A DNA stretch of 64,000 nucleotides from Methanolacinia petrolearia DSM 11571 (GCF_000147875.1 NC_014507.1:2480001-2544000), one strand, 5' to 3'; shown: positions 1 to 64,000, numbered from the stretch's first letter. Notes: generated from the sequence alone by a model not told the origin. Translations and numbers: made by a program.

Positions 1-126
1 GAGAGGAAGAAGCTCTATCCCGAGTTTGGCACTTGTCCTGATGGCAGATGCCTCGCAGCCGGGGTAACGGTTGGGGGCAATGCAGCCGAGGAAGAATGCG
101 TATGAATGATCAAAGCCTTTTACCAT
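1..126 (-). CDS. hdrB: Heterodisulfide reductase subunit B (N-terminal part)
   Basis: The first 42 codons of HdrB are present; the rest lies outside the window. The translation starts [20 protein letters not shown], with the early cysteine that opens the first CCG-domain region of HdrB. In the family, HdrB carries the two noncubane [4Fe-4S] clusters that reduce the CoM-S-S-CoB heterodisulfide in the cytoplasm, working with HdrA and HdrC. The gene follows hdrC by two bases on the same strand, the usual hdrCB order, so the two are translated from one transcript. Start is the ATG at 126-124, preceded by GGAGGTAATT. The identification is firm although only the N-terminus is visible. Confidence 0.92.
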
Positions 127-128
127 CT

Positions 129-713
129 TTAATTACCTCCTTCGGAAAGGATACGGTCGGCGTTCTCCTTGAGTTTGTAGTGGTCGATGATCTTACGGAT
201 ACCTTCCAGGTATTCAGGATATGAATGCGTGGTCGGAGGGTCGCGGGGAAGACCGAGCTTCTCGCGGGCCGCACGGTTGACGTCGTTGTTGGGCACACCG
301 TGGCCGGATGTGTAGATCAGGTTCACGGTCTGAAGGAAGTTCCTAGGAACGATGTCTCGCTCGAAAGCGAGGTTCCTCATGGCCATGATGACGTCGGTCG
401 GGAAAAGGTCACGCGGACAGCGGTCCGAACATGAGTAGCACGTCGTGCAGAGCCAGAGATCCGGATCGGTCAATGCCTCGTCCTCGAGACCGAGGACGGC
501 TCGCCTCATGAAAAGGCGAATCCTGTAAGAACTCCGGGGCGCAGACGGACAGGACCCGGTGCATGTTCCGCACTGGAAACACATGTGCGACATTGTACCG
601 CTGATCTTCTCGACACGCTTGCTGAAGTCCTTGTGCGAATCGGAGGTATAGTAATTCCTGTCCGCAAGTTTCTTCTCGAGGTCAGGGTTTCCATAATTTT
701 TTTCTACTGCCAT
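129..713 (-). CDS. hdrC: Heterodisulfide reductase subunit C
   Basis: This 194-residue protein has two ferredoxin-type cysteine clusters, [12 protein letters not shown] near residue 45 and [12 protein letters not shown] near residue 89, and the length typical of cytoplasmic HdrC. HdrC passes electrons from flavin-bearing HdrA to the noncubane clusters of HdrB during reduction of CoM-S-S-CoB. I chose the ATG at 713 (MAVEKNYG), because GAGGTGA lies 6-7 bases upstream; an in-frame start four codons earlier has no such site. The gene overlaps the end region of the upstream polyferredoxin and is followed after two bases by hdrB, so the three form one operon. Confidence 0.95.
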
Positions 714-726
714 TTTTAGTCTCACC

Positions 727-1890
727 TCATTCTGCGGTCTTCAGCTCAACCTTACCAAAGTCCCCTTCCCTGACCTTGGAAGTACGCGGCCGAAGCAGCT
801 TATCCTTGATTGTCTTAAAGAGGTCCGTCTCCTTGCCCTTCATACGGATGCCAGTCCTTTTCAGGACGATGATGTCCTCACCGGGGCAAGCGTTAACACA
901 GACACCGCAAAGGATACAGAAGTCCTTGTTGACACCAATCTTTGCTTCAACCTCCCCGTGCATATCGGCGGGATTCTTCGGGCTTGGCAGGTATATCGCA
1001 TTGGCCGGGCAGATCTCGACACATGTCGAACAGCCTCCGGGACACTTCTCGGTATGGAACTCTATGTCTCCTTCGAAGAGTTTCTCGACAGTAATCGCTT
1101 CGGTCGGGCAGTTCACGGCGCACCAGCGGCACGTGATGCAGTCCCCGGTGATGCTGACCTTCCCTCTCTTCTCCTGGACCGCCTCTTCGCGTGTGACTGT
1201 AATTGCATCCGAAGGGCAGATCTCGGAACAGACACCGCAGCCGTCGCAGAGTTTCTGCGTCCACTTAACCTCTCCCCGGACCTTTCCTATCTCGGGTGAG
1301 AACGGCTTCTTCTTGACAGTCAGTGCCGCACATACGTCTCCGCACAGTCCGCAGACCGTACACTTCTCTTCATCGCAGTCGAAGGTTATATTTGCATGAA
1401 TGGCCTCGGCTTTCTTCAGGCCGGCGGCGTCGGTTCCTTCGAATGCAGGGACATCACGCAGGATTGCCTTCTCGGGCGTCCGCGGGCACACATCTTTGCA
1501 TGTCGTGCAGAGTATGCATTTCTCGTCGTCGATCGCCCTGACGGGATCATATGTAGGAAATCCCTCCCTCTCGATGATCGGGAGCTTCTCCTCACCGTCG
1601 ATCCTGAGACTCATCGCGTTGAACGGGCACATTACGACACATACACCGCAGTATGAGCACTTCTTTTCATCAACGCTTACGGCCTCGCCATACTGAATCG
1701 CACCTCTCCTGACCGCTCCGACGGGACCGAGAACTATAGCCTCTTCAGGGCAGGCGTCAACGCAGATTCCGCAGCCGGTGCAGTTGTCCAGGTCGAATAC
1801 AAGATGATTGACCTGTTTTAAGAGCCTCTGCTCCATTATTGTGAGGTTTCCCTCTTTCCTGTGCGAATATTTTGGAAAAAGCGTATTCAT
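727..1890 (-). CDS. Polyferredoxin with eight [4Fe-4S] motifs, FwdF/FmdF-like
   Basis: The protein of about 387 residues consists of eight consecutive CxxCxxCxxxC-type motifs (for example CTGCGICVDACP, CSYCGVCVVMCP, CILCTTCKDVCP, CDGCGVCSEICP, CITCRWCAVNCP, CILCGVCVNACP). The seventh is irregular (CPGGCSTC). Eight clusters match FwdF/FmdF, the electron-distributing subunit of formylmethanofuran dehydrogenase, better than MvhB, which has about twelve. It is the first gene of the operon with hdrC and hdrB. That fits the Hdr-Fmd supercomplex known from Methanospirillum hungatei, in which FmdF wires Hdr to formylmethanofuran dehydrogenase. The ATG at 1890 is preceded by GGAGTG; a start 18 codons further in (MEQRLL) is possible. 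The FmdF assignment is inferred from cluster count and context. Confidence 0.8.
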   Translation of the reverse strand: MNTLFPKYSHRKEGNLTIMEQRLLKQVNHLVFDLDNCTGCGICVDACPEEAIVLGPVGAVRRGAIQYGEAVSVDEKKCSYCGVCVVMCPFNAMSLRIDGEEKLPIIEREGFPTYDPVRAIDDEKCILCTTCKDVCPRTPEKAILRDVPAFEGTDAAGLKKAEAIHANITFDCDEEKCTVCGLCGDVCAALTVKKKPFSPEIGKVRGEVKWTQKLCDGCGVCSEICPSDAITVTREEAVQEKRGKVSITGDCITCRWCAVNCPTEAITVEKLFEGDIEFHTEKCPGGCSTCVEICPANAIYLPSPKNPADMHGEVEAKIGVNKDFCILCGVCVNACPGEDIIVLKRTGIRMKGKETDLFKTIKDKLLRPRTSKVREGDFGKVELKTAE

Positions 1891-2201
1891 AACTAACACT
1901 CCATGCTAAATCAGGCCTACCGGATGGCAAACAATGCAACAACCTCTAAAACGCATTATTTCAGCATCTCCAACTGCTGTTTTATTCCGACACACCTTTA
2001 TCTCGATTCGTTATCGATTGCTAAAAGGTGGGGATAGAAAATAGATAAACATTCTGAAAAAAGTTAATGAATAAAATTGAAAATTACTCAATAAGTTAAA
2101 TTAATTTAATTGATAAATTTACAATACTCTGCCTGCGACTGCACAGAGATGCGGAACAGTACCGTTTAAGGAAAAAGCGGGCGAAAAGATTGTTGATAGT
2201 T
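1891..2201. other. Divergent intergenic region between the hdr operon and the AhpD-like gene
   Basis: No gene is visible in these 311 bases. The central part (about 2030-2130) is strongly AT-rich and should hold the promoters of both divergent units. It contains a perfect 14-bp AT palindrome, TTAAATTAATTTAA (about 2096-2109), and a TATA-like TGATAAATTT at about 2110 for the plus strand. I cannot assign the minus-strand TATA box with confidence. Confidence 0.5.
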
Positions 2202-2618
2202 ATGGATAACGATACGGAAGAGGTAATCCAGGACTTTCTAAGCCACTCGGATCAGATAGGCGAAAGCCTCTATGCAGAGTTCAACGAAATATTCGGACTG
2301 GTTCCGTTCATCTTCACCGCAATCAGCGAAAGGCAGAAGCCGTTCGTATTCAACAGTCTTGGCGACCTTTACACGAGCAGGCCCGAGAGCCTCGACCCGA
2401 AAACGGCGGAGATCGCGACGATCGCGGCTGCAGCAGCATGCGGTGCAGACAAATGCCTTGGCGTCCATATAAAAGCAGCTCTCAGGGCAGGCGTAACAAG
2501 GGACCAGATCCTCGACACCATACTCATAGGCGCAATGATCAACAGGACACGCAGCCTTGCGGTATCGCTTAAAGTCTTTGAAAGCAGCGCCGGAAAAGCG
2601 GAAGATCAAAAACCCTGA
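2202..2618 (+). CDS. Carboxymuconolactone decarboxylase/AhpD-like protein
   Basis: This 138-residue protein contains the CMD/AhpD core. The run ACGADKCLGVHIKAALRAG gives two cysteines and a following histidine, the arrangement used as a peroxidase-type redox site in AhpD-like proteins. The surrounding helices (AEIATIAAAAAC and DQILDTILIGAMI) fit the all-alpha fold. The likely role is thiol-dependent peroxide or redox chemistry, but the substrate is unknown. The ATG at 2202 is preferred over the TTG at 2190. It stands alone between the hdr operon and ftr, and a short T-rich stretch follows its stop. Family membership is clear; the exact function is not. Confidence 0.8.
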   Translation: MDNDTEEVIQDFLSHSDQIGESLYAEFNEIFGLVPFIFTAISERQKPFVFNSLGDLYTSRPESLDPKTAEIATIAAAAACGADKCLGVHIKAALRAGVTRDQILDTILIGAMINRTRSLAVSLKVFESSAGKAEDQKP

Positions 2619-2717
2619 GAGATACTAACCGGGTTTTTTCCGGCCCCGGCCAAATCAAATATTATTTTACCTTACAGATCAAGAAATTTAGTTGTTACAT
2701 AAAAGAGGTATATCAAC

Positions 2718-3599
2718 ATGGAACTTAACGGAGTTCAAATCGAAGACGAATTCGCAGAGGCATTCCCCAACTGGGCATGCAGGGTAATTATTACGGCAAT
2801 AACCGAAAAATGGGCGCTCCAGGCGGCGACAGAAGCGACAGGTTTTGCAACCTCGGCAATCGGCTGCCCCTGTGAGGCTGGAATCGAAAGAATCCTCCCG
2901 GCATCAGAGACACCCGACGGAAGGCCGGGAGTGGCCGTCCTGTTCTTTGCAGGCGGAAAGAAGAAGCTGAAGGAGCAGGTAGTCGAGCGCCTTGCAGAGT
3001 GTGTCCTCACGCAACCCACAACGGCTGTATTCGACGGCATGCCAGAGGCGGAAGAGAGGATCGATGTAAAGCTCCACTTCTTCGGCGACGGATACGAATA
3101 CCAGAAGGAAGTCGGCGGACGCAACTGCTGGGCGATACCCATCATGAACGGCGAGTACATCGGCGAAGAGAACTTCGGAATCGTTAAGGGAATTGCAGGA
3201 GGCAACTTCTTCATAATGGGCGAGAACATCCCCGCCGCACTCATGGCCGCAGACGCCGCCGTAGCTGCAATAAGGAATGTCCCCGGATGCATGTGTTCCT
3301 TCCCCATCGTCGCATCGGGCTCGAAGGTCGGATCGAACAAGTACAAGTTCATGGCGGCATCGACAAACGAGAAGTATTGCCCCACAATCCGCGACAGGGT
3401 AGAGGACACAAAGGTGCCCGAGGGCGTAAAGGCGGTCTACGAGATCGTCATCGACGGTATCGACGAAGCAGCCATTAAAGCTTCAACAAAAGCAGGAATC
3501 GAGGCAGCAGTAAAGATTCCGGGAATCAAACTCATCACCGCAGGAAACTTCGGCGGAAACCTCGGCCCGTACCAGTTCAAACTCTACGAAATCCTTTAA
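2718..3599 (+). CDS. ftr: Formylmethanofuran:tetrahydromethanopterin formyltransferase
   Basis: Ftr transfers the formyl group from formylmethanofuran to tetrahydromethanopterin (or sarcinapterin), the second step of CO2 reduction to methane. The 293-residue length matches the family (about 297). The sequence shows recognisable Ftr blocks: the N-terminal MELNGVQIEDEFAEAFPNWA, the central GGRNCWAIPIMNGEYIGEE, the GNFFIMG segment, and the C-terminal GNFGGNLGPYQFKL. The start ATG has AGAGGT nine bases upstream and a TATA-like ATATTATTTTA about 55 bases before that, so it is probably transcribed alone. A T-tract just after the stop would serve as terminator. The protein is soluble and cytoplasmic. 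Confidence 0.98.
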   Translation: MELNGVQIEDEFAEAFPNWACRVIITAITEKWALQAATEATGFATSAIGCPCEAGIERILPASETPDGRPGVAVLFFAGGKKKLKEQVVERLAECVLTQPTTAVFDGMPEAEERIDVKLHFFGDGYEYQKEVGGRNCWAIPIMNGEYIGEENFGIVKGIAGGNFFIMGENIPAALMAADAAVAAIRNVPGCMCSFPIVASGSKVGSNKYKFMAASTNEKYCPTIRDRVEDTKVPEGVKAVYEIVIDGIDEAAIKASTKAGIEAAVKIPGIKLITAGNFGGNLGPYQFKLYEIL

Positions 3600-3603
3600 A
3601 CAC

Positions 3604-3611
3604 TTTTTTTT
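3604..3611 (+). terminator. T-tract after ftr
   Basis: A run of eight T begins five bases after the ftr stop codon. Archaeal RNA polymerase commonly terminates at such tracts without needing a hairpin. The next gene has its own TATA box, which supports termination here. Confidence 0.5.
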
Positions 3612-3713
3612 GAGATTCAGTTCAAAACCCGTTTCACACCTGTAACAAAGCTTCCGGCTACAATTTCGCAACGCCCGGACCGGGGTTATATAGCATGAAA
3701 TCAAATCCGGACT

Positions 3714-4379
3714 ATGTTTCCTGAAGTAATCATCCACAATACCCTGAGCCTCGACAATGCATTTTACGGGTTCGATATAGATCTCGAAGCCCATTACTCG
3801 ATCCTTACATCCCTCGCACCCGACGCCGTCCTTGTCGGCTCGGATACGGCAAAGACAGGAGTCGAGATGTTTTATAATCCTATACCTGCAGAGACAAAAT
3901 CCGATCTGAAAAGACCGGAGAAAGTCCCCGGCGACACCAGACCGGTAAGTGTCATCGTTGACAGCCGCGGAAAACTGAAAGGGCTCCTCCACATATACCG
4001 CAATCTCGAGCATGTAAGAGATGTCATTGTCCTCGTATCGGAGACGACGCCTGCCGATTATCTGAAATATCTCGAGGAGAGGGAGTACCCTTACCTGATG
4101 TCGGGTTACGACCGCGTCGACCTGAAGGAGGCCGTCGGATTGCTGGGAGACACATTCGGGTTTTCGAGGATCGTATCGGACAGCGGCGGACGGCTGAACT
4201 GCATCCTGATCGACGAAAGGATCGCGTCATCCCTGAGCATTATAATCGCACCCTTGATCGCAGGACCGGATCACAGGAGATATTTTGAAGATATCGACAG
4301 CACAGCGGACCTGAGACTAAAGAAGACGGAAAACCTGAAAAACGGACTCGTGCACCTGGTGTATGATATAATGAAATAA
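3714..4379 (+). CDS. RibD C-terminal-like (DHFR-fold) reductase
   Basis: This 221-residue protein resembles the RibD C-terminal reductase domain. It has an N-terminal strand followed by LSLDNAF, the block LAPDAVLVGSDTAKTG, then PVSVIVDSRGKL and the late VSDSGGRLNCILIDE, which corresponds to the NADPH/substrate segment EGGxxLxxxLL. Archaeal relatives reduce 2,5-diamino-6-ribosylamino-4(3H)-pyrimidinone 5'-phosphate in riboflavin and F420/FO synthesis. The glycine-rich motif here is atypical (SDSGGRLN), so a different substrate is possible. A TATA box (TTATATAG, about 3686-3692) lies close to 25 bases before the ATG, suggesting a leaderless transcript. A two-hairpin repeat follows the stop. Confidence 0.7.
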   Translation: MFPEVIIHNTLSLDNAFYGFDIDLEAHYSILTSLAPDAVLVGSDTAKTGVEMFYNPIPAETKSDLKRPEKVPGDTRPVSVIVDSRGKLKGLLHIYRNLEHVRDVIVLVSETTPADYLKYLEEREYPYLMSGYDRVDLKEAVGLLGDTFGFSRIVSDSGGRLNCILIDERIASSLSIIIAPLIAGPDHRRYFEDIDSTADLRLKKTENLKNGLVHLVYDIMK

Positions 4380-4400
4380 TAACGGATTCACTCTTTTAGC

Positions 4401-4465
4401 AAAAACGTTTATGAAACAAAGGTTTCATGGACTGCTTCATGTAAATCACGACGTGATTTTCATGT
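4401..4465 (+). repeat. Two-hairpin interspersed repeat, copy 1
   Basis: This 65-base element recurs at 27651-27715 with only two differences. It contains two hairpins. The first is ATGAAAC-AAAG-GTTTCAT (4411-4428). The second has arms CATG.AAATCACG and CGTGATTT.CATG around a central A (4438-4464). Both copies lie just after the stop codon of a plus-strand gene. It could be a REP/MITE-like element or a mRNA 3'-end structure. Confidence 0.8.
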
Positions 4466-4562
4466 TAAATCAGAGTTTGGACCCTTTAGATCCTCTACCC
4501 AAATTCCAACAAACTTTTTGGCTCTTTACTGTCTCATATCTTTCTCAGGCAACCCCGGCACC

Positions 4563-4618
4563 GGCGGCCAAAGGCCGCCAGACGGCCCCTGCCCAGGGGA
4601 CCGACAAGGGTCCCCTGG
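4563..4618. repeat. Two adjacent perfect GC hairpins
   Basis: Two strong perfect inverted repeats lie in tandem. GGCGGCC-AAA-GGCCGCC is at 4563-4579, and CCAGGGGACC with its complement GGTCCCCTGG around GACAAG is at 4593-4618. They sit in the gene-free stretch 4380-4854, which also contains the interspersed repeat at 4401 and a weaker inverted repeat near 4726-4758 (ATGTAA...TTACAT around CCCATCATGGG). They may be terminators, a structured RNA, or remains of a mobile element. Confidence 0.7.
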
Positions 4619-4800
4619 ACTGTTTATTTTGTTTTGTTCGGAAATCCAGATCGAGATTTTTAGACCCTTGTTTTTGGTTCCAATAAACTTTGTAGATTTT
4701 TATCGGTTTTTATGTAATGGAATCGCCCATCATGGGGTTTTACATCTAAATCCCAATTTTCACCCTGGTTTTCGCAGCCATCCACTGTATAATCGAACCG

Positions 4801-4808
4801 CTTAAATA
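4801..4808 (+). promoter_or_regulatory. Putative TATA box of the coenzyme B operon
   Basis: CTTAAATA with a preceding CGAACCG looks like an archaeal BRE/TATA pair. Transcription would then start near 4830. That makes the GTG at 4813 untranslatable and favours the GTG at 4855, which has GGTGA six to nine bases upstream. Confidence 0.5.
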
Positions 4809-4854
4809 TTTTGTGACCGATTATTTTGTTAACGAATATTTCGGTGACAACACA

Positions 4855-5811
4855 GTGACGTCAGTACTAAAACCGGAGGAAGTAAGGGAGAGGTTCGGCC
4901 CTCTCTTCTGCAGAAAATTTCTTGTAATGGCAGACGAGGATTCAGGAAGAGCGGAGATCATCGAGGAATGCCGCCACAGGGGAGCAATCGAGTGGGACGT
5001 GATGAACCGCAACAGGGCGGGCGGAGCTGTCGAATCGATCGCGGTCGACGGTGCATCGATGACAATCTCGGCAAAGCTCGGGAGATACCCGGTTCATTTC
5101 GGTGCGGCAGGAGATGAGATCGGCGGACAGGCGCTTGAGGGCGTCGAGATCAACGGCGACGAGATCGCGACCCACTGGGCCGGAATCGCAGGGGCAGGCG
5201 TCGGAGTCGCCGCATGCCTCCCCCAGGCGCCCGGAGTTATCAGGACCGAATACCCGAGCGAAGCCGACATGACACCCGGCGGGGCGAAGATCAGCAGGAC
5301 GACGATATACACCCCGAAGTACGAGAAAGTCTCGATCGGTATCGACGACACCGACACGAAGGAAACAGGCGCAACGTGGGTTCTCGCGTCCAAATGTGCG
5401 GATGCATGCGATATCGAAGGTGTGGAATACCTCAACATGCGTCTCATCCAGCTCAACCCGAAGGTCCCGAACAAGACGACGAATTGTGTAGGGTCGGCCT
5501 TGAACTTCGCCGTCAGGCCCGGAAAGATCGAAGAACTTCTGGAATTCGTCAGGGACTTCATCGAGAACGGAGCAGTCAGCAAGGATACCGGCATCGCCGT
5601 TCACACCGGACTGATACAGCCCGAATCACCGTACCTTGAAAAAATAAAAACCGAAGTGCTGACTCTCGAAGAGTGCGAAGCCGAGGCGAAACGTCTCGGG
5701 ATCAGGTATATAGACACCGCAGCCTCGAAGGGACGCATCGGTGCCCTTGGGGCGGTCTTATGGGCCAACAGGGGAATAGAGGCGGCCGGTCTCCATGGCG
5801 AACATCTCTGA
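4855..5811 (+). CDS. Paralogue of methanogenesis marker protein 11 (DDTD-motif protein)
   Basis: This protein of about 318 residues is a clear paralogue of the next gene. Both have a glycine-rich middle (AGIAGAGVGVAACLPQAPGVIR) and then an acidic IGIDDTDTKETGATW motif near residue 162. Both continue with a LIQLNPKVPNKTTNCVG segment like the nucleotide-binding DDTD region of TiaS (tRNA-Ile2 agmatidine synthetase). This suggests an ATP-dependent activity, but none is established. It is the first gene of a coupled operon ending with aksF, and its end overlaps the next gene by 17 bases. The GTG at 4855 is chosen from the TATA position; a GTG at 4813 is the alternative. A role in coenzyme B formation is inference from context. 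Confidence 0.75.
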   Translation: MTSVLKPEEVRERFGPLFCRKFLVMADEDSGRAEIIEECRHRGAIEWDVMNRNRAGGAVESIAVDGASMTISAKLGRYPVHFGAAGDEIGGQALEGVEINGDEIATHWAGIAGAGVGVAACLPQAPGVIRTEYPSEADMTPGGAKISRTTIYTPKYEKVSIGIDDTDTKETGATWVLASKCADACDIEGVEYLNMRLIQLNPKVPNKTTNCVGSALNFAVRPGKIEELLEFVRDFIENGAVSKDTGIAVHTGLIQPESPYLEKIKTEVLTLEECEAEAKRLGIRYIDTAASKGRIGALGAVLWANRGIEAAGLHGEHL

Positions 5812-6673
5812 TTCACCATACACGATATCATATCCTGAAATTATAGCCGTAGCCCCGGGAGACGGGAGCGAGGTCGAACTGATAGAGAGGTTCGACTGCA
5901 CCGGCGGGGCGATGTGGGTCGGACATCACTACATCAAAAGCCCGCTTGTAAGATCGGCACGGGTCGTCGGAAGCACCCAGAGATTCATGCTGAAGCCCGG
6001 CTGTGTCGACCTCGAACTCGAGGGGTCATACTTCCCGGCGGGAATATCGGCCGTCGAACTGAACGACAGCGAGATCGGAATCTCATATCTCGGAATGGGC
6101 GGAGGAGGAGTAGGGGCCTCGGTCTGCCGTGCATCTGCAAAGGGCGTTCTCAGGGCGGACACAGATCCCTCGGGCGGAGGAAAGATCGCCGGAACAAGGC
6201 TCTGGCTGCCGAGAAGGGAGAGGGTTATCATCGGAATCGACGATACCGACACATCGGAGGAGGGTGCGACATGGACTCTCGCCCACAACATATCGAAGGC
6301 GGTCGAAGACGAGCATTCGAGATATCTCTCCCACACGATTGTACAACTCTTCCCCGTTCCCTACAGGACAAAGAACTGTGTGGCACTCGCATGCGAGTTC
6401 GCCACCGACAGGCCGGAGCAGTTGATCGATTCCTTCCGGAAACTTGTCGGGAAGTACACGCTCTCCGACGAAACGGGCCTTGCAGTCTTCAGGGGATTCG
6501 ACCCGTCTCCGCTCGAAGAATACGGTAAGTCCGTCAAGGCGGGAGAGGTCACCATGGCCGATCTCGATAAGATACGGAAATATCTCGATATCAGGATCGA
6601 AGGCCGCGGGATAATCGGCGCCGCTGCTGCCATCCCGTATTACACCCGCTACGAGGAGGCGCTCAGCATATGA
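5795..6673 (+). CDS. Methanogenesis marker protein 11
   Basis: This 292-residue protein matches methanogenesis marker protein 11, a family confined to methanogens and of unknown activity. Recognisable blocks are DCTGGAMWVGHHYIKSPLV near residue 34, the glycine-rich GMGGGGVGASVCRA near 101, and IGIDDTDTSEEGATWTLAHN near 146. The last is followed by TIVQLFPVPYRTKNCV. The DDTD motif resembles the phosphate-binding motif of TiaS. The gene overlaps its paralogue upstream and the radical SAM gene downstream (ATGA overlap), so all three are translationally coupled. Being in one operon with aksA/D/E/F suggests a part in coenzyme B synthesis; that is inference. Confidence 0.85.
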   Translation: MANISDSPYTISYPEIIAVAPGDGSEVELIERFDCTGGAMWVGHHYIKSPLVRSARVVGSTQRFMLKPGCVDLELEGSYFPAGISAVELNDSEIGISYLGMGGGGVGASVCRASAKGVLRADTDPSGGGKIAGTRLWLPRRERVIIGIDDTDTSEEGATWTLAHNISKAVEDEHSRYLSHTIVQLFPVPYRTKNCVALACEFATDRPEQLIDSFRKLVGKYTLSDETGLAVFRGFDPSPLEEYGKSVKAGEVTMADLDKIRKYLDIRIEGRGIIGAAAAIPYYTRYEEALSI

Positions 6674-7635
6674 ACAGGACCGGACTCAAGGCCGCACTGC
6701 TGGAGGCAGGAACCGCGAGGATCACAGGCATGCCGGTCGATCTTTCGGACGGCTCGCATGCAGGCCCCGGTGCAGGCGGCACGGGTTCGGTTTTTTTTTC
6801 GTTTGACGGATTACGCGTCAGACTTTCAATAGATGAAAACAGCAGGGTAACGATCGAGCACCTCGGCGACGGGAAGGCGGTCCTGAGGTTCGGCGACATT
6901 GTTCAGGAAGGATTTCTCGAACCGGCGGCACTCCACTGCCCCCGGCAGGCCTACATAACGATAAGCGAAGGGTGCATCTTCAGGTGCCGGTACTGCAACG
7001 TCCCGTCGCAGACACAGAAGATCAAGACCCCGGAAGAGGTGATATCGATGATCGAAAAGGTCGCAGACTATATCGACTGCATCTCCATAACCTCCGGCGT
7101 CATCGGGTCTCCGGGAGAAGACGAGGAAAGGGTTCTTGAAATCATCAGGAGGGTTAAAAGATTCAGTCTCCCGGTCGGGGTCTCGACCTATCCTCTGCCG
7201 GGAACGCCCGGAAGGCTCCATGATCTCGGTGTCACGGAGGTCAAATTCAATCTTGAGGCTGCAACACCCGAACTCTTTTCAGAGATGTGTCCCGGTCAGG
7301 ACAGGAACCTGATCGTCTCTGCACTGAAGGATTCAGTTGTTCTTTTCGGGAAGAACCATGTCTTTTCAAATGTTATCCTCGGCCTCGGGGAGACCGACGA
7401 CGAGATGAAGGCCTGCATAAAGGAACTCTGTGAAGCGGGAATCATCCCGGTGATCAGGCCGCTGAACCCGAAATCCGATCTCAGGGATTTCCCCCGTCCC
7501 TCGGCGGAACGTATCATGAGCATCTTCGAATACCATAAAGCCAGGCTCGAAGAGAACGGCCTCGACCCGAAGAAAGCATTGACGATGTGCGTAGCATGCA
7601 CGGGCTGCGATCTCACTCCCGGGAGGGATGAGTGA
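6670..7635 (+). CDS. Radical SAM protein of the coenzyme B operon
   Basis: This 321-residue radical SAM enzyme has its cluster motif CIFRCRYC at residues 102-109, placed after an N-terminal domain of about 95 residues. The rest follows the radical SAM barrel (ITSGVIGSPGE, GVSTYPLPGTPG, EVKFNLEAATPELF, VFSNVILGLGETDDEM). A C-terminal CVACTGCDL could bind a further cluster or metal. It overlaps Mmp11 by four bases upstream and meets the IorA-like gene downstream. I cannot name the substrate. A radical step in building the 7-mercaptoheptanoyl chain, such as sulfur insertion, would fit the context but is speculation. The usual Mmp10 signature is not evident. Confidence 0.8.
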   Translation: MNRTGLKAALLEAGTARITGMPVDLSDGSHAGPGAGGTGSVFFSFDGLRVRLSIDENSRVTIEHLGDGKAVLRFGDIVQEGFLEPAALHCPRQAYITISEGCIFRCRYCNVPSQTQKIKTPEEVISMIEKVADYIDCISITSGVIGSPGEDEERVLEIIRRVKRFSLPVGVSTYPLPGTPGRLHDLGVTEVKFNLEAATPELFSEMCPGQDRNLIVSALKDSVVLFGKNHVFSNVILGLGETDDEMKACIKELCEAGIIPVIRPLNPKSDLRDFPRPSAERIMSIFEYHKARLEENGLDPKKALTMCVACTGCDLTPGRDE

Positions 7636-8870
7636 TGGCGATGAAGACAATGACCGGCGAAGACCTCATCGCCGCCTCGGTTGCGGTCTCGGCCGATATG
7701 GTGTATACCGTCCCCGGCTACCCCGTGACGTCACTCGGGGACAAGACAGGAGCGGAGTTCGTGATCAACGAGAAGACCGCACTCGAGTACGCGATTGGGG
7801 ACTCGCTCGCGGGAAAGAGATCGGTCGTTATCGTCAAGAACGCCGGGATGAACGCTCTCGCCGACCCGCTCGTAATTACCACGACACAGGGACTGAAGAA
7901 AGGCGTCCTCGTCATCGCCGGCGACGATACGGAGGCGAAGGGCTCCCAGAACAGGCAGGACTCAAGGTATTACGCGGAAGTTGCCGAGGTTCCTCTAATC
8001 GAACCCGACGAAAAAAGCCTGCACTGTGCGGTTGAATTCGGGCTCTCGGCCTCGGAGAAATATTCGAGGATCGCAATTCTCAGGGTGACACCCCGCATCC
8101 TGGATGTCGAAGTTAAGGGAATTGTAGTTCCGGCGGAGCGAGGGGACGGATCAGGCAGCCTCGCTGACCCGGCCCTGACAATGAAAGGCCGCTCACAGAA
8201 CGCCGACAATATCACACGGAAGATGTTCGCGAACTCGAAGTCCCCGGTGATCTATCCGCCAGCGATCCACCCGGACAGGGATCGCAAACCAGATGAAACC
8301 GGAAGGCAGTTCATCGCAGACCACAGGACCGCAACTCCCCCTCCCTTTACCAAAGAGCCGGAGACGATGGCGTCGAGGGGATTTTCACGCGGACTCTGCC
8401 CGAACTGCCCCTACAGACCGCTCTTCGATACGATCGCCGCGAGCGGAAGAGAGACGATCTGCGATACCGGATGCTCGCTGCTCGCAAAGAATCCGCCCTA
8501 CAACTTCGGCATCGCCAACTACGGGCTCGGGTCTTCCGTCGCGGTCGCGGCGAAGAGCACCGGCCTTGCACTACTCGGCGATTACGCCGTGCTTCATTCG
8601 GGGCTGAACTCCCTGATCGACATCTGGCAGAAGAGCCTCCCGATTCTCTGCGTAGTTCTCGTCAACCGGAGAGCAGCGATGACAGGGATGAAGGCCGTCG
8701 CAGACATCGCCCCGTATCTCGGGTGGGCGAAGCCTGTCCGGCTGGACTGCGGGGGCGGGTCGATGGAGATCATCGCGGAGAAGCTTGGAGAGAAGAGAGA
8801 AAAGCCGGAGATTATTCTGGTCTACGGGCAGTGCCCGGAAGGAGAGAGTCATGAAGCAGTTAAATGTTGA
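7635..8870 (+). CDS. IorA-like thiamine-diphosphate enzyme without ferredoxin domain; candidate 2-oxosuberate decarboxylase
   Basis: This 411-residue protein follows the alpha subunit of indolepyruvate ferredoxin oxidoreductase. Its pyrimidine domain has YTVPGYPVTSLGD, NEKTALEYAIGDSLAGKRSVV and GDDTEAKGSQNRQDSRYY. Its ThDP domain has CPNCPY, DTGCSLLAK, LGLGSSVAVAAK-like glycine segments and LLGDYAVLHSGLNSLID...NRRAAMTGM. True IorA is about 600 residues and ends in a two-cluster ferredoxin domain, which is missing here, so a non-oxidative 2-oxoacid decarboxylase is likely. It sits directly before aksA, overlapping it by 20 bases. The aks pathway ends in 2-oxosuberate, whose decarboxylase has, to my knowledge, not been firmly identified. 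The ATG at 7635 has GGAGG at a good distance. The substrate is inferred from context. Confidence 0.8.
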   Translation: MAMKTMTGEDLIAASVAVSADMVYTVPGYPVTSLGDKTGAEFVINEKTALEYAIGDSLAGKRSVVIVKNAGMNALADPLVITTTQGLKKGVLVIAGDDTEAKGSQNRQDSRYYAEVAEVPLIEPDEKSLHCAVEFGLSASEKYSRIAILRVTPRILDVEVKGIVVPAERGDGSGSLADPALTMKGRSQNADNITRKMFANSKSPVIYPPAIHPDRDRKPDETGRQFIADHRTATPPPFTKEPETMASRGFSRGLCPNCPYRPLFDTIAASGRETICDTGCSLLAKNPPYNFGIANYGLGSSVAVAAKSTGLALLGDYAVLHSGLNSLIDIWQKSLPILCVVLVNRRAAMTGMKAVADIAPYLGWAKPVRLDCGGGSMEIIAEKLGEKREKPEIILVYGQCPEGESHEAVKC

Positions 8871-9975
8871 GATATGCGACGTCACGCTGAGGGACGGGGA
8901 GCAGACCCCCGGAGTATCGTTCACCTGCCAGGAGAAGGTGAACATCGCCCGGAAGCTGGACGAGATCGGAGTGGAGGTGATCGAGGCGGGATTCCCGAAC
9001 ATCTCAGAACAGGAACGAGCGTGCGTGAAGACGGTAAAGGGCCTCGGGCTCGATGCAAGGATCTGCTGCCTTGCACGGGCGGTCCGCGAGGATGTCGATG
9101 CAGCAATAGACTGCGACGTCGATCTCGTGAGCATCTTCTTCGCTACATCCGATCTCCACATCAGGATCAAATACAAAAAATCACGCGAGGAGATGCTCGA
9201 ACAGGCGCTCGGGATGGTCGATTACGCGGTCGACCACGGGCTGAACGTGCGATTCTCGGCGGAGGAAGGGTCGAGGACGGATACGGAGTTTTTGAAGGAG
9301 ATGTTCAGGCAGGGTGCGGAGAGAAAGGCGGCATACTCCAGCTTCGCAGATACGGTCGGGTGCATGACGCCGCTGGAGATCTTCAACATCGTGACCGAAT
9401 TGAAGGCCGGACTGAAGAACCCGCTCTGCGTCCACTGCCACAACGATATGGGTTTTGCCAGTGCGAACACGTTCACTGCGGCACAGGCGGGGGCGTTCCA
9501 GCTCCACACGACGGTCAACGGGATCGGCGAGAGGGCGGGGAACGCAAGCCTCGAAGAGGTGCTCGTCGCCCTGAGGATGAAGAACGGCATCGAAAGATAC
9601 GACCTCACAAAGCTACAGGAGATCTCGAAGATGGTCGAAGAGTATTCGGGAATTAAGGTCGCAAAGACGAAGGCTGTCGTCGGCGAGCATGCATTCGCAC
9701 ACGAGAGCGGCATCCACATCGCCGCGATACTCGAAGACCCGGCGACATACGAGTACTTCATGCCCGAGATGGTCGGCGGCGAAAGACATTTCGTCCTCGG
9801 GAAGCACACGGGCAGGAAGGCTCTCGCACATGTCGTAAGCACCCTCGGCTGCGAACTCTCCCCGGCGGAGTCCGACTGGGTTCTCGAGCAGATCAAGGAG
9901 CGAAGTGCGGGGAAATGTTCTATCACTCCCGAGATGCTTCTGAATCTCATCAAAAGATCGAAGGAGTGTGCCTGA
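8851..9975 (+). CDS. aksA: Homocitrate synthase (AksA)
   Basis: AksA condenses acetyl-CoA with 2-oxoglutarate and then with the longer 2-oxoacids, beginning each chain-extension round towards 2-oxosuberate for coenzyme B. The 374-residue protein shows the HMGL/isopropylmalate-synthase barrel. It has the N-terminal CDVTLRDGEQTPGVSF, the metal-site HCHNDMGFASANT, the GIGERAGNASLEEV motif, and HAFAHESGIHIAAIL followed by LGKHTGRKAL. It lacks the C-terminal regulatory domain of LeuA, as expected for AksA. It starts inside the end of the IorA-like gene, with GGAAGGAGAG upstream, and aksD follows six bases after its stop. Assignment to AksA rather than NifV or LeuA rests on the adjacent aksD/E/F. 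Confidence 0.92.
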   Translation: MKQLNVEICDVTLRDGEQTPGVSFTCQEKVNIARKLDEIGVEVIEAGFPNISEQERACVKTVKGLGLDARICCLARAVREDVDAAIDCDVDLVSIFFATSDLHIRIKYKKSREEMLEQALGMVDYAVDHGLNVRFSAEEGSRTDTEFLKEMFRQGAERKAAYSSFADTVGCMTPLEIFNIVTELKAGLKNPLCVHCHNDMGFASANTFTAAQAGAFQLHTTVNGIGERAGNASLEEVLVALRMKNGIERYDLTKLQEISKMVEEYSGIKVAKTKAVVGEHAFAHESGIHIAAILEDPATYEYFMPEMVGGERHFVLGKHTGRKALAHVVSTLGCELSPAESDWVLEQIKERSAGKCSITPEMLLNLIKRSKECA

Positions 9976-9981
9976 GGGAAG

Positions 9982-11193
9982 ATGGCGACATTATCGGAAA
10001 GACTGCTGGGGTCCCCCGAAGGCTCCTTCACGGATCTTGAACTTAGCAGGGCGTATGCTCATGACGGAACCGGCCTCCAGGCACTTTTATCCTTCCTCCG
10101 GATGCAGACGAAGGTCCGTTCCCCGGAAAAGATCTCTATAATATACGATCACATCGTCCCGGCGAACAACAGCGAGACGGCGAACCTCCAGCACGAGCTC
10201 AGGGATTTTTCAAAGGAGGCGGGTTTCGACTTCCGCGATATCGGCGAAGGGATCTGCCACCAGGTGATGAGCGAAGGGGTGTGCCTCCCCGGGGAGGTCG
10301 TCGTAGGTGCGGATTCGCACACCTGCACCCTCGGGGCTTTCGGGGCCTTTGCGACCGGTGTCGGTGCGACGGACATGGCTGCGATCTGGGCGACTGGCGA
10401 GACATGGTTCAGGGTCCCGCAGACGACAGGCGTCATCCTCGAAGGCAGGCTGAAAGGACATGCCGAACCGAAGGATGTCGCACTGACCTACGTGACCCGT
10501 CTCGGGATGGACGGTGCGACCTACAGGGCGATCGAGTTCACAGGCGAAGGAGCCGCAACGACCGCGATGGAAGGGAGGCTAACGATCTGCAACATGGCGA
10601 TCGAGGCCGGTGCGAAGGCGGGACTCTTCTATTCGGATGAAAAAACGGTATCGTACCTTGCCGAGTTCGGGAAAGACGCGGACCGGCAGGAGCCTGAGGA
10701 CTGCACATATGCCGACGAACTCTACCTCGATCTCGACGATATCGTCCCGTCGATCTCCGCCCCGCACAGGGTGGACAACGCGGTCCCGGTCGACAAATAC
10801 GAGGGAACGCCTCTCGACCAGGTATTCGTCGGGACGTGCACGAACGGACGTTACGAAGATCTCAAACGTTTCGCGGATATCGTCAGGGGAAAGAAGGTCG
10901 CCGTAAGAACAATCGTCGTCCCTGCGTCGAAGACCGCCCTCCAAAAATGCATAGAGACTGGCGTTCTTTCGGATATCGTCGCAGCAGGCTGTTCGATCGG
11001 AACGCCGGGATGCGGCCCGTGCCTCGGTGCACATATGGGTGTGCTCGGCGAAGGAGAGGTCGGCCTCTCGACGGCGAACAGGAACTTCAAGAACAGGATG
11101 GGTGTCGGTGCAGAGTATTACCTCTGCTCTCCCTCGACCGCCGCTGCGAGTGCACTGAAAGGCGAGATCGCGAGCCCGGAGGAGAAGAGGTGA
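9982..11193 (+). CDS. aksD: Homoaconitase large subunit (AksD)
   Basis: AksD with AksE dehydrates and rehydrates homocitrate and its longer homologues to the isomers. The 403-residue sequence is a LeuC/aconitase large subunit. It has the early YDHIVPANNSETA, VVGADSHTCTLGAFGAFATGVGATDMA, and the cluster-binding cysteines in VFVGTCTNGRYEDL and CSIGTPGCGPCLGAHMG. The terminal RNFKNRMGVGAEYYLCSP is also typical. It is preceded by aksA with a six-base gap (GAGGGAAG RBS) and followed by aksE with overlapping or near-overlapping starts. The homoaconitase assignment, rather than isopropylmalate isomerase, depends on operon context because the families are very similar. Confidence 0.92.
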   Translation: MATLSERLLGSPEGSFTDLELSRAYAHDGTGLQALLSFLRMQTKVRSPEKISIIYDHIVPANNSETANLQHELRDFSKEAGFDFRDIGEGICHQVMSEGVCLPGEVVVGADSHTCTLGAFGAFATGVGATDMAAIWATGETWFRVPQTTGVILEGRLKGHAEPKDVALTYVTRLGMDGATYRAIEFTGEGAATTAMEGRLTICNMAIEAGAKAGLFYSDEKTVSYLAEFGKDADRQEPEDCTYADELYLDLDDIVPSISAPHRVDNAVPVDKYEGTPLDQVFVGTCTNGRYEDLKRFADIVRGKKVAVRTIVVPASKTALQKCIETGVLSDIVAAGCSIGTPGCGPCLGAHMGVLGEGEVGLSTANRNFKNRMGVGAEYYLCSPSTAAASALKGEIASPEEKR

Positions 11194-11198
11194 GTAAG

Positions 11199-11690
11199 GT
11201 GAGCGATAGTAATTCCATAAAGGGATCGGGCCATGCGGTCTGCGTCGGCGACGACGTGGATACCGACATGATCATCGCGGGAAGATACCTGCGGACCAAG
11301 AACAAAAATCTCTGGGCGGAACATGCATTCGAGGACTACGACCCGACCATTGCCGGGAGGCTTTCGGGCTCGGTTATAGTCGCTGGCAAGAACTTCGGCT
11401 GCGGATCGTCACGCGAACAGGCGGCAGCGGCGCTAAAGGCCGCGGGCGTGAAGGCGGTCATCGCAAAGTCGTTCGCACGGATATTCTTCAGGAACGCGAT
11501 CAACCTCGGCATTCCGCTCTTCGAGGTTGCAGGTTTCGAATGCAAAGACGGCAAAGAGGTATCCTTCGATCTCGAAGATGCAGTGGTGGAGTGCGGCGGC
11601 CGGAGTTACGAAAGTGTCCGGCTCTCGGACAGGATGAACGAGATCATCGCGGCAGGCGGGCTCATCGAGTACCTCGGGAGGAGGAAGTGA
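11199..11690 (+). CDS. aksE: Homoaconitase small subunit (AksE)
   Basis: This is the swivel-domain partner of AksD. The protein of about 163 residues contains the family segments CVGDDVDTDMIIAGRYL, IVAGKNFGCGSSREQAAAAL, and VIAKSFARIFFRNAINLGIPL, which shape substrate binding across the subunit interface. The GTG at 11199 is preferred because GAGGTGA (11187-11193, overlapping the aksD stop) lies at the right distance; a GTG at 11190 overlapping the aksD stop is the alternative. The next gene starts inside its stop codon. Identification is firm; chain-length specificity cannot be read from sequence. Confidence 0.92.
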   Translation: MSDSNSIKGSGHAVCVGDDVDTDMIIAGRYLRTKNKNLWAEHAFEDYDPTIAGRLSGSVIVAGKNFGCGSSREQAAAALKAAGVKAVIAKSFARIFFRNAINLGIPLFEVAGFECKDGKEVSFDLEDAVVECGGRSYESVRLSDRMNEIIAAGGLIEYLGRRK

Positions 11691-12493
11691 TCTTTCCCCG
11701 GCACTGCAAGGAGGTCGGCTATGCCTCGGGGATGCCGCTCGGCAAAAAGGTGTACTTCCTGAGCAGGTACCTGATCGTCGAGACGGACGGCGGATACGAG
11801 ATCGGCGAGGTCCGGTTCGTTCCCGGCGGAACCGGGCTGATGAGAGATGTCGAGGAGTATGTATGCCTCGCGGATGCTGCCGATACCACGGTCTGGCCGG
11901 ATAAGGTCATTCTTCACAACAGGGCCGACCTGATAAAAAAAGCCGCATCGACGGGGAAGAAGGCTGTAATTTTCAGGGGGATCGACGAGCACATGAGTTT
12001 CGTAATCGATCCCGACCCTTCGGCCCTCCTGGAGGTTCATCTCTACGATGCAAAACCCCCGGTCGCAGTTCTCTCGGAGACCGCGAAGAAACTCGAAGCC
12101 GCCGGGCTCTTCGGGCAGGAGGAGATCGAGTTCGTCCACCACATCATCGATATAGAGAAGATCGAGGCCGAGGTCTACCCGTGCAGAGCCGGAGGGTTCG
12201 AGAAGACCCTCGACAACGACAGGCCGGAGCAGGGGGAGAGGATCGCAGGATGCCTGACCGCAAGGCAGTTTCTCGCAGAGGAGTACGGGGAGGGTTTTGA
12301 TGTGATCAACACGTGCCCCGCCGATCGTGCGGAAGAGGAGCCGTTCGTTGCAAGATGCTGCCGTTCGGAAAGGGCCGGAAAGGTCGACGGTAAGGCCGGG
12401 TGGATCGTTCACTGGGGCGCCTCGCCGAAGGATATCGCAGATGCGATCTTCGCAGTCGTCGCGGCATACAGGGAGAAGGAGGCGAATAAATGA
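11687..12493 (+). CDS. Unknown 268-residue protein between aksE and aksF
   Basis: I do not recognise a characterised family. The protein starts with GTG overlapping the aksE stop (GTGA) and its own stop overlaps the aksF start, so it is fully embedded in the operon. It is soluble, with no signal peptide or membrane segment. Visible features are an N-terminal IFPRHCKEVGYASG, a central HHIIDIEKIEAEVYPC, INTCPADRAEEEPFVARCC with close cysteines, and a C-terminal AGWIVHWGASPKDIADAIF. The cysteines at CP and CC could hold metal or act in sulfur transfer. Its place between two pathway enzymes makes it a candidate for a coenzyme B step or an assembly factor; that is inference. Confidence 0.8.
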   Translation: MIFPRHCKEVGYASGMPLGKKVYFLSRYLIVETDGGYEIGEVRFVPGGTGLMRDVEEYVCLADAADTTVWPDKVILHNRADLIKKAASTGKKAVIFRGIDEHMSFVIDPDPSALLEVHLYDAKPPVAVLSETAKKLEAAGLFGQEEIEFVHHIIDIEKIEAEVYPCRAGGFEKTLDNDRPEQGERIAGCLTARQFLAEEYGEGFDVINTCPADRAEEEPFVARCCRSERAGKVDGKAGWIVHWGASPKDIADAIFAVVAAYREKEANK

Positions 12494-13446
12494 GAATCGC
12501 AATTGCGCCCGGAGACGGGATCGGGAAGGAGGTCATCCCTGTCGCCCGCCGGATTCTTGAGATGCTCCTTCCCGGTGCCGAGTTCTTCGACGTGGAGCTT
12601 GGATACGAGAAATGGAAGCGGACCGGTTCGGCCTGCACGGATGAAGATATCGGGGCTCTCAAGGATTCGGATGCGATACTCTTCGGTGCTGTGACGACAC
12701 CACCCGATCCGTGCTATTCCAGCGTCCTGCTCAGGATACGAAAGGAGCTCGACCTCTATGCAAATCTCCGGCCTGTTTGCGGTGACGGTTTCGATATCAT
12801 GATCGTCAGGGAGAACACCGAAGGACTCTACTCCGGGATCGAGGAGATCGGGACTGAGAGGTCGACGACCCTTCGGGTGGTGACAAGAAAGGGAAGCGAG
12901 AGGATCGCCCGGTGTGCCTGCGGGCTTGCGAAGGAGAGACGGAACTCGCTTGTCATCGGAAACAAGGCGAACGTCCTGAAATCGGACGTCCTCTTCAGGG
13001 ACACCTGCCTTTCCGTTGCGGCGGAGGAGGGCGTTTCTGCCAGGACGGCATACATCGACGCCCTTACACTCGATGTCCTCATGCATCCCGCCAATTATGA
13101 CGTGATCGTAACGACGAACATCTTCGGCGATATACTCAGCGATGCCTGTGGCTATCTCACCGGCGGCCTCGGGATGCTCCCCAGTGCGAACATCGGCGAG
13201 AAATACGCGTTCTTCGAGCCTGTCCACGGGAGTGCTCCCGATATCGCAGGAAAGGGAATCGCGAACCCGATCGCTGCAATACGGAGTGCGGCGATGCTGC
13301 TTGCTCATCTCGGGCGGACGGAGGAGGCAGAGGCCGTTGAGGATGCGGTCGGGTTCGTTCTTGCGGCAGGGATCAAGACACCTGATCTCGGCGGGGATTC
13401 TTCGACGGAAGAGGTTGGAGAAGCTGTCATAAAGAGACTTTCCTGA
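12490..13446 (+). CDS. aksF: Homoisocitrate dehydrogenase (AksF)
   Basis: AksF oxidatively decarboxylates homoisocitrate and its longer homologues, closing each elongation round on the way to 2-oxosuberate. The 318-residue protein is a short isocitrate/isopropylmalate-dehydrogenase family member. It has the start MRIAIAPGDGIGKEVIP, the substrate-binding MIVRENTEGLYSGIEE, and NKANVLKSDVLFRDTC. The metal/cofactor stretch YDVIVTTNIFGDILSDACGYLTGGLGM and the late FEPVHGSAPDIAGKGIANP are also present. It overlaps the 268-residue gene by four bases and is the last gene of the operon. A hairpin at 13476-13499 may end the transcript. Assignment to AksF over LeuB rests on the operon. Confidence 0.92.
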   Translation: MRIAIAPGDGIGKEVIPVARRILEMLLPGAEFFDVELGYEKWKRTGSACTDEDIGALKDSDAILFGAVTTPPDPCYSSVLLRIRKELDLYANLRPVCGDGFDIMIVRENTEGLYSGIEEIGTERSTTLRVVTRKGSERIARCACGLAKERRNSLVIGNKANVLKSDVLFRDTCLSVAAEEGVSARTAYIDALTLDVLMHPANYDVIVTTNIFGDILSDACGYLTGGLGMLPSANIGEKYAFFEPVHGSAPDIAGKGIANPIAAIRSAAMLLAHLGRTEEAEAVEDAVGFVLAAGIKTPDLGGDSSTEEVGEAVIKRLS

Positions 13447-13475
13447 CTTTACAGGAAGTCTGAAAGAAATAAAAA

Positions 13476-13499
13476 GGGGCCGGACTGAACCCGGTCTCC
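13476..13499 (+). terminator. Hairpin after aksF
   Basis: GGGGCCGG and CCGGTCTCC form an imperfect stem around ACTGAAC, beginning about 30 bases after the aksF stop and followed by an AT-rich stretch with T-runs. It probably marks the end of the coenzyme B operon. Confidence 0.45.
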
Positions 13500-13587
13500 T
13501 ACAATTTTAAAAAATATTAAATTTTGCTGATTTTGTAAAAAATTATAAATACACGATTGACCTATCCACTCCCTTGAGCTGATTGCT

Positions 13588-13959
13588 ATGCCACCAGTCA
13601 GATTAAATGCAGTAAAATTCCAGAAGGCAATTATCGACCGTGACATCCTGGTCAGATACCTTGTGGTTATAGACTGGCCTAATGAAAGGCTCGGGGACAT
13701 CGTCAAGGTCTCCCCGACCAGTGAATTCAACAAATACATCGCACAGATGCTGAACACCTATATCAACAAAAACCAAATCCCGGACATGGAGGTCGCCCCG
13801 GCGATAATGAACATGGCCGACGACTATCTTACAGGGAACGATATAGTGCTTAAAGCAGGGGATTATTACGCACTCCAGACTCACTTCAGGAATATGAAGA
13901 AGACGACTTCCAGGACCACTGCTGCCACTGCGACTCGCAAGAAAACCGCTGCCAAATAA
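13588..13959 (+). CDS. Small protein with basic Lys/Thr-rich tail, unknown function
   Basis: I do not recognise this 123-residue protein. Residues 1-100 look folded and soluble (RDILVRYLVVIDWPNERLGDIVKVSPTSEFN, at most 20 residues of which repeat no pattern). The last 20 or so residues form a low-complexity tail of lysine, threonine, alanine and arginine, ending KKTAAK, as in nucleic-acid-binding tails. A TATA box (TTATAAAT, about 13543) lies 40 bases upstream of the ATG. It has no cysteine, so it is unlikely to be a thioether peptide for the radical SAM gene that follows 70 bases later. DNA or RNA binding is a guess from the tail. Confidence 0.7.
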   Translation: MPPVRLNAVKFQKAIIDRDILVRYLVVIDWPNERLGDIVKVSPTSEFNKYIAQMLNTYINKNQIPDMEVAPAIMNMADDYLTGNDIVLKAGDYYALQTHFRNMKKTTSRTTAATATRKKTAAK

Positions 13960-14029
13960 CAGCGTGGGAATTCAATAACCGGGGACTAGAGAGGGACTTC
14001 TCCTTCCTGCCCCCTCTTAAAGGCATTTT

Positions 14030-15061
14030 ATGAATTTTGAAGTATTTCCTTTGATCATCGGCTGGGAACTGACCCTCGAATGCAATATGCGATGCAGACA
14101 TTGCGGTTCCACGGCGGGTGCAAAAAGGCCTAATGAACTGACGACAAAAGAGGCCCTCGATCTCTGCGACCAGTTCCCCGATCTCCTCGTCCAGGAAGTT
14201 GATATTACAGGCGGCGAGCCCCTGCTGAGAAAAGACTGGACGATTATTGCAGGACACCTCCAGGATCTCGGCATTCCTGTAAACATACTGACGAACGGAC
14301 TGGTTATGGACAGCGAGATGATCGCGAAGATGAAGGAGCTGGACATCAGGGCGGTGGGCCTGAGCATCGACGGACTCCGGGAGGTTCACGACCGGTTCCG
14401 CAACTACAGGGGCTCATACGAAAAAACGCTGAACGCGATGCGGCTGATGCAGGAGGCGGGGATAAAGTACAATATCATCACGACCGTAAACAAAGAGAAT
14501 CTCGGCCAGCTCCCTGCGATGCACGATGTCTTCAGGGATCTCGGTGTTCGCCACTGGCGTCTCCAGCCGCTGATTCCGATGGGGCGTGCACTCCAGAACC
14601 CGGGTCTCGAACTGAACGACGAGGACATGCTCGCCCTCGGGAATTTTATCAGGAAGCAGGCCGCAGATCCCGATCCCGTCAACCCGGACATCATGTGCAG
14701 CGACGGGCTGGAGTATGTTAAACCCGGCATCGGCGGACCGTGGAGAGGATGCCCCGGCGGGATCATCTCGTGCGGGATCATGAGTGACGGCCGGGTCAAG
14801 GGCTGCCTCTCCCTCCCGGACGAGGTCTGCGAGGGAAATATCCGCGACAGGGATCTCTGGGACATCTGGTTCGATCCCGCCTCTTTTGCTTATACGAGAT
14901 ATTTCAACCAGGAGGATGCAGGCCCCCTGTGTACCGGGTGCGAGAAATTGGGAGACTGCCAGGGCGGGTGCTCTTCGAGTTCGTATACGGGAACGGGGAT
15001 ATTTCACAACGATCCGGTGTGCTTTTTCAGGGCCGAACATAATCAAAACAAATTCACATAA
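14030..15061 (+). CDS. Radical SAM/SPASM-type protein
   Basis: This 343-residue enzyme has the radical SAM motif CNMRCRHC near residue 19 with almost no N-terminal extension, then ITGGEPLLRKDW and LSIDGLREVHDRFRNYRGSY. Its C-terminal part has cysteines in CPGGIISCGIMSDGRVKGC and CTGCEKLGDCQGGC, the SPASM or twitch type that binds extra [4Fe-4S] clusters in peptide- and cofactor-modifying enzymes. The short N-terminus is like the AhbC/AhbD, MoaA-like and PqqE groups. It has no recognisable peptide substrate next to it. The likely substrate is unknown. It stands alone after the basic-tailed small gene. Confidence 0.82.
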   Translation: MNFEVFPLIIGWELTLECNMRCRHCGSTAGAKRPNELTTKEALDLCDQFPDLLVQEVDITGGEPLLRKDWTIIAGHLQDLGIPVNILTNGLVMDSEMIAKMKELDIRAVGLSIDGLREVHDRFRNYRGSYEKTLNAMRLMQEAGIKYNIITTVNKENLGQLPAMHDVFRDLGVRHWRLQPLIPMGRALQNPGLELNDEDMLALGNFIRKQAADPDPVNPDIMCSDGLEYVKPGIGGPWRGCPGGIISCGIMSDGRVKGCLSLPDEVCEGNIRDRDLWDIWFDPASFAYTRYFNQEDAGPLCTGCEKLGDCQGGCSSSSYTGTGIFHNDPVCFFRAEHNQNKFT

Positions 15062-15106
15062 AAATCCTTTTTCCCCCGGCGGGCAGAATAGTTAATACTG
15101 GTTCTT

Positions 15107-17203
15107 ATGAGGGATGATATCACAATATGCAGATCGCGAAGGATTCTGTACGGGGTTTTTCTTGCTGCATTTATTCTTTCGGCGACGGGTTTTTTTCTGC
15201 CGGTTCTTGCCGACGAAAGCCTGTCGCCTATACGTGCCGAATATTCGGCCGGCGAGATAACGATTCTCAGCGACGAAGCACGGGAGAGCGCGAACGAATC
15301 CCTGAACGCCATCGCCGCTATTCCAACGGATGAACGGACTTTTGAAAATACTGTCGTTGCATTCGACAGTGTGATGACGGATTACGGCGATGCAGTCTCG
15401 CCGCTTACGATTATGGGTTATCTCTCGCCCGACCCGGAGATTGCGGCGGAGGGTATGGATGCCGACATTGCTCAGAGTAAATTTTACATCGAGGTCTACA
15501 CACGCAGCGATCTCTATGATGCGCTGAAATCGGTCGAAGATAAAGTGCCTGAGACTCCCGTCGAACAGAGGCTGTATAAGATCATAATCGACGAGTTCGA
15601 GCATAACGGCCTCGGGCTTCCGGAAGAGAATCTCACGAGAGTGAAGGAGATGAACGCGGAACTCAGCGCCATTAAGACCGAGTTCAACTCCAACCTGAAC
15701 AACGATAATTCGTCGATCACTTTTACGGGAGAGGAGCTTGAAGGGTTGCCGGACGAAGATCTTTCTTCATTTTCCCGGACGCCTGAAGGGGATTATATTG
15801 CAATTGTCACGCAGGATTATAGCACCGTGATGACCTACGCCGACAACGGAGATACCCGCAGGAGGATGTACGAGGCATACAATGATGTCCAGGGGGAAGC
15901 GAATACGCCTCTTCTGGAAGAAGCGATCGTCCTCCGCGAGAATATTGCAAAGGAGATGGGATTCTCTACGTGGGCGGACTATACAATCAGGAACCGTATG
16001 GCGGAGAACGCGACTGTTGTCATGGAGTTCCTGGATTCCTTAAAAGAGCCGCTTTCTGAAAAGATCGAAGAGGAGACGGCGATTCTCCTGGAGATCAAGC
16101 AGGAGATCGATCCGTCGGCAACGGAGATCCGGCCCTGGGATATCAGGTACCTCGAACACATTCTCGTCATGAGGGATTATAACTACGATGTGGCGGAGTT
16201 TAAGAAATATTTCCCGGCCGAAAACGTGATAGACGGGGTCTTTAATACGACGGGGATGCTTTTCGGAGTAGATTTCAACGAGGTTTCGGATGCGCCGGTA
16301 TGGTCGCCGGATGTGAGGCTCTTCGAGGTTTCGAACAGGTCGGACAACAGGACTCTCGGCTACCTCTACCTGGATCTCTACCACAGGGACGGAAAGTACA
16401 CGGGTTATGCAACGTCGCAGCTGATTTCAGGCAGGGAGAAGAACGGGACATACAGCCTGCCGGTTGCAATTATCATCGGGAGCTACGATGCACCGGAGGG
16501 CGACAACCGGACCCTCTTCAGGCCTTCAGATATATGGACGATGTTCCACGAGACGGGGCATGCGATGAACGTGATCCTTACTACGTCTCCTTACGGCATC
16601 CTCTCCGGGTATAAGTCATCCATGGACTTCTGCGAGACGCCGTCCCAGGCTCTTGAGGAATGGGCATACGACCGGGATGTCCTCGAATCGATCTCGGCGA
16701 AGGACGGGAATTCGTCTGATAAGATCCCGGAGGAGCTCGCCGGACAGGCGATTGCGGCAAGGAGTGTCGGCATGGGTTATGAGTACGGCTACCAGCTGCT
16801 CTTTTCGCTTGCCGATATGTATTACCATACGGCGGACGGGCCTGTGAACACGACGGAGGTCTGGCACGATGCATCTGAGGAGATCCTCGGGCTGGACGAG
16901 CCGGAGGGCCTTCACCCGGCCGCGACTTTCTCCCATATCATGGACCAGTACGATGCAGGATATTACAGCTACCTGTGGTCGAAGGTCTATGCACAGGATA
17001 TCGTCGACGAGTTCAAAGAGAACGGGATGACGAACGAGACTCTCGGCTTAAAGCTGAGGAACGATGTCTATTCGCAGGGGAATATGGCGGACGGGATGAC
17101 ACTGCTCGATAACTTCCTGGGACACGAGCCGGGGATCGACTCGCTTTACGATTTCATCGGGCTGAATGTTTCGAATGTCCCGAACGAGACTGCGGCTGCG
17201 TAG
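15107..17203 (+). CDS. Secreted M3-family oligoendopeptidase (PepF-like)
   Basis: This 698-residue protein has an N-terminal signal segment (ILYGVFLAAFILSATGFFLPVLA, about residues 13-35). It then has a long helical domain and the zinc-peptidase motif FHETGHAMN, with the downstream SMDFCETPSQALEEWAYD supplying the third zinc ligand region. M3 peptidases cut oligopeptides up to about 20 residues. Most are cytoplasmic, so export of this one suggests peptide degradation at the cell surface. Length fits the M3 family. The ATG at 15107 begins MRDDITICRSRR, a basic n-region. The gene stands alone; a strong hairpin (17234-17260) and other hairpins follow. Confidence 0.9.
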   Translation: MRDDITICRSRRILYGVFLAAFILSATGFFLPVLADESLSPIRAEYSAGEITILSDEARESANESLNAIAAIPTDERTFENTVVAFDSVMTDYGDAVSPLTIMGYLSPDPEIAAEGMDADIAQSKFYIEVYTRSDLYDALKSVEDKVPETPVEQRLYKIIIDEFEHNGLGLPEENLTRVKEMNAELSAIKTEFNSNLNNDNSSITFTGEELEGLPDEDLSSFSRTPEGDYIAIVTQDYSTVMTYADNGDTRRRMYEAYNDVQGEANTPLLEEAIVLRENIAKEMGFSTWADYTIRNRMAENATVVMEFLDSLKEPLSEKIEEETAILLEIKQEIDPSATEIRPWDIRYLEHILVMRDYNYDVAEFKKYFPAENVIDGVFNTTGMLFGVDFNEVSDAPVWSPDVRLFEVSNRSDNRTLGYLYLDLYHRDGKYTGYATSQLISGREKNGTYSLPVAIIIGSYDAPEGDNRTLFRPSDIWTMFHETGHAMNVILTTSPYGILSGYKSSMDFCETPSQALEEWAYDRDVLESISAKDGNSSDKIPEELAGQAIAARSVGMGYEYGYQLLFSLADMYYHTADGPVNTTEVWHDASEEILGLDEPEGLHPAATFSHIMDQYDAGYYSYLWSKVYAQDIVDEFKENGMTNETLGLKLRNDVYSQGNMADGMTLLDNFLGHEPGIDSLYDFIGLNVSNVPNETAAA

Positions 17204-17233
17204 ACTGTTTTTGGGTAATTTTTAGCTCCGGTG

Positions 17234-17546
17234 AGGGAGGGGGAACTAGTCCCCCTCCCTATTACCCTCCCCCTGATCGCGATAAGTCGCAAGAAGGGAT
17301 GGACGAGCATCCCTTCTCGCTCCGGGAAAGTGATAATTATTTTAAACCGTATCCTCTCCCGGCCGAGGCAACCGAAGGGCTCCCGCCCTTTCGAAACCCA
17401 AGGCGACCTTTGGTCACCGGCTGGATATTTCTCATACATGTTTTTCCCGGCCGAGGCTACCCGTAGGGGTAGCGTCCAGGCCGGGCTATCATCATTGCGC
17501 AAATTCGCGAAGCGAATTAAGCAGAGGGCTGCCCCGTCAGGGGCTT
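17234..17546. repeat. Series of perfect hairpins in the peptidase-GNAT gap
   Basis: The gap 17204-17615 has no gene but is unusually rich in perfect inverted repeats. They are AGGGAGGGGG...CCCCCTCCCT (17234-17260), AAGGGC-TCCC-GCCCTT (17375-17390), AATTCGC-GAA-GCGAATT (17502-17518) and GCCCC-GTCA-GGGGC (17531-17544). There is also a nested structure with outer arms CCCGGCC/GGCCGGG (17446-17452, 17479-17485) around GCTACCC-GTAG-GGGTAGC (17456-17473). The first may terminate the peptidase transcript. The rest resemble a structured RNA or a relic of a repeat element. Confidence 0.65.
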
Positions 17547-17615
17547 ATGCCTCATCTTAGAATAGAAAACCGAACTCAGGTTTTAACTCCTATTCCGGAC
17601 ATATACCTGAAATAA

Positions 17616-18146
17616 GTGACAGAAGAACCCGTAATTATCAAAACATCGCAGGCGACCCTCAGGCCGTGGAGGATGGACGATGCCCCTTCGGTTGCAAAAT
17701 ACGCGAACAACCCGAAGGTAGCGAAGAACATGAGGGATGGTTTTCCGAATCCGTACTCGGAGGAGGACGCCGAACGATTCCTCACGATGGCGACCGGAGA
17801 CGGCCCTGCTCTTCTCCTTGCAGTCGAGATCGACGGTGAGGCCTGCGGAGGGATCGGCGTCACTCCTTTTACGGACGTCTACAGGAAAACGGCGGAGATC
17901 GGGTACTGGCTCGCGGAGCCTTTCTGGGGAAGAGGGGTCATGACGGAGGTGGTGAAGGCCGTCGTTCCGGTGGCGTTCGGACGTTTTGATATTGTCAGGC
18001 TCCAGGCTGGAGTTTACGAGGGGAATTTAGGGTCGATGAGGGTTTTGGAGAAGGCCGGATTCGAGAGGGAGGCTGTGCATAAGAAGGCTATCTTCAAGAA
18101 CGGGGAGTTGTTGGACGAGGTTGTTTTTGTTTTGTTTGGGGTATAA
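17616..18146 (+). CDS. GNAT acetyltransferase, RimJ/RimL-like
   Basis: This 176-residue protein follows the RimJ/RimL-type GNAT pattern: an N-terminal TLRPWRMDDAPSV, then AEIGYWLAEPFWGRGVMTEVVKAVVPVAF with the acetyl-CoA-binding GRGVM loop. The terminal GNLGSMRVLEKAGFEREAVHKKAIFKNG is typical. Relatives acetylate ribosomal proteins or small molecules; no substrate can be read here. GTG at 17616 is the only upstream start in frame close to the conserved region. A hairpin-rich gap precedes it and an AT-rich foreign-looking gene follows. Confidence 0.85.
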   Translation: MTEEPVIIKTSQATLRPWRMDDAPSVAKYANNPKVAKNMRDGFPNPYSEEDAERFLTMATGDGPALLLAVEIDGEACGGIGVTPFTDVYRKTAEIGYWLAEPFWGRGVMTEVVKAVVPVAFGRFDIVRLQAGVYEGNLGSMRVLEKAGFEREAVHKKAIFKNGELLDEVVFVLFGV

Positions 18147-18277
18147 ATAATATTTTTAGCAGCAATATTTCCATTTCCATAGATTCCGATTAACACTACA
18201 ATGCGCCTGCAATTGTTCCTATTACTCAGGCAATACTATTAAGTCAATAATTATGAAATAAAAGAATTGAGGGAATA

Positions 18278-19687
18278 ATGCCAGAAAACCTACCAGAGAT
18301 ACAGGAACCTTTACAAATTAATGATCAAATCGATAAATTCTCGTCAAATTTAAAATTGTACCTAGATTCATTAGATCTTCCAAATGACAATATTTTAGTC
18401 GAAATTAAACAACGTGGAATAGTGATAGGCAATATGCCGAATATTATCGATCATTTATCACCAGAACAACGCCAAAGAGCATTATATATCTCAAAATTTA
18501 TTGCTTCTTGTGGAGTTGGATTATTTGATTCGGCACTAAACTATTTATGGAACGAAACAATTGTAAATTTAAGAAATAAAGTTGCATTATTTGATTTAGA
18601 TTATTTTTATGATAGTATTTTAAGTAATTCAAAAAAACGTCATGAATTTAAAAGTGATAAAGACCTCGAAAAACTTGATGATTGGGAACTGATTAAAGGA
18701 TGCCGAGATACTGGCATAATCACCGATATTGGGTATAAGCATCTAGACTATATTCGTGATATGAGAAACTTCGCTAGTGCTGCTCACCCAAACCATACCC
18801 GAATTACAGGACTTCAACTCTTAGGCTGGTTAGAAACCTGCATAATTGAGGTTTTAGCAAAGGAACCAGAAGGACCAGTTCTAGAAATAAAGAAATTATT
18901 AGCAAATGTAAGAAATCATAAATTAACAAAAAGTGATGCTGAAGCAATTAAAATTAATATCAAAAGAATGCCTCAGGATCTTAATCATTCCCTTTTACGG
19001 GCACTTTTCGGAATGTACGTGGATGATAGTCAAGATATTGCAGTCCGTAAGAATGTGGAATTAATAGTAAAAGATGTTTGGAATTATTCTGATAAAGAGA
19101 CAAAAAATAGTATAGCATATAAATATGCAGTTTTTTCTGCAAATGCAGAATTATCAAAAAAGGAACTGGCAAAGAAATTTTTGTCAATAGTTGATGGATT
19201 AGGATACATATCTGAAGATCTTAAAGCTATCGAAATCGGAGAGATCTGTGAAGACTTGATTCGTTCTCATTACGGATATAATAATTTTTATACTGAAGAA
19301 CCACATGCTAAACAATTAATAAAATATGTTCTCCCATCTGGAGATATCCCCTCAATAATAAGATATCCCTATGTAAAATCTTTGATAATATGTAGATTAG
19401 GGAATATCTATGGTGTCTCACATTCAGCATTACCATATTATAATCAAATGATAGAATTATTTCAAGATTCAGAATTCAATGAACTGTTAAAACTTTTAGA
19501 TGATAAAGAAATAATTAATATCTTTAATGATGGAAATAGGGCTAAAAAATTCATGGAATTACTCGCTTCATTAAAAGATAAAACTAAAAGTGAAAAAATA
19601 AAGAAAGCTTTTAACATTGTCTTAGATGGAACAATTTCTGATATGAAGACAAGAAGGGCATATCAAAAAATAAAGGATCTTATTTGA
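18278..19687 (+). CDS. AT-rich protein with HEPN-like RN-x5-H motif; possible defence gene
   Basis: This 469-residue protein is encoded by strikingly AT-rich DNA compared with its neighbours, a sign of transfer. Residues around 165-180 contain YIRDMRNFASAAHPN. Its R-N-x5-H spacing fits the R-x4-6-H signature of HEPN ribonuclease domains, including those near DUF4145 and Abi proteins. The remaining sequence is helical and charged, with no signal peptide or membrane segment, and may act as a sensor region. No toxin partner is adjacent. A gene remnant lies convergent just downstream. The HEPN assignment is from one motif, so a structure comparison is needed for certainty. Confidence 0.65.
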   Translation: MPENLPEIQEPLQINDQIDKFSSNLKLYLDSLDLPNDNILVEIKQRGIVIGNMPNIIDHLSPEQRQRALYISKFIASCGVGLFDSALNYLWNETIVNLRNKVALFDLDYFYDSILSNSKKRHEFKSDKDLEKLDDWELIKGCRDTGIITDIGYKHLDYIRDMRNFASAAHPNHTRITGLQLLGWLETCIIEVLAKEPEGPVLEIKKLLANVRNHKLTKSDAEAIKINIKRMPQDLNHSLLRALFGMYVDDSQDIAVRKNVELIVKDVWNYSDKETKNSIAYKYAVFSANAELSKKELAKKFLSIVDGLGYISEDLKAIEIGEICEDLIRSHYGYNNFYTEEPHAKQLIKYVLPSGDIPSIIRYPYVKSLIICRLGNIYGVSHSALPYYNQMIELFQDSEFNELLKLLDDKEIINIFNDGNRAKKFMELLASLKDKTKSEKIKKAFNIVLDGTISDMKTRRAYQKIKDLI

Positions 19688-19718
19688 GTGACAAAGGTAT
19701 TGATGATAATTTAAGAAG

Positions 19719-19883
19719 TCACTTAAAACCAATTAAAATACTTTTTTTATAATTTTCACATAGCTTTTCCGCAAGGAGTTCCATATCTTTTTCATTAAAA
19801 CAAACATGACCAGAGACAGATCGCCTTCTCAGTTCCCCGGATGTACGCAAAAAAGTACCTGTACATATATCTATAATATAATC
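19719..19883 (-). pseudogene. Probable gene remnant, AT-rich
   Basis: A 55-codon open stretch on the minus strand ends at 19719 and is closed upstream by TAG at 19886-19884. It has no ATG near its beginning. The translated part (GTFLRTSGELRRRSVSGHV, then a helical LLAEKLCENYKKS) looks like a real protein C-terminus, and its base use matches the adjacent AT-rich gene. It is probably the tail of a deleted gene. A start at an internal TTG giving about 42 residues is possible. The rest of the gap (19688-20001) shows nothing else. Confidence 0.35.
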
Positions 19884-20001
19884 CTATTATCAAAATCAAA
19901 AGATGAATATCAAATTTTTATTTTTGTAACAACCATTACACCCCAGATGTAAGCGTGCAGTAAAAATGCAGATGTCCAGCCAAAAAAAAAGATCCCGCTC
20001 C

Positions 20002-21411
20002 TCACCCCTTCCTCCATAACGAAAAGGCAAAAAGAGCAAAGACGATCAATACCGCAAGGCCGGGAACGACGAGGAGAACGGGAGTCTCCCTCGTCTCCGG
20101 GGCGGAAGTCGCCGGTAAAGTTGTCCCGGTTTCACTTGTCCCTGTTGGATTTATGTAAGGATTCAAATCGACAAACCAGATCTCGTACTCGTTCGGATCA
20201 TATCCCGGATAATCCTTCGGGTATGCCCTCACAAGAAGCTGGCCCGCATCGAACTCTATGATATCTCCGACTTCGAATTCGTCGTTTCCTGTGATTCGAA
20301 TCTCTTTCTTCTCCCCGTCCGGGATATGGTAGAGGAAGATCATGTCGTTGTTCTTGTAGATCAGGAAATCCCCGTCGACAGCAGAAGCATAAAGCCCGAA
20401 ATCCAGGTTTTCGTCATTCGTATCTATTGCAGTATTTTCGAGAGTATCCAGATCGGTTGCATAAAGAATGCTCCCGAAATGATCGATGCCCCCTTCGGTG
20501 GTTTTTCTTCCCTTCGTCCAGACGAAAAAACTGTCTGAAAAACAGTCCTGGTCGAGATTCACTCTTTCATTTGAGGCAATATCCGTTGTACCCGGAACCT
20601 CGATCCGCCCGACCTCTCCTCCTGCAAGAACAGGTTCAAGATCGAAGACAGCGATACCCTCGCTACGCAGGCGATCACCCGGTACCGGGGTGGGGATACT
20701 GATACTTTCGGAAAGAGTCGCAACCATATACTCCCCGAATCCCATCGGATCGTCAAGATCTGTCCGGTTGTCGATCAGTACCAGTTTCCCTGTGTCATGC
20801 GAATACACGTGCATACTCATAACCTCGGTAAACGGCCCATCTTCAAAATCCGAAGAGCCCTTTGCGACAACAAGATCGTTGTCTGCCAGCAGTTCATCCG
20901 TGTAGAGACGATCGGATACCTGTTCGTTACTTATTCCGTCAAAATCGAACAAACCCCGGCTGGATGCCGACGTCCCCGTAGGAGTCGTAGTGTGTATTGC
21001 AAGAGAATAATAGACGACGCCATTGGAGATATCAAGAGACCTGATATCCATCCAGAACGAGATCCAGTTATCTTTTTTTTCGGCAAGCTCCGTGGTATCG
21101 AAGGTCTTCGTCTCTCCCGTCACACTGTCCCAGATGTACACGAGCGGGTCACCGCTTTTGCTGTACGCAACCTCTCCGTTGCTGAGTCCGGCATGTGATG
21201 TTTTGTCATCTGACGGGACATAAGGGAAATGTACATCATCGTCTCCGTCAACATACGTATAAACGGTCTCGATTACCGGAAATTCCTCTGCATTGACAGG
21301 AATTGCAATGAATAAAAGGAGAACTGCCATTGAAAAAATGAATATTCCGAAAGTGCTGCACCATCTCTTTTCTGAACCAGGCTTTCCCGAAATCCCGGAC
21401 CGGATTGTCAT
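20002..21411 (-). CDS. Secreted, membrane-anchored beta-propeller-like paralogue P4
   Basis: This 469-residue protein has an N-terminal signal peptide (FIFSMAVLLLFIAIPVNA before EEFPVIET). A long extracellular part follows, made of WD/TolB-like strands such as LVYIWDSVTGETKTFDTT, ILYATDLDTLENTAIDT and IFLYHIPDGEKKEIRITGN. A Pro/Thr-rich stalk leads to one C-terminal membrane helix with a basic tail (SLWRKG). It is the most divergent of four tandem paralogues. The function is not known; a surface-layer or binding role is plausible. A copy of the 20-bp regulon motif and a TATA box (about 21435-21441) lie within 60 bases upstream. The TATA box is only about 24-30 bases from the ATG, so the mRNA may be leaderless. 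Confidence 0.82.
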   Translation of the reverse strand: MTIRSGISGKPGSEKRWCSTFGIFIFSMAVLLLFIAIPVNAEEFPVIETVYTYVDGDDDVHFPYVPSDDKTSHAGLSNGEVAYSKSGDPLVYIWDSVTGETKTFDTTELAEKKDNWISFWMDIRSLDISNGVVYYSLAIHTTTPTGTSASSRGLFDFDGISNEQVSDRLYTDELLADNDLVVAKGSSDFEDGPFTEVMSMHVYSHDTGKLVLIDNRTDLDDPMGFGEYMVATLSESISIPTPVPGDRLRSEGIAVFDLEPVLAGGEVGRIEVPGTTDIASNERVNLDQDCFSDSFFVWTKGRKTTEGGIDHFGSILYATDLDTLENTAIDTNDENLDFGLYASAVDGDFLIYKNNDMIFLYHIPDGEKKEIRITGNDEFEVGDIIEFDAGQLLVRAYPKDYPGYDPNEYEIWFVDLNPYINPTGTSETGTTLPATSAPETRETPVLLVVPGLAVLIVFALFAFSLWRKG

Positions 21412-21444
21412 CTAATAAACAGATCTTTTTCCGGTTATATAGCG

Positions 21445-21467
21445 ATTATTCCGAAAGCATCTACACG
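21445..21467 (-). promoter_or_regulatory. Regulon motif, copy a (upstream of P4)
   Basis: On the minus strand it reads GTAGATGCTTTCGGAATAAT preceded by CGT and followed by CGC and TATATAA. It differs from the consensus GTAGATACTTTCGGAATAAT at one position and holds the same distance to the TATA box as the other copies. Confidence 0.8.
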
Positions 21468-21496
21468 AAAACCGGGATAAAAAATGATAGATCCCT

Positions 21497-22888
21497 CTAC
21501 CTTCTCCCCCGCGATCCCGCGAAAAGAGCGGCGGCAGCCGGAAGTGCAGCCAGTGACACCAGAGGAGACAGCGGGGTCTCCGCAGTGACAGGGCTGTTGT
21601 TTCCCCCTCCAGTATTTCCGGTCTCCGCCGCACTCCCGGCATCAGGGTTAATAACCGTATTCAGGTCGATAAACCAGATCTCGTACTCGTTCGGATCATA
21701 TCCCGGATAATCCTTCGGGTACGCCCTCACGAGAAGCTCCCCCTCGTCGAACCCGATTATATCCCCCACCCTGAATTCGTCGTTTCCGGTGATCCTGATC
21801 TCCTTCCTATCCCCGTCCGGGATATGGTAGAGGTAAATATGATCCCCTTTCCTGTAAGTGAGATAGTCGCCATCGACGGCGTACGAATAAAACCCGAAAC
21901 TGTCAAAAATATCCCCCGGCTCATTTATTTCCTCAACCGGCTCTTCTATTCTGTCAATAACAGTGTCTTCCAGGGTGTTCAGGTCGGTTGCATAAAGTAT
22001 ATTCCAGCCATCTTCACCTGAACCATTGGCATTGGCAGATACCTCTTTCGACCAGATTAGTATGTCACCTGAAAAACAGTCCCGGCTGACTATCATGCTC
22101 CCTTCCTTATACGAATAACCGGTCGACGACGGAATTGTAACCGTCTCCACAGATCCTTCACTAAAATCCGGGGGAAGCCTGAAGACCGTCACCCCGTCTT
22201 CCGGGATTCTTACACCGGATTCGCTGGAAAGTACAGTTATTGCCACCGCAGCATTGCCGTCCCCTAACCCGATATGATCATTGGTTTCCCCACAATCATC
22301 TATGGTGATCATCTCCCCGGTATCGCGGGAATATATCCGCAACCGGTTCAGGTTTGTAAATTCTTCCCAATCATACCAGGAGAAATCCTCTATCAGAACA
22401 AGATCATTATCTGCGCACAGGTTGACCACAAGATGATCGAATATCTTCTCGTTGTTTTCCCCGTCAAAACTGAACAATCCTTCCGTAGAAGCACTTGTAC
22501 CTGTAGGTGTCGTCTTATGCGTTAAAAGAGAGTACCAAACCACACCGTCGGAGATATCAAGACACTTAATCTCCATCCAGAAAGAAATCCAGTCATCCTT
22601 TTTTACGGCAACCTCGGTGGTGTCGAAAGTCTTCGTCTCGCCCGTCCCGCTATCCCAGATGTAAATGAGAGGGTCTTTGTCTTTACTGTAAGCAATCTTT
22701 CCTCCACTCAAACCCATATGAGAAAATTTGTCACCAGCAGGATAAGTGAAAACATCACATGAATCTCCGTCGACATACGTGTAGCCGGTTTCGATTGTCG
22801 GGTACTCTTCCGCTCCGGCGGGAATCGCAAGAAGAAAAAAGATGACTGCTATTGAGAGCATTGAGAATCTGAAAGTGCAGTGCCTCAC
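21497..22888 (-). CDS. Secreted, membrane-anchored beta-propeller-like paralogue P3
   Basis: This 463-residue paralogue has the signal peptide LSIAVIFFLLAIPAGA, the same strand-rich repeats as its neighbours, and a C-terminal hydrophobic segment with an arginine tail (AALFAGSRGRR). I place the start at the GTG at 22888, one base after the stop of P2, because it gives the signal peptide a basic n-region (VRHCTFRF). Longer in-frame starts run back inside P2. About 850 bases (21876-22723) are almost identical to 24626-25473 in P1, and the signal region matches P2. That points to recent duplication and gene conversion. It is the third gene of the P1-P2-P3 operon. Confidence 0.82.
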   Translation of the reverse strand: MRHCTFRFSMLSIAVIFFLLAIPAGAEEYPTIETGYTYVDGDSCDVFTYPAGDKFSHMGLSGGKIAYSKDKDPLIYIWDSGTGETKTFDTTEVAVKKDDWISFWMEIKCLDISDGVVWYSLLTHKTTPTGTSASTEGLFSFDGENNEKIFDHLVVNLCADNDLVLIEDFSWYDWEEFTNLNRLRIYSRDTGEMITIDDCGETNDHIGLGDGNAAVAITVLSSESGVRIPEDGVTVFRLPPDFSEGSVETVTIPSSTGYSYKEGSMIVSRDCFSGDILIWSKEVSANANGSGEDGWNILYATDLNTLEDTVIDRIEEPVEEINEPGDIFDSFGFYSYAVDGDYLTYRKGDHIYLYHIPDGDRKEIRITGNDEFRVGDIIGFDEGELLVRAYPKDYPGYDPNEYEIWFIDLNTVINPDAGSAAETGNTGGGNNSPVTAETPLSPLVSLAALPAAAALFAGSRGRR

Positions 22889-22889
22889 T

Positions 22890-24245
22890 CTATCTTTTCC
22901 CCTGCAAAACTGCGAAAACGACAAACACCGCCACCAGTGCAAATACTGAAACAGAGGGAGATAACGGAGTCTCAGGATTCCCCGGTTCATTACTTCCGGT
23001 CTCAACAGCCCCGGTCTCACTCGCTTCAGCTTCAACCGGATTAATAAACGGATTCAAATCCACAAACCAGATCTCGTACTCGGACGGTTCATAACCGGGA
23101 TAATCCTTCGGATACGCCCTCACGAGAAGCTCGCCTTCGTCGAACTCGACGATATCACCGACTTCGAATTCATCGTTTCCGGTGATTCGGATCTCTTTCT
23201 TCTCCCCGTCCGGGATATTGTACAGGAATATCCCGTCGTCGTTCTTGTATATCAGGTAATCACCGTCAACAGCATAGGCATAAAGCCCAAAATCCGGATG
23301 CTCATTCGTATCTATTGCAGTATTTTCAAGAGTATCCAGATCGGTTACATAAAGAGTGCTCTGATATTGGCCATTATCACCATCTGAGGTTTTCACGCCC
23401 TTTGACCAGACAAAATATCTGTCTGAAAAACAATCCTGGTTGACATTCACCTTTTCATCAGATGAAATCTCCGTTGCATCAGGAATAACAATTTCTTTAA
23501 CTTCTCCGCCTGCAAGTGCAGGTTCTATATCAAAGACAACAATTCCATCATTTTGAACTCGATCGCCAACTGTCTCGGAAATCGAGCTAAGGGAAAGAAC
23601 CGCAACCTTATACTCCCCAAATCCCATTGGGTCATTGATCTCCGTTCGGTTGTCAATAGTAATTATATCTCCACTGTCATGAGAATACACTCGTAACCGC
23701 ATATTTTCGATATGAGGTTCCCCATCAAAATATGAAAAATCTTTTACCAAAACAAGGCTATTATCAGCCAAAAGTTCATAAATAAAATGCTGTGAAACAA
23801 TGTTTTCATTATTCGCTCCGTCAAAGCTGAATAATCCCTTCGATGATGCACTTGTGCCTGTAGGTGTAGTCTTATGTGTTGAAAGAGAGTAATACACTGC
23901 ACCTTTGGATATATCGAGACACTTAATCTCCATCCAGAAAGAAATCCAAGTATCCTTTTTTTCAGCAATTACGGTGGTATCGAAAGTATTTGTCTCACCA
24001 GTCCTATTATCCCATATATAAATAAGAGGGTCCTTGTCTTTACTATATGCAACCTCTCCATTGCTTAGCCCCATATGTGACAATTTGTCAACCGAAGGAT
24101 AAGTGAAAACATCACATGAATCTCCGTCAATGTAAGTGTAACCGGTTTCGATTGTCGGGTACTCTTCCGCTCCGGCGGGAATCGCAAGAAGAAAAAAGAT
24201 GACTGCTATTGAGAGCATTGAGATTCCGAAAGTGCTGTTACTCAC
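22890..24245 (-). CDS. Secreted, membrane-anchored beta-propeller-like paralogue P2
   Basis: This 451-residue paralogue has a signal peptide starting VSNSTFGISMLSIAV, propeller-like strands, and a C-terminal membrane helix (VSVFALVAVFVVFAVLQGKR). The start is the GTG at 24245, one base after the P1 stop; the longer open frame overlaps P1 and is not credible. Its C-terminal 290 bases (22929-23216) are nearly the same as those of P1 (24286-24573), while its middle resembles P4 and its signal region P3. It is thus a mosaic of the family. It is the middle gene of the P1-P2-P3 operon. Its function is unknown. Confidence 0.82.
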   Translation of the reverse strand: MSNSTFGISMLSIAVIFFLLAIPAGAEEYPTIETGYTYIDGDSCDVFTYPSVDKLSHMGLSNGEVAYSKDKDPLIYIWDNRTGETNTFDTTVIAEKKDTWISFWMEIKCLDISKGAVYYSLSTHKTTPTGTSASSKGLFSFDGANNENIVSQHFIYELLADNSLVLVKDFSYFDGEPHIENMRLRVYSHDSGDIITIDNRTEINDPMGFGEYKVAVLSLSSISETVGDRVQNDGIVVFDIEPALAGGEVKEIVIPDATEISSDEKVNVNQDCFSDRYFVWSKGVKTSDGDNGQYQSTLYVTDLDTLENTAIDTNEHPDFGLYAYAVDGDYLIYKNDDGIFLYNIPDGEKKEIRITGNDEFEVGDIVEFDEGELLVRAYPKDYPGYEPSEYEIWFVDLNPFINPVEAEASETGAVETGSNEPGNPETPLSPSVSVFALVAVFVVFAVLQGKR

Positions 24246-24246
24246 T

Positions 24247-25680
24247 CTATCTTTTCCCCTGCGATCCTGCGAAAACGACGGCCGCCGCCACCAGTGCAAA
24301 TACTGAAACAGAGGGAGATAACGGAGTCTCAGGATTCCCCGGTTCATTACTTCCGGTCTCAACAGCCCCGGTCTCACTCGCTTCAGCTTCAACCGGATTA
24401 ATAAACGGATTCAAATCCACAAACCAGATCTCGTACTCGGACGGTTCATAACCGGGATAATCCTTCGGATACGCCCTCACGAGAAGCTCGCCTTCGTCGA
24501 ACTCGACGATATCACCGACTTCGAATTCATCGTTTCCGGTGATTCGGATCTCTTTCTTCTCCCCGTCCGGGATATGGTAGAGGAAGATCCGGTCATCTTT
24601 CCTGTAAATAAGATAGTCACCGTCGACGGCGTACGAATAAAACCCGAAACTGTCAAAAATATCCCCCGGCTCATTTATTTCCTCAACCGGCTCTTCTATT
24701 CTGTCAATAACAGTGTCTTCCAGGGTGTTCAGGTCGGTTGCATAAAGTATATTCCAGCCATCTTCACCTGAACCATTGGCATTGGCAGATACCTCTTTCG
24801 ACCAGATTAGTATGTCACCTGAAAAACAGTCCCGGCTGACTATCATGCTCCCTTCCTTATACGAATAACCGGTCGACGACGGAATTGTAACCGTCTCCAC
24901 AGATCCTTCACTAAAATCCGGGGGAAGCCTGAAGACCGTCACCCCGTCTTCCGGGATTCTTACACCGGATTCGCTGGAAAGTACAGTTATTGCCACCGCA
25001 GCATTGCCGTCCCCTAACCCGATATGATCATTGGTTTCCCCACAATCATCTATGGTGATCATCTCCCCGGTATCGCGGGAATATATCCGCAACCGGTTCA
25101 GGTTTGTAAATTCTTCCCAATCATACCAGGAGAAATCCTCTATCAGAACAAGATCATTATCTGCGCACAGGTTGACCACAAGATGATCGAATATCTTCTC
25201 GTTGTTTTCCCCGTCAAAACTGAACAATCCTTCCGTAGAAGCACTTGTACCTGTAGGTGTCGTCTTATGCGTTAAAAGAGAGTAATAAACCACACCGTCG
25301 GAGATATCAAGACACTTAATCTCCATCCAGAAAGAAATCCAGTCATCCTTTTTTACGGCAACCTCGGTGGTGTCGAAAGTCTTCGTCTCGCCCGTCCCGC
25401 TATCCCAGATGTAAATGAGAGGGTCTTTGTCTTTACTGTAAGCAATCTTTCCTCCACTCAAACCCATATGAGAAAATTTGTCAGTCGCAGGAAAGGAGAA
25501 AAGATCACACGTATCTCCGTCGACATAGGTGTATCCTGTTTCGATTACAGGAAATTCCTCCGCGCTGGCGGGAATCACAATGAAAAAAAGGATGACTGCT
25601 ATTAAAAGAATAAATGCTCTGAGAGTGCGGCAACACCCGCTTACCGCATCCACATCATCGGAAATCTCAGACCAAATCAT
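24247..25680 (-). CDS. Secreted, membrane-anchored beta-propeller-like paralogue P1
   Basis: This 477-residue protein is the first gene of the P1-P2-P3 operon. It has an N-terminal signal peptide (FILLIAVILFFIVIPASA), extracellular strands of the type IYIWDSGTGETKTFDTTEV and ILYATDLNTLEDTVIDRI, and one C-terminal membrane helix with a basic end (QGKR). The middle is nearly identical in DNA to P3 and the end to P2. Regulon motif copy b and a TATA box (TATATAA, about 25706-25712) lie just upstream, facing the divergent copy c. The role at the cell surface is not known. Confidence 0.83.
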   Translation of the reverse strand: MIWSEISDDVDAVSGCCRTLRAFILLIAVILFFIVIPASAEEFPVIETGYTYVDGDTCDLFSFPATDKFSHMGLSGGKIAYSKDKDPLIYIWDSGTGETKTFDTTEVAVKKDDWISFWMEIKCLDISDGVVYYSLLTHKTTPTGTSASTEGLFSFDGENNEKIFDHLVVNLCADNDLVLIEDFSWYDWEEFTNLNRLRIYSRDTGEMITIDDCGETNDHIGLGDGNAAVAITVLSSESGVRIPEDGVTVFRLPPDFSEGSVETVTIPSSTGYSYKEGSMIVSRDCFSGDILIWSKEVSANANGSGEDGWNILYATDLNTLEDTVIDRIEEPVEEINEPGDIFDSFGFYSYAVDGDYLIYRKDDRIFLYHIPDGEKKEIRITGNDEFEVGDIVEFDEGELLVRAYPKDYPGYEPSEYEIWFVDLNPFINPVEAEASETGAVETGSNEPGNPETPLSPSVSVFALVAAAVVFAGSQGKR

Positions 25681-25714
25681 CTACTGAATAGATAATTTTT
25701 CTCATTATATAGCG

Positions 25715-25734
25715 TTTATTCCGAAAGTACCTAC
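25715..25734 (-). promoter_or_regulatory. Regulon motif, copy b (upstream of P1-P2-P3)
   Basis: On the minus strand it reads GTAGGTACTTTCGGAATAAA, followed by CGC and TATATAA. Copy c faces it 25 bases away, so this is a divergent regulatory region. The gap 25681-26028 otherwise shows no gene: it holds copies b and c, their TATA elements and about 220 bases of AT-rich leader before 26029. Confidence 0.82.
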
Positions 25735-25759
25735 AAATAAATTTTTTTGTTAAAACAAT

Positions 25760-25779
25760 GTAGATACTTTCGGAATAAT
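25760..25779 (+). promoter_or_regulatory. Regulon motif, copy c (upstream of S1)
   Basis: GTAGATACTTTCGGAATAAT is the exact consensus. It is followed by a weaker AT-rich TATA candidate (TTTATTTTAAA, 25781-25791). The nearest plus-strand gene starts 250 bases downstream at 26029, giving an unusually long leader if this is its only promoter. Confidence 0.75.
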
Positions 25780-26028
25780 ATTTATTTTAAATTATATCTT
25801 ACCGCGATCTTGTGAACCACATGTCCAACACTGCATCTGAAATAAAAATTTCAACAAATTGATACTTCCCAAACCTGATTTTCAGGAAAATAAGAAGATA
25901 TACCGATCGCAGGTGTGATTCACACCATGGCCGAAGATATGAATCATAAAACAGGGCTACTAAAAATTGTTGGGAATAATTGATCAATATTACGGAATTC
26001 AGATCTATTCGGCAAAAACTAAAAAAAG

Positions 26029-26808
26029 ATGATAAAAATGAATTCAAAAGCAATAAAATTTTCAATAGCTGCCTGCCTCATCCTATTGATAGTTGCCGTA
26101 TCAGGAGTTGCAAGTGCATACTCTATATCGGCACAAGCAGACGAGAAACAGCTTGAGATCATAAATGAGATCTACGGGCAGGATATGACACAGGGAGAAT
26201 TCTGGGAAATGGTTTTTCCAGAAGAATATGCATTAATGAAAAAGAATCTCTCAGATGAAGAGTTCAAAGAATTCTGCAGCACAGAGAAATATTGGGGAGA
26301 TGACTACCAGGAGTTACCCTACGGAGCTAACGTATGGGACAAGAACGGCCCGGTCTCCCTTGCATCACTCACCGAAGAACAGAAAAGCAGTTATGGCCTT
26401 GAAAACCTGAAAACAGATAATAGTGGATATATCATACAGGGATCAAATTCTGAAGCAAGTTATCTTGTAGACAAATTATGCACACTACTTGACAGTAAGA
26501 GTGCGCTTGTATTATATGCAGATAATCTTGGGAGAAGTGGTTCTTCAATTACCTATAGCGGCTCAGGTAAAGTTTCAGGATATACAACTTCAACATCATT
26601 AACTCTAACTGTTGAACTGTACGGAGATGACTCAAGAGTTGCATATGTTGAACGTTATGGAAAAAAAGGTGAAACTGTTACAGCAAGTTCTGCTCATGCA
26701 AGTCCAAGAACAGGCGTACTGTACCAATCTAAAGTTACCGGAACATCGACAAATCCCAGTCTCTCTGGTTACACCTGGTCGCCGGCAAGACAGTGGCCGT
26801 TTAGTTAA
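26029..26808 (+). CDS. Small secreted protein S1 of the YWG-ELPYGAN family
   Basis: This 259-residue protein has a signal peptide (FSIAACLILLIVAVSGVASA, residues 11-30). It then has a conserved domain of about 80 residues with EIYGQDMTQGEFWEMVFPEEY and the signature YWGDDYQELPYGANVWD (88-104). The same domain occurs in the next two genes. A serine/threonine/glycine-rich C-terminal part (SGSGKVSGYTTSTSLTLTV) is specific to S1 and looks beta-rich. No membrane anchor follows, so it is probably released or bound to the surface. I do not recognise the family. The start could also be the ATG at 26038. A hairpin after the gene may terminate it. Confidence 0.8.
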   Translation: MIKMNSKAIKFSIAACLILLIVAVSGVASAYSISAQADEKQLEIINEIYGQDMTQGEFWEMVFPEEYALMKKNLSDEEFKEFCSTEKYWGDDYQELPYGANVWDKNGPVSLASLTEEQKSSYGLENLKTDNSGYIIQGSNSEASYLVDKLCTLLDSKSALVLYADNLGRSGSSITYSGSGKVSGYTTSTSLTLTVELYGDDSRVAYVERYGKKGETVTASSAHASPRTGVLYQSKVTGTSTNPSLSGYTWSPARQWPFS

Positions 26809-26884
26809 AGTATATTGATGAGAGACTGGCATGGCAGTTAAACTCTGACTGCACAGCGCCTCGATCAAACCAAATCCAAAAAAA

Positions 26885-26908
26885 GGGGGGCCTGAAAAGC
26901 TCCCCCTC
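26885..26908 (+). terminator. Hairpin after S1
   Basis: GGGGGGCC and GCTCCCCC form an imperfect stem around TGAAAA, followed by TCTTATT, about 75 bases after the S1 stop. The next unit has its own promoter motif, which supports termination here. Confidence 0.5.
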
Positions 26909-26958
26909 TTATTCTGTTACCTGAAAAATTTACAAAATAAAATCAAAAACACCGTCCC

Positions 26959-26980
26959 GTGTAGATACTTTCGGAATAAT
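26959..26980 (+). promoter_or_regulatory. Regulon motif, copy d (upstream of S2)
   Basis: The exact 20-base consensus GTAGATACTTTCGGAATAAT is at 26961-26980, with GT before it. GCATATTTAAGC follows as the TATA element. The S2 start lies 93 bases downstream, leaving a leader of about 60 bases. Confidence 0.85.
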
Positions 26981-27072
26981 GCATATTTAAGCTTCAATCT
27001 AATCATTGCCTGTAGATTGCCGGCATAGTGCATGCAGGCAACTGACATACAGACAAAAAGGAGACGGAAGAC

Positions 27073-27645
27073 ATGAAAATAAACGGACTGAAAATAACCG
27101 CAGCGATATCATTTCTGCTGCTGATCTGGGCGGTAACCGGAGCCGCGGGTGCGTACTCCATATCCGCCGAAGCGAACGAAAGCCAGCTTGAGATCATAAA
27201 GGAGATCTACGGGCAGGAGATGACACAGGGAGAGTTCTGGGCAACAGTGTACCCCGAAGAGTACGCGATGATGAAAGAGAACATGTCGCCTGCAGAATTC
27301 GAAAACTTCTCGAACATGGAAAAATACTGGGGGGACGACCATCCAGAACTCCCGTACGGCGCTAATGTGTGGGACGAAAACGGGCCGGTGAACCTCAACG
27401 AGATAAGCCCGGAGGAAAAAGAGGAATTCGGACTGGATGGAGTAATCGTCGACGACAGCGGGTACATCATACTCGGTTATGACAACGACGTCGAAGGAGC
27501 AAAAGCAAGGCTTGAAAGCTACGGGGACGTAAGCGGGGAAAATTTCCTCTCGGCCCTTGCAACAGCAGGTATTTACGGGAACTCACCGCTTAGTATCTCC
27601 GCCGGGATGATCGAAGCACTCACAGGATTCTTCAGGATCGCCTGA
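27073..27645 (+). CDS. Small secreted protein S2 of the YWG-ELPYGAN family
   Basis: This 190-residue protein is a close paralogue of S1 in its first 120 residues. It has a signal peptide (ISFLLLIWAVTGAAGA), EIYGQEMTQGEFWATVYPEEY, and YWGDDHPELPYGANVWDENG near 85-103. Its C-terminal part differs from S1 and is short and helical (NFLSALATAGIYGN). There is no membrane anchor. AAGGAGAC lies upstream of the ATG, and regulon motif copy d stands 93 bases upstream. Copy 2 of the two-hairpin repeat begins five bases after its stop. The function is unknown. Confidence 0.82.
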   Translation: MKINGLKITAAISFLLLIWAVTGAAGAYSISAEANESQLEIIKEIYGQEMTQGEFWATVYPEEYAMMKENMSPAEFENFSNMEKYWGDDHPELPYGANVWDENGPVNLNEISPEEKEEFGLDGVIVDDSGYIILGYDNDVEGAKARLESYGDVSGENFLSALATAGIYGNSPLSISAGMIEALTGFFRIA

Positions 27646-27650
27646 AAGAC

Positions 27651-27715
27651 AAAAACGTTTATGAAACAAAGGTTTCATGGACTGTTTCATGTAAATCACA
27701 ACGTGATTTTCATGT
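27651..27715 (+). repeat. Two-hairpin interspersed repeat, copy 2
   Basis: It is 63 of 65 bases identical to 4401-4465. The first hairpin (ATGAAAC-AAAG-GTTTCAT) is unchanged; the second has one stem mismatch (CACA instead of CACG). Like copy 1, it directly follows a plus-strand stop codon. Confidence 0.8.
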
Positions 27716-27767
27716 AAACAATTCACCTCTTTTTTTCAAAACTACGAAGATAAGATGACAGAAATCA

Positions 27768-27791
27768 CCGTGTAGACGGTTTCGGAATAAT
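27768..27791 (+). promoter_or_regulatory. Regulon motif, copy e (upstream of S3 and its regulator)
   Basis: GTAGACGGTTTCGGAATAAT (27772-27791) differs from the consensus only in the ATAC segment. It is followed by GCCTATATATG, a strong TATA element with the same spacing as in copies a, b and d. The S3 start is about 110 bases downstream. Confidence 0.8.
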
Positions 27792-27902
27792 GCCTATATA
27801 TGACCCACATTATATAGTTCATTCATTATTCAAAAACCCCGACTGCCGGTAAAAATACCAGGTAGTTTTATGTTGCAACAAAATTCAGAGGGCAGGCGAA
27901 AG

Positions 27903-28607
27903 ATGTTTAAAAGAAGAAAAACCGGAATAAAATGCCTCTTCATTGTTCTTGCTTCGGCCCTCCTCATCTCACAGGCAACAGTCGCGGAAAACCTGACAGG
28001 AGAAGAGAACGACATAATCGATCCTATAAACGAACTCTATGGGAAAAATATCACGAACGGCGAATACCTCGAAGCTGCAAACCCCGGATACCTCGAAACC
28101 CTGAGAGGGGAGATGGGCGAAGATGAGTTCGAAGAATATTACAACACGCAAAAATACTGGGGAAACAAAAACCCGGAACTTCCTTACGGCGCAAACCTGT
28201 GGGACGAAAACGGACCGGTGAATCTCAGCGCATTGAATGAAACGGAGAAAGAGAAGTACGGGCTGGAATCGGCCCTGATCGGGGGCGACGGTTATGTCGT
28301 CCTCGGGTACATGAAAAGAGAGATCGAAGAAGACGAATCGATCCCGTTCTATAAACAAATGCCCGAAGGAGTTGAAAACTTCACCTGCGATCTCAACTGG
28401 ATCAATCCCGAAAGCGAACTGAAACTAACAATATTTGCACCCGACGGAATGATGGGACCGTATTACGACGATTCCGACGGGCTCACAAACAGCAGGATCT
28501 TCTTCAGGATTTCAAGACCGCAGGGTATCGAAAGCGGGGAGTGGTATGCGGTTATCGAGGCAGAAAAAACAGAAGAAGAGCAGCCGTTCATCTTCCTGAT
28601 GTATTGA
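27903..28607 (+). CDS. Small secreted protein S3 of the YWG-ELPYGAN family
   Basis: This protein of about 234 residues has a basic n-region (MFKRRKTGIK) and a signal peptide (LFIVLASALLISQATVA). It then has the family domain: NELYGKNITNGEYLEAANPGY and YWGNKNPELPYGANLWDENG. Its C-terminal part (about 110 residues) is unrelated to S1 and S2 and looks beta-rich (ESELKLTIFAPDGMMGPYYDD), ending IEAEKTEEEQPFIFLMY. The ATG at 27903 is preferred to one 11 codons upstream. The regulator gene starts ten bases after its stop, so the two share a transcript from motif copy e. The family's function is unknown. Confidence 0.8.
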   Translation: MFKRRKTGIKCLFIVLASALLISQATVAENLTGEENDIIDPINELYGKNITNGEYLEAANPGYLETLRGEMGEDEFEEYYNTQKYWGNKNPELPYGANLWDENGPVNLSALNETEKEKYGLESALIGGDGYVVLGYMKREIEEDESIPFYKQMPEGVENFTCDLNWINPESELKLTIFAPDGMMGPYYDDSDGLTNSRIFFRISRPQGIESGEWYAVIEAEKTEEEQPFIFLMY

Positions 28608-28617
28608 GGTATGATAT

Positions 28618-29448
28618 ATGAGAAACAGCCGGAATAAAAAAGTCGCTTTGTGGTTTTTCACGGGGGTATTTATTATAATATTCTCCGCCTTTACGACCGG
28701 GGTTTCCGCGATCGAGACCGGCGGGTATGTCGTTGAACCGGCATACGGCATTTCACCCGATTATACCTCAATTTATTTTGGAGAACTCTCAGGCGGTTAT
28801 GACTTCCTTGAAGGACCCGGACCAGAGCAGATAGAATTTCAGGACCTTCCCCTGGCAATCATTCTCATCCTTCTCGGAATAGGAATTGCCGCATTCATGA
28901 TCCAACCCCTGAAACTGTTTTTATCAGGAAAAATTGCACTTATTCCCGGGCTGTCCAGGTTAAAGAAGACGAATCTCCTGGACAACGAATCCCGGAGAAA
29001 GGTATACGAGACAATTCTTCAAAATCCCGGCATACAGCTTTGTGAAATTGAGAAAAAGACAGATCTTACCAACAAGAATGCCGAATACCACGTAAAGAAA
29101 CTCCTGGGCCACAATATGATCGTATTCAGGCAGACTTCGAGAGGAAAGGGATATTTCAAAAATTCCGATTCATATTCATCAGAAGAAAAACTGCTCTACA
29201 TCCATTCCAAAAATCCTACAGAGAAAAGAATAATAGAAATAATCCACGAAAATCCCGGAATTACACGAAAGGAGCTCAGCGAAAGGATACATATCTCCGC
29301 ACCCTCGATAAGCTGGTACATCGCAGGGCTTATCGGGGACAATATCATCCGGAAGGAAAAGAAGGGAAACAGGGTCCATTATTATGTCAGCGAATACCTG
29401 AAGAACGACCTCTTCAACATAATCGGAGCTGAGAGCACCGTTGCCTGA
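28618..29448 (+). CDS. Membrane-bound double winged-helix transcription regulator
   Basis: This 276-residue protein has an N-terminal hydrophobic segment (VALWFFTGVFIIIFSAFTTGVSA), a short outside loop, and a second membrane helix (LPLAIILILLGIGIAAFMI, about 80-100). The cytoplasmic part holds two ArsR/MarR-like winged helices: RRKVYETILQNPGIQLCEIEKKTDLTNKNAEYHVKKL (given in pieces, about 123-160) and KRIIEIIHENPGITRKELSE (about 200-245) with SISWYIAGLI. Such one-component membrane regulators are common in methanogens. It lies in the same transcript as S3, at the end of the locus with five shared promoter motifs, so it is the natural candidate to bind them. That link is inference. Confidence 0.85.
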   Translation: MRNSRNKKVALWFFTGVFIIIFSAFTTGVSAIETGGYVVEPAYGISPDYTSIYFGELSGGYDFLEGPGPEQIEFQDLPLAIILILLGIGIAAFMIQPLKLFLSGKIALIPGLSRLKKTNLLDNESRRKVYETILQNPGIQLCEIEKKTDLTNKNAEYHVKKLLGHNMIVFRQTSRGKGYFKNSDSYSSEEKLLYIHSKNPTEKRIIEIIHENPGITRKELSERIHISAPSISWYIAGLIGDNIIRKEKKGNRVHYYVSEYLKNDLFNIIGAESTVA

Positions 29449-29601
29449 AAAAAAATTACAGGCAATTCACAAATTAAATCCAATCGCCAAAAAAAACACT
29501 TTTCTCAAAACGGACATCGATATAAATAATCCCGGATCAAACCGCAATGAATCTCCTTCCCGGAAATCCGGAGGGAAGAAATCAAGCGGGATGATAAGAA
29601 A

Positions 29602-29847
29602 ATGGCAAAGGAAATCAAAATCGAACCGGGTCTCTCTTTTATGGATAACAACGCCGGAAAAATTCCAAACGACCTCTTCGAAAAAGATCATCTTTACAAC
29701 TTTGCGGTGTTTGCAGCAGTTTGCAGCAGTTTGCGGAATCGTGCTGCAAACAAAACAATCATAGTACAAACCCCGTTTCAGTTTTCTACCACAAAAAACG
29801 ATTTTAAAATTATGTTTGCAGCAAAACGAAAAAAGCACACAGTATGA
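29602..29847 (+). CDS. Possible small ORF in the repeat-bearing gap
   Basis: This 81-codon frame begins MAKEIKIEPGLSFMDNNAG, which looks coding, and a TATA-like ATATAAATA lies about 80 bases upstream. Its middle, however, runs through the TTTGCAGCA repeat array (AVCSSLRNRAAN), and no clear RBS is seen. It may be a small protein, a remnant or chance. The rest of the gap 29449-30098 holds the repeat array and AT-rich sequence. Confidence 0.3.
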   Translation: MAKEIKIEPGLSFMDNNAGKIPNDLFEKDHLYNFAVFAAVCSSLRNRAANKTIIVQTPFQFSTTKNDFKIMFAAKRKKHTV

Positions 29848-30036
29848 AAAAGAGGCGTTGGTAAAAGAAGTGCTTTGTGTGCTCCCATATTTTTCCGCAA
29901 ACTACAATGATAATAATAAAATATTCAATAATATGTACAATAAATAAAAACTAAGCTCAATTTAATCTTTTTAACTTTGCAGCAACTTGCTGCAAACATG
30001 CTGCAAACTGCTGCAAAGTTGCAAACAAAACAGTCA
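29689..30036. repeat. Iteron-like TGCTGCAAAC repeat clusters
   Basis: Two related blocks of about 72 bases (29689-29760 and 29965-30036) both begin ATCTTT..AACTTTGC and both end TGCAAACAAAACA. Inside they carry repeated units TTTGCAGCA or its reverse TGCTGCAAAC: two or three in the first block, three in the second. Another unit is at about 29814. The blocks flank a gene-poor stretch before the DUF457 gene. They may be binding sites for a regulator or a replication protein. Confidence 0.65.
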
Positions 30037-30098
30037 AAAGATCCGAATCGTTCAGGATCACCGCAATTTTTTATCACATCAGCCGGTGAAAGAGATCT

Positions 30099-30983
30099 AT
30101 GGACATCCTGACGCATGCCTTCTCCGTGATCTTTCTCGGCGGGAACCTGGACATTTTCCTCGTCTGCTTCGGCGTTGTCGGGACGATCCTCCCCGACATG
30201 GATATCCTCATGCACCGCTTGTCCGGCAGGGACCCCCTCCTGTATATCTTCTCCCACGGCGGGATCACGCACAGCATTGCAGGGTCGATCCTTATTGCGA
30301 TCGTCGCTTTTTCTTCGATCTGCCTCATGCAGCTCGCCGGGATTCTGTCTCTCCCGTCAGATCCCGGATTCTGGATCTCAGGACTCGGGATGATCGTCGG
30401 CGGAGCACTCCTGCACATAACTCTCGACTACCTTGCCTATCCCGGAATACCCCTCTTCTTCCCGCTCTCGGACAAAAAATATACACTCGGAATATTCCCC
30501 GGCCCGAGTCTCTTTCTTACGATTGCAAGCGTCGTATTTCTCATACTGCTCATTTTGGGATTTGCAGGAGCGGCGGACATATACCTCTGGGGGATCGTCT
30601 TCTTAGGAATCATAATTTTTTCATTAATAAAAAAAGGTCTCGTCGCCGGCAGGTTCAGGGGAAAAGAGACGATTCCGACCTTTCACCCCCTGCACTGGAT
30701 AATCGTATCCGAAGACGATCGCGAATACACAATCAGCCGATATTCGATTACCGGTGGAGTATACGGGGAATCGGCATACAAAAAAAGTGAAAGTGTCGGA
30801 GAAGAAGAGATCGAAGCACTTGCAGACGACCCGGAGATGAAAAGACTCAGGTACTCTTCGTACCTCGTCGTATTCGAACGCAGTGAGGGAAAGATCAGGG
30901 CATACGATCCCCTGAGAGTTTCGGGACTGATGTTCTATCCGCCGGATTACCGCGAGTATGTAGCTGAACTGCCTGAGTCATGA
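30099..30983 (+). CDS. Membrane-bound metal-dependent hydrolase, YdjM/DUF457 family
   Basis: This 294-residue membrane protein begins MDILTHAFSVIFLGG. It carries the DUF457/YdjM signatures ILPDMDILMHRL and SHGGITHSIAG, whose Asp and His residues are thought to bind metal, followed by LLHITLDYLAYPG. There are about four or five membrane helices in the first 190 residues, then a soluble C-terminal region of about 100 residues (EYTISRYSITGGVYGESAYK). The family is called a membrane hydrolase, but its substrate is not established. The iteron-like repeats precede it. Confidence 0.82.
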   Translation: MDILTHAFSVIFLGGNLDIFLVCFGVVGTILPDMDILMHRLSGRDPLLYIFSHGGITHSIAGSILIAIVAFSSICLMQLAGILSLPSDPGFWISGLGMIVGGALLHITLDYLAYPGIPLFFPLSDKKYTLGIFPGPSLFLTIASVVFLILLILGFAGAADIYLWGIVFLGIIIFSLIKKGLVAGRFRGKETIPTFHPLHWIIVSEDDREYTISRYSITGGVYGESAYKKSESVGEEEIEALADDPEMKRLRYSSYLVVFERSEGKIRAYDPLRVSGLMFYPPDYREYVAELPES

Positions 30984-31044
30984 ACTTCCGTAATTTTGGA
31001 TCAAAATCTGATATACCATCCAAAATTCTATAATGCATACCTGC

Positions 31045-31060
31045 GCATACTAATGTATGC
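31045..31060 (+). promoter_or_regulatory. Palindromic operator over the antitoxin start codon
   Basis: GCATACTAATGTATGC is a perfect 16-base palindrome that ends just inside the antitoxin start codon region (ATG at 31057). A further half-site GCATAC lies ten bases upstream (31035-31040). This is the layout expected for autorepression by a toxin-antitoxin complex. Confidence 0.6.
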
Positions 31061-31338
31061 AATCCACTTCAATCAGGATTCGATCTGATACGAGGAACAG
31101 TCTTTCCCGGCTCAAAAAACATCCGAGGGAATCCTTCGATGATGTTATCAACCGGCTCATCGAATCGACGGTCGACGACGAACCCCTGAGCGAAGAGAGC
31201 CTTCAGGCGATCGAGAAATCTCTCAAAGAATATCGCGAGGGGATCTACTATACTCACGAAGAGATCCTCGCCGACCTTGGCGTTGCCGAAGAGAACGACA
31301 AGGAATACGATTATAAAAAGAAAGAGAACGATGCCTGA
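31057..31338 (+). CDS. Antitoxin of a RelBE/ParDE-type pair
   Basis: This 93-residue acidic protein starts MQSTSIRIRSDTRNSLSRLK, a ribbon-helix-helix-like strand and helix as in many archaeal VapB/RelB-type antitoxins. It continues with ESFDDVINRLIES and a charged, probably disordered C-terminus (EENDKEYDYKKKENDA) that would wrap the toxin. Its stop codon overlaps the toxin start (TGATG), the usual arrangement for a coupled pair. A palindrome lies over its start codon and is the likely operator. Confidence 0.8.
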   Translation: MQSTSIRIRSDTRNSLSRLKKHPRESFDDVINRLIESTVDDEPLSEESLQAIEKSLKEYREGIYYTHEEILADLGVAEENDKEYDYKKKENDA

Positions 31339-31610
31339 TGGCATTCCGGCTCAGTTATTCGTCATCCGCCCGACATGCACTAAAAAAAATTCCACGCGAA
31401 ATCTCCCTCAGGCTCGTATCCGAACTCAAGAGTCTCGCGGAGGAAAAAGATCCCGCATTCTTCCTGAAGAATCTTCACGGATTCGACAACCCTCCGCTTT
31501 ATTCACTAAGGATCGGGCGTTACAGGGCTGTAATGTCCGTTCTCGACGATGTGATGATCATCCACGTAATCGAGATCGGGCACCGGAGCAGTGTATACAG
31601 GAGATTTTAG
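31338..31610 (+). CDS. RelE/ParE-family toxin
   Basis: This 90-residue protein has the RelE-superfamily pattern: FRLSYSSSARHALKKIPREI at the N-terminus, then FDNPPLYSLRIGRYRAVMSVLDDVMIIHVIEIGHRSSVYRRF (shown as separate family blocks LRIGRYRAV and IEIGHRSSVYRRF). The arginines and terminal YRRF are typical of active mRNA-interferase or gyrase-targeting members. The start overlaps the antitoxin stop. RelE activity on ribosome-bound mRNA is known for the family; here it is inferred. Confidence 0.85.
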   Translation: MAFRLSYSSSARHALKKIPREISLRLVSELKSLAEEKDPAFFLKNLHGFDNPPLYSLRIGRYRAVMSVLDDVMIIHVIEIGHRSSVYRRF

Positions 31611-31626
31611 AATTTATTATTCCATA

Positions 31627-32085
31627 TTACAATATTTTTTCAGGCCGGGGCGTCCTCCGGTAGACCATCCCCTGGAAGATCGCGATCTTCCTCTCCTCGT
31701 CGTCCGTAATCGTAACAGTATAAGATGCAAGCTTGTGGTTAAGTGCGAACTCCTCCGCTTCCGCGATAAGAACCCCGTCCCTTGCGGCCGTCATATACGT
31801 AATATTGGCGTTGATCGCCGACGCATCGATCCCATGCGAGTTCGATGCAAGGGCAAATGCCACATCCGCAAGAGTAAACAAAGCCCCCCCGTGAACAGTC
31901 CCATGGCTGTTCCTGTGCGAATCACGAATCTTCATGGACACGGTCGCCTTTCCGGGAGAGACCGACACAAGCTCCATCCCCATATCCCTCGCGAATAAAT
32001 CGTCAGCGAAGAACTCCCTCGCTTTTTCCTCTACATTCCCTTCAGTACCCGGTGCTGACATATGAAAAGATTTCAGGCCGGGCAT
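31627..32085 (-). CDS. PaaI-type hotdog thioesterase
   Basis: This protein of about 152 residues has the PaaI-thioesterase block HGTVHGGALFTLADVAFALASNS, with the conserved His-Gly-Gly and the Asp in the long hotdog helix. Then come NANITYMTAARDGVLIAEAEE and VTITDDEERKIAIFQGMVYRR. Family members hydrolyse acyl- or aryl-CoA thioesters. The ATG at 32085 sits about 25-30 bases after a TATA-like element (near 32112), so a leaderless mRNA is possible. A start at 32064 (MSAPGTEG) is the alternative. It is convergent with the toxin gene. Confidence 0.85.
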   Translation of the reverse strand: MPGLKSFHMSAPGTEGNVEEKAREFFADDLFARDMGMELVSVSPGKATVSMKIRDSHRNSHGTVHGGALFTLADVAFALASNSHGIDASAINANITYMTAARDGVLIAEAEEFALNHKLASYTVTITDDEERKIAIFQGMVYRRTPRPEKIL

Positions 32086-32177
32086 GAAAAAGGTATCCGG
32101 GCATATCCAATAAGATATACAATTACAATAAAGAACAGCCGGAATAAATAAAGTTTAGAGAAAGGTCGAAAGAAAAT

Positions 32178-32891
32178 ATGCAATCCGAAATAGACAGGGA
32201 AAAGATCATGGAAATCGCCGAAAGATTCGGAGCCGACCTCTGCGGCATAGCCCCCGTCGAAAGATTCCGCGACGCACCAAAAGGCTTCCATCCATGCAAT
32301 ATTTTCAGCAGGACGAGATCGGTCCTTGTTTATGCAAAGAGAATCCCGAAGACCATTCTCGAAGCGGAGAGCTGCATACCTTATACTACCGTAAACAACA
32401 CCCTGACGCAGGAGACCGACAGGCTAGGGCTGAACCTCTCGCTCGCACTCGAGGATATGGGCATAGCTAACGTCATGATCCCCTCCGACGACCCGTTCGA
32501 CTCATGGGATGAGGAAAGATGCCACGGGATGGGCGTGCTTTCGCTCCGCCATGCCGGATATCTCGCGGGCCTCGGGCGTATCGGGAAGAACAACCTGCTC
32601 ATCAACGAAAAATTCGGGAACATGATATACCCCGGCGCCCTTCTCCTCGCAGAAGAGGTCACTCCCGATCCCGTCGCAACATATGATGCCTGCCCGGAAA
32701 AATGCAACCTCTGCCTGAAAAGCTGCCCGCTCTCGGCACTCGACGGAAAGACAGTCGATCAAAAGACATGCAGGCCGCTCTCGAACTTCAAGACCGAGAA
32801 GGGCCTTACACTCCAGAAATGCTGGATATGCAGGAAGGTCTGCCCGAATGCGACAGGGATCAGGAAAAAGAGTTCGGAAAGCCCGGACTGA
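32178..32891 (+). CDS. Double [4Fe-4S] protein, QueG-like
   Basis: This 237-residue protein resembles the epoxyqueuosine-reductase-like iron-sulfur family. It has VLVYAKRIPKTILE, a middle block SLRHAGYLAGLGRIGKNNLLI, and two ferredoxin-like clusters, CPEKCNLCLKSCP (about 172-184) and CWICRKVCP (about 215-223). It lacks the C-terminal HEAT repeats of true QueG, and archaea do not use queuosine, so a different reductive role is likely. An out-of-frame gap of 40 bases separates it from the GrpB gene, which may share its transcript. Confidence 0.78.
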   Translation: MQSEIDREKIMEIAERFGADLCGIAPVERFRDAPKGFHPCNIFSRTRSVLVYAKRIPKTILEAESCIPYTTVNNTLTQETDRLGLNLSLALEDMGIANVMIPSDDPFDSWDEERCHGMGVLSLRHAGYLAGLGRIGKNNLLINEKFGNMIYPGALLLAEEVTPDPVATYDACPEKCNLCLKSCPLSALDGKTVDQKTCRPLSNFKTEKGLTLQKCWICRKVCPNATGIRKKSSESPD

Positions 32892-32931
32892 TACCGCCTG
32901 AAAAATATGAGCAGTTCAATAAAGTGAGACC

Positions 32932-33504
32932 ATGATAACAGATGAAGACGAGATAAAAAGACTCGGACGGCTCTACCCGATAATACTCTCGGACTACAAC
33001 CCCGCATGGCCGGAGATCTACGCCGCGGAAAAAAAGCACATCGAAGATGTTCTCGGTGCCGGAAATATCGCGGGGATAACCCATATAGGGAGCACTTCCA
33101 TCAAGGGCATGACGGCGAAGCCGACGATCGATATCCTGATCGAGGTCCGCGACGGCCTTGAAGACGAACGTATAATCGCCGCCCTGACAGGTATCGGGTA
33201 CGGCTACGACCCGCAGCCACAGAACCCCCCGCCCCATATGATGTTCATGAAGGGCTACGGGGAGGAAGGCTTCGAAGGGCAGGCATATCATATCCACGTC
33301 AGGTACGAAGGCGACTGGGACGAACTGTATTTCAGGGAGTACCTCTCCATGCACCCCAAAGCGGCGGAAGAGTATGCGGATTTAAAGCACCGGCTCAAAG
33401 AGAGCTATGAATTCAACAGAGAGGCCTATACGAAAGGCAAGACGGAATTTGTAAGGATTACGATAAAAAAGGCACGGGAAGAAATTAAGAAGATCCCATT
33501 ATAA
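32932..33504 (+). CDS. GrpB/UPF0157 family nucleotidyltransferase-fold protein
   Basis: This 190-residue protein matches the GrpB family: ILSDYNPAWPEIYAAEKKHI, the catalytic-like IGSTSIKGMTAKPTIDILIEV with the GS...D.D-type nucleotidyltransferase core, then YHIHVRYEGDWDELYFREYL and RLKESYEFNREAYTKGKTEFV. Some members are fused to dephospho-CoA kinases; no substrate is known for stand-alone ones. Start ATG follows AAAGTGAGACC by a short distance. It is likely cotranscribed with the iron-sulfur protein upstream. Confidence 0.85.
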   Translation: MITDEDEIKRLGRLYPIILSDYNPAWPEIYAAEKKHIEDVLGAGNIAGITHIGSTSIKGMTAKPTIDILIEVRDGLEDERIIAALTGIGYGYDPQPQNPPPHMMFMKGYGEEGFEGQAYHIHVRYEGDWDELYFREYLSMHPKAAEEYADLKHRLKESYEFNREAYTKGKTEFVRITIKKAREEIKKIPL

Positions 33505-33558
33505 TCCCGACCCAATCTTTTTTTATATCACATGTATATGTTACAACTGTGAGAGATC

Positions 33559-33975
33559 ATGGATATCGATACATGCATTAAATTCGCAACCGAAAACCCG
33601 ATCGCCTGGGTCGCGACCGACGACGACGGCCAGCCCCGCGTAAGGCCGCTCGGGATGTGGTTCGCGGACAAGACGGGATTCTACTTCCAGGTATGGACGA
33701 TCAAAGACATCTACAAACAGATTGTAAAGAACCCGAACATCGAGCTCGGGTTCATAGGCGAAGACAACGGAAGAGTCCTCCGCGTCGCAGGGAAGGCGGA
33801 ATGGATCGAGGACATCGACCTGAAGAAGAAGTCGCTCGAAGACCGGCCGTTCCTCGCCGACCTCGGCCTAAAACCCGACAGCCCCGAACTCGTCCTCTTC
33901 AGGATCGCCAAAGGCGAGGCGTACTTCTGGACGATGGAGACGAATCTCGACCCGAAGAAGAAGATCTACTTTTGA
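33559..33975 (+). CDS. Pyridoxamine 5'-phosphate oxidase-like FMN protein
   Basis: This 138-residue protein has the split-barrel flavin-binding pattern: NPIAWVATDDDGQPRVRPLG, then FYFQVWTIKDIYKQIVKNPN and VLRVAGKAEWIED. Such small proteins bind FMN or F420 and serve as reductases or flavin carriers. It starts with GTGAGAGATC just upstream of the ATG and has a TATA-like TTATATCACATG about 30 bases before. The substrate is not known. Confidence 0.83.
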   Translation: MDIDTCIKFATENPIAWVATDDDGQPRVRPLGMWFADKTGFYFQVWTIKDIYKQIVKNPNIELGFIGEDNGRVLRVAGKAEWIEDIDLKKKSLEDRPFLADLGLKPDSPELVLFRIAKGEAYFWTMETNLDPKKKIYF

Positions 33976-34063
33976 GGAAGTGAGCCTTCATAAGATCCGT
34001 TTTCACATTATATTTCTGTTCAAAACCTGTGATCTGTCTCATAAAGTCCGATTATGCTGTACA

Positions 34064-34444
34064 TTATTTATCGTCTTGATCTTCGTTACAACCGGTCCCC
34101 AGATACTTAGAGCCCCATTCGCATAAAGCCTCAAGGACAGGGATCAGGGTCATCCCGAATCCGGTGATCGAGTACTCGACCCGCGGCGGAACTTCGGGAT
34201 ATACAGTCCGGAGAATTATCCCGTCCTCCTCCAGTTCACGGAGCTGCTTCGTGAGCATCTTGGCGTTCACACCCGGAAGAGCCTTTTGCAGTTCGGAAAA
34301 ACGCATAACGCCGTCGCCGAGTTTCCATAGTATGAGTGGTTTCCATTTGCCGCCGATTACGTCCAGTGCCGCCTCCACCGAACAGTGGTATGTCTTTCCG
34401 TTCTTCCTGTACATGATCGTCCCTGTTTTTCGAATAGGTTTCAA
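34064..34444 (-). CDS. HxlR-family transcription regulator
   Basis: This protein of about 116-126 residues has the HxlR winged-helix pattern: [25 protein letters not shown] (in two blocks), [21 protein letters not shown], and [22 protein letters not shown]. The conserved cysteine near the N-terminus is the redox or electrophile sensor in several HxlR proteins. It is divergent from a four-gene redox operon starting at 34604, the usual relation between an HxlR regulator and its target. Start may be at 34444 or the ATG at 34414 (MYRKNG). Confidence 0.9.
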
Positions 34445-34603
34445 AATTGAAAGCTGCTTTCACAAAACGCTGTATACAATATTTATTCGACTGAGGCGTA
34501 TTTTACCCTAATGGCTGTTACAGCCTTTGCTGAAAAAATGCCCGCGTACATCGTGCGCACGGCATTTTAAGGATAATGAAACTACGGAAAAAGAGTGATC
34601 AAA
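34445..34603. promoter_or_regulatory. Divergent control region of hxlR and the redox operon
   Basis: It contains TATA-like sequences (GTATACAATATTTATTC, about 34472-34488), a hairpin GGCTG-TTA-CAGCC (34513-34525), and a larger inverted repeat AAAATGCC...GGCATTTT (34535-34568) whose middle includes the 8-base palindrome GTGCGCAC (34553-34560). Either repeat may be the HxlR operator. Confidence 0.5.
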
Positions 34604-35176
34604 ATGGAAATAAAAAAAGAAAAGATCAACAGCAATTTCTTCATCCCTATGCCTGTCGTACTCGTCGGAGCACAGGTGAACGGGAAAGCGAACTTCATGA
34701 CTGTCGGGTGGTGCACCCGCGTCAATGCCGCCCCGCCGATGATAGCCTGCGCAATCGGAAACAACCACTATACTCCGAAAGGGATCGCGGAGACGAAGAC
34801 GTTCTCGGTCAACATCCCGTCGACGTCCATGATCGAAAAGACAGACTACTGCGGTATTGTGACTGGTGCGAAGACGGACAAATCCGGCGTCTTCGAAATA
34901 TTCTACGGAGAACTGGAGACTGCCCCGATGATCTCCGAATGCCCGGTCTCGCTCGAATGCCGGCTTGTTCAGATCGTGCCGCTCGCAACAAACAGTATTT
35001 ACATCGGAGAGATCGCCGGGGCATATGCAGACGGCCGTGTGATCAGAGACGGAAAAGCTGATTTCACTGAGATCGACCCGGTCATCCTGACCATGACGGA
35101 CAACAGTTACTGGTCACTCGGGGATCACGCGGGTGATGCCTGGAGCGCGGGAAAAAAGTTAAAGAAGACGGGCTAA
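34604..35176 (+). CDS. Flavin reductase-like FMN protein
   Basis: This 190-residue protein matches the flavin reductase/DIM6 family: NSNFFIPMPVVLVGAQVNGKANFMTVGWC (in two blocks), ACAIGNNHYTPKGIAETKTFSVNIPS, and a terminal SYWSLGDHAGDAWSAGKKLKK typical of the archaeal branch. Such proteins bind FMN and pass electrons to partner flavoproteins. GAGTGA lies six bases before the ATG at 34604; a GTG at 34595 is possible. It is the first gene of the operon divergent from the HxlR regulator. Confidence 0.86.
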   Translation: MEIKKEKINSNFFIPMPVVLVGAQVNGKANFMTVGWCTRVNAAPPMIACAIGNNHYTPKGIAETKTFSVNIPSTSMIEKTDYCGIVTGAKTDKSGVFEIFYGELETAPMISECPVSLECRLVQIVPLATNSIYIGEIAGAYADGRVIRDGKADFTEIDPVILTMTDNSYWSLGDHAGDAWSAGKKLKKTG

Positions 35177-35212
35177 ACCGAATGTAAATACGAAAAACGG
35201 AGAGTAAAAGAT

Positions 35213-36031
35213 ATGGAAACGATAACAGTCGACGAAGAACTATGCACGAGATGCGGGATCTGCTCCGAAGCCTGCCCGACGGGCATTGTCAGCCCTGCGG
35301 GAGAGAATACTCTCCCCGGTGTTCCGGGTGAAATGTCGGAAAAATGCATTCGCTGCGGACACTGCGAGGCGTTCTGTCCTACAGGAGCCCTGATCCTGAA
35401 CTTTAGCCCGGAGGAAAAGGAAGATCTTCCCGCCGGCGCTGGAGAGATCTCCGCGAATGAGATCGGGTTCTACCTTAAAAAACGCCGTTCGGCAAGGATG
35501 TATAAGGCAGATCCTGTACCCCGTGAGAAGATCGAGGAACTCCTGGACGTGGCAAGATATGCACCGTCCGGGGAGAACGGCCAGCCTGTCGAATGGATTG
35601 TCGTCCACGATCCGGCTAAGGTGAGAAGAGTTGCGGATCTTACAGTCGAATGGATGAAGAACCTTGTTGCAGCCGGCCACCCGATGAGCAGATTCTTTTC
35701 GGCCATTATAGGGGTTTACGAAGGAGGCTACGATGTCATCTGCCGCAATGCCCCTCACATGATCTTCGCCCATATCCCGGAGAACAACCCGATCGCCCCG
35801 GTCGACGGGATTATCGCCCTTACATACTTCGATGTCGCGGCACCTGCGGCCGGGATAGGAACCTGCTGGGCCGGATTCGTCGCGATGGCAGCCTCCGAAT
35901 ATGAACCGCTCCAAAAGGAGATCGGGATTCCCGTCGGCAGGAAATGCGCCTACGCGATGATGTTCGGCTATCCGAAATACATGCCGCAGAACATCCCCCG
36001 CAGAAATCCGCTTAAAGTCACGTGGAAGTAG
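35213..36031 (+). CDS. Ferredoxin-nitroreductase fusion protein
   Basis: This 272-residue protein begins with a two-cluster ferredoxin domain (CTRCGICSEACP at 11-22, CIRCGHCEAFCP at 45-56), followed by an FMN nitroreductase domain. The second domain shows KKRRSARMYKADPVPREKIEELLDVARYAPSGENGQPVEW in blocks, DVAAPAAGIGTCWAGF, and a terminal GYPKYMPQNIPRR. The fusion would move electrons from ferredoxin to flavin and on to a nitro, quinone or other organic substrate. It is the second gene of the HxlR-linked operon, close after the flavin reductase and overlapping the region of the next start. Confidence 0.9.
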   Translation: METITVDEELCTRCGICSEACPTGIVSPAGENTLPGVPGEMSEKCIRCGHCEAFCPTGALILNFSPEEKEDLPAGAGEISANEIGFYLKKRRSARMYKADPVPREKIEELLDVARYAPSGENGQPVEWIVVHDPAKVRRVADLTVEWMKNLVAAGHPMSRFFSAIIGVYEGGYDVICRNAPHMIFAHIPENNPIAPVDGIIALTYFDVAAPAAGIGTCWAGFVAMAASEYEPLQKEIGIPVGRKCAYAMMFGYPKYMPQNIPRRNPLKVTWK

Positions 36032-36039
36032 AGATTACC

Positions 36040-36837
36040 ATGACCGATTATGCAAAAGCAGGACGGGAAAAACTTCTGGAGATCGACGGTGAAGCCGGCG
36101 TCCGGGTTGAAGAGACATTAAACCGGATTTGCCCGGATCTTTCCCGCTATCTTATAGAATACTCATTCGGCGAGATCTACGCCCGCGAGGTGCTAGACAA
36201 CAGGACAAAAGAGCATGCCGTAGTCGCGGCACTGACCGCCATGGGTACCGCGGCCCCCCAGCTCAAAGTCCATATTCATGCAGCTCTCCATGTCGGCTGC
36301 ACACCTGAAGAGATCCGCGAGATCATCATCCAGATGTGCGGCTACGCCGGTTTTCCCGCGACCCTCAACGGGATGCAGATCCTCATGGAAGTACTGGAGG
36401 AAACGGGGCGGACACTTTCTTTGGAGTCTGTTCATGCAGGATCGGAGGGCAGGTACGAACGGGGGAAGAAATTCCTGGCAATGATCGCACCGGAACAGGA
36501 GAGAATTCTGAAGGAGACCTTTGATCCCATAAATCCCGACATAACAGGATATGTAATAGCGTTCGGGTACGGCGATATCTACGCACGGGGGATTCTCCCG
36601 GTGAGGAGCAGGCAGGTAGCGACCATCGCCGCACTTGCCGCCATGGGCACTGCACCTCCGCAACTGAGGTTCCATATAGGCGGAGGTCTGCGGGCAGGCC
36701 TGACCGAAGAGGAGATTGTCGAGATTATGATCCTTATCTCCGTCTATGCGGGCTTTCCGGCAGCACTGAACGGAATCCTTGCAACCCGCGAGGTTGCGGC
36801 AGCCCTGAAAGACGAGATGAGGAGCTCACGCGAATGA
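36040..36837 (+). CDS. Two-domain carboxymuconolactone decarboxylase protein
   Basis: This 265-residue protein is an internal duplication of the CMD fold. Each half has the same core: VVAALTAMGTAAPQLKVHIHAAL in the first and IAALAAMGTAPPQLRFHIGGGL in the second, each followed by a TPEEIREII- or TEEEIVEIM-type helix and YAGFPA.LNG. Neither half has the CxxC of AhpD, so it is closer to gamma-carboxymuconolactone decarboxylase proper. The ATG at 36040 starts nine bases after the end of the preceding gene; its own stop overlaps the next start. The substrate is unknown. Confidence 0.87.
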   Translation: MTDYAKAGREKLLEIDGEAGVRVEETLNRICPDLSRYLIEYSFGEIYAREVLDNRTKEHAVVAALTAMGTAAPQLKVHIHAALHVGCTPEEIREIIIQMCGYAGFPATLNGMQILMEVLEETGRTLSLESVHAGSEGRYERGKKFLAMIAPEQERILKETFDPINPDITGYVIAFGYGDIYARGILPVRSRQVATIAALAAMGTAPPQLRFHIGGGLRAGLTEEEIVEIMILISVYAGFPAALNGILATREVAAALKDEMRSSRE

Positions 36838-37502
36838 AAGTCATCGCAGTCAACGGGAGCCCGAGGAAGAACTGGAATACGGCGACCCTTCTCAAAAATG
36901 CCCTCGAAGGAGCCGCTTCGAATGGTGCTGAGACCGAACTGGTTCATCTTTACGATCTCGACTACACGGGGTGCACGAGCTGCTTCGCCTGCAAGCTAAA
37001 GAGTGGAAAGAGCTACGGGAGGTGCGCAATAAATGACGAGCTCGAATCCGTTCTCGAAAAAATCGCAGGGGTCGATGCACTCGTTATCGGGTCGCCGGTA
37101 TATTTCGGTGATGTCACGGGAGCGATGAGATCTTTTCTCGAAAGGCTCTTTTTCCAGTATCTTGCATATACGAACCCCCCGTCATCGCTTTTCGGAAGAG
37201 ATATGAAGACGGCGGCGGTCTACACGATGAACGCACCCGAAAAACAGGCGAAAGAACTGAACTATGATGCCGTTTTCGGTTCGATTGAAAACGTAATGGT
37301 AAGGATATTCGGAAGTTTCGTGGGAAGAGTGTGCTCGTACGAGACGCTGCAATTCGAAGACTACGACAAAATGGTCTTCGATCTCGCCGATCCCGGGGCC
37401 AGGCGGGAGAGGCACAGGACGGTCTTTCCCGAAGATTGTAAAAAGGCATTAGAACTCGGGAAAAGGCTTGCATCACCGGGTGGGGCGGACACCGGGATCT
37501 GA
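36834..37502 (+). CDS. Iron-sulfur flavoprotein/NADPH-dependent FMN reductase-like flavodoxin
   Basis: This 222-residue flavodoxin-fold protein begins MKVIAVNGSPRKNWNTATLL, the FMN phosphate-binding loop. It has CTSCFACKLKSGKSYGRCAI, a cysteine cluster as in archaeal iron-sulfur flavoproteins, and then DALVIGSPVYFGDVTGAMRSFLERL. The family reduces quinones, azo compounds or oxygen species in anaerobes. It overlaps the CMD gene by four bases and ends the HxlR-linked operon. Confidence 0.88.
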   Translation: MKVIAVNGSPRKNWNTATLLKNALEGAASNGAETELVHLYDLDYTGCTSCFACKLKSGKSYGRCAINDELESVLEKIAGVDALVIGSPVYFGDVTGAMRSFLERLFFQYLAYTNPPSSLFGRDMKTAAVYTMNAPEKQAKELNYDAVFGSIENVMVRIFGSFVGRVCSYETLQFEDYDKMVFDLADPGARRERHRTVFPEDCKKALELGKRLASPGGADTGI

Positions 37503-37643
37503 ATCCCTTTTCTCTTTCTTTTTTGCGGCAGCCTTTCCGGTGCAGGATCTTTTACCGATGCGGTTCCGGGCATCGACAACCATTATCTGCTATAAGACAG
37601 ACTTCTAGTGTTAGCACGGTAGCCGATATAAAAATGGAAACCT

Positions 37644-39188
37644 ATGAAATCATTCAATATCGCATATAACCTCCAAAAGCTGGAAGAGGAGGTCGGGACT
37701 CTCTCTCCCATGCAGAAGATCCTCCTCGGCACCGACGGTTCGGTGACCACCCTTCTTGAAAATGTACTGGGCTGCGAGGTTACGGTCCATACTCTTTCCC
37801 AGGAAGTGGTGCCCGCCGGCGAAACTGTCGCCGCATCCCTTGAGATACCTCTGGGAGAGCCTGTCAATCACCGCATCGTAACGCTGAACGAGGGCGAAAC
37901 CGAAAAGGTGCTCCTTTACGCGGCTTCTGATTCCCCCATATCCCGTCTTGAACCCTCGTTCAAAGACGATCTCATGCTGGCGGATATTCCTATCGGGCGT
38001 ATAATGAAGATGCACCACATTGAGTCGCGGCGCGAACTCGACGACGTAAGGGTCTGCCGTGCGGGGGCCGGGGTCAGCGACGTCCTCGGCGTCTTCCGCC
38101 ACGAACCCCTGCTTTCCAGGCGTTACCGGATTATCACCGGCGGAAAACCCCTGATCTCTATAAGGGAAACCTTCCCTTACTCCAACTTTACGGAGGAGAA
38201 ACGGGTCATTGTCGAGGCGCCTGCACGGATTCACATGGGCTTAATCGACATGAACGGAAGTTCAGGGAGAGTCGACGGGGGCATAGGCCTCTCGGTCGAA
38301 GATCCGGCCATAGTCGTCGAGGCGAAAAGGAGTGACGGTATCCAGATAAATTGCGGCGGCGATGACTTCGGCAGGATGGAAAAAACCGTAAAAGATGTAA
38401 TTGAAGCGCTCGGGGTAAAGGGCGGTGCAGAGGTTACTCTTCATCATACCTATCCCGGCCACATCGGCCTCGGCAGCGGCACCCAGCTCAGCCTCGCCAC
38501 CGCCCGTGCGGTCAGCGAACTCTACCGCCCCCTTCCCGTAAGGGAGATCGCGGCGATCTCGGGAAGGGGCGGAACATCAGGGATCGGCACTGCAGCATTC
38601 GAGTCGGGCGGCTTCATTCTTGACGGAGGACACCGTTTCGGTCCGGCAGGAGAAAAATCCGATTTCAGGCCGTCATCGGTTTCGGCGGGTGTTAAGCCCG
38701 CTCCTGTTCTCTTCAGGCACCCGTTCCCCGAGGACTGGAAGATCCTTCTCGCAATACCCGATATTCCGGAAGGTGCAAACGGGAAGGCCGAGGTCGACAT
38801 ATTCAGGAAGTATTGTCCAGTGCCGGTCGCCGATGTCCAGGCTCTCTGCCACACGATCCTGATGCAGATGCTCCCGGGCATCATTGAAAAAGACCTCGAC
38901 CTCTTCGGCTCGTCGGTGAACGCGATCCAGGATCTCGGCCTCAAAAAGGTGGAACACAGCCTGCAGTCGCCTCTCATCCGCGAATTAATGGACGCTCTCA
39001 GGACAACGGATGCCGCGGGGATCGGTCTGAGCTCCTTCGGCCCGACCGTCTACGCCGTCGGCGATACCGGGATGCAGGATTCTCTTAAGGCTGCAGAGCA
39101 GGCGATGGCAGAGACAGGCGGTTCGGCGTTTCTCACCCGTGCCCGCAACCGCGGGGCGGATATCCGGACATCCGCCGAAAGTTCGTAG
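37644..39188 (+). CDS. Fusion of chorismate lyase-like domain and beta-RFAP synthase
   Basis: This 514-residue protein joins two domains. Residues 1-180 resemble the DUF98/Rv2949c-type chorismate pyruvate-lyase (SPMQKILLGTDGSVTTLLEN, then RHEPLLSRRYRIITGGKPL and ISIRETFP), which makes 4-hydroxybenzoate. Residues about 185-505 match beta-ribofuranosylaminobenzene-5'-phosphate synthase, a GHMP-family member: IVEAPARIHMGLIDMNGS, the ATP-loop-like PGHIGLGSGTQLSLATARA, and SGRGGTSGIGTAAFESGGF. RFAP synthase joins the benzoate to PRPP with CO2 loss, the first committed step of methanopterin. The fusion thus carries substrate maker and user in one chain. It is transcribed alone. Lyase activity is inferred from domain similarity. 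Confidence 0.88.
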   Translation: MKSFNIAYNLQKLEEEVGTLSPMQKILLGTDGSVTTLLENVLGCEVTVHTLSQEVVPAGETVAASLEIPLGEPVNHRIVTLNEGETEKVLLYAASDSPISRLEPSFKDDLMLADIPIGRIMKMHHIESRRELDDVRVCRAGAGVSDVLGVFRHEPLLSRRYRIITGGKPLISIRETFPYSNFTEEKRVIVEAPARIHMGLIDMNGSSGRVDGGIGLSVEDPAIVVEAKRSDGIQINCGGDDFGRMEKTVKDVIEALGVKGGAEVTLHHTYPGHIGLGSGTQLSLATARAVSELYRPLPVREIAAISGRGGTSGIGTAAFESGGFILDGGHRFGPAGEKSDFRPSSVSAGVKPAPVLFRHPFPEDWKILLAIPDIPEGANGKAEVDIFRKYCPVPVADVQALCHTILMQMLPGIIEKDLDLFGSSVNAIQDLGLKKVEHSLQSPLIRELMDALRTTDAAGIGLSSFGPTVYAVGDTGMQDSLKAAEQAMAETGGSAFLTRARNRGADIRTSAESS

Positions 39189-39388
39189 TATTGCGGCTTT
39201 GTTCTTATGACCGCAGATCTTACGGCATATTGTCCTCCTGCCCCCGGCGACAGTCGAGATGCACCGGGTGCACTAGTCCTTAAGAACCATTTTGATGCCT
39301 GAATCACGGGGTCCGGGCAGGAAAATATTTATACCAAAAAAACAGTTTGGAACTGTAAAAGCTGTAAAATTAATGGGGCGGCTTAGAT

Positions 39389-40270
39389 ATGGCAGAAACT
39401 GGTGTTGATAACAAATACTTTGTACCGGCAGGAGTAGCATTTCTGGTTCTCACCGTGATCCTCGTCACGATGAAAACCGTCACCGGCTTAACGATCTTCG
39501 GGCTTTCGAGCACGATAGTAATCGCGATCTTCGCATTCTGGCACGGTACCATCAGGTACGACTGGAAGAAGATGCTCTTCTTCTTCGTCTTGATATTCAT
39601 CGTGAGCTGGACGTATGAGACGGTGAGCATCCTGACCGGGTTCCCGTTCGGGCATTACAACTATTCCACCGGCTGGAGTCCCATGCTGGGGCTCGTCCCG
39701 GTCATGATCATGCCCGCATATTTTGCAATGGGATATCTTTCCTGGACGATCGGATCGATACTGCTCGATAAGAGAGATTCATCGGTCGGCGGCTGCGGGA
39801 TTATACTCCTGCCCGTGATCTCTTCATTCGTGATGGTTATGTGGGATATCTGCATGGACCCGATCAACTCTACGATCGACAGGCTATGGGTATGGCACAA
39901 CGGCGGCGTCTACCTCGGAGTTCCGTTCGTAAACTTCCTGGGATGGTTCCTGTGCGTGTTCACTTTTTACATGATATTCGTCTGCTTCCTGAGATATTCG
40001 GATACAGAGAAGAGCCCGGGCACTTCGATATCACTGAAGGCGTTCTGGATTCTGCCGGTGCTCCTCTATGCTTCAAGGACGATCGAATTCTTCGGGGACT
40101 TTGCACTCGGGTCCAATTACGAAGTTACTGCCGGAAACGGGCATGTATACTGGACGGGGGATATCTACGGAACTCTCGCACTAATGACTATTTTTACGAT
40201 GATCTTCGTAGCATTCTACGCGATTGCGAGAGTTTATCTTAAAAATAATCATGCTTCTGAAGAGGATTGA
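39389..40270 (+). CDS. CruF-like carotenoid biosynthesis membrane protein (DUF422)
   Basis: This 293-residue protein has seven or eight membrane helices and the DUF422 signatures TGFPFGHYNYSTGWSP, MVMWDICMDPINSTIDRLWVW, and GGVYLGVPFVNFLGWF. Family members include bisanhydrobacterioruberin hydratase CruF and act on long isoprenoid chains in the membrane. Methanogens are not generally carotenoid makers, and no phytoene synthase or desaturase is nearby, so it may act on another isoprenoid. A TATA box (AAATATTTATA, about 39328) is 60 bases upstream of the ATG. Confidence 0.8.
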   Translation: MAETGVDNKYFVPAGVAFLVLTVILVTMKTVTGLTIFGLSSTIVIAIFAFWHGTIRYDWKKMLFFFVLIFIVSWTYETVSILTGFPFGHYNYSTGWSPMLGLVPVMIMPAYFAMGYLSWTIGSILLDKRDSSVGGCGIILLPVISSFVMVMWDICMDPINSTIDRLWVWHNGGVYLGVPFVNFLGWFLCVFTFYMIFVCFLRYSDTEKSPGTSISLKAFWILPVLLYASRTIEFFGDFALGSNYEVTAGNGHVYWTGDIYGTLALMTIFTMIFVAFYAIARVYLKNNHASEED

Positions 40271-40337
40271 AAATCCTCCGCAAAATAATTTCATATCTCC
40301 TGTCGATATATTCAGTTAAATATTCGGAATAGATCAA

Positions 40338-41000
40338 ATGCCCGTTATACCTGAAGATTACGACAGGAAGATGAAGTTTTATGTCATGCCTTTTCTGTAT
40401 AAGACCACGTCGGGCATCCACCGGAATGAAATGAAAGAGTTGCTTGCGGATTTTCAGGACTGCCGGGCGCTCGACATCGCCTGCGGAAACGGGCTCTGCG
40501 AAACGATCCTCGGCAGGACGAATGAATGCACCGGACTTGACATCTCGCCGGGAATGCTTGCGGAGGCAAAAAGAAGGCTCGATTCGGAGACGATCCCTTT
40601 CAGCCCGGTCAGGGGTGATGCGATGAAACTCCCGTTCAGGGATGAGTCATTCGATCTCGTGACATGTTCGCTCGGGCTGCATTTCGTTCCCGGTATCGGG
40701 GAAGCGATAAACGAGGCGGGCCGTGTCCTGAAGCCGGGAGGAGTCTTTGTGTGCTGTTCGCCGGTTATGGAGAGCGGCCTTTTCGTCGATTTATACTGGA
40801 GATATTACTACAAAAAAGGAAAATTCAACGCCCCGATATATGAAAAAGATCTCCGGGAGGCGTGTTCGACTTTTGGTCTCAGATACGTGAGGCACTCGAA
40901 AAATGGAAAACTTCTGTATTTTACTGCAAGGAAGGAGCCGGCTGCCGTGATCCTGTCCTCTTCTGCTCAGGATTCCCCGGCATGTAGAGAAATCCTGTAA
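40338..41000 (+). CDS. Class I SAM-dependent methyltransferase
   Basis: This 220-residue protein has the methyltransferase motifs ALDIACGNGLCETIL (motif I), CTGLDISPGMLAEAKRRL, and FDLVTCSLGLHFVPGIGEAINEAGRVLKPGG in blocks (motifs II-III). It is of the UbiE/Methyltransf_11 kind, and its substrate is unknown. The start ATG follows an AT-rich leader. It is convergent with the histidine kinase gene, ending 13 bases from its stop. Confidence 0.87.
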   Translation: MPVIPEDYDRKMKFYVMPFLYKTTSGIHRNEMKELLADFQDCRALDIACGNGLCETILGRTNECTGLDISPGMLAEAKRRLDSETIPFSPVRGDAMKLPFRDESFDLVTCSLGLHFVPGIGEAINEAGRVLKPGGVFVCCSPVMESGLFVDLYWRYYYKKGKFNAPIYEKDLREACSTFGLRYVRHSKNGKLLYFTARKEPAAVILSSSAQDSPACREIL

Positions 41001-41012
41001 AAAGAATATAAG

Positions 41013-42452
41013 TCAGGCAACGGAGGCAAACCTGTACCCGCCTTTGGGAACGACAATTTCAAAGTTCACTCCTCCCCCTTCCTTTCCGTTCTCTGTTATC
41101 GAGATACCGGTAATCGAGAGGATTTCACGCGACAGGAACAGCCCGAGGCCCGTGTGTTTGCCGAAACCCTTCCTGAAGAGTTTGTCCCTGTCTCCGTCTG
41201 TGATGCCGACACCATTGTCGCGGTAATAAATAACAAGACTGCCACCTTTTTCCGAGTAGGAGAAACCAATGGTGTTTACATTCTCACCATGACGGAGGGA
41301 GTTCTCTATCAGATTATAAAATACCTTTTCGGTAAGGGGATCACAGAATATTTCAAGTCCGTGTAGGGCATTTTTAAATTTAATACCGTCAAGATCAAGT
41401 GTTTTGGCAACGAAATCTGCCATATTCCCTGTATCCTGCCATCCCGGTTCATTTACTCCTATATCCTGGTACTGCCGGGTGAATTCGATCTGGTGCTGGA
41501 TTGCATTTACCGCCTCTTTTTCCTTCTCAATATATTTCCGCATCTCCGGGTTTTCGATAAAATCCTCCGAGAGTTCGATATATCCCCGGACTGCCATGAT
41601 CGTATTCAGGATGTCGTGTCTCGTAATGGACGAGAGCATATTGAGCTTGTTGTTTATAACCGACAGGGCCTCTTCGGCCATTTTACGTTCGGTGATGTCC
41701 TGGTTTACACCCCATAGCTTTACGGTCCTGCCGTTTTCATCTTTAATCGCCCTTATAGAGACATTGATATACCTGATCTCCCCGTCTCTGCGGATAATCC
41801 TGTGCTCCACCTGTGCGACATAGTTGCGATCAGTGCTCTCAATGGCTTTCCCCGCCTCTTCCGGCACGACGAAACGCTCTTCCGTCGGGATGAACCTCTC
41901 CGCGTACTGTTCGGCGGTCATGGTGTCCCCCTCTCTCTCTTTTGTGGTGCCGTAGAGTGCATAGAACCTGTCGTCGAAACTGAAGTTGTCCGATTCAACA
42001 TCGTACTCCCAGTTGGCGAGCTTCGCAAGATCCATGGCATCGCCCATTTTTATCTTGTTCTTTCTTAGCTGCTCGCTGGTTTTTATGAACCTTGTTACAT
42101 CCCATACCAGGGAGATCACACGGTCATTCCCCGGAACCGGGATGCTTTTGGCATTGATATAAGTGGTTTCGCCGTCACTGCGTGATATGGGGATAGAGTC
42201 CCAGGACATCCTCTCCGGATCACCGCTCATGTAGTCTTCAAGAATCCGTGCTTTAATTTGTTCCCTGAAAACCGGATCTTCAAATGCATTCTCCCAGAAC
42301 GCTTCGGGCACTGTGAGCGCTTCCCTTGTTATCCTGTAGAATTTCAGGAAATGATCATTGAAGTATTCAAAGGATGTCTCCGGGCCGGCGGTATGAATAG
42401 CGATGCCTACCGGGAGGCTGTCAAGTATTTTCCTGAAATAATCTTCCCTCAT
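41013..42452 (-). CDS. PAS-domain sensor histidine kinase
   Basis: This 479-residue soluble kinase has two N-terminal PAS domains (about 1-125 and 140-262, the second ending GVNQDITERKMAEEAL). The dimerisation/phosphoacceptor helix has SITRHDILNTIMAVRGYIEL, with H279 as the likely phosphorylated residue. A C-terminal HATPase domain carries NLIENSLRHGENV, YRDNGVGITDGDRDKLF and GLGLFLSREIL. There is no membrane segment, so it senses an internal signal. The RHDILN H-box type is common in Methanomicrobia. It is divergent from the receiver-PAS gene at 42747, a likely partner. Confidence 0.93.
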   Translation of the reverse strand: MREDYFRKILDSLPVGIAIHTAGPETSFEYFNDHFLKFYRITREALTVPEAFWENAFEDPVFREQIKARILEDYMSGDPERMSWDSIPISRSDGETTYINAKSIPVPGNDRVISLVWDVTRFIKTSEQLRKNKIKMGDAMDLAKLANWEYDVESDNFSFDDRFYALYGTTKEREGDTMTAEQYAERFIPTEERFVVPEEAGKAIESTDRNYVAQVEHRIIRRDGEIRYINVSIRAIKDENGRTVKLWGVNQDITERKMAEEALSVINNKLNMLSSITRHDILNTIMAVRGYIELSEDFIENPEMRKYIEKEKEAVNAIQHQIEFTRQYQDIGVNEPGWQDTGNMADFVAKTLDLDGIKFKNALHGLEIFCDPLTEKVFYNLIENSLRHGENVNTIGFSYSEKGGSLVIYYRDNGVGITDGDRDKLFRKGFGKHTGLGLFLSREILSITGISITENGKEGGGVNFEIVVPKGGYRFASVA

Positions 42453-42746
42453 TGCTAATGCCTCTTCAGTTCAGCAGCCGGTAAGATCGCGGCCAGCTTA
42501 TCGTTAATTTTTTTTGGTTTTATATTCCGGGTAGATCTCACAGTCTGCTCCACTGCTCCCTCTTATCTGATAGTTATGAAATATCCGCAATTAAATTTCC
42601 TATTGTCCAATTACCGTGCCGCCCGGGACATCCCGGAGAGAAAAACAGGCATATGAATGCATAAAAATGCCGGGAATCACCGGATTCTCATTTATTCATG
42701 AATTTAATTAACAAGTTAAATAATATGAAATTGAAATAGGGATTAA

Positions 42747-44285
42747 ATGTACTCCGTCCTCTATGTTGATGATGAGCCCCTCCTTCTCGGGATCACCAAG
42801 GTTTATCTTGAAAAGGACGGGGATTTATCTGTCGATACCGTTGAGTCGCCTGAAGAGGCAATTTCAATTTTAAAAGACAGGCCGTACGATATAGTCGTAT
42901 CCGATTACCAGATGCCCGGGATGGACGGAATCGAATTTTTAAAAGAACTTCGCCGGTCGGGAAACGACATACCTTTCATAATATTTACCGGAAAGGGCAG
43001 GGAGGAGGTCGTAATAGAGGCATTTGAGTCAGGTGCCGATTCCTATCTGCAGAAGGGAGGAGATCCGAAGGCCCAGTTTGCGGAACTGGTTCATAAGATC
43101 AAAAAGTCTGTCAACGGCCATAATGCAGAGACGGCTTTGGCGGAGAGCGAAATGAAATTCAGGGGTATTGTTGAAAATTCACCGGATTTAATAATCCGAA
43201 GAGATTCGGAAGGGGTGGCTGTCTATGTCTCGCCGTCTTCAGAAAAGCTACTCGGGTATAAACCCGAAGAACTTATCGGACTTCACTATTCGGAGATATT
43301 GGGGCCGGAAGAGACGGAAAGGGTTGAAAGGCACAATTCCATACTATACTCCGGAGGAAAACCGGGTCCGATCCAGCTTAAGATACGTAAAAAAGACGGC
43401 TCATATGCAGATCTCGAAAGCTCGGCCGTCTTTCTGAACGGCAGGGATGCTTCAGACGGGGTACAGACAATTTCCAGGGATATTTCATCCCGCAGAGAGG
43501 CTGAAAACAGTATCCGGGAAAAGGACGAACTATACGTGAATCTTGCCGAAAATGTTCCGGGGATGATCTATGTTATCGATGAAGGAGGACGGCTTTTATA
43601 CCTGAATAATTCGGCAGCGTCCGGGCTCGGGAAGAAAAAGGAAGAGGTTTTGGGGAAAACTCTTTTCGAAATATTTCCCGAAGAGCAGGCTGAAGGCCAT
43701 ATGAAGGGGGTGCTTGGAGTGTTACGATCGGGAGAACCATTTTACCGCGAGATGATTGAGAGCCTCCCTACAGGAGACTTTTGGTTCAGTGTCAGTTTAC
43801 TGCCTCTTAAAGATCACGACGGAATATCCACAGGTGTTCTTGGTGTATCATATGATATTACAAGCCGCAAGACGACCGAAGAGGCCCTGAAAAGATCGGA
43901 GATCCAGTATGCAGAGACTCTTGACGCAGTGACGGACGCGGTATTCGTGGTTGACAGAGATCTCAAATTCCTGTTGGTAAATAAGGCTTTTCGGAGATTG
44001 TCAGGAGAACTTGGTTTTGAAATTCCGGATGATATATCCGGCCCCGGGATGAGGGATCTCCTTCGTTTTCTTCCGCCTGCCGTATTTGACGAGTACGGGA
44101 AATTTTTCCCGGATGGAAAAACGGTTTCAGGAGAAGAAGAGATCGTCCTTCCCGGTGGAACGGTCGTTGTCGCCTCAACGAAAATTCCTGTCTTCAGCGA
44201 CGGAGATGTTATAAGAGTCGTTACCGTCATCCATGATATTACCCGGAAAAAGGAGTGGGGGCGGGGTTTAAAAACAGGAGCCTGA
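42747..44285 (+). CDS. Receiver domain with three PAS domains
   Basis: This 512-residue protein starts with a receiver domain (VLYVDDEPLLLG, the phosphoacceptor D53 in VVSDYQMPGMDG, and FIIFTGKGREEVVIEA). Three PAS domains follow, at about 133-255, 257-375 and 385-505. It ends shortly after the third (HDITRKKEWGRG), where relatives normally continue into a kinase domain. So it has no output domain of its own and may act as an adaptor for the divergent kinase. The intergenic region (42453-42746) holds a TATA-like TTAAATAATA about 25-30 bases upstream of its ATG. Confidence 0.9.
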   Translation: MYSVLYVDDEPLLLGITKVYLEKDGDLSVDTVESPEEAISILKDRPYDIVVSDYQMPGMDGIEFLKELRRSGNDIPFIIFTGKGREEVVIEAFESGADSYLQKGGDPKAQFAELVHKIKKSVNGHNAETALAESEMKFRGIVENSPDLIIRRDSEGVAVYVSPSSEKLLGYKPEELIGLHYSEILGPEETERVERHNSILYSGGKPGPIQLKIRKKDGSYADLESSAVFLNGRDASDGVQTISRDISSRREAENSIREKDELYVNLAENVPGMIYVIDEGGRLLYLNNSAASGLGKKKEEVLGKTLFEIFPEEQAEGHMKGVLGVLRSGEPFYREMIESLPTGDFWFSVSLLPLKDHDGISTGVLGVSYDITSRKTTEEALKRSEIQYAETLDAVTDAVFVVDRDLKFLLVNKAFRRLSGELGFEIPDDISGPGMRDLLRFLPPAVFDEYGKFFPDGKTVSGEEEIVLPGGTVVVASTKIPVFSDGDVIRVVTVIHDITRKKEWGRGLKTGA

Positions 44286-44328
44286 CACCGGTTCTGAAAT
44301 AAACACGAGATCAAAGATAGTGATAGAT

Positions 44329-44865
44329 ATGAAAGAAGAAAGCGACAGTCGAAGTGGAGATAAAGGCCTGGTTCTGAGAAAAAAAGTCCTCGAACTTGCC
44401 GGGCCGAAGGGCCAGAGCATACTGGATATCGGGGCGGGTCCTCTTTCGATTTTTGCTGTAAAGGAGTACGACTGTACGGTCACTTCCGTCGATATCGACA
44501 GGGAGAAGATCGAGGCATGGAGAGAAAAGGCGGAGACGGAGGGCGTATCCGGCAGGATCGCTTTTAAGGAGGATGATGTCACGGCCCTGTCCTTTTCCGA
44601 TGACGAGTTCGATATGGCACTCTGTTTCGGCTCCCTCCACCACATTGCTCCGGGCGAAAGAAGGAAGGCGGTCCTGGAGGTCTCGCGTGTAGCCCGCGGG
44701 CGGATCGTGATCTCCGATTTCACCACCGAAGGGCTGCTGGAGATTCACCCGGGGGGAGAGTTCGAACCCGTGAACTTCGACCACCTGAAGGAGATCCTGG
44801 AAAGCAAAGGGTCCCTTGAAATAATCCCGCTGGAAAAGATGATGGTTTATATCGTCGAAAAATAA
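44329..44865 (+). CDS. Class I SAM-dependent methyltransferase
   Basis: This protein of about 178 residues has motif I SILDIGAGPLSIFAV, the acidic CTVTSVDIDREKIEAWREKA, and FDMALCFGSLHHIAPGERRKAVLEVSRV in blocks. It is a small Methyltransf_11-like enzyme; the substrate is not known. The ATG at 44329 is preferred to a GTG at 44320. It follows the receiver-PAS gene by 43 bases and may share its transcript. The AT-rich SIR2-domain gene converges on it. Confidence 0.85.
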   Translation: MKEESDSRSGDKGLVLRKKVLELAGPKGQSILDIGAGPLSIFAVKEYDCTVTSVDIDREKIEAWREKAETEGVSGRIAFKEDDVTALSFSDDEFDMALCFGSLHHIAPGERRKAVLEVSRVARGRIVISDFTTEGLLEIHPGGEFEPVNFDHLKEILESKGSLEIIPLEKMMVYIVEK

Positions 44866-44948
44866 GAATTATTTGTGAACTTACAATGTTCTTGATCAGA
44901 ATTCTCCTAAAAAATTTTTAGATTAGTAAAATATGAATTCTTAAAGGA

Positions 44949-47900
44949 TCATGCTGATTTCCACTCACGCCTTACTTCTGGAAGTGAATCAGTCTGACCA
45001 ACTTCTTTCCATTTTAAAATTACATCTGGGATTTCCATCTGTTCCCTGTTAAAATAATTAAAGAGAGCAAACGCAAGACGGGTTGATATTTTACGGAATT
45101 CTGGTTTATTAGGAAACAATATAACTGTAGATTGAGGTGAGGATTGCTTTAAATTGCATGAAGAATTGATCTCGGTTTCAGTTAAAAGATATTCAAGAGT
45201 AAGACAAAGTGAATCAATCTGGGCCGGGGATATAAATTTTGTATACCGATTTAGAATATTCGTAACCATAGATAAATTATATTTTAAATTTGGCTGCCTC
45301 CGGTTAGTGATCTGATTAATAATTTCTGACATAAAATCCGGAGAAGGGGGTTCCAATAACTTTTGTTCAGCAAAAACAATCCAATAAAAAAGACCGTATA
45401 CTGAATTTTTGATCTCATTTTCATCTAATGAAATCAATCCTTTTCTTAATTTACGGGATATTTCTTCAGATTTTTCGGGTTCAATTAAGATCTGTAGAGC
45501 AATTAATAAATTCGTACAAATATTATTTGATTCCATTTCATCAATTAATGACTTAATAATTTGTTTTGCTTCAGGACTTTCCATTTTTGAAAATCTGGGT
45601 AAAATCACTATCAGCAATAATTCAAGAATTCCTCTTATTTCCTGATCTGCGTTTGATTTTAAGAAACCGGAATCACTACCAAAGTAATTGATGATTGGTT
45701 CTTTATCTTCATCCCACATTTTTTCAATTTTTAGGAGAAGATTAAATGCATCATCACTAGTCCAATCAATAGATTTTTCAATCTTTATTCCTTCACTCGG
45801 ACCAATGGGAAATGTTGCTATCCTCCAATTTGTGATATAATTATCGAAGCTTGATCCAATTGATGTTGTTATCCCGGGTTTTCCATCGGCAGAAATTGAT
45901 TTTGTAAATATTTTTGGGACATCCATAGAAGATAAAAATGAATGTACCTTTTCACGAGCGATTCCTGATTCAGGTTCAGGAAGATATAAAAATGATGCAT
46001 TGAGTAAATATGTTTCTGAAGGCAAACCAGTATTTGGGTCACATCTCGACCATAAAACTTTCCCAAATTTATCTTCTTCAATAGAGGATAAACCCTTAAT
46101 TTCATACATTTTTATTAAGCGATGAATAGCACGAATTCTATCATTGATTTCGCCATTTTCCACGAGATCAATTAATTGAGGAGTATAAGTGGTCAAGGTT
46201 GAGCGAAGTTCTTCAGCGATTATTGTATTCCGATTCCATTCAATAAATGTAAATGGATCTGCCAGATCATCCATTCCGGGATGCTGACTTTCCGAATGAA
46301 TGAATATTGGCAAATCGAGTAAAATATTTAATTTTTCTATAATCTCTAGATCATTCATTGAATAAAATATTCTTTCAAATAAGTGATTTAATGGCCTATT
46401 AAAAGTTATATTCTGATTTTTTATATTCCAGGAATAAAGTTGAATCGCGATGTCTAACAATTCATTGATCTGTTTCTGAGATAATCGAAATGCTAAACGG
46501 GATAACAATTCTGATGTAATCCTTACTTGCAAATTCGAAAATGATTCTTTTTTACCGGTTTCTTGATTACTTTCATTTAAATAATCAAAGGATTGTTTCC
46601 ATGAATTAATAAATAAATCAAAATAGCTGCTAATATGATCAGAGGTCATCAATACAATCCGAGATCTATTAAAAAACTCTCCAATTTCCTTTTCATTTCC
46701 GGTCCTAATCATTAAACTCATTGCCCATGGAGGAGAATTAGGTTCTATCCATTTTGACGCATCCAAAAGTGCTTCATGAAACAATGGCATCTTTCCACAA
46801 TTTACAGGTAATCCTACTTCTTCGAAAATCCGTATAAATGCAAAAGCAGGGGATTTTTCGACATATACAAATGAAGAAGAGATATGATATGTATTAGTAA
46901 ATTTACCAGGATCAAATTCCATATCAACAGTAAATTCAGTTGATTCAGATGGTGGACTATTTTTTAAAATAAATTGGAGTTTTTCAATTTCCTGCCAAGG
47001 ATTACAATTAAATAAAGCAAGCCTATCCCAGCGGTCTCTAAATTTACTACGTACATTAGATAAATCTGAAAAATTTCCAGATTCAGCTAATTCTTCAGAT
47101 TGGACTGATTGCAATAGAAGCATCGTCCATCCCTCCTGAGATAAAAACAGGTAGTTATAAGGATCGGTATGCATTTTAGACCGAATATCACTAAGTGCCT
47201 TTTCTGTAATTTTCTTTGCTTCAAAAATGTCTCCAAGCTCAGCGAGTAAAGCCGCACGTTTGACTTCAAAAAAAGGCAAATTATGAGATTTTGGCCAATT
47301 TTTCAATAATTTCCTTAAGTTTTTTTGATCAAATTTTGAGAGTGAGTATAAGCATTTTTCATAATACCATCGCAAATACCATTCATTATTTAATTTTACA
47401 ACCTCTTCGATGAGATTTATCCAAAATTGAAATTTTTCATGATTCTGATCCCATCTTTCCTCTCGAATAAGTGAAAATATCAAATCCACCCAGTATTTTC
47501 CTATCTTTTTCCAGTCGTACTGATTACACTCCTCTTTATCAGGCGAATAAATACTTTTTTCATTCCGTACTAATTTTGGATACGGGTTATAAGAAAGAAT
47601 AATCTGCTCATACACCTCACCCCAATTGCTAAACACTGGCAAAAGGCAAGTTTTAATTCTCCAATTAAATTCATAAAGTAATTCAATATTCTTAGGAACA
47701 GAGACATCTTTCAAAGTCTTCAGGGCTACTTCGGCCCAATCTGATGTATATTCTATTAATTTTTTCCGGTTATCGTAAGGCGCAATTGTCCACCCCGGAT
47801 AAAACTCTCTTTGATTTTTCCATTTCTGGCATACTTCTTCAAGTTGGGCAACCGTTAGATTATCATAAGATTTTGGGAATAAAGATCCTAATTCTGGTAA

Positions 47901-48905
47901 TCGAGGAGGTCCAGGAGGGATATCAGGTATTAGTTGGTTACTAGGTTTCCAATGTGTTTTTTCGGAGGGCTCAGGCCATCGCATTGGATTTTGAGGTGCA
48001 CCGTACATCAAATTTAAAGCAAACCATTCAAGTGCATTTTTATGACGTAAATCAGGATCGATCCACTCGCTTTTAGGGAATAATGAACCTAAATCGATGG
48101 GAGTAATCTTTTCTTTGAGTAATTCATTTCGTTTCTCCTCAGTTAAATCCAAAACTCCGCATAAATAAATTTGAGGTCGATATTCCCTCAAATATTCATA
48201 AACCCAATCTTTCCATTGTTTAAAATTTGGGTCTCCACTAGAGAAACCAATCAAACAAAAGGCATTTTCCATAATAGACTGTCTAACAATATTCGTAAAA
48301 GGTGCAAATTTTTCAGGATATTCTTCATATTCATTTTTTGAGATGATAAACGGTCGATATGAAGGAAAACTTCCATGTAACTTTACAATTCGAGGCTTCA
48401 TTTTTTGGGGAATGTCGTAAATAGTTGAAACAATATCATATTTTCTTTCATATACCATTGGCAACGTTCTTTCCAACAAAGTGTCGTAATTTGTAGTAAA
48501 AACATCTGACCATGGCAAAGTAAGCATGAGGGTATGGAGATTCCCGGGTAAATATTGTAAATCAGGAATTGTCTGAATTAGCAGTTCATCTAAAGCTGAC
48601 GGACCGAAAATATCCTGAAAATCCTGAGCAATTTGTAGAGGGTCTTTTTCTTTGATTAGCTGTTGAATTTTTTTGTCATAATCCAATTTTGACAAAGATC
48701 CTTGGGGGTATGTCGCACGAAGAATTATCTGGCAGAGATCATCCCATAATGGAAATGGTAGAGTATCTTGGGATATTTTATCGGCATTTCGACTGAATCC
48801 ACTTCCGATCATTACTGCGACTTGGCCAAATTCCCGTCCACACCATAACTTTTTCCGAAGATATTCGATAGAGTTTTGATCTTTAAACGAGGAAGAGGGA
48901 TTCAT
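44949..48905 (-). CDS. Large SIR2-domain protein, probable anti-phage defence
   Basis: This 1318-residue protein has an N-terminal SIR2-like domain: MIGSGFSRNAD near 32-42, FTTNYDTLLE near 136-145 (N139), VKLHGSFPSY near 174 (H177), and GFSSGDPNF near 219. Those Asn and His residues match the NAD-hydrolysing site of defence-associated sirtuins such as DSR1/DSR2 and the SIR2-APAZ and Thoeris relatives. The other thousand residues are helical and repeat-like without recognised domains, as expected for a phage sensor. The DNA is very AT-rich compared with both flanks, a mark of acquisition. No second gene accompanies it, which argues for a single-gene abortive-infection system. The defence function is inferred. 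Confidence 0.82.
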   Translation of the reverse strand: MNPSSSFKDQNSIEYLRKKLWCGREFGQVAVMIGSGFSRNADKISQDTLPFPLWDDLCQIILRATYPQGSLSKLDYDKKIQQLIKEKDPLQIAQDFQDIFGPSALDELLIQTIPDLQYLPGNLHTLMLTLPWSDVFTTNYDTLLERTLPMVYERKYDIVSTIYDIPQKMKPRIVKLHGSFPSYRPFIISKNEYEEYPEKFAPFTNIVRQSIMENAFCLIGFSSGDPNFKQWKDWVYEYLREYRPQIYLCGVLDLTEEKRNELLKEKITPIDLGSLFPKSEWIDPDLRHKNALEWFALNLMYGAPQNPMRWPEPSEKTHWKPSNQLIPDIPPGPPRLPELGSLFPKSYDNLTVAQLEEVCQKWKNQREFYPGWTIAPYDNRKKLIEYTSDWAEVALKTLKDVSVPKNIELLYEFNWRIKTCLLPVFSNWGEVYEQIILSYNPYPKLVRNEKSIYSPDKEECNQYDWKKIGKYWVDLIFSLIREERWDQNHEKFQFWINLIEEVVKLNNEWYLRWYYEKCLYSLSKFDQKNLRKLLKNWPKSHNLPFFEVKRAALLAELGDIFEAKKITEKALSDIRSKMHTDPYNYLFLSQEGWTMLLLQSVQSEELAESGNFSDLSNVRSKFRDRWDRLALFNCNPWQEIEKLQFILKNSPPSESTEFTVDMEFDPGKFTNTYHISSSFVYVEKSPAFAFIRIFEEVGLPVNCGKMPLFHEALLDASKWIEPNSPPWAMSLMIRTGNEKEIGEFFNRSRIVLMTSDHISSYFDLFINSWKQSFDYLNESNQETGKKESFSNLQVRITSELLSRLAFRLSQKQINELLDIAIQLYSWNIKNQNITFNRPLNHLFERIFYSMNDLEIIEKLNILLDLPIFIHSESQHPGMDDLADPFTFIEWNRNTIIAEELRSTLTTYTPQLIDLVENGEINDRIRAIHRLIKMYEIKGLSSIEEDKFGKVLWSRCDPNTGLPSETYLLNASFLYLPEPESGIAREKVHSFLSSMDVPKIFTKSISADGKPGITTSIGSSFDNYITNWRIATFPIGPSEGIKIEKSIDWTSDDAFNLLLKIEKMWDEDKEPIINYFGSDSGFLKSNADQEIRGILELLLIVILPRFSKMESPEAKQIIKSLIDEMESNNICTNLLIALQILIEPEKSEEISRKLRKGLISLDENEIKNSVYGLFYWIVFAEQKLLEPPSPDFMSEIINQITNRRQPNLKYNLSMVTNILNRYTKFISPAQIDSLCLTLEYLLTETEINSSCNLKQSSPQSTVILFPNKPEFRKISTRLAFALFNYFNREQMEIPDVILKWKEVGQTDSLPEVRREWKSA

Positions 48906-49011
48906 TATTGATGAACTCTTTTAATCAATTATAATTCTGTCGTTTTATTGTAAAAAAGAAAGTACAATTTCGATATTTCTGCACTACAGAAATTAAATCC
49001 TTTTTATTTTT

Positions 49012-50376
49012 TTAATTCCTGAAACTGTGGATGGGTGCGGGGATGCGTCCGCCGCGGTTGATGAAATCTTCACACCCGAACTTGTTTACTTTCTGGACCG
49101 GAGCGTGGCCGAGGAGTCCTCCGAACTCCACGGTGTCGCCGACGTCCTTCCCGATGACGGGGACGAGGCGGACTGCGGTCGTCTTCTGGTTGATCATTCC
49201 TATCGCGGCTTCGTCTGCGATTATGCCGGAGATCGTGGATGCGGGGGTGTCCCCCGGTATTGCGATCATGTCGAGACCTACGGAGCATACGCAGGTCATG
49301 GCTTCGAGCTTTTCGATGGTGAGAGCTCCGCGATTTACTGCGTCGATCATTCCCTGGTCCTCGCTGACCGGGATGAACGCACCGGAGAGTCCGCCGACGA
49401 ACGAGCTTGCCATGACTCCGCCCTTCTTCACCTGGTCGTTTAAGAGGGCGAGGGCGGCTGTGGTTCCCGGTGCTCCGACCGATTCAAGGCCCATCTCTTC
49501 GAGGATCTCGGCGACACTGTCCCCTACCGCAGGGGTGGGTGCAAGGGAGAGGTCGACGATGCCGAACGGGACACCGAGTCTTGCGGATGCCTCCTGTGCG
49601 ACGAGCTGGCCGACACGGGTGACCTTGAATGCGGTCTTTTTGACTGTCTCACAGAGGACTTCGAAGTTCTCGCCCCGGACTTCTTCGAGTGCATGTTTGA
49701 CGACGCCCGGACCGCTTACGCCGACGTTGATTACCGCGTCGGCCTCCGAGACACCGTGGAACGCCCCGGCCATGAACGGGTTGTCGTCGGGTGCGTTGCA
49801 GAATACGACGAGTTTCGCACACCCGAGCGAGTTGTTGTCCTTCGTCGCTTCGGCCGTCTCCTTAACGATCTCGCCCATGAGTTTGACGGCGTCCATGTTG
49901 ATCCCGGTCTTGGTGGAGCCGATGTTTACCGAACTGCATACCCTTTCGGTGGAGGAGAGTGCGGCGGGGATGGAGCGGATGAGTTTTTCGTCGGTCGGGG
50001 TCATTCCCTTCGAGACGATGGCGGAGAAGCCGCCGAGGAAGTTGACGCCGGTATCCGCCGCTGCCTTGTCGAGTGTCTTTGCGACTGATACGAAATCTTC
50101 CGTGGATTTGCAAGCCTGCCCTGCGACAAGTGCTATGGGGGTAACCGAGATCCTCTTGTTTACGATCGGAATTCCGTACTCGAGCTCGATCTCCCTTCCG
50201 ACCGGGACGAGGTTCTTTGCGAGCCGGGTGATCTTGTCGTAGATCTTCCGGTTCAGGGCGTCGAGATCGGAATCGACGCAGTCGAGGAGGCTGATGCCGA
50301 GGGTGATGGTCCTGACGTCGAGCTTCTCCTGCTCGATCATCTTGTTCGTCTCGTTTACCTCGAAGATGTTTATCAT
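49012..50376 (-). CDS. UPF0210 (PFL) family protein
   Basis: This 454-residue protein matches UPF0210 in length and in blocks such as [55 protein letters not shown] and [16 protein letters not shown]-like [17 protein letters not shown]. The fold is related to pyruvate-formate-lyase-like glycyl radical proteins, but no activity is established. The upstream partner is an ACT-domain protein eight bases away, the pairing seen for this family in many bacteria and archaea. That suggests amino-acid-dependent regulation. Confidence 0.92.
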
Positions 50377-50384
50377 GGAAAACC

Positions 50385-50657
50385 TCAGATGCGGTGCATC
50401 TTCGTAAAGATATCCTCGTGCTGACAGCGGATCTTTACGCCGATCTCGTCGCCGAGTTTTTCGAGTTCGGCGACCATCTCCTGGTACGGTTTCGACGATC
50501 CGCCGGTGTCTACGATCATCATCATATTGAAGTAGCCCTGCACGATGGTCTGGGATATGTCCTCGACGTTTACGTTGTTTTCGGCGAGGTAGGTGCAGAC
50601 CTTCGCGATTATTCCGACCGTGTCCTTGCCGACGACGGTTATGATTGTCTTCTTCAT
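50385..50657 (-). CDS. ACT-domain protein, UPF0237 family
   Basis: This 90-residue protein is a single ACT domain ([20 protein letters not shown], then [23 protein letters not shown]) of the UPF0237 type. ACT domains bind amino acids and regulate partners. It is directly upstream of the UPF0210 gene with an eight-base gap, so the two are cotranscribed and probably interact. Confidence 0.92.
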
Positions 50658-50766
50658 GCTCTCGTGCTCTCCCTTCTCCTGTATTATTGGCCCTCTTCAG
50701 GCATTAATCCGATGAAGAGGGAAACAATACTTATGCATCGTAATATTACTTCTCAGTCACGAGGAT

Positions 50767-51447
50767 ATGACTGGCATGGCTGACTTCGTTTTTGTGCACG
50801 GGGGGAACATGGATACGGCGACGTGGAACGGGCTGACGACAGGAGAAGAGGTCTTCACGGAGGACGGGAAGATGGGCGGAGAGATCTGGGACGGGACGGT
50901 TTCGTTTCTCCGGGACCAGGGCCACCGGGCCTTTGCCCCGACTCTGGCAGGTGAATATTCCTGTAATCTTTCGGGTCATATCCGGGAGATCTGCGTGCTG
51001 CTCGCCGAAAACAATCTTCATGACGTCATCCTCGTCGGTCATTCCTACGGCGGGATGGTAATTACGGGGGTGGCGGCACGGATACCGGAGAATGTCGGGC
51101 GGCTGGTTTATGTCGATGCTGCTCTTCCCGATTCCGGTCAGTCGTTGTATGATCTTATCGAATCGGCGGGGATCGATGCGGGGTCGTTTTCGGGTCTCGA
51201 ACCCGCTCCCCCTTACGTTGAAAAACTGTTCTTCGATCCGTCGAAGATCCGGGCGATCCCGAAGACTTACATCCTCTGCACGAAGAGCGATTTTGTTTCG
51301 GTTACGGGTGTCGCCCGGAGGAAGATCGAGGCGGACCCGGACGGGTGGGAATATTTCGAGCTTCCTGCTTCCCATGTCCCGATGGCCGATATGCCGGCGG
51401 AGTTTTACGGGCTGATCGGGGATCTCATTCAGTCACCCGGAGAGTGA
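50767..51447 (+). CDS. Alpha/beta hydrolase
   Basis: This 226-residue protein has the hydrolase fold signature: FVFVHGGNMDTATWNG (oxyanion region), the nucleophile elbow VGHSYGGMVITGVA with serine, GRLVYVDAALPDSGQSL, and the late PASHVPMADMP carrying the catalytic histidine. Family members are esterases or lyases of small molecules; the substrate is not known. The start may be 50767 or the ATG three codons later. Its last 23 bases overlap the convergent lipoprotein gene. Confidence 0.87.
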   Translation: MTGMADFVFVHGGNMDTATWNGLTTGEEVFTEDGKMGGEIWDGTVSFLRDQGHRAFAPTLAGEYSCNLSGHIREICVLLAENNLHDVILVGHSYGGMVITGVAARIPENVGRLVYVDAALPDSGQSLYDLIESAGIDAGSFSGLEPAPPYVEKLFFDPSKIRAIPKTYILCTKSDFVSVTGVARRKIEADPDGWEYFELPASHVPMADMPAEFYGLIGDLIQSPGE

Positions 51448-52993
51448 ACGGGGCTAAACCTATTTCGCTCGTCGGCGTCCTGAACTGTGCACTGAAACAG
51501 TAGTCGCCGGGTTCGACCGAAGGGTCGACTGAAAAAGACATGTCGAGATAGTAATTCGCAAAACTTCTCGCGAGGAACCGGTCGGGGTTCACGGATATAT
51601 GGATTCCTTCCGGCAACGAAGGCCATTCGTCATCCCCGCGAGGCATGTGATCCATTTCACATGGCATTCTCGTCAGGTTCATGGTAACAATTCCGGTTTC
51701 GAGTTCCCCCGTGCCTATATAGAATTGTGCATGTCCCGATCCGCCCCGCGGGACTACAAGCAGTCTCTCGCAGTAACCGCCGGTGCTCCGGTAGAAACGA
51801 TATAGTGCCGCTCCGCTCAATGGCGTTCCGTCGTCGACCGCGACTCTTACCCAGTCGTCGGTGATCGCATCCGGGGCCCCTTCGACGTCAGCATGAATGT
51901 ACAGCCACAGGTTGTCCGGAATCCTCGATTCAGGGAGGAGGCGGGCGGTTACCACGGACGTATATTCTTCCCCGGGTTCGGCCTTGAATTCGTTGGGTTC
52001 TATTGTTACGGATAAGTTCTCCGGCATTGGTAGGGGTTTTGTATCGTAGAGGGCGGCTACGTGGTATATATTGTAACTTACGTTTCCGGGGCTCATATTC
52101 CGGGAGTAGAAGGTATAGTTGACCGAGGCGGACGGGGCTGGATCTGGGACGAATTTGTAGTCGGCACCTTCATAACTGTAAGTGGATACCAGGAATCTCC
52201 TGCCGTTGAACCCGCCGACCGGGGAGTTCATCAGGGCCTCCGTGCAGTTCCTGCATCCGGGCATGAGGGCGGGGTCGATCGTCTCAGGGTCGATTCCTTC
52301 AGGCAGGGCATTCCAGCCCGCACAGCCGCAGTGCGGATTCGATCCGGGCGGGGGATCGAATGAGAACCGGCTCTCCGGGATGCCGGTGTTTGTTTCGATG
52401 CGTTCGTAACGTATGGTGTGGATCACGGTATCCAGCTGAGAGAAAGTGGTGATATTCCATGCAAGGCCGGATTTTGGATCGATCCATGCCTGTATCTTCG
52501 AACTTTTGTATGTGGTGTACTTGTCCGACCACGGTTCGGTTATTACTTCGATCCCATAGAGCATCCGTCCGTCTTCCTTCATTGTTCCGGTGACGGAAAA
52601 ATCGCAGTCCCTGACGATCTCCCGGACCATCGCCTGGTAATCGTTTTGCGGTAGATCGCTTATCTCCGGCTGGACTATGTACACGTTTTCCCCTGCATCG
52701 TAGCTGACGGCGGTTGTCAGGTTCATGCAGAGGAGAGAGCCGGGAGCGACATTGGTTTTGTTTACATATTCAAGACGGTATTCGGCGGGATATTTCCAGT
52801 CGAAGATGACCTGCCCGTCGGAGTCCGAGTAATACTCGGAGGTGTAGTCGCGGATGTTGTCCGCTTTTTCCAGGAACCTTGATCCGAGTTCCGAGGCTGT
52901 GAGGTTCTCCGCGGGAGTGTCGGTGCAGCCCGAAACGGAAGAAAAGAAAACAAAAAGAACGGCAATGGTCAGGACAAACAGGATATTTTTCAT
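51425..52993 (-). CDS. Secreted lipoprotein with LolA/DUF2092-like N-terminal part
   Basis: This 522-residue protein begins with a lipoprotein signal (ILFVLTIAVLFVFFSSVSGC), with a cysteine at about residue 23 for lipid attachment. Residues about 35-215 resemble the LolA-type half-barrel (SRFLEKADNIRDYTSEYYSD, then AWIDPKSGLAWNIT), as in many methanogen surface lipoproteins. The second half is a separate beta-rich region with a Cys-containing linker (NPHCGCAGWNALPEG, MPGCRNCTEAL). The start overlaps the stop of the GNAT-YoaP gene (ATGA), so they are coupled. The ligand is not known. Confidence 0.82.
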   Translation of the reverse strand: MKNILFVLTIAVLFVFFSSVSGCTDTPAENLTASELGSRFLEKADNIRDYTSEYYSDSDGQVIFDWKYPAEYRLEYVNKTNVAPGSLLCMNLTTAVSYDAGENVYIVQPEISDLPQNDYQAMVREIVRDCDFSVTGTMKEDGRMLYGIEVITEPWSDKYTTYKSSKIQAWIDPKSGLAWNITTFSQLDTVIHTIRYERIETNTGIPESRFSFDPPPGSNPHCGCAGWNALPEGIDPETIDPALMPGCRNCTEALMNSPVGGFNGRRFLVSTYSYEGADYKFVPDPAPSASVNYTFYSRNMSPGNVSYNIYHVAALYDTKPLPMPENLSVTIEPNEFKAEPGEEYTSVVTARLLPESRIPDNLWLYIHADVEGAPDAITDDWVRVAVDDGTPLSGAALYRFYRSTGGYCERLLVVPRGGSGHAQFYIGTGELETGIVTMNLTRMPCEMDHMPRGDDEWPSLPEGIHISVNPDRFLARSFANYYLDMSFSVDPSVEPGDYCFSAQFRTPTSEIGLAPFTLRVTE

Positions 52994-53790
52994 TTCATCA
53001 TCTTATCCATTATATTCTCAAACCGGCCATTGCTGATCGGGTGATGGCTGATGACTTTCCCGTCGTACATGATGCAGAATGTCCCGAATGGGCACGGGGA
53101 ATCCTGTACCGATTCCGCGTCCTCCATCTCGATCAGGCGGGGGGTCAGGCCGTACTTTTTTTCGGCAGACTCCATGATGGCGGCGACGTTCTTCTCCGAA
53201 TATGGGCACTGTGCCGAGCGGAATATCACGAGACCTTCGGGATATTTCTCACGGTTCTTCTCCATCTCCGGCCTGAAAGAGGGATCGGCGGCGTCCGGGT
53301 CGAATTTGAGTGCGAGCAGCTCGAAATCCGGCCCTGCCAGATCCACCGGGACAAAACCCTTTTTGACGAAGATATCCCTTTTGGCCATGAACGAACCTTT
53401 TCTCGTAACGACCGCCACACCTTTCATCCCGGCCGCTTTCGCGTCTTCGATGCAGGCATCGATCAGCATGGAGGCATATCCCTTTCCCTTGAACTCTTTT
53501 TTGAACCCGACGAAGATGCAGTGAATGAACATGTACCCGTCCGCATCGACGGGGCGGTGGGCATACCGGCCCGGAATGTATTCGAGCATCCCCTGGTATC
53601 CGCCGCTCTTCGAAACGAGCGCCTTTATCCTCAACCCCTTTGGGTAATATTTAGTGAACCACTCGATCTTTCTCCTCAGTTCGACGTGTTTTTTTATATC
53701 TTTGTAACCGCACACCCCGTATTCTGCGATATTTTCGGGAGTGAGATCGATGACGGAGATGTCGTTCATGTTTTTATTTTGAACTGCCAT
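52990..53790 (-). CDS. GNAT acetyltransferase with YoaP-like C-terminal domain
   Basis: This 266-residue protein has an N-terminal GNAT domain: IHCIFVGFKKEFKGKGYASMLIDACIED with the acetyl-CoA loop, then GVAVVTRKGSFMAKRDIFVKKGF in blocks. A C-terminal YoaP-like domain of about 75 residues carries SAQCPYSEKNVAAIMES, a thioredoxin-like CPY segment, and CPFGTFCIMYDGKVISHHPIS. The combination is conserved in bacteria and archaea, but its substrate is unknown. Start could be 53790 or 53769 (MNDIS). It is cotranscribed with the lipoprotein gene. Confidence 0.88.
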   Translation of the reverse strand: MAVQNKNMNDISVIDLTPENIAEYGVCGYKDIKKHVELRRKIEWFTKYYPKGLRIKALVSKSGGYQGMLEYIPGRYAHRPVDADGYMFIHCIFVGFKKEFKGKGYASMLIDACIEDAKAAGMKGVAVVTRKGSFMAKRDIFVKKGFVPVDLAGPDFELLALKFDPDAADPSFRPEMEKNREKYPEGLVIFRSAQCPYSEKNVAAIMESAEKKYGLTPRLIEMEDAESVQDSPCPFGTFCIMYDGKVISHHPISNGRFENIMDKMMK

Positions 53791-53970
53791 TTGATTAATA
53801 CTCTGGTGGTGATTGCAGTCATTAGAGTTATTTCACTTAAATCCGTTTTCAACCATCACTGAAAGGCCGGTAAAAAATAACATTTGGACCCCGAACGGCA
53901 GACAATATTATTCTGGAGCCAGAAGACGATCTCATGTGCCGGTTAATGATTAACTTATCGGCACCGGAAT

Positions 53971-54132
53971 TTATGTCAGGATATATTCCGGTTTTATTAC
54001 ACCTGGATCTTTGGAGTACAGCTCGCGGATCGGTCCTGCAATACGGAGTATATTATCCTCCGGCCAGATAAAAAAGGGCGGCATTCCAACAGGTGTAATT
54101 TCGTCCGGGTTCAGGAAACGGTAAATTTTCAC
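53971..54132 (-). CDS. Possible small protein or gene remnant
   Basis: A 53-residue frame starts at GTG 54132 and reads VKIYRFLNPDEITPVGMPPF, later ILRIAGPIRELYSKDPG. Codon use and composition look like genuine coding DNA, yet there is no RBS. The open frame is closed by TAG about 15 codons upstream, so it may be the tail of a degraded gene. It lies in the gap 53791-54462, which otherwise shows only the promoter of the peptide cluster near its end. Confidence 0.35.
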   Translation of the reverse strand: MKIYRFLNPDEITPVGMPPFFIWPEDNILRIAGPIRELYSKDPGVIKPEYILT

Positions 54133-54411
54133 AATGAGGCAGGGGATCAGTGCATGTGTGCCGGTCTACTGCATTCCTGCAACCAGTTACGGAGCCAGTT
54201 CAATAACGCTGATCTCTTCCATGATTTCTGATGGATGATTCCGGGCCCGTCAATAAAATCATGCATTTTTTGGCGATTATATTCCTTCCGGACAGATGAT
54301 TTTCCCTCTTTTGACAATATGGGGAATAAATAACGACAACAAAACATTTCAACCGACTTTATGCCGGAAATAAAGATTAAAGAAGATTTTTCGCTCCGAA
54401 AAGTACCGGCC

Positions 54412-54457
54412 AAAATATATATACCAGAATAACCAATTAGCGAAATTAAAAAGGAGG
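54412..54457 (+). promoter_or_regulatory. Promoter and strong RBS of the peptide-maturase operon
   Basis: AAAATATATATA at 54412-54423 is a strong TATA element, placing the start of transcription near 54440-54445. AAGGAGG at 54451-54457 is the best ribosome binding site of the window, six bases before the ATG at 54463. All genes from 54463 to the window end appear to depend on it. Confidence 0.7.
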
Positions 54458-54462
54458 GCACT

Positions 54463-54717
54463 ATGGATCAGGAACCATTTAAGTATGTTGTAAGAGACAG
54501 TTTGAACTGGCTCGATAAAAACCCCGATTTTGTAAAGAAAAACATGGACAAGATCAAAGTCTACTCAGATCTTCTCGGAAAGGACAAGAAACTTACCGAT
54601 GCAGTATTACAGTCACTTAAAGAGCACCCGGCACTTCTGCTGGTGCTGATCCAGTATATCGAACAGACGAGCAATCCCAGCAAAAAACTTCTTGCTAAAG
54701 GCTCCTCGTGTAAATAG
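54463..54717 (+). CDS. 84-residue helical protein leading the peptide operon
   Basis: I do not recognise this family. The 84-residue protein is mostly helical and charged (RDSLNWLDKNPDFVKKNMDK, then LLVLIQYIEQTSN) and ends KGSSCK, with its only cysteine next to last. It has the strongest RBS of the window and is the first gene after the promoter, 32 bases before the cysteine-rich peptide gene. It could be a leader-binding helper, a regulator or immunity protein, or a second precursor whose product would be its C-terminus. The lone cysteine makes the last option weaker. Confidence 0.8.
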   Translation: MDQEPFKYVVRDSLNWLDKNPDFVKKNMDKIKVYSDLLGKDKKLTDAVLQSLKEHPALLLVLIQYIEQTSNPSKKLLAKGSSCK

Positions 54718-54749
54718 GTGAACATACAGGTGTTTAAGGAGTTAAGAAG

Positions 54750-54926
54750 ATGAAATTTGAAGTAATCGAAGCATCCAATGAGCTGACAAAGAAAGATCTC
54801 GGCAGGCTGAAAAGCTCGGGATCAGGACACTGTGACCACACCGACCCCGAGGGATGCAGTTCGTCCCTTCTCGGGTGCTGCATTATTCATTTCTGGTGCT
54901 GGGAATCGGGAAGCGGATGTTGTTAA
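54750..54926 (+). CDS. Cysteine-rich RiPP precursor peptide
   Basis: This 58-codon gene is short enough to escape usual gene finding, but AAGGAG stands eight bases before its ATG. The first 22 residues look like a leader (MKFEVIEASNELTKKDLGRL, charged and cysteine-free). The rest is a Gly/Ser-rich core with seven cysteines (positions 28, 36, 43, 44, 50, 57, 58), including GSGHCDHTDPEGC and a terminal ESGSGCC, as well as a hydrophobic CCIIHFWCW section. It is followed 60 bases later by at least seven radical SAM/SPASM genes. That combination is diagnostic of a radical-SAM-modified ribosomal peptide, probably with thioether or other Cys-based crosslinks. The chemistry is inferred. Confidence 0.85.
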   Translation: MKFEVIEASNELTKKDLGRLKSSGSGHCDHTDPEGCSSSLLGCCIIHFWCWESGSGCC

Positions 54927-54986
54927 CATCCTCTCCCTCAAACCAACTTTCGCATATGATTAAGCCCTGACTTTGCCCGGGATTTC

Positions 54987-56339
54987 ATGAAGGCATCATG
55001 CTACAACAACATCATTCCTGCCGGTCCCGGAAAATTCGTATTGTTCAATTCTTTTCGAAAGACCATCGGGATGATCGACGGGGAACTAAAAGAAGCTCTT
55101 GAAAATAATTCCCTGGATAAACTGCCTGACGACCAGGTCGAAGAACTGATCAGGCAGGGCGTTATCTGCGCAAACCCGGAGATCGAAAGGCTGAGCTGCC
55201 GCCATATGTACAACAGCCTGAAATACTCGAACACTTACTCTGCTTTCACCATATTTCCGACTTACAACTGCAACCTCTCCTGCCCCTACTGCTACCAGAA
55301 GGAATTGCGAACCGGAGATACATCGATGGACAGGACCTCGGTGGAGAAGACGATCAGGTTTATAAAAAACACCACTCTTGAAAATAAGAGCAGTTCTCTA
55401 CTGGTCAAATTCTTTGGCGGGGAACCGTTAACAGAACCTGAAATCTGTATACAGATCTCAAAAGAACTCAGGGAATGGGCAAAAGCCCATAATATCAAAT
55501 ATATCGGTACACTGACGACAAACGGCACCCTGTTATCAGGTGAAAATTTTGACCGGCTTTCGCCATATATCTCGGCCTGCCATATAACTCTTGACGGACC
55601 GAGGGAAATACACGATAAAAAAAGGTTCTACAGGGGCGGCAAAGGAACATATGATGATATTATAAATGCAGCTTCAGCAATCGCCGGGGCAGGGAAAATA
55701 CTGACGCTCAGGGTAAACTTCGAAGAAGAAAACCTGCCCAGGCTCCGGGACCTCATGACAGACCTCGCCTCGGCAGGAATGAAGGATTGCGAAAACCTGA
55801 TCTTCGACTTCGGACTGGTCCATCCCCCTGAGATCCCCATGGATGATTACAATAATTACCTGGGAAACAAAAGAAGATTCCTGAGCCTGCTGCAGGATCT
55901 CCGGGCCGTCATCGCAGAAACCGGCTGGAGCGACAGGGCACGTTTTACACTCTACGACGACGTCAACGGTGATTTCCAGCCTTTCTGCGAATCACTAAAG
56001 ATCTGCAACTATGTCATAGATCCTTTCTGTGATCTCTATCTCTGCCCGAGCACTTCACTGGATGAAAGGTACAGGACAGGCAGAATTAACGATAAAGGAA
56101 TAGCGGAGTGGAACAACCGGTATTATGAACTGAAACTGAGAGACCCCCTGGAATATGAAGAATGCAGCGAATGCCTTCACTTCCCTGTATGCGGCGGGGG
56201 ATGCCCCGTCCATGCATATAATGAAAAAGGGTTATTCAATGTGCCATGCTGCGGAAGCAGTGAAGAATTCGTACCACTTCGCGTACTCTCTTACCTGAAA
56301 AGAAACCATCCCGAAAAAATGAGAGGGAGTGAAATATGA
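54987..56339 (+). CDS. Radical SAM/SPASM peptide maturase 1 (subfamily A)
   Basis: This 450-residue enzyme has an N-terminal domain of about 90 residues starting MKASCYNNIIPAG, shared by all seven enzymes here and possibly recognising the leader. The radical SAM motif CNLSCPYC is at 95-102, FFGGEPL follows near 147, and TTNGTLLS near 182. The SPASM region near the C-terminus has C-x2-C-x5-C-x3-C (CSECLHFPVCGGGC) and further cysteines before it (ICNYVIDPFCDLYLC), for two auxiliary [4Fe-4S] clusters. It belongs with enzymes 4 and 6 by its HITLDGPREIHDKKRFY-type segment. Its stop overlaps the next start. It is the first enzyme after the precursor. Confidence 0.93.
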   Translation: MKASCYNNIIPAGPGKFVLFNSFRKTIGMIDGELKEALENNSLDKLPDDQVEELIRQGVICANPEIERLSCRHMYNSLKYSNTYSAFTIFPTYNCNLSCPYCYQKELRTGDTSMDRTSVEKTIRFIKNTTLENKSSSLLVKFFGGEPLTEPEICIQISKELREWAKAHNIKYIGTLTTNGTLLSGENFDRLSPYISACHITLDGPREIHDKKRFYRGGKGTYDDIINAASAIAGAGKILTLRVNFEEENLPRLRDLMTDLASAGMKDCENLIFDFGLVHPPEIPMDDYNNYLGNKRRFLSLLQDLRAVIAETGWSDRARFTLYDDVNGDFQPFCESLKICNYVIDPFCDLYLCPSTSLDERYRTGRINDKGIAEWNNRYYELKLRDPLEYEECSECLHFPVCGGGCPVHAYNEKGLFNVPCCGSSEEFVPLRVLSYLKRNHPEKMRGSEI

Positions 56340-57616
56340 AAAACTCGGCCTACAATCTCATCCTTCCACTGGAAACGGAAAACGACGAATATATTATTTT
56401 CAATACGCTCTCAAACTCGCTTCTGCTTGCAGACGGCGAACTTGCTGGCGCAATAGAGGATCGCCGGTACGATCTTCTCGATGAAAATACCGTCTCGGCC
56501 ATGAAGGCAGGCGGGATATTTATCGAAGACGAAACGGACGAAAAGATGATCTTCTCGAAAAAGTACAGGGAGATCCTGGACTCATCGGAAGAACTCAGGT
56601 TCGTAATTATAACGACATACAAATGCAACCTGGCCTGCTCCTACTGCTACGAGGGACGGGGAACGGTAGTTTCGGAGGATATGAGCCCTGAAATAAGGGA
56701 CAAGGCTATAGAGGCGATAAAAAAGAGGGCGCTCCCGACAGACTGCAAAAGCCTGAAGATAATGCTTTTCGGCGGCGAGCCGCTCATGAATCCCGATACC
56801 GGTTTGGTAATCATGAAAGAACTTTCGCGATGGTGCGGGGAGAACGGCCTGAAGTACGAAGGGTCGATGGTTACCAACGGAACTCTTGCCACCCGGGATC
56901 TTGTGGACAAATTCAGGCCCTATATCAGTACAGTTCAGCTGACACTCGACGGCCCGAAAGAATATCATGACGGCATAAGGGTGTTTAAGAACGGTTCGGG
57001 CACCTACGGCAAAGTCATGGATGCCATAAAGGCGTTCAGGTCCGCCGGGATCTTCGTTGCACTCAGGATCCAGGTCAATGAAAACAATGTCGGCCTTCTC
57101 GACACACTAAAAGAAGAACTGGACAGGAACGGGATAGCGGCGGATAAGGGGATCAGGCAGTTTCCGTCACTTATAAAAAAATATTCCGAGTTCTGCAACA
57201 TGGACTGCGAACTCTTGGAAGACTGCGACCCGGCAGTCCTCTCAAAGATATTGGAATTCGAAAAAAATATGAAGCCTTCGGCACGGTTCGTTCCGTGCCA
57301 TATTTATGCGAACATGTTCGTCATCGATCCCGCCGGGGACGTGTACAAGTGCATCACCGAAGTCGCACAAAAGGAAAATGTATTGGGAACGGTAAAAAAC
57401 GGCCGCCTTGAATTATCCGGCAAATATTCCGATTTCATGTCAAGAGACCCGCTCGGGTTCCCGGAGTGTGCACAATGCAGTTATCTTCCGGTCTGCGGAG
57501 GCGGATGCCCGTATATGGCAAGGAAGACGAACGGCACCTGCCACTCGTCCTTCTGCGGCATGACAAAGGAAGTGGTCGAACAGAAATTAACCGGCTATAT
57601 GGAGGGAAGAAGATGA
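56336..57616 (+). CDS. Radical SAM/SPASM peptide maturase 2 (subfamily B)
   Basis: This 426-residue enzyme begins MKNSAYNLILPLETEN. It has CNLACSYCYEGRG at 97-109, LFGGEPLMNPD, QLTLDGPKEYHDGIRVF, and a SPASM cluster region CAQCSYLPVCGGGC. Also present are CHIYANMFVIDPAGDVYKC and a final SSFCGM. The EGRG after the radical SAM cysteines and the IR in place of KRFY mark it as subfamily B. Start overlaps enzyme 1 by ATGA and its stop overlaps the start of enzyme 3. Without a biochemical reference, the residue it modifies cannot be said. Confidence 0.92.
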   Translation: MKNSAYNLILPLETENDEYIIFNTLSNSLLLADGELAGAIEDRRYDLLDENTVSAMKAGGIFIEDETDEKMIFSKKYREILDSSEELRFVIITTYKCNLACSYCYEGRGTVVSEDMSPEIRDKAIEAIKKRALPTDCKSLKIMLFGGEPLMNPDTGLVIMKELSRWCGENGLKYEGSMVTNGTLATRDLVDKFRPYISTVQLTLDGPKEYHDGIRVFKNGSGTYGKVMDAIKAFRSAGIFVALRIQVNENNVGLLDTLKEELDRNGIAADKGIRQFPSLIKKYSEFCNMDCELLEDCDPAVLSKILEFEKNMKPSARFVPCHIYANMFVIDPAGDVYKCITEVAQKENVLGTVKNGRLELSGKYSDFMSRDPLGFPECAQCSYLPVCGGGCPYMARKTNGTCHSSFCGMTKEVVEQKLTGYMEGRR

Positions 57617-59007
57617 ATCTGCAGGAAACCGGGAAGAAAAGCATGAAAAGATCCAGGTATAATCACATACTCCCGCTTGCGGAGAAGGATACCAACATCC
57701 TGTACAATATGCTGACCGGATCGATCATGCAGGTAGATGACGAGCTGAGGGATATCATCGATAATGGAAAATTCGAGAGCATCGGTGAAGAAGAAATTCA
57801 GAAAGTCCTGGCCGACAACGGCATAATCATTCCCGGCAATACCGATGAAAGCGAACTTTTTTGTTCAAGATACGATGATGAAAAACAAAATCCCGATTAT
57901 TATCTCTTCGTCGTCCTTCCTACCTTTGCATGCAACCTTTCATGCCCGTACTGCTACGAGGGATCGGGTGAGATCCTGACAAAGACCATGGATACGGCGA
58001 CACTTAAAAGCACCATCGACTTTATAAAAAAGACACTGGCTGAAGGAAATCCCGGCAAGGTAGTTTTCAAACTCTACGGTGGCGAGCCGCTGCTTGCCAT
58101 CGACATCTGCACCGGGCTCCTCGACGAAATCATTCCCTGGTGCAGAGTGCAGGGAATACAGGCCGATGTCATTCTCCAGACAAACGGGACCGTTATCGAT
58201 GAAAAGGTTATGAAAGAGCTTGTCCCTGAAATAACCGCCGTAGAGGTGACACTCGACGGGTCCCGTGAAAAGCACAACACGATAAGGCGCTACAAGGACG
58301 GGAGCGGATCATACGATGACATTATCAGAAACCTCATCCTCCTGCTCGATTCAGGAGTAAAAGTAGTTCTGAGAATAAATGCAGATACCCCCGCCGGGTT
58401 TACACGGGTACTGGATGAAATGGATGAATTCGGATTGAAAAAATACCAGGATCTTTTATTTTATACGGCATTTATATCGAACTACAGTCTTTCCGAATTT
58501 TTAACAGACAACGGATTATGCAGCCGCGATGCAGAAAAGAGCCTGGAACTGAAGATGGTATTCGACTCAATTGTACGCGGGAAAGGCTGGCAGAACCATT
58601 ACCAGCCTTACTCACCGCTGGGAAAGCAAAAGGCGGTGTCCTGCAACTTCGAGAAGAAGGGCCGGTTCGTTATCGATCCATCGGGAGACCTTTATAAGTG
58701 CCTTTTCTGCGCAGGAATGAAGGAATTCAGGGTCGGGACGATCGGAGAGGACGGGGAGGAACTGGACACTGCCTATTATGATCTTGAAAAACGTAATCCA
58801 CGTGATTTTGCAGAGTGCAGGGAATGCAGATACCTTCCTGCATGCGGGGGCGGATGCCCGGTAAGGGCGCTGATCAATAACGGCACGTATCAGTCCGGGT
58901 ACTGCGGCACGATTCCCAAGTTCATGGACCAAAGGATACTTGTTCACCTGCAGGGAAAGCACCATGATTATCCGGCCGGAGAGAATGATGAAATCTTCGG
59001 TTTATAA
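57613..59007 (+). CDS. Radical SAM/SPASM peptide maturase 3 (subfamily B)
   Basis: This enzyme of about 464 residues begins MNLQETGKKSMKRSRYNHIL. The start at 57613 overlaps the previous stop (ATGA, with GGAGGG upstream). An ATG ten codons later (MKRSRYN) would match the family's MKxSxYN start. It has CNLSCPYCYEGSG near 107, KLYGGEPLLAID, EVTLDGSREKHNTIRRY, and a SPASM part with CRECRYLPACGGGC and YQSGYCG. It is subfamily B, and stands next to enzyme 2 so that two B genes follow each other. The end runs 20 bases into the next gene. Confidence 0.91.
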   Translation: MNLQETGKKSMKRSRYNHILPLAEKDTNILYNMLTGSIMQVDDELRDIIDNGKFESIGEEEIQKVLADNGIIIPGNTDESELFCSRYDDEKQNPDYYLFVVLPTFACNLSCPYCYEGSGEILTKTMDTATLKSTIDFIKKTLAEGNPGKVVFKLYGGEPLLAIDICTGLLDEIIPWCRVQGIQADVILQTNGTVIDEKVMKELVPEITAVEVTLDGSREKHNTIRRYKDGSGSYDDIIRNLILLLDSGVKVVLRINADTPAGFTRVLDEMDEFGLKKYQDLLFYTAFISNYSLSEFLTDNGLCSRDAEKSLELKMVFDSIVRGKGWQNHYQPYSPLGKQKAVSCNFEKKGRFVIDPSGDLYKCLFCAGMKEFRVGTIGEDGEELDTAYYDLEKRNPRDFAECRECRYLPACGGGCPVRALINNGTYQSGYCGTIPKFMDQRILVHLQGKHHDYPAGENDEIFGL

Positions 59008-60358
59008 TCTTGTAGTTCCCGGAGAAAACGGGAATTCCCTTCTCTTCAATACACTGACGAAATCATTTCTGGTAGTCGATAAGGAGCTGCGAACGGGGCT
59101 TGAAGAAAATTCATTCGGCGGCATGGACCCCGGCATGATCTCCGGTCTTCATGAACTCGGGATCATCGTAGATGACGAGGCCGACGAAAGCAAAGTCTAC
59201 GCCCTGAAGCACAATTTGCACAAGTATTCGACCGACACCTCAAGTTTTTTGATCTTTCCTACCCATTCCTGCAATCTCAGGTGCCCTTACTGCTATGAAA
59301 CTGTAATGGATATCCCAAAGAGCAAATCGATGGACCGTGAGACCATCGCACGGACGAAGGCTTTCATTAAAGGGATGACACTTCAAAACCGGAGCAGCAG
59401 GGTTGTGCTGGGATTTTACGGCGGCGAACCCCTGCTAAGATCCGACATCTGCCTTGATATCATGGAGGATATCTTCAACTGGGCCGGAGAAAGAGGGATC
59501 TCATACTTCTGTGTCCTCACGACAAACGGCACCCTGCTCAGCCCGTCGGTGTCCAAGAGAATGCACCCTTTTCTTTCATCGGTTCATTTCACTCTGGATG
59601 GTCCTGCCGAAAAACACAACGCCAAACGCTTCTACATGGACAATTCGGGAACCTATTACGATGTTCTTGATGCAGTTTCCAGGGCAAAGGATAAAAAAAT
59701 AATCATAACAGTCAGGATCAATCTCGATGACGACGCTTCAGAGGAAGACGTATCTGAAATCCTGGCCGATCTTGAAGAGAGGGGCTTTAAGGACAGACCC
59801 GGTTTCTTCATATATTTTGCACACGTGACGGCTCCGAATACCTGTTTCAACGAATATCACGACGATTCCCGGGAGACGGAGATCACGGACATGATTGAAA
59901 AGACCACCAGATACTGGGGACTGGCGAACAGCCTGGGGTGGGGAGGATCGCTGACTAACAGGTCCGGGGAGGAACACGGCTATATCTCCGGCAGCCCGGT
60001 TCCCTGCGAATATATCCGCAATGGCTGTTATGTCGTCGATCCTCTTGCAGATATCTATCTATGTCCAGCCTATTGCGGAATGAAGGAGTATTCGGCCGGG
60101 GCGATAGATGAAAACGGCATGCCCGAATGGAACAGCTCATACTTCAGGACCATCGAGAACAACCCTGTATCATCCGTCCGCTGCAAAAAATGCAATATCC
60201 TTCCCGTATGCAACGGCGGCTGCCCGTTTGAATTCCTCAGGGGTGATGAGGAGGCCATGGAGAATTATTGCAGGTATATGAAAAAGAAGATAGAGAAGAA
60301 GATAGTCTCCCATTTCAGGTATCACTATCCTGAAAAATACAGGGAGGTTTTTTCATGA
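58988..60358 (+). CDS. Radical SAM/SPASM peptide maturase 4 (subfamily A)
   Basis: This 456-residue enzyme begins MKSSVYNLVVPGENG; GGAG lies six bases before the ATG at 58988. It has CNLRCPYCYETVM at 95-107, GFYGGEPLLRSD, LTTNGTLLS, and HFTLDGPAEKHNAKRFY. The SPASM region reads CKKCNILPVCNGGC, with Asn in place of the first Gly of the usual CGGGC. Before it are CEYIRNGCYVVDPLADIYLCPAYCG. It overlaps enzyme 3 by 20 bases and enzyme 5 by four. It groups with enzymes 1 and 6. Confidence 0.92.
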   Translation: MKSSVYNLVVPGENGNSLLFNTLTKSFLVVDKELRTGLEENSFGGMDPGMISGLHELGIIVDDEADESKVYALKHNLHKYSTDTSSFLIFPTHSCNLRCPYCYETVMDIPKSKSMDRETIARTKAFIKGMTLQNRSSRVVLGFYGGEPLLRSDICLDIMEDIFNWAGERGISYFCVLTTNGTLLSPSVSKRMHPFLSSVHFTLDGPAEKHNAKRFYMDNSGTYYDVLDAVSRAKDKKIIITVRINLDDDASEEDVSEILADLEERGFKDRPGFFIYFAHVTAPNTCFNEYHDDSRETEITDMIEKTTRYWGLANSLGWGGSLTNRSGEEHGYISGSPVPCEYIRNGCYVVDPLADIYLCPAYCGMKEYSAGAIDENGMPEWNSSYFRTIENNPVSSVRCKKCNILPVCNGGCPFEFLRGDEEAMENYCRYMKKKIEKKIVSHFRYHYPEKYREVFS

Positions 60359-61701
60359 AGCCGTCGATTTTCAATACCTTTCTGCCCCTTTCCGGGGGTG
60401 ATTACCTGCTCTTCAACACTCTCTCCGGTACGATAGTAACGGTTGATGAAGAGATGAAGAGCATCCTTGAAAACGAAGCAGGTGAATCAGGGAATATCGA
60501 CGAAAATTCGCTTGAAAATCTCCGGGAGCTCGGAGTCGTTACAGGAGAGGATACCGATGAGCGGGCTTTTTTCGAATATAAATTCCAGGAGAAGAAGTTT
60601 TCAACAAGGGATGTCCAGGTAAGCGTTCTTCTTACATATGCCTGCAATCTCTCATGCTCCTACTGCTACGAGGGACGAGGAGAGGTTATCTCAAAGAGCA
60701 TGGACAAAGAAACCTCGGAAAAAGTCATAAAATGCATAATGAACACGGTCGATGATTCCGGATGCAGGAACCTCGGACTGACGCTTTACGGCGGCGAACC
60801 GCTTCTCAACTACAGGCAGGGTCTTGAGATACTGGAAAAGCTGTCTCTGTACTGCAAAGAGAGGGATGTACGGTTTAAGGCAGCGCTGATCTCGAACGGC
60901 ACTCTTATCGACCGCAGGATTGCGGGCCTCTTCTCCCCGTACCTTAATGCGGTCCAGCTGACTCTCGACGGCCCGCGATGGTACCACGACAAAAAAAGGG
61001 TCCGCAAAGACCTAACCGGCACCTATGACAGGATCATGGAGTCGGTATCGATCCTGAAGGAGTCCGGCATTCCGGTGTTCCTGAGGGTACAGATCTCAAA
61101 GGACAATCTCGGGCTGCTTGAAGAACTTTTTGAAGAGCTTAAATCACGCGGTTTCGGCAGCGATCCGCTTATAAAACCGTACGTGTTCCCCCTGATGAAC
61201 ATCGGAGAGGCGGGATGCCTGCCGGGGTCGGAGTGCATCCCGGACAACGATTACGCAGAGATCCTGCCGGAAGTCTGGGAGAAGGCAGCCGGGTACGGGC
61301 TCAGCCTCGTCTCAAAGCCTGTCCCGACGTATATACAGCCGTTTTGCAGTTTCTTCAACAACTACTCGTACATTATCGACCCTTACGGGGACATATACAA
61401 ATGCGTCTCGCTTGTCGGTAAGAAAGAGCATAAGGCGGCATACATAGACGACGGGGGAAGGATCGCAGGACAAACCTACGAAATGATCGAATTCATGTCA
61501 CGCAACCCGGCCAGGATTGAAAAATGCAGGGACTGCCCGTACCTCCCGACCTGTAGCGGGGGCTGTGCGTTTAAGGCGTACTCGGGTAACGAGAGCTTCC
61601 AGAGCGGGGACTGTTCTCTTCACAAATCTCTCGAAGAGAGAAAAATCCTCGCCTATCTCAAATATTCACAACCGGGATTTCCGGGAGATGGTGACGAATG
61701 A
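60355..61701 (+). CDS. Radical SAM/SPASM peptide maturase 5 (subfamily B)
   Basis: This 448-residue enzyme begins MKPSIFNTFLPLSGGD. It has CNLSCSYCYEGRG at 97-109, TLYGGEPLLNYR, QLTLDGPRWYHDKKRVR, and a C-terminal CRDCPYLPTCSGGC with QSGDCSL. The CSGGC replaces the common CGGGC. CSFFNNYSYIIDPYGDIYKC supplies the first auxiliary-cluster cysteines. It is subfamily B like enzymes 2, 3 and 7. Four-base overlaps join it to both neighbours. Confidence 0.92.
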   Translation: MKPSIFNTFLPLSGGDYLLFNTLSGTIVTVDEEMKSILENEAGESGNIDENSLENLRELGVVTGEDTDERAFFEYKFQEKKFSTRDVQVSVLLTYACNLSCSYCYEGRGEVISKSMDKETSEKVIKCIMNTVDDSGCRNLGLTLYGGEPLLNYRQGLEILEKLSLYCKERDVRFKAALISNGTLIDRRIAGLFSPYLNAVQLTLDGPRWYHDKKRVRKDLTGTYDRIMESVSILKESGIPVFLRVQISKDNLGLLEELFEELKSRGFGSDPLIKPYVFPLMNIGEAGCLPGSECIPDNDYAEILPEVWEKAAGYGLSLVSKPVPTYIQPFCSFFNNYSYIIDPYGDIYKCVSLVGKKEHKAAYIDDGGRIAGQTYEMIEFMSRNPARIEKCRDCPYLPTCSGGCAFKAYSGNESFQSGDCSLHKSLEERKILAYLKYSQPGFPGDGDE

Positions 61702-63044
61702 AAAATTCCATCTATAACATCTTTATTCCTGCCGGAGAGGATGAATTTGTATGCTTCAATTCACTCTCGGGCTCCTCGGCACTCGTGGACGGGGAGGTCA
61801 GAAAAATGATCGAAGATCCCGGCGAAGCCACGGCCGGACCTGGCGATGAGATCCGCGGCAGGATGATGAAACTTGGAATTCTTGTCGGGGATACTGTCGA
61901 CGAAAGAAAGATATTCGATTACAAATTTTCACTTGACAGGTATTCTGCAAAAATATCGAGTTTCATAATATACCCGACGTACGGGTGCAACCTGGCCTGT
62001 CCTTACTGTTACGAGACCGGACTGAAACTTCCGAAAAAACGGATGGACGAAGCGACGGTGGAGAAAACGATAGAGTTCATCAGGCATACGACGGTTTCGA
62101 ACAACAGCAGGATGATTATTCTTGGTTTTTTCGGGGGAGAACCGCTCCTCGAGACTGAGACATGCAGAACCATAGCAGAAGAGATCTTCGAATGGGCGAA
62201 GGAGAGATCGATTGAATATTACGGGACGCTGACTACAAACGGAACACTGATCGACGATAAGACGGTGCTTGACCTCTTCCCGTATATATCATCCCTGCAG
62301 GTAACGCTTGACGGTGCGGAAGATTTTCATAATTCCAAAAGGTTTTATTCGGGGGGGAGAGGCACATACCAGGACATCATGACCAATGTCGGGCGTTTAA
62401 AGGATTGGGACGGTCATATTTCCTTCCGCGTACACATTTTCAGCGATCTCAACGACGTGAAGGTGCTGCTTGAAGATCTCAAAAGGAGAGGATTCGATAA
62501 AAATCCCAAATTTCATATCTATTTCGCACTTGCAGCACCATCAGATGCCTGTCTTCATTTTATAGACGACGAAGAAATGGTCCGGGGCTCCGAAAAGGCT
62601 TCGGTTCTGCTGCCAGGGGCCAGGCGTCTTGCAGCCGCCTGCGGTTTTTCGACTGAGATTACGGATGACACCATCTCAGGCGAATATCTCCACAGCTGCT
62701 GCGGATATATAAAAAAAGGTGTCTACATGATAGATCCCCACGGTGATATCTACATGTGCCCTGTTTTCACAGGCGACAAACAATATTCCATAGGGTCGGT
62801 TCACGCCGGCAGTTTTGATGAAAGAACACCGTTTTATTACAAGATTCTCACGAAAAGTCCCCTGACCGTTGCAGAATGCAGGGATTGCGAGTATCTTCCC
62901 CTCTGCGGCGGAGGGTGCCCGATGGAACGCTACATGAGGGATTCCGTTCCGGGCTCAGTCTACTGCGGCCTGAACAAAGAGCTGATCGGAAAAAAGATCG
63001 AAGAGCACTTCAGCCGGAAAATTTCAGCCCGCGGGGATGATTAA
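61698..63044 (+). CDS. Radical SAM/SPASM peptide maturase 6 (subfamily A)
   Basis: This 448-residue enzyme begins MKNSIYNIFIPAGEDE. It has CNLACPYCYETGL at 97-109, GFFGGEPLLETE, TLTTNGTLIDD, and QVTLDGAEDFHNSKRFY. The SPASM end reads CRDCEYLPLCGGGC with SVYCGLN, and a CC pair (LHSCCGYIKKGVYMIDPHG) precedes the first auxiliary cluster. It belongs to subfamily A. It overlaps enzyme 5 by four bases and enzyme 7 by eight. Confidence 0.92.
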   Translation: MKNSIYNIFIPAGEDEFVCFNSLSGSSALVDGEVRKMIEDPGEATAGPGDEIRGRMMKLGILVGDTVDERKIFDYKFSLDRYSAKISSFIIYPTYGCNLACPYCYETGLKLPKKRMDEATVEKTIEFIRHTTVSNNSRMIILGFFGGEPLLETETCRTIAEEIFEWAKERSIEYYGTLTTNGTLIDDKTVLDLFPYISSLQVTLDGAEDFHNSKRFYSGGRGTYQDIMTNVGRLKDWDGHISFRVHIFSDLNDVKVLLEDLKRRGFDKNPKFHIYFALAAPSDACLHFIDDEEMVRGSEKASVLLPGARRLAAACGFSTEITDDTISGEYLHSCCGYIKKGVYMIDPHGDIYMCPVFTGDKQYSIGSVHAGSFDERTPFYYKILTKSPLTVAECRDCEYLPLCGGGCPMERYMRDSVPGSVYCGLNKELIGKKIEEHFSRKISARGDD

Positions 63045-64000
63045 AATTAAAAACTCGATGTACAACATATATCTTCCCGGAACTGATACGGGAGAATATT
63101 TCTTATTCAACTCCTTTCAGGGATCTATAGCGGTAATTGATGATGCGGTGAAAAATTCCCTGCTACACAGGGACCTCAGCTCCTTTGATGATGATTATAT
63201 TGCAGCACTGCATCAGAACGGTTTCATCGTGGAAGATGGGAAGGATGAATTTCTTGCTTACGAGAACAGTTTTCGTTCAAGAGTCATGGACCCGGGCGAA
63301 TATGAATTCTGCATCTGTCTTACCGAACGATGCAACCTGGCGTGCAGCTATTGCGGATCGGGGGAAAGGGGAAGAGGCCGTTCATTTGAAAATGAGACTA
63401 TCGACAGGGCGATATCTTTTATAAAAGAAGAGACCTCTGCAAGCAGGCGGAAAAATCTCAATATAAGAGTCTTCGGCGGCGAACCGCTCCTGGAATATAA
63501 TATTTTAATAAAACTGCTCAGCGAACTGAAAGAATGGGCCGTCTCCCGTGGTACCGGTTTTTATGCCGCCCTGATAACCAACGGAACAATGCTTTCAGGG
63601 GAAAAGATCGGTGAACTCTCGCCTTTTGTCAGTGTCGTGCAGCTAACTCTTGAGGGTTCGCGTGAGTATCATGATAAAATAAGAAAAAACATTGACGGAA
63701 GCGGGACTTATGATACGATCGCCGGAGCAGTGAAGGACTGTATTGAAGCGGGAATAAAGGTACTCCTGCGAATCCATGTTTCAAAAGAGAATTCCGAAGG
63801 ACTGGATGATCTCTTCTTTGATCTAAAAGAACGCGACTTTGGCACGAATGAAGTAGGACTGTCAGTCAGCCCTCTTCTTTTCGGAAGCTCCATATGCAGA
63901 TTCCATCCTTTCCAGTGCAGCATTGGTAACGATCACGGAGCCCCCCTGTACGAGGCATGGAGGCTGGCGATGAAACACGGACTTAACCCGTTATTAAAAC
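63037..64000 (+). CDS. Radical SAM peptide maturase 7 (subfamily B, truncated by window end)
   Basis: The first 321 codons are in the window and the frame stays open to base 64000. It starts MIKIKNSMYNIYLPG at 63037, overlapping enzyme 6 by eight bases. It has CNLACSYCGSGERG at 99-112 (the usual Tyr-Glu after the third cysteine is replaced by Gly-Ser), VFGGEPLLEYN, ITNGTMLSG, and QLTLEGSREYHDKIRK. The LEG instead of LDG is unusual in this set. It is subfamily B. The SPASM part lies beyond the window, so completeness cannot be judged. Confidence 0.9.
   Translation, partial: MIKIKNSMYNIYLPGTDTGEYFLFNSFQGSIAVIDDAVKNSLLHRDLSSFDDDYIAALHQNGFIVEDGKDEFLAYENSFRSRVMDPGEYEFCICLTERCNLACSYCGSGERGRGRSFENETIDRAISFIKEETSASRRKNLNIRVFGGEPLLEYNILIKLLSELKEWAVSRGTGFYAALITNGTMLSGEKIGELSPFVSVVQLTLEGSREYHDKIRKNIDGSGTYDTIAGAVKDCIEAGIKVLLRIHVSKENSEGLDDLFFDLKERDFGTNEVGLSVSPLLFGSSICRFHPFQCSIGNDHGAPLYEAWRLAMKHGLNPLLK

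Follow-up and report, generated by a model that had tools for sequence, protein, structure and literature searches.

A bipartite promoter box of a surface-protein gene cluster in Methanolacinia petrolearia and a membrane-tethered winged-helix protein as its probable regulator

As a rule, activators of transcription in archaea sit 5' of the BRE, from where they recruit TBP or TFB, and repressors bound within the promoter block these factors (PMC5937170, PMC5512572). Recruitment of TFB as a means of activation has been proposed for EarA and shown for TFB-RF1 (PMC5512572, PMC5937170). The closest described architectures include the GvpE UAS of haloarchaeal gas-vesicle promoters, a 20-nt bipartite element adjacent to the BRE of a divergent promoter pair (PMC4390858), and the ArnR boxes of Sulfolobus acidocaldarius, which have the inverted-repeat sequence TCGAC-N5-GTCGA, lie 5' of the BRE between -43 and -84 and are both needed together (PMC6396743).

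The DNA examined here, referred to as the window, is a stretch of 64,000 nucleotides from Methanolacinia petrolearia DSM 11571 (NC_014507.1:2480001-2544000). An initial annotation had described five copies of a 20-bp motif in it, and a search of the window at up to three mismatches recovered exactly these five, at the coordinates and on the strands claimed (Table 1); 100 dinucleotide-preserving shuffles of the window gave no match. The TATA element reported to follow copies a, b, d and e at nearly constant spacing was found, but copy c had been left out: TATTTTAA stands there at box position 24, like the other TATAs, so that the layout is common to five of five copies rather than four of five. 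The reported contact with the BRE was also borne out, the box lying directly 5' of the TATA element with its AATAA over the BRE position. The box can be refined to TGTAGA-N7-GGAATAA-N4-TATA, which abuts the BRE or overlaps it. In the whole genome, one contig of 2,843,290 bp, the same tolerance gave six matches, the five cluster copies and one elsewhere (G000:C1:2100845, three mismatches). The latter sits within a protein-coding ORF and was rejected as a regulon member; the confinement to the cluster that had been expected of a genome-wide search thus holds bar this one genic match. A known RNA element was likewise discarded, as Rfam gave no match.

Table 1. Positions of boxes, TATA elements and genes in the window, and of class III features in other sequences.
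Feature	Position	Strand	Remarks
Box copy a, GTAGATGCTTTCGGAATAAT	21445..21464	-	before gene A; 1 mismatch
TATA of copy a, TATATAA	21435..21441	-	4 bp past GGAATAA
Box copy b, GTAGGTACTTTCGGAATAAA	25715..25734	-	before genes B1-B2-B3; 2 mismatches
TATA of copy b, TATATAA	25705..25711	-	
Box copy c, GTAGATACTTTCGGAATAAT	25760..25779	+	before gene C; divergent from copy b; 0 mismatches
TATA-like element of copy c	25783..25790	+	same offset as in the other copies
Box copy d, GTAGATACTTTCGGAATAAT	26961..26980	+	before gene D; 0 mismatches
TATA of copy d, TATTTAA	26984..26990	+	
Box copy e, GTAGACGGTTTCGGAATAAT	27772..27791	+	before genes E and R; 3 mismatches
TATA of copy e, TATATAT	27795..27801	+	
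Gene A	20002..21411	-	469 aa; N-terminal signal/TM, propeller-like body (low-confidence model), C-terminal TM anchor
Gene B1	24247..25680	-	paralogue of A; N-terminal signal/TM, C-terminal TM
Gene B2	22890..24392	-	third paralogue, downstream of B1; listed ORF overlaps B1
Gene B3	21497..23035	-	fourth paralogue; listed ORF overlaps B2
Gene C	26029..26808	+	259-aa secreted protein, long leader
Gene D	27073..27645	+	190-aa secreted paralogue of C
Gene E	27870..28607	+	secreted; N-terminal part common to C and D; C-terminal PPC-like beta domain (low-confidence model)
Gene R	28618..29448	+	proposed cognate regulator; starts 10 bp after E, same strand
Class III loop-peptide locus L145	5244-6574		
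Class III loop-peptide locus L155	4810-6181		
Class III loop-peptide locus L103	857-2235		
Dispersed class III box L184 (G009)	C1:714700		
Dispersed class III box L186 (G009)	C3:1704		
Dispersed class III box L190 (G009)	C4:1377		

All five boxes precede genes for secreted or membrane-anchored proteins, as had been annotated; the description of these proteins as paralogues is correct within each family only, because the propeller-like A/B proteins and the C/D/E proteins belong to two unrelated families. Hydrophobic segments occur at both termini of A and B1-B3 and at the N-terminus only of C, D and E. B1, B2 and B3 are arranged head to tail behind copy b, the true starts of B2 and B3 being probably near 24218 and 22861, respectively. 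The PPC-like domain of E (pLDDT 61) and the propeller-like body of A (pLDDT 55) come from low-confidence structure models and serve as hints only. The start codons of A and B1 lie 53 and 54 nt from the box start, and those of propeller genes in other genomes mostly 51–54 nt, distances which suggest that the A and B1 mRNAs are leaderless if transcription begins about 26 bp past the TATA element.

The leader of gene C contains a perfect inverted repeat (GGTGTGA-T-TCACACC, window 25911-25930), which is possibly a second operator or an RNA element; the block around it is kept in two other genomes (G001 and G014) and, with one change, in a third (G009). Two 300-nt blocks of B3 and B1 (window 22443-22742 and 25193-25492) are 98% identical, against 71–79% for other paralogues, which suggests recent gene conversion or duplication.

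Repeated copies before paralogous genes, some with blocks 98% identical, and present in both orientations, might be relics of gene duplication or inverted repeats for recombination (phase variation). This is very improbable. Within the genome the boxes are 75–100% identical in pairwise comparison while the 40 bp upstream (25–45%) and the 39 bp downstream (21–36%) are near chance identity, so that duplication of the genes does not by itself account for the boxes; on these flank identities the duplication relic is rejected, and the box is moreover common to unrelated gene families. Against both readings, orientation and TATA distance are constant in 13 genomes, and no inverted repeat of at least 40 bp occurs in the region. 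Cluster and boxes recur in three genomes (G001, G014, G009), where the two divergent copies are likewise offset by 45 bp. In four others (G023, G017, G025, G012), where R is only 33–38% identical, the middle of the box has diverged, but TGTAGA and GGAATAA are kept at about the same TATA distance. Among 36 aligned boxes, the columns of TGTAGA, TTT, GGAATAA and TATA stand out sharply from an almost flat surrounding profile, with near 2 bits at TGTAGA and GGAATAA and mostly 0–0.4 bits in the flanks; the position of TATA is fixed, 35 boxes having T at position 24 and all 36 having it at position 26.

The protein encoded behind E, R, has two hydrophobic segments (residues 9–27 and 77–95), an exposed loop of about 50 aa and two cytosolic winged helices, and matches HTH_24 and HTH_HVO_0163_N (residues 123–245) above the curated Pfam cut-offs. 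It unites a DNA-binding domain and transmembrane segments in one protein, as in membrane-bound one-component HTH regulators. A strict box plus TATA pattern (GTAGANNNNTNNGGAATAAN{2,5}TATWTA), searched over 232 Methanomicrobiales genomes, gave 19 matches in 10 genomes, all at the same gene cluster, which always encodes a two-TM tandem winged-helix protein, and the reversed pattern gave none in the same set. Two genomes that were new from this search (G165, G187) both carry the E-R cluster. Class-I R proteins (E 2e-86 or better; next best 3e-49) occur in 14 genomes, which include all 10 with the strict box (Fisher p 1e-14, an optimistic value because the genomes are related and the calculation ignores this). 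The regulator that had been proposed at 28618 accompanies the box without exception wherever this could be checked: boxes occur at 13 of 13 class-I R loci (40 boxes, seven genera), a fourteenth locus, cut by a contig end, being left out. Loci first found by the R protein alone (Methanoculleus sp. FWC-SCC1; UBA456, a Methanocorpusculaceae MAG; and G160) also have boxes, one copy in UBA456 with two mismatches.

Some of this has to be read with care, as neighbouring promoters and genes are partly expected to co-occur from shared descent and synteny, and any of the nine other R-like proteins of the genome could in principle bind the box. Another soluble factor or R-like paralogue could be the binder, R being linked to the cluster but working elsewhere, and the 10 R-family matches in the genome speak for such a possibility. 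It is nonetheless improbable, considering that box and class-I R occur together at 13 of 13 loci in seven genera though synteny and gene content vary, and that other R clades go with other boxes. The case for pairing R with the box is built on the conserved box between diverged flanks, the unrelated families of target genes and the regulator clades with different boxes. The term regulon used in the initial annotation is well supported as regards the cis element; as regards the trans factor, R is strongly implicated by the comparison of sequences.

The best explanation (probability about 0.7) is that the box is the operator of a surface-protein regulon, probably bound by membrane-tethered R and including R's own gene. 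The TGTAGA-N7-GGAATAA operator would end about 4 bp upstream of TATA with its 3' end over the BRE. R, made behind the E gene under copy e and presumably co-transcribed with it, would control A, B1-B3, C, D, E and itself, its two winged helices reading the two half-sites and its short exposed loop sensing envelope or surface proteins. Bound R would help TFB/TBP to bind, leading to activation, which is considered somewhat likelier than repression (about three to two) because the site is directly upstream of and overlapping the BRE in every promoter and because archaeal activators usually sit 5' of the BRE, with the GvpE UAS as the nearest architectural match; EarA and TFB-RF1 serve as further analogues for this sign. 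R could instead act as a repressor that excludes TFB by occupying the BRE and is released by a surface signal passed through the membrane, as a regulator bound within the core promoter is mostly a repressor, acting by steric hindrance (PMC5937170, PMC5512572), and autorepressor genes, like that of R, often lie inside their own regulons. Repression is judged rather unlikely, given that most of the box is upstream of the BRE, the usual position of activators, and that the GvpE UAS, closest to the box in architecture, serves activation (PMC4390858). The position at the BRE and the fixed TATA spacing would also suit an alternative TFB that reads the element as an extended BRE. That reading is scarcely credible: the element reaches about one helical turn past the BRE, and the genome has a single TFB gene (two repeats within one ORF), a profile search of it finding no second, which excludes an alternative TFB as far as the genome shows.

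Binding of the box by R also fits into a broader pattern, as the boxes of paralogous E-R clusters differ in sequence but occupy the same position or one close to it (class II, GTTGGAY..TCAGAGA; class III, TGTARA..GGCGTAAGA), and the regulators of classes I, II and III fall into distinct clades, that of class III being next to class I. The class II pattern (GTTKGAYRRNNNTCAGAGA-N5-TATWTA, up to one mismatch) has 11 matches in 7 genomes, 10 of them at E-R clusters, and its reversed form has none; the eleventh (G026) is on a contig fragment and adjoins a C-like gene, R not being seen there. The class III pattern (TGTARANNNTNNTGGCGTAAGA) has 13 exact matches in 5 genomes plus two with one mismatch, one of these inside an ORF, to be read against a noise level of 8 reversed matches at up to one mismatch. 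Several class III boxes of one genome (G009) are distant from R and precede genes for secreted or lipoprotein-like products, so the class III regulon would extend past its own cluster and may act in trans across the genome. At three of these dispersed boxes (Table 1) the lipoprotein-like genes behind the boxes follow putative membrane permease genes. In another genome (G003 C1:1152938-1168074; L180, L187, L189, L191) class III boxes precede the genes of a family of small secreted proteins that have almost the same signal peptide (MKKFNFKKIGILLAMMLVAGAALVGP) but differ in their mature parts, like a diversifying surface-protein array. Upstream of further E-like genes, a direct repeat (TTGTTCAAGRGCATGGTGAAAG) is present at the promoter in L150, and long inverted repeats adjoin TATA in L151 and L156.

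The boxes of classes I and III have TGTARA in common but not the second half, and their regulators resemble each other in the second recognition helix ([AG]P[SA]) but not in the first (KN versus TKT). For G003, the TKT helix led to the prediction of a GGCGTAA half before the promoter was read, and this half was found present. An '[AG]PS' helix of wHTH2 is not enough to predict TGTAGA, as L095 and L096 have the helix and no TGTAGA upstream, so that the assignment of winged helices to half-sites, based on few sequences, is to be taken as hypothetical only. In class III regulators, a stretch of 12 residues in the exposed loop is almost the same as a peptide close to the N-terminus of the adjacent secreted protein (EKNGYIVRSGYD and TKKGYVVTSGYD, respectively; score reached by 0–4 of 500 shuffles; loci in Table 1), which suggests mimicry or a shared partner. 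Mimicry of the E protein by the R loop was rejected as a general rule, being true for class III, x_265 and x_2253 but not for class I.

The cluster is probably one of several such modules. On a more tentative level, Methanomicrobiales may possess surface modules that form one family, each self-contained, orthogonal to the others and made of secreted proteins, their own membrane-tethered tandem-winged-helix regulator and their own bipartite operator at or near the BRE. The operators (TGTAGA-GGAATAA, TGTARA-GGCGTAAGA, GTTGGAY-TCAGAGA) would have diversified in step with the recognition helices, one winged helix per half-site, and the loop would monitor the cognate surface proteins, providing transmembrane homeostatic feedback.

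To our knowledge, few archaeal transcription factors have known operators, and methanogens encode many membrane-bound winged-helix proteins to which the literature searched assigns no target. The cluster offers a candidate regulator with its operator and probably the complete regulon, and two paralogous regulator-operator pairs can be set beside it, so that short DNA fragments and one soluble domain allow direct tests of the DNA specificity of tandem winged helices and of the transmembrane control of TFB recruitment.

In relation to the systems described, no account of the box or of R was found in the open-access literature searched, and no operator was found there for winged-helix proteins of HTH_HVO_0163_N and HTH_24, the two families that R matches. 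The box and the GvpE UAS are alike in their length of about 20 nt, bipartite structure, position adjoining the BRE, strict distance, divergent pair and regulator encoded in the regulated cluster; however, the UAS consists of two 8-nt parts with a 4-nt spacer instead of TGTAGA-N7-GGAATAA, and GvpE is a soluble, leucine-zipper-like protein whereas R is a membrane winged-helix protein. No GvpE-like gene was found among the cluster proteins, the encoded regulator being the winged-helix protein. ArnR and ArnR1 resemble R in function, as membrane-bound one-component HTH regulators with surface targets and dedicated promoter boxes (PMC6396743), but their target is the archaellum and the ArnR boxes differ from the present box in sequence and in position relative to the BRE. 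The sites of EarA (Methanococcus) and TFB-RF1 (Pyrococcus) lie, like the box, directly upstream of a weak BRE, and TFB-RF1 also targets its own operon, similar to the autoregulation proposed for R (PMC5512572, PMC5937170). Their motifs are unlike the box (four 6-bp sites for EarA; TCTG-N5-CAGA for TFB-RF1), and neither protein is described as membrane-tethered, unlike R. The architecture of the M. petrolearia promoters is already known from these systems, and the operator/regulator family is new.
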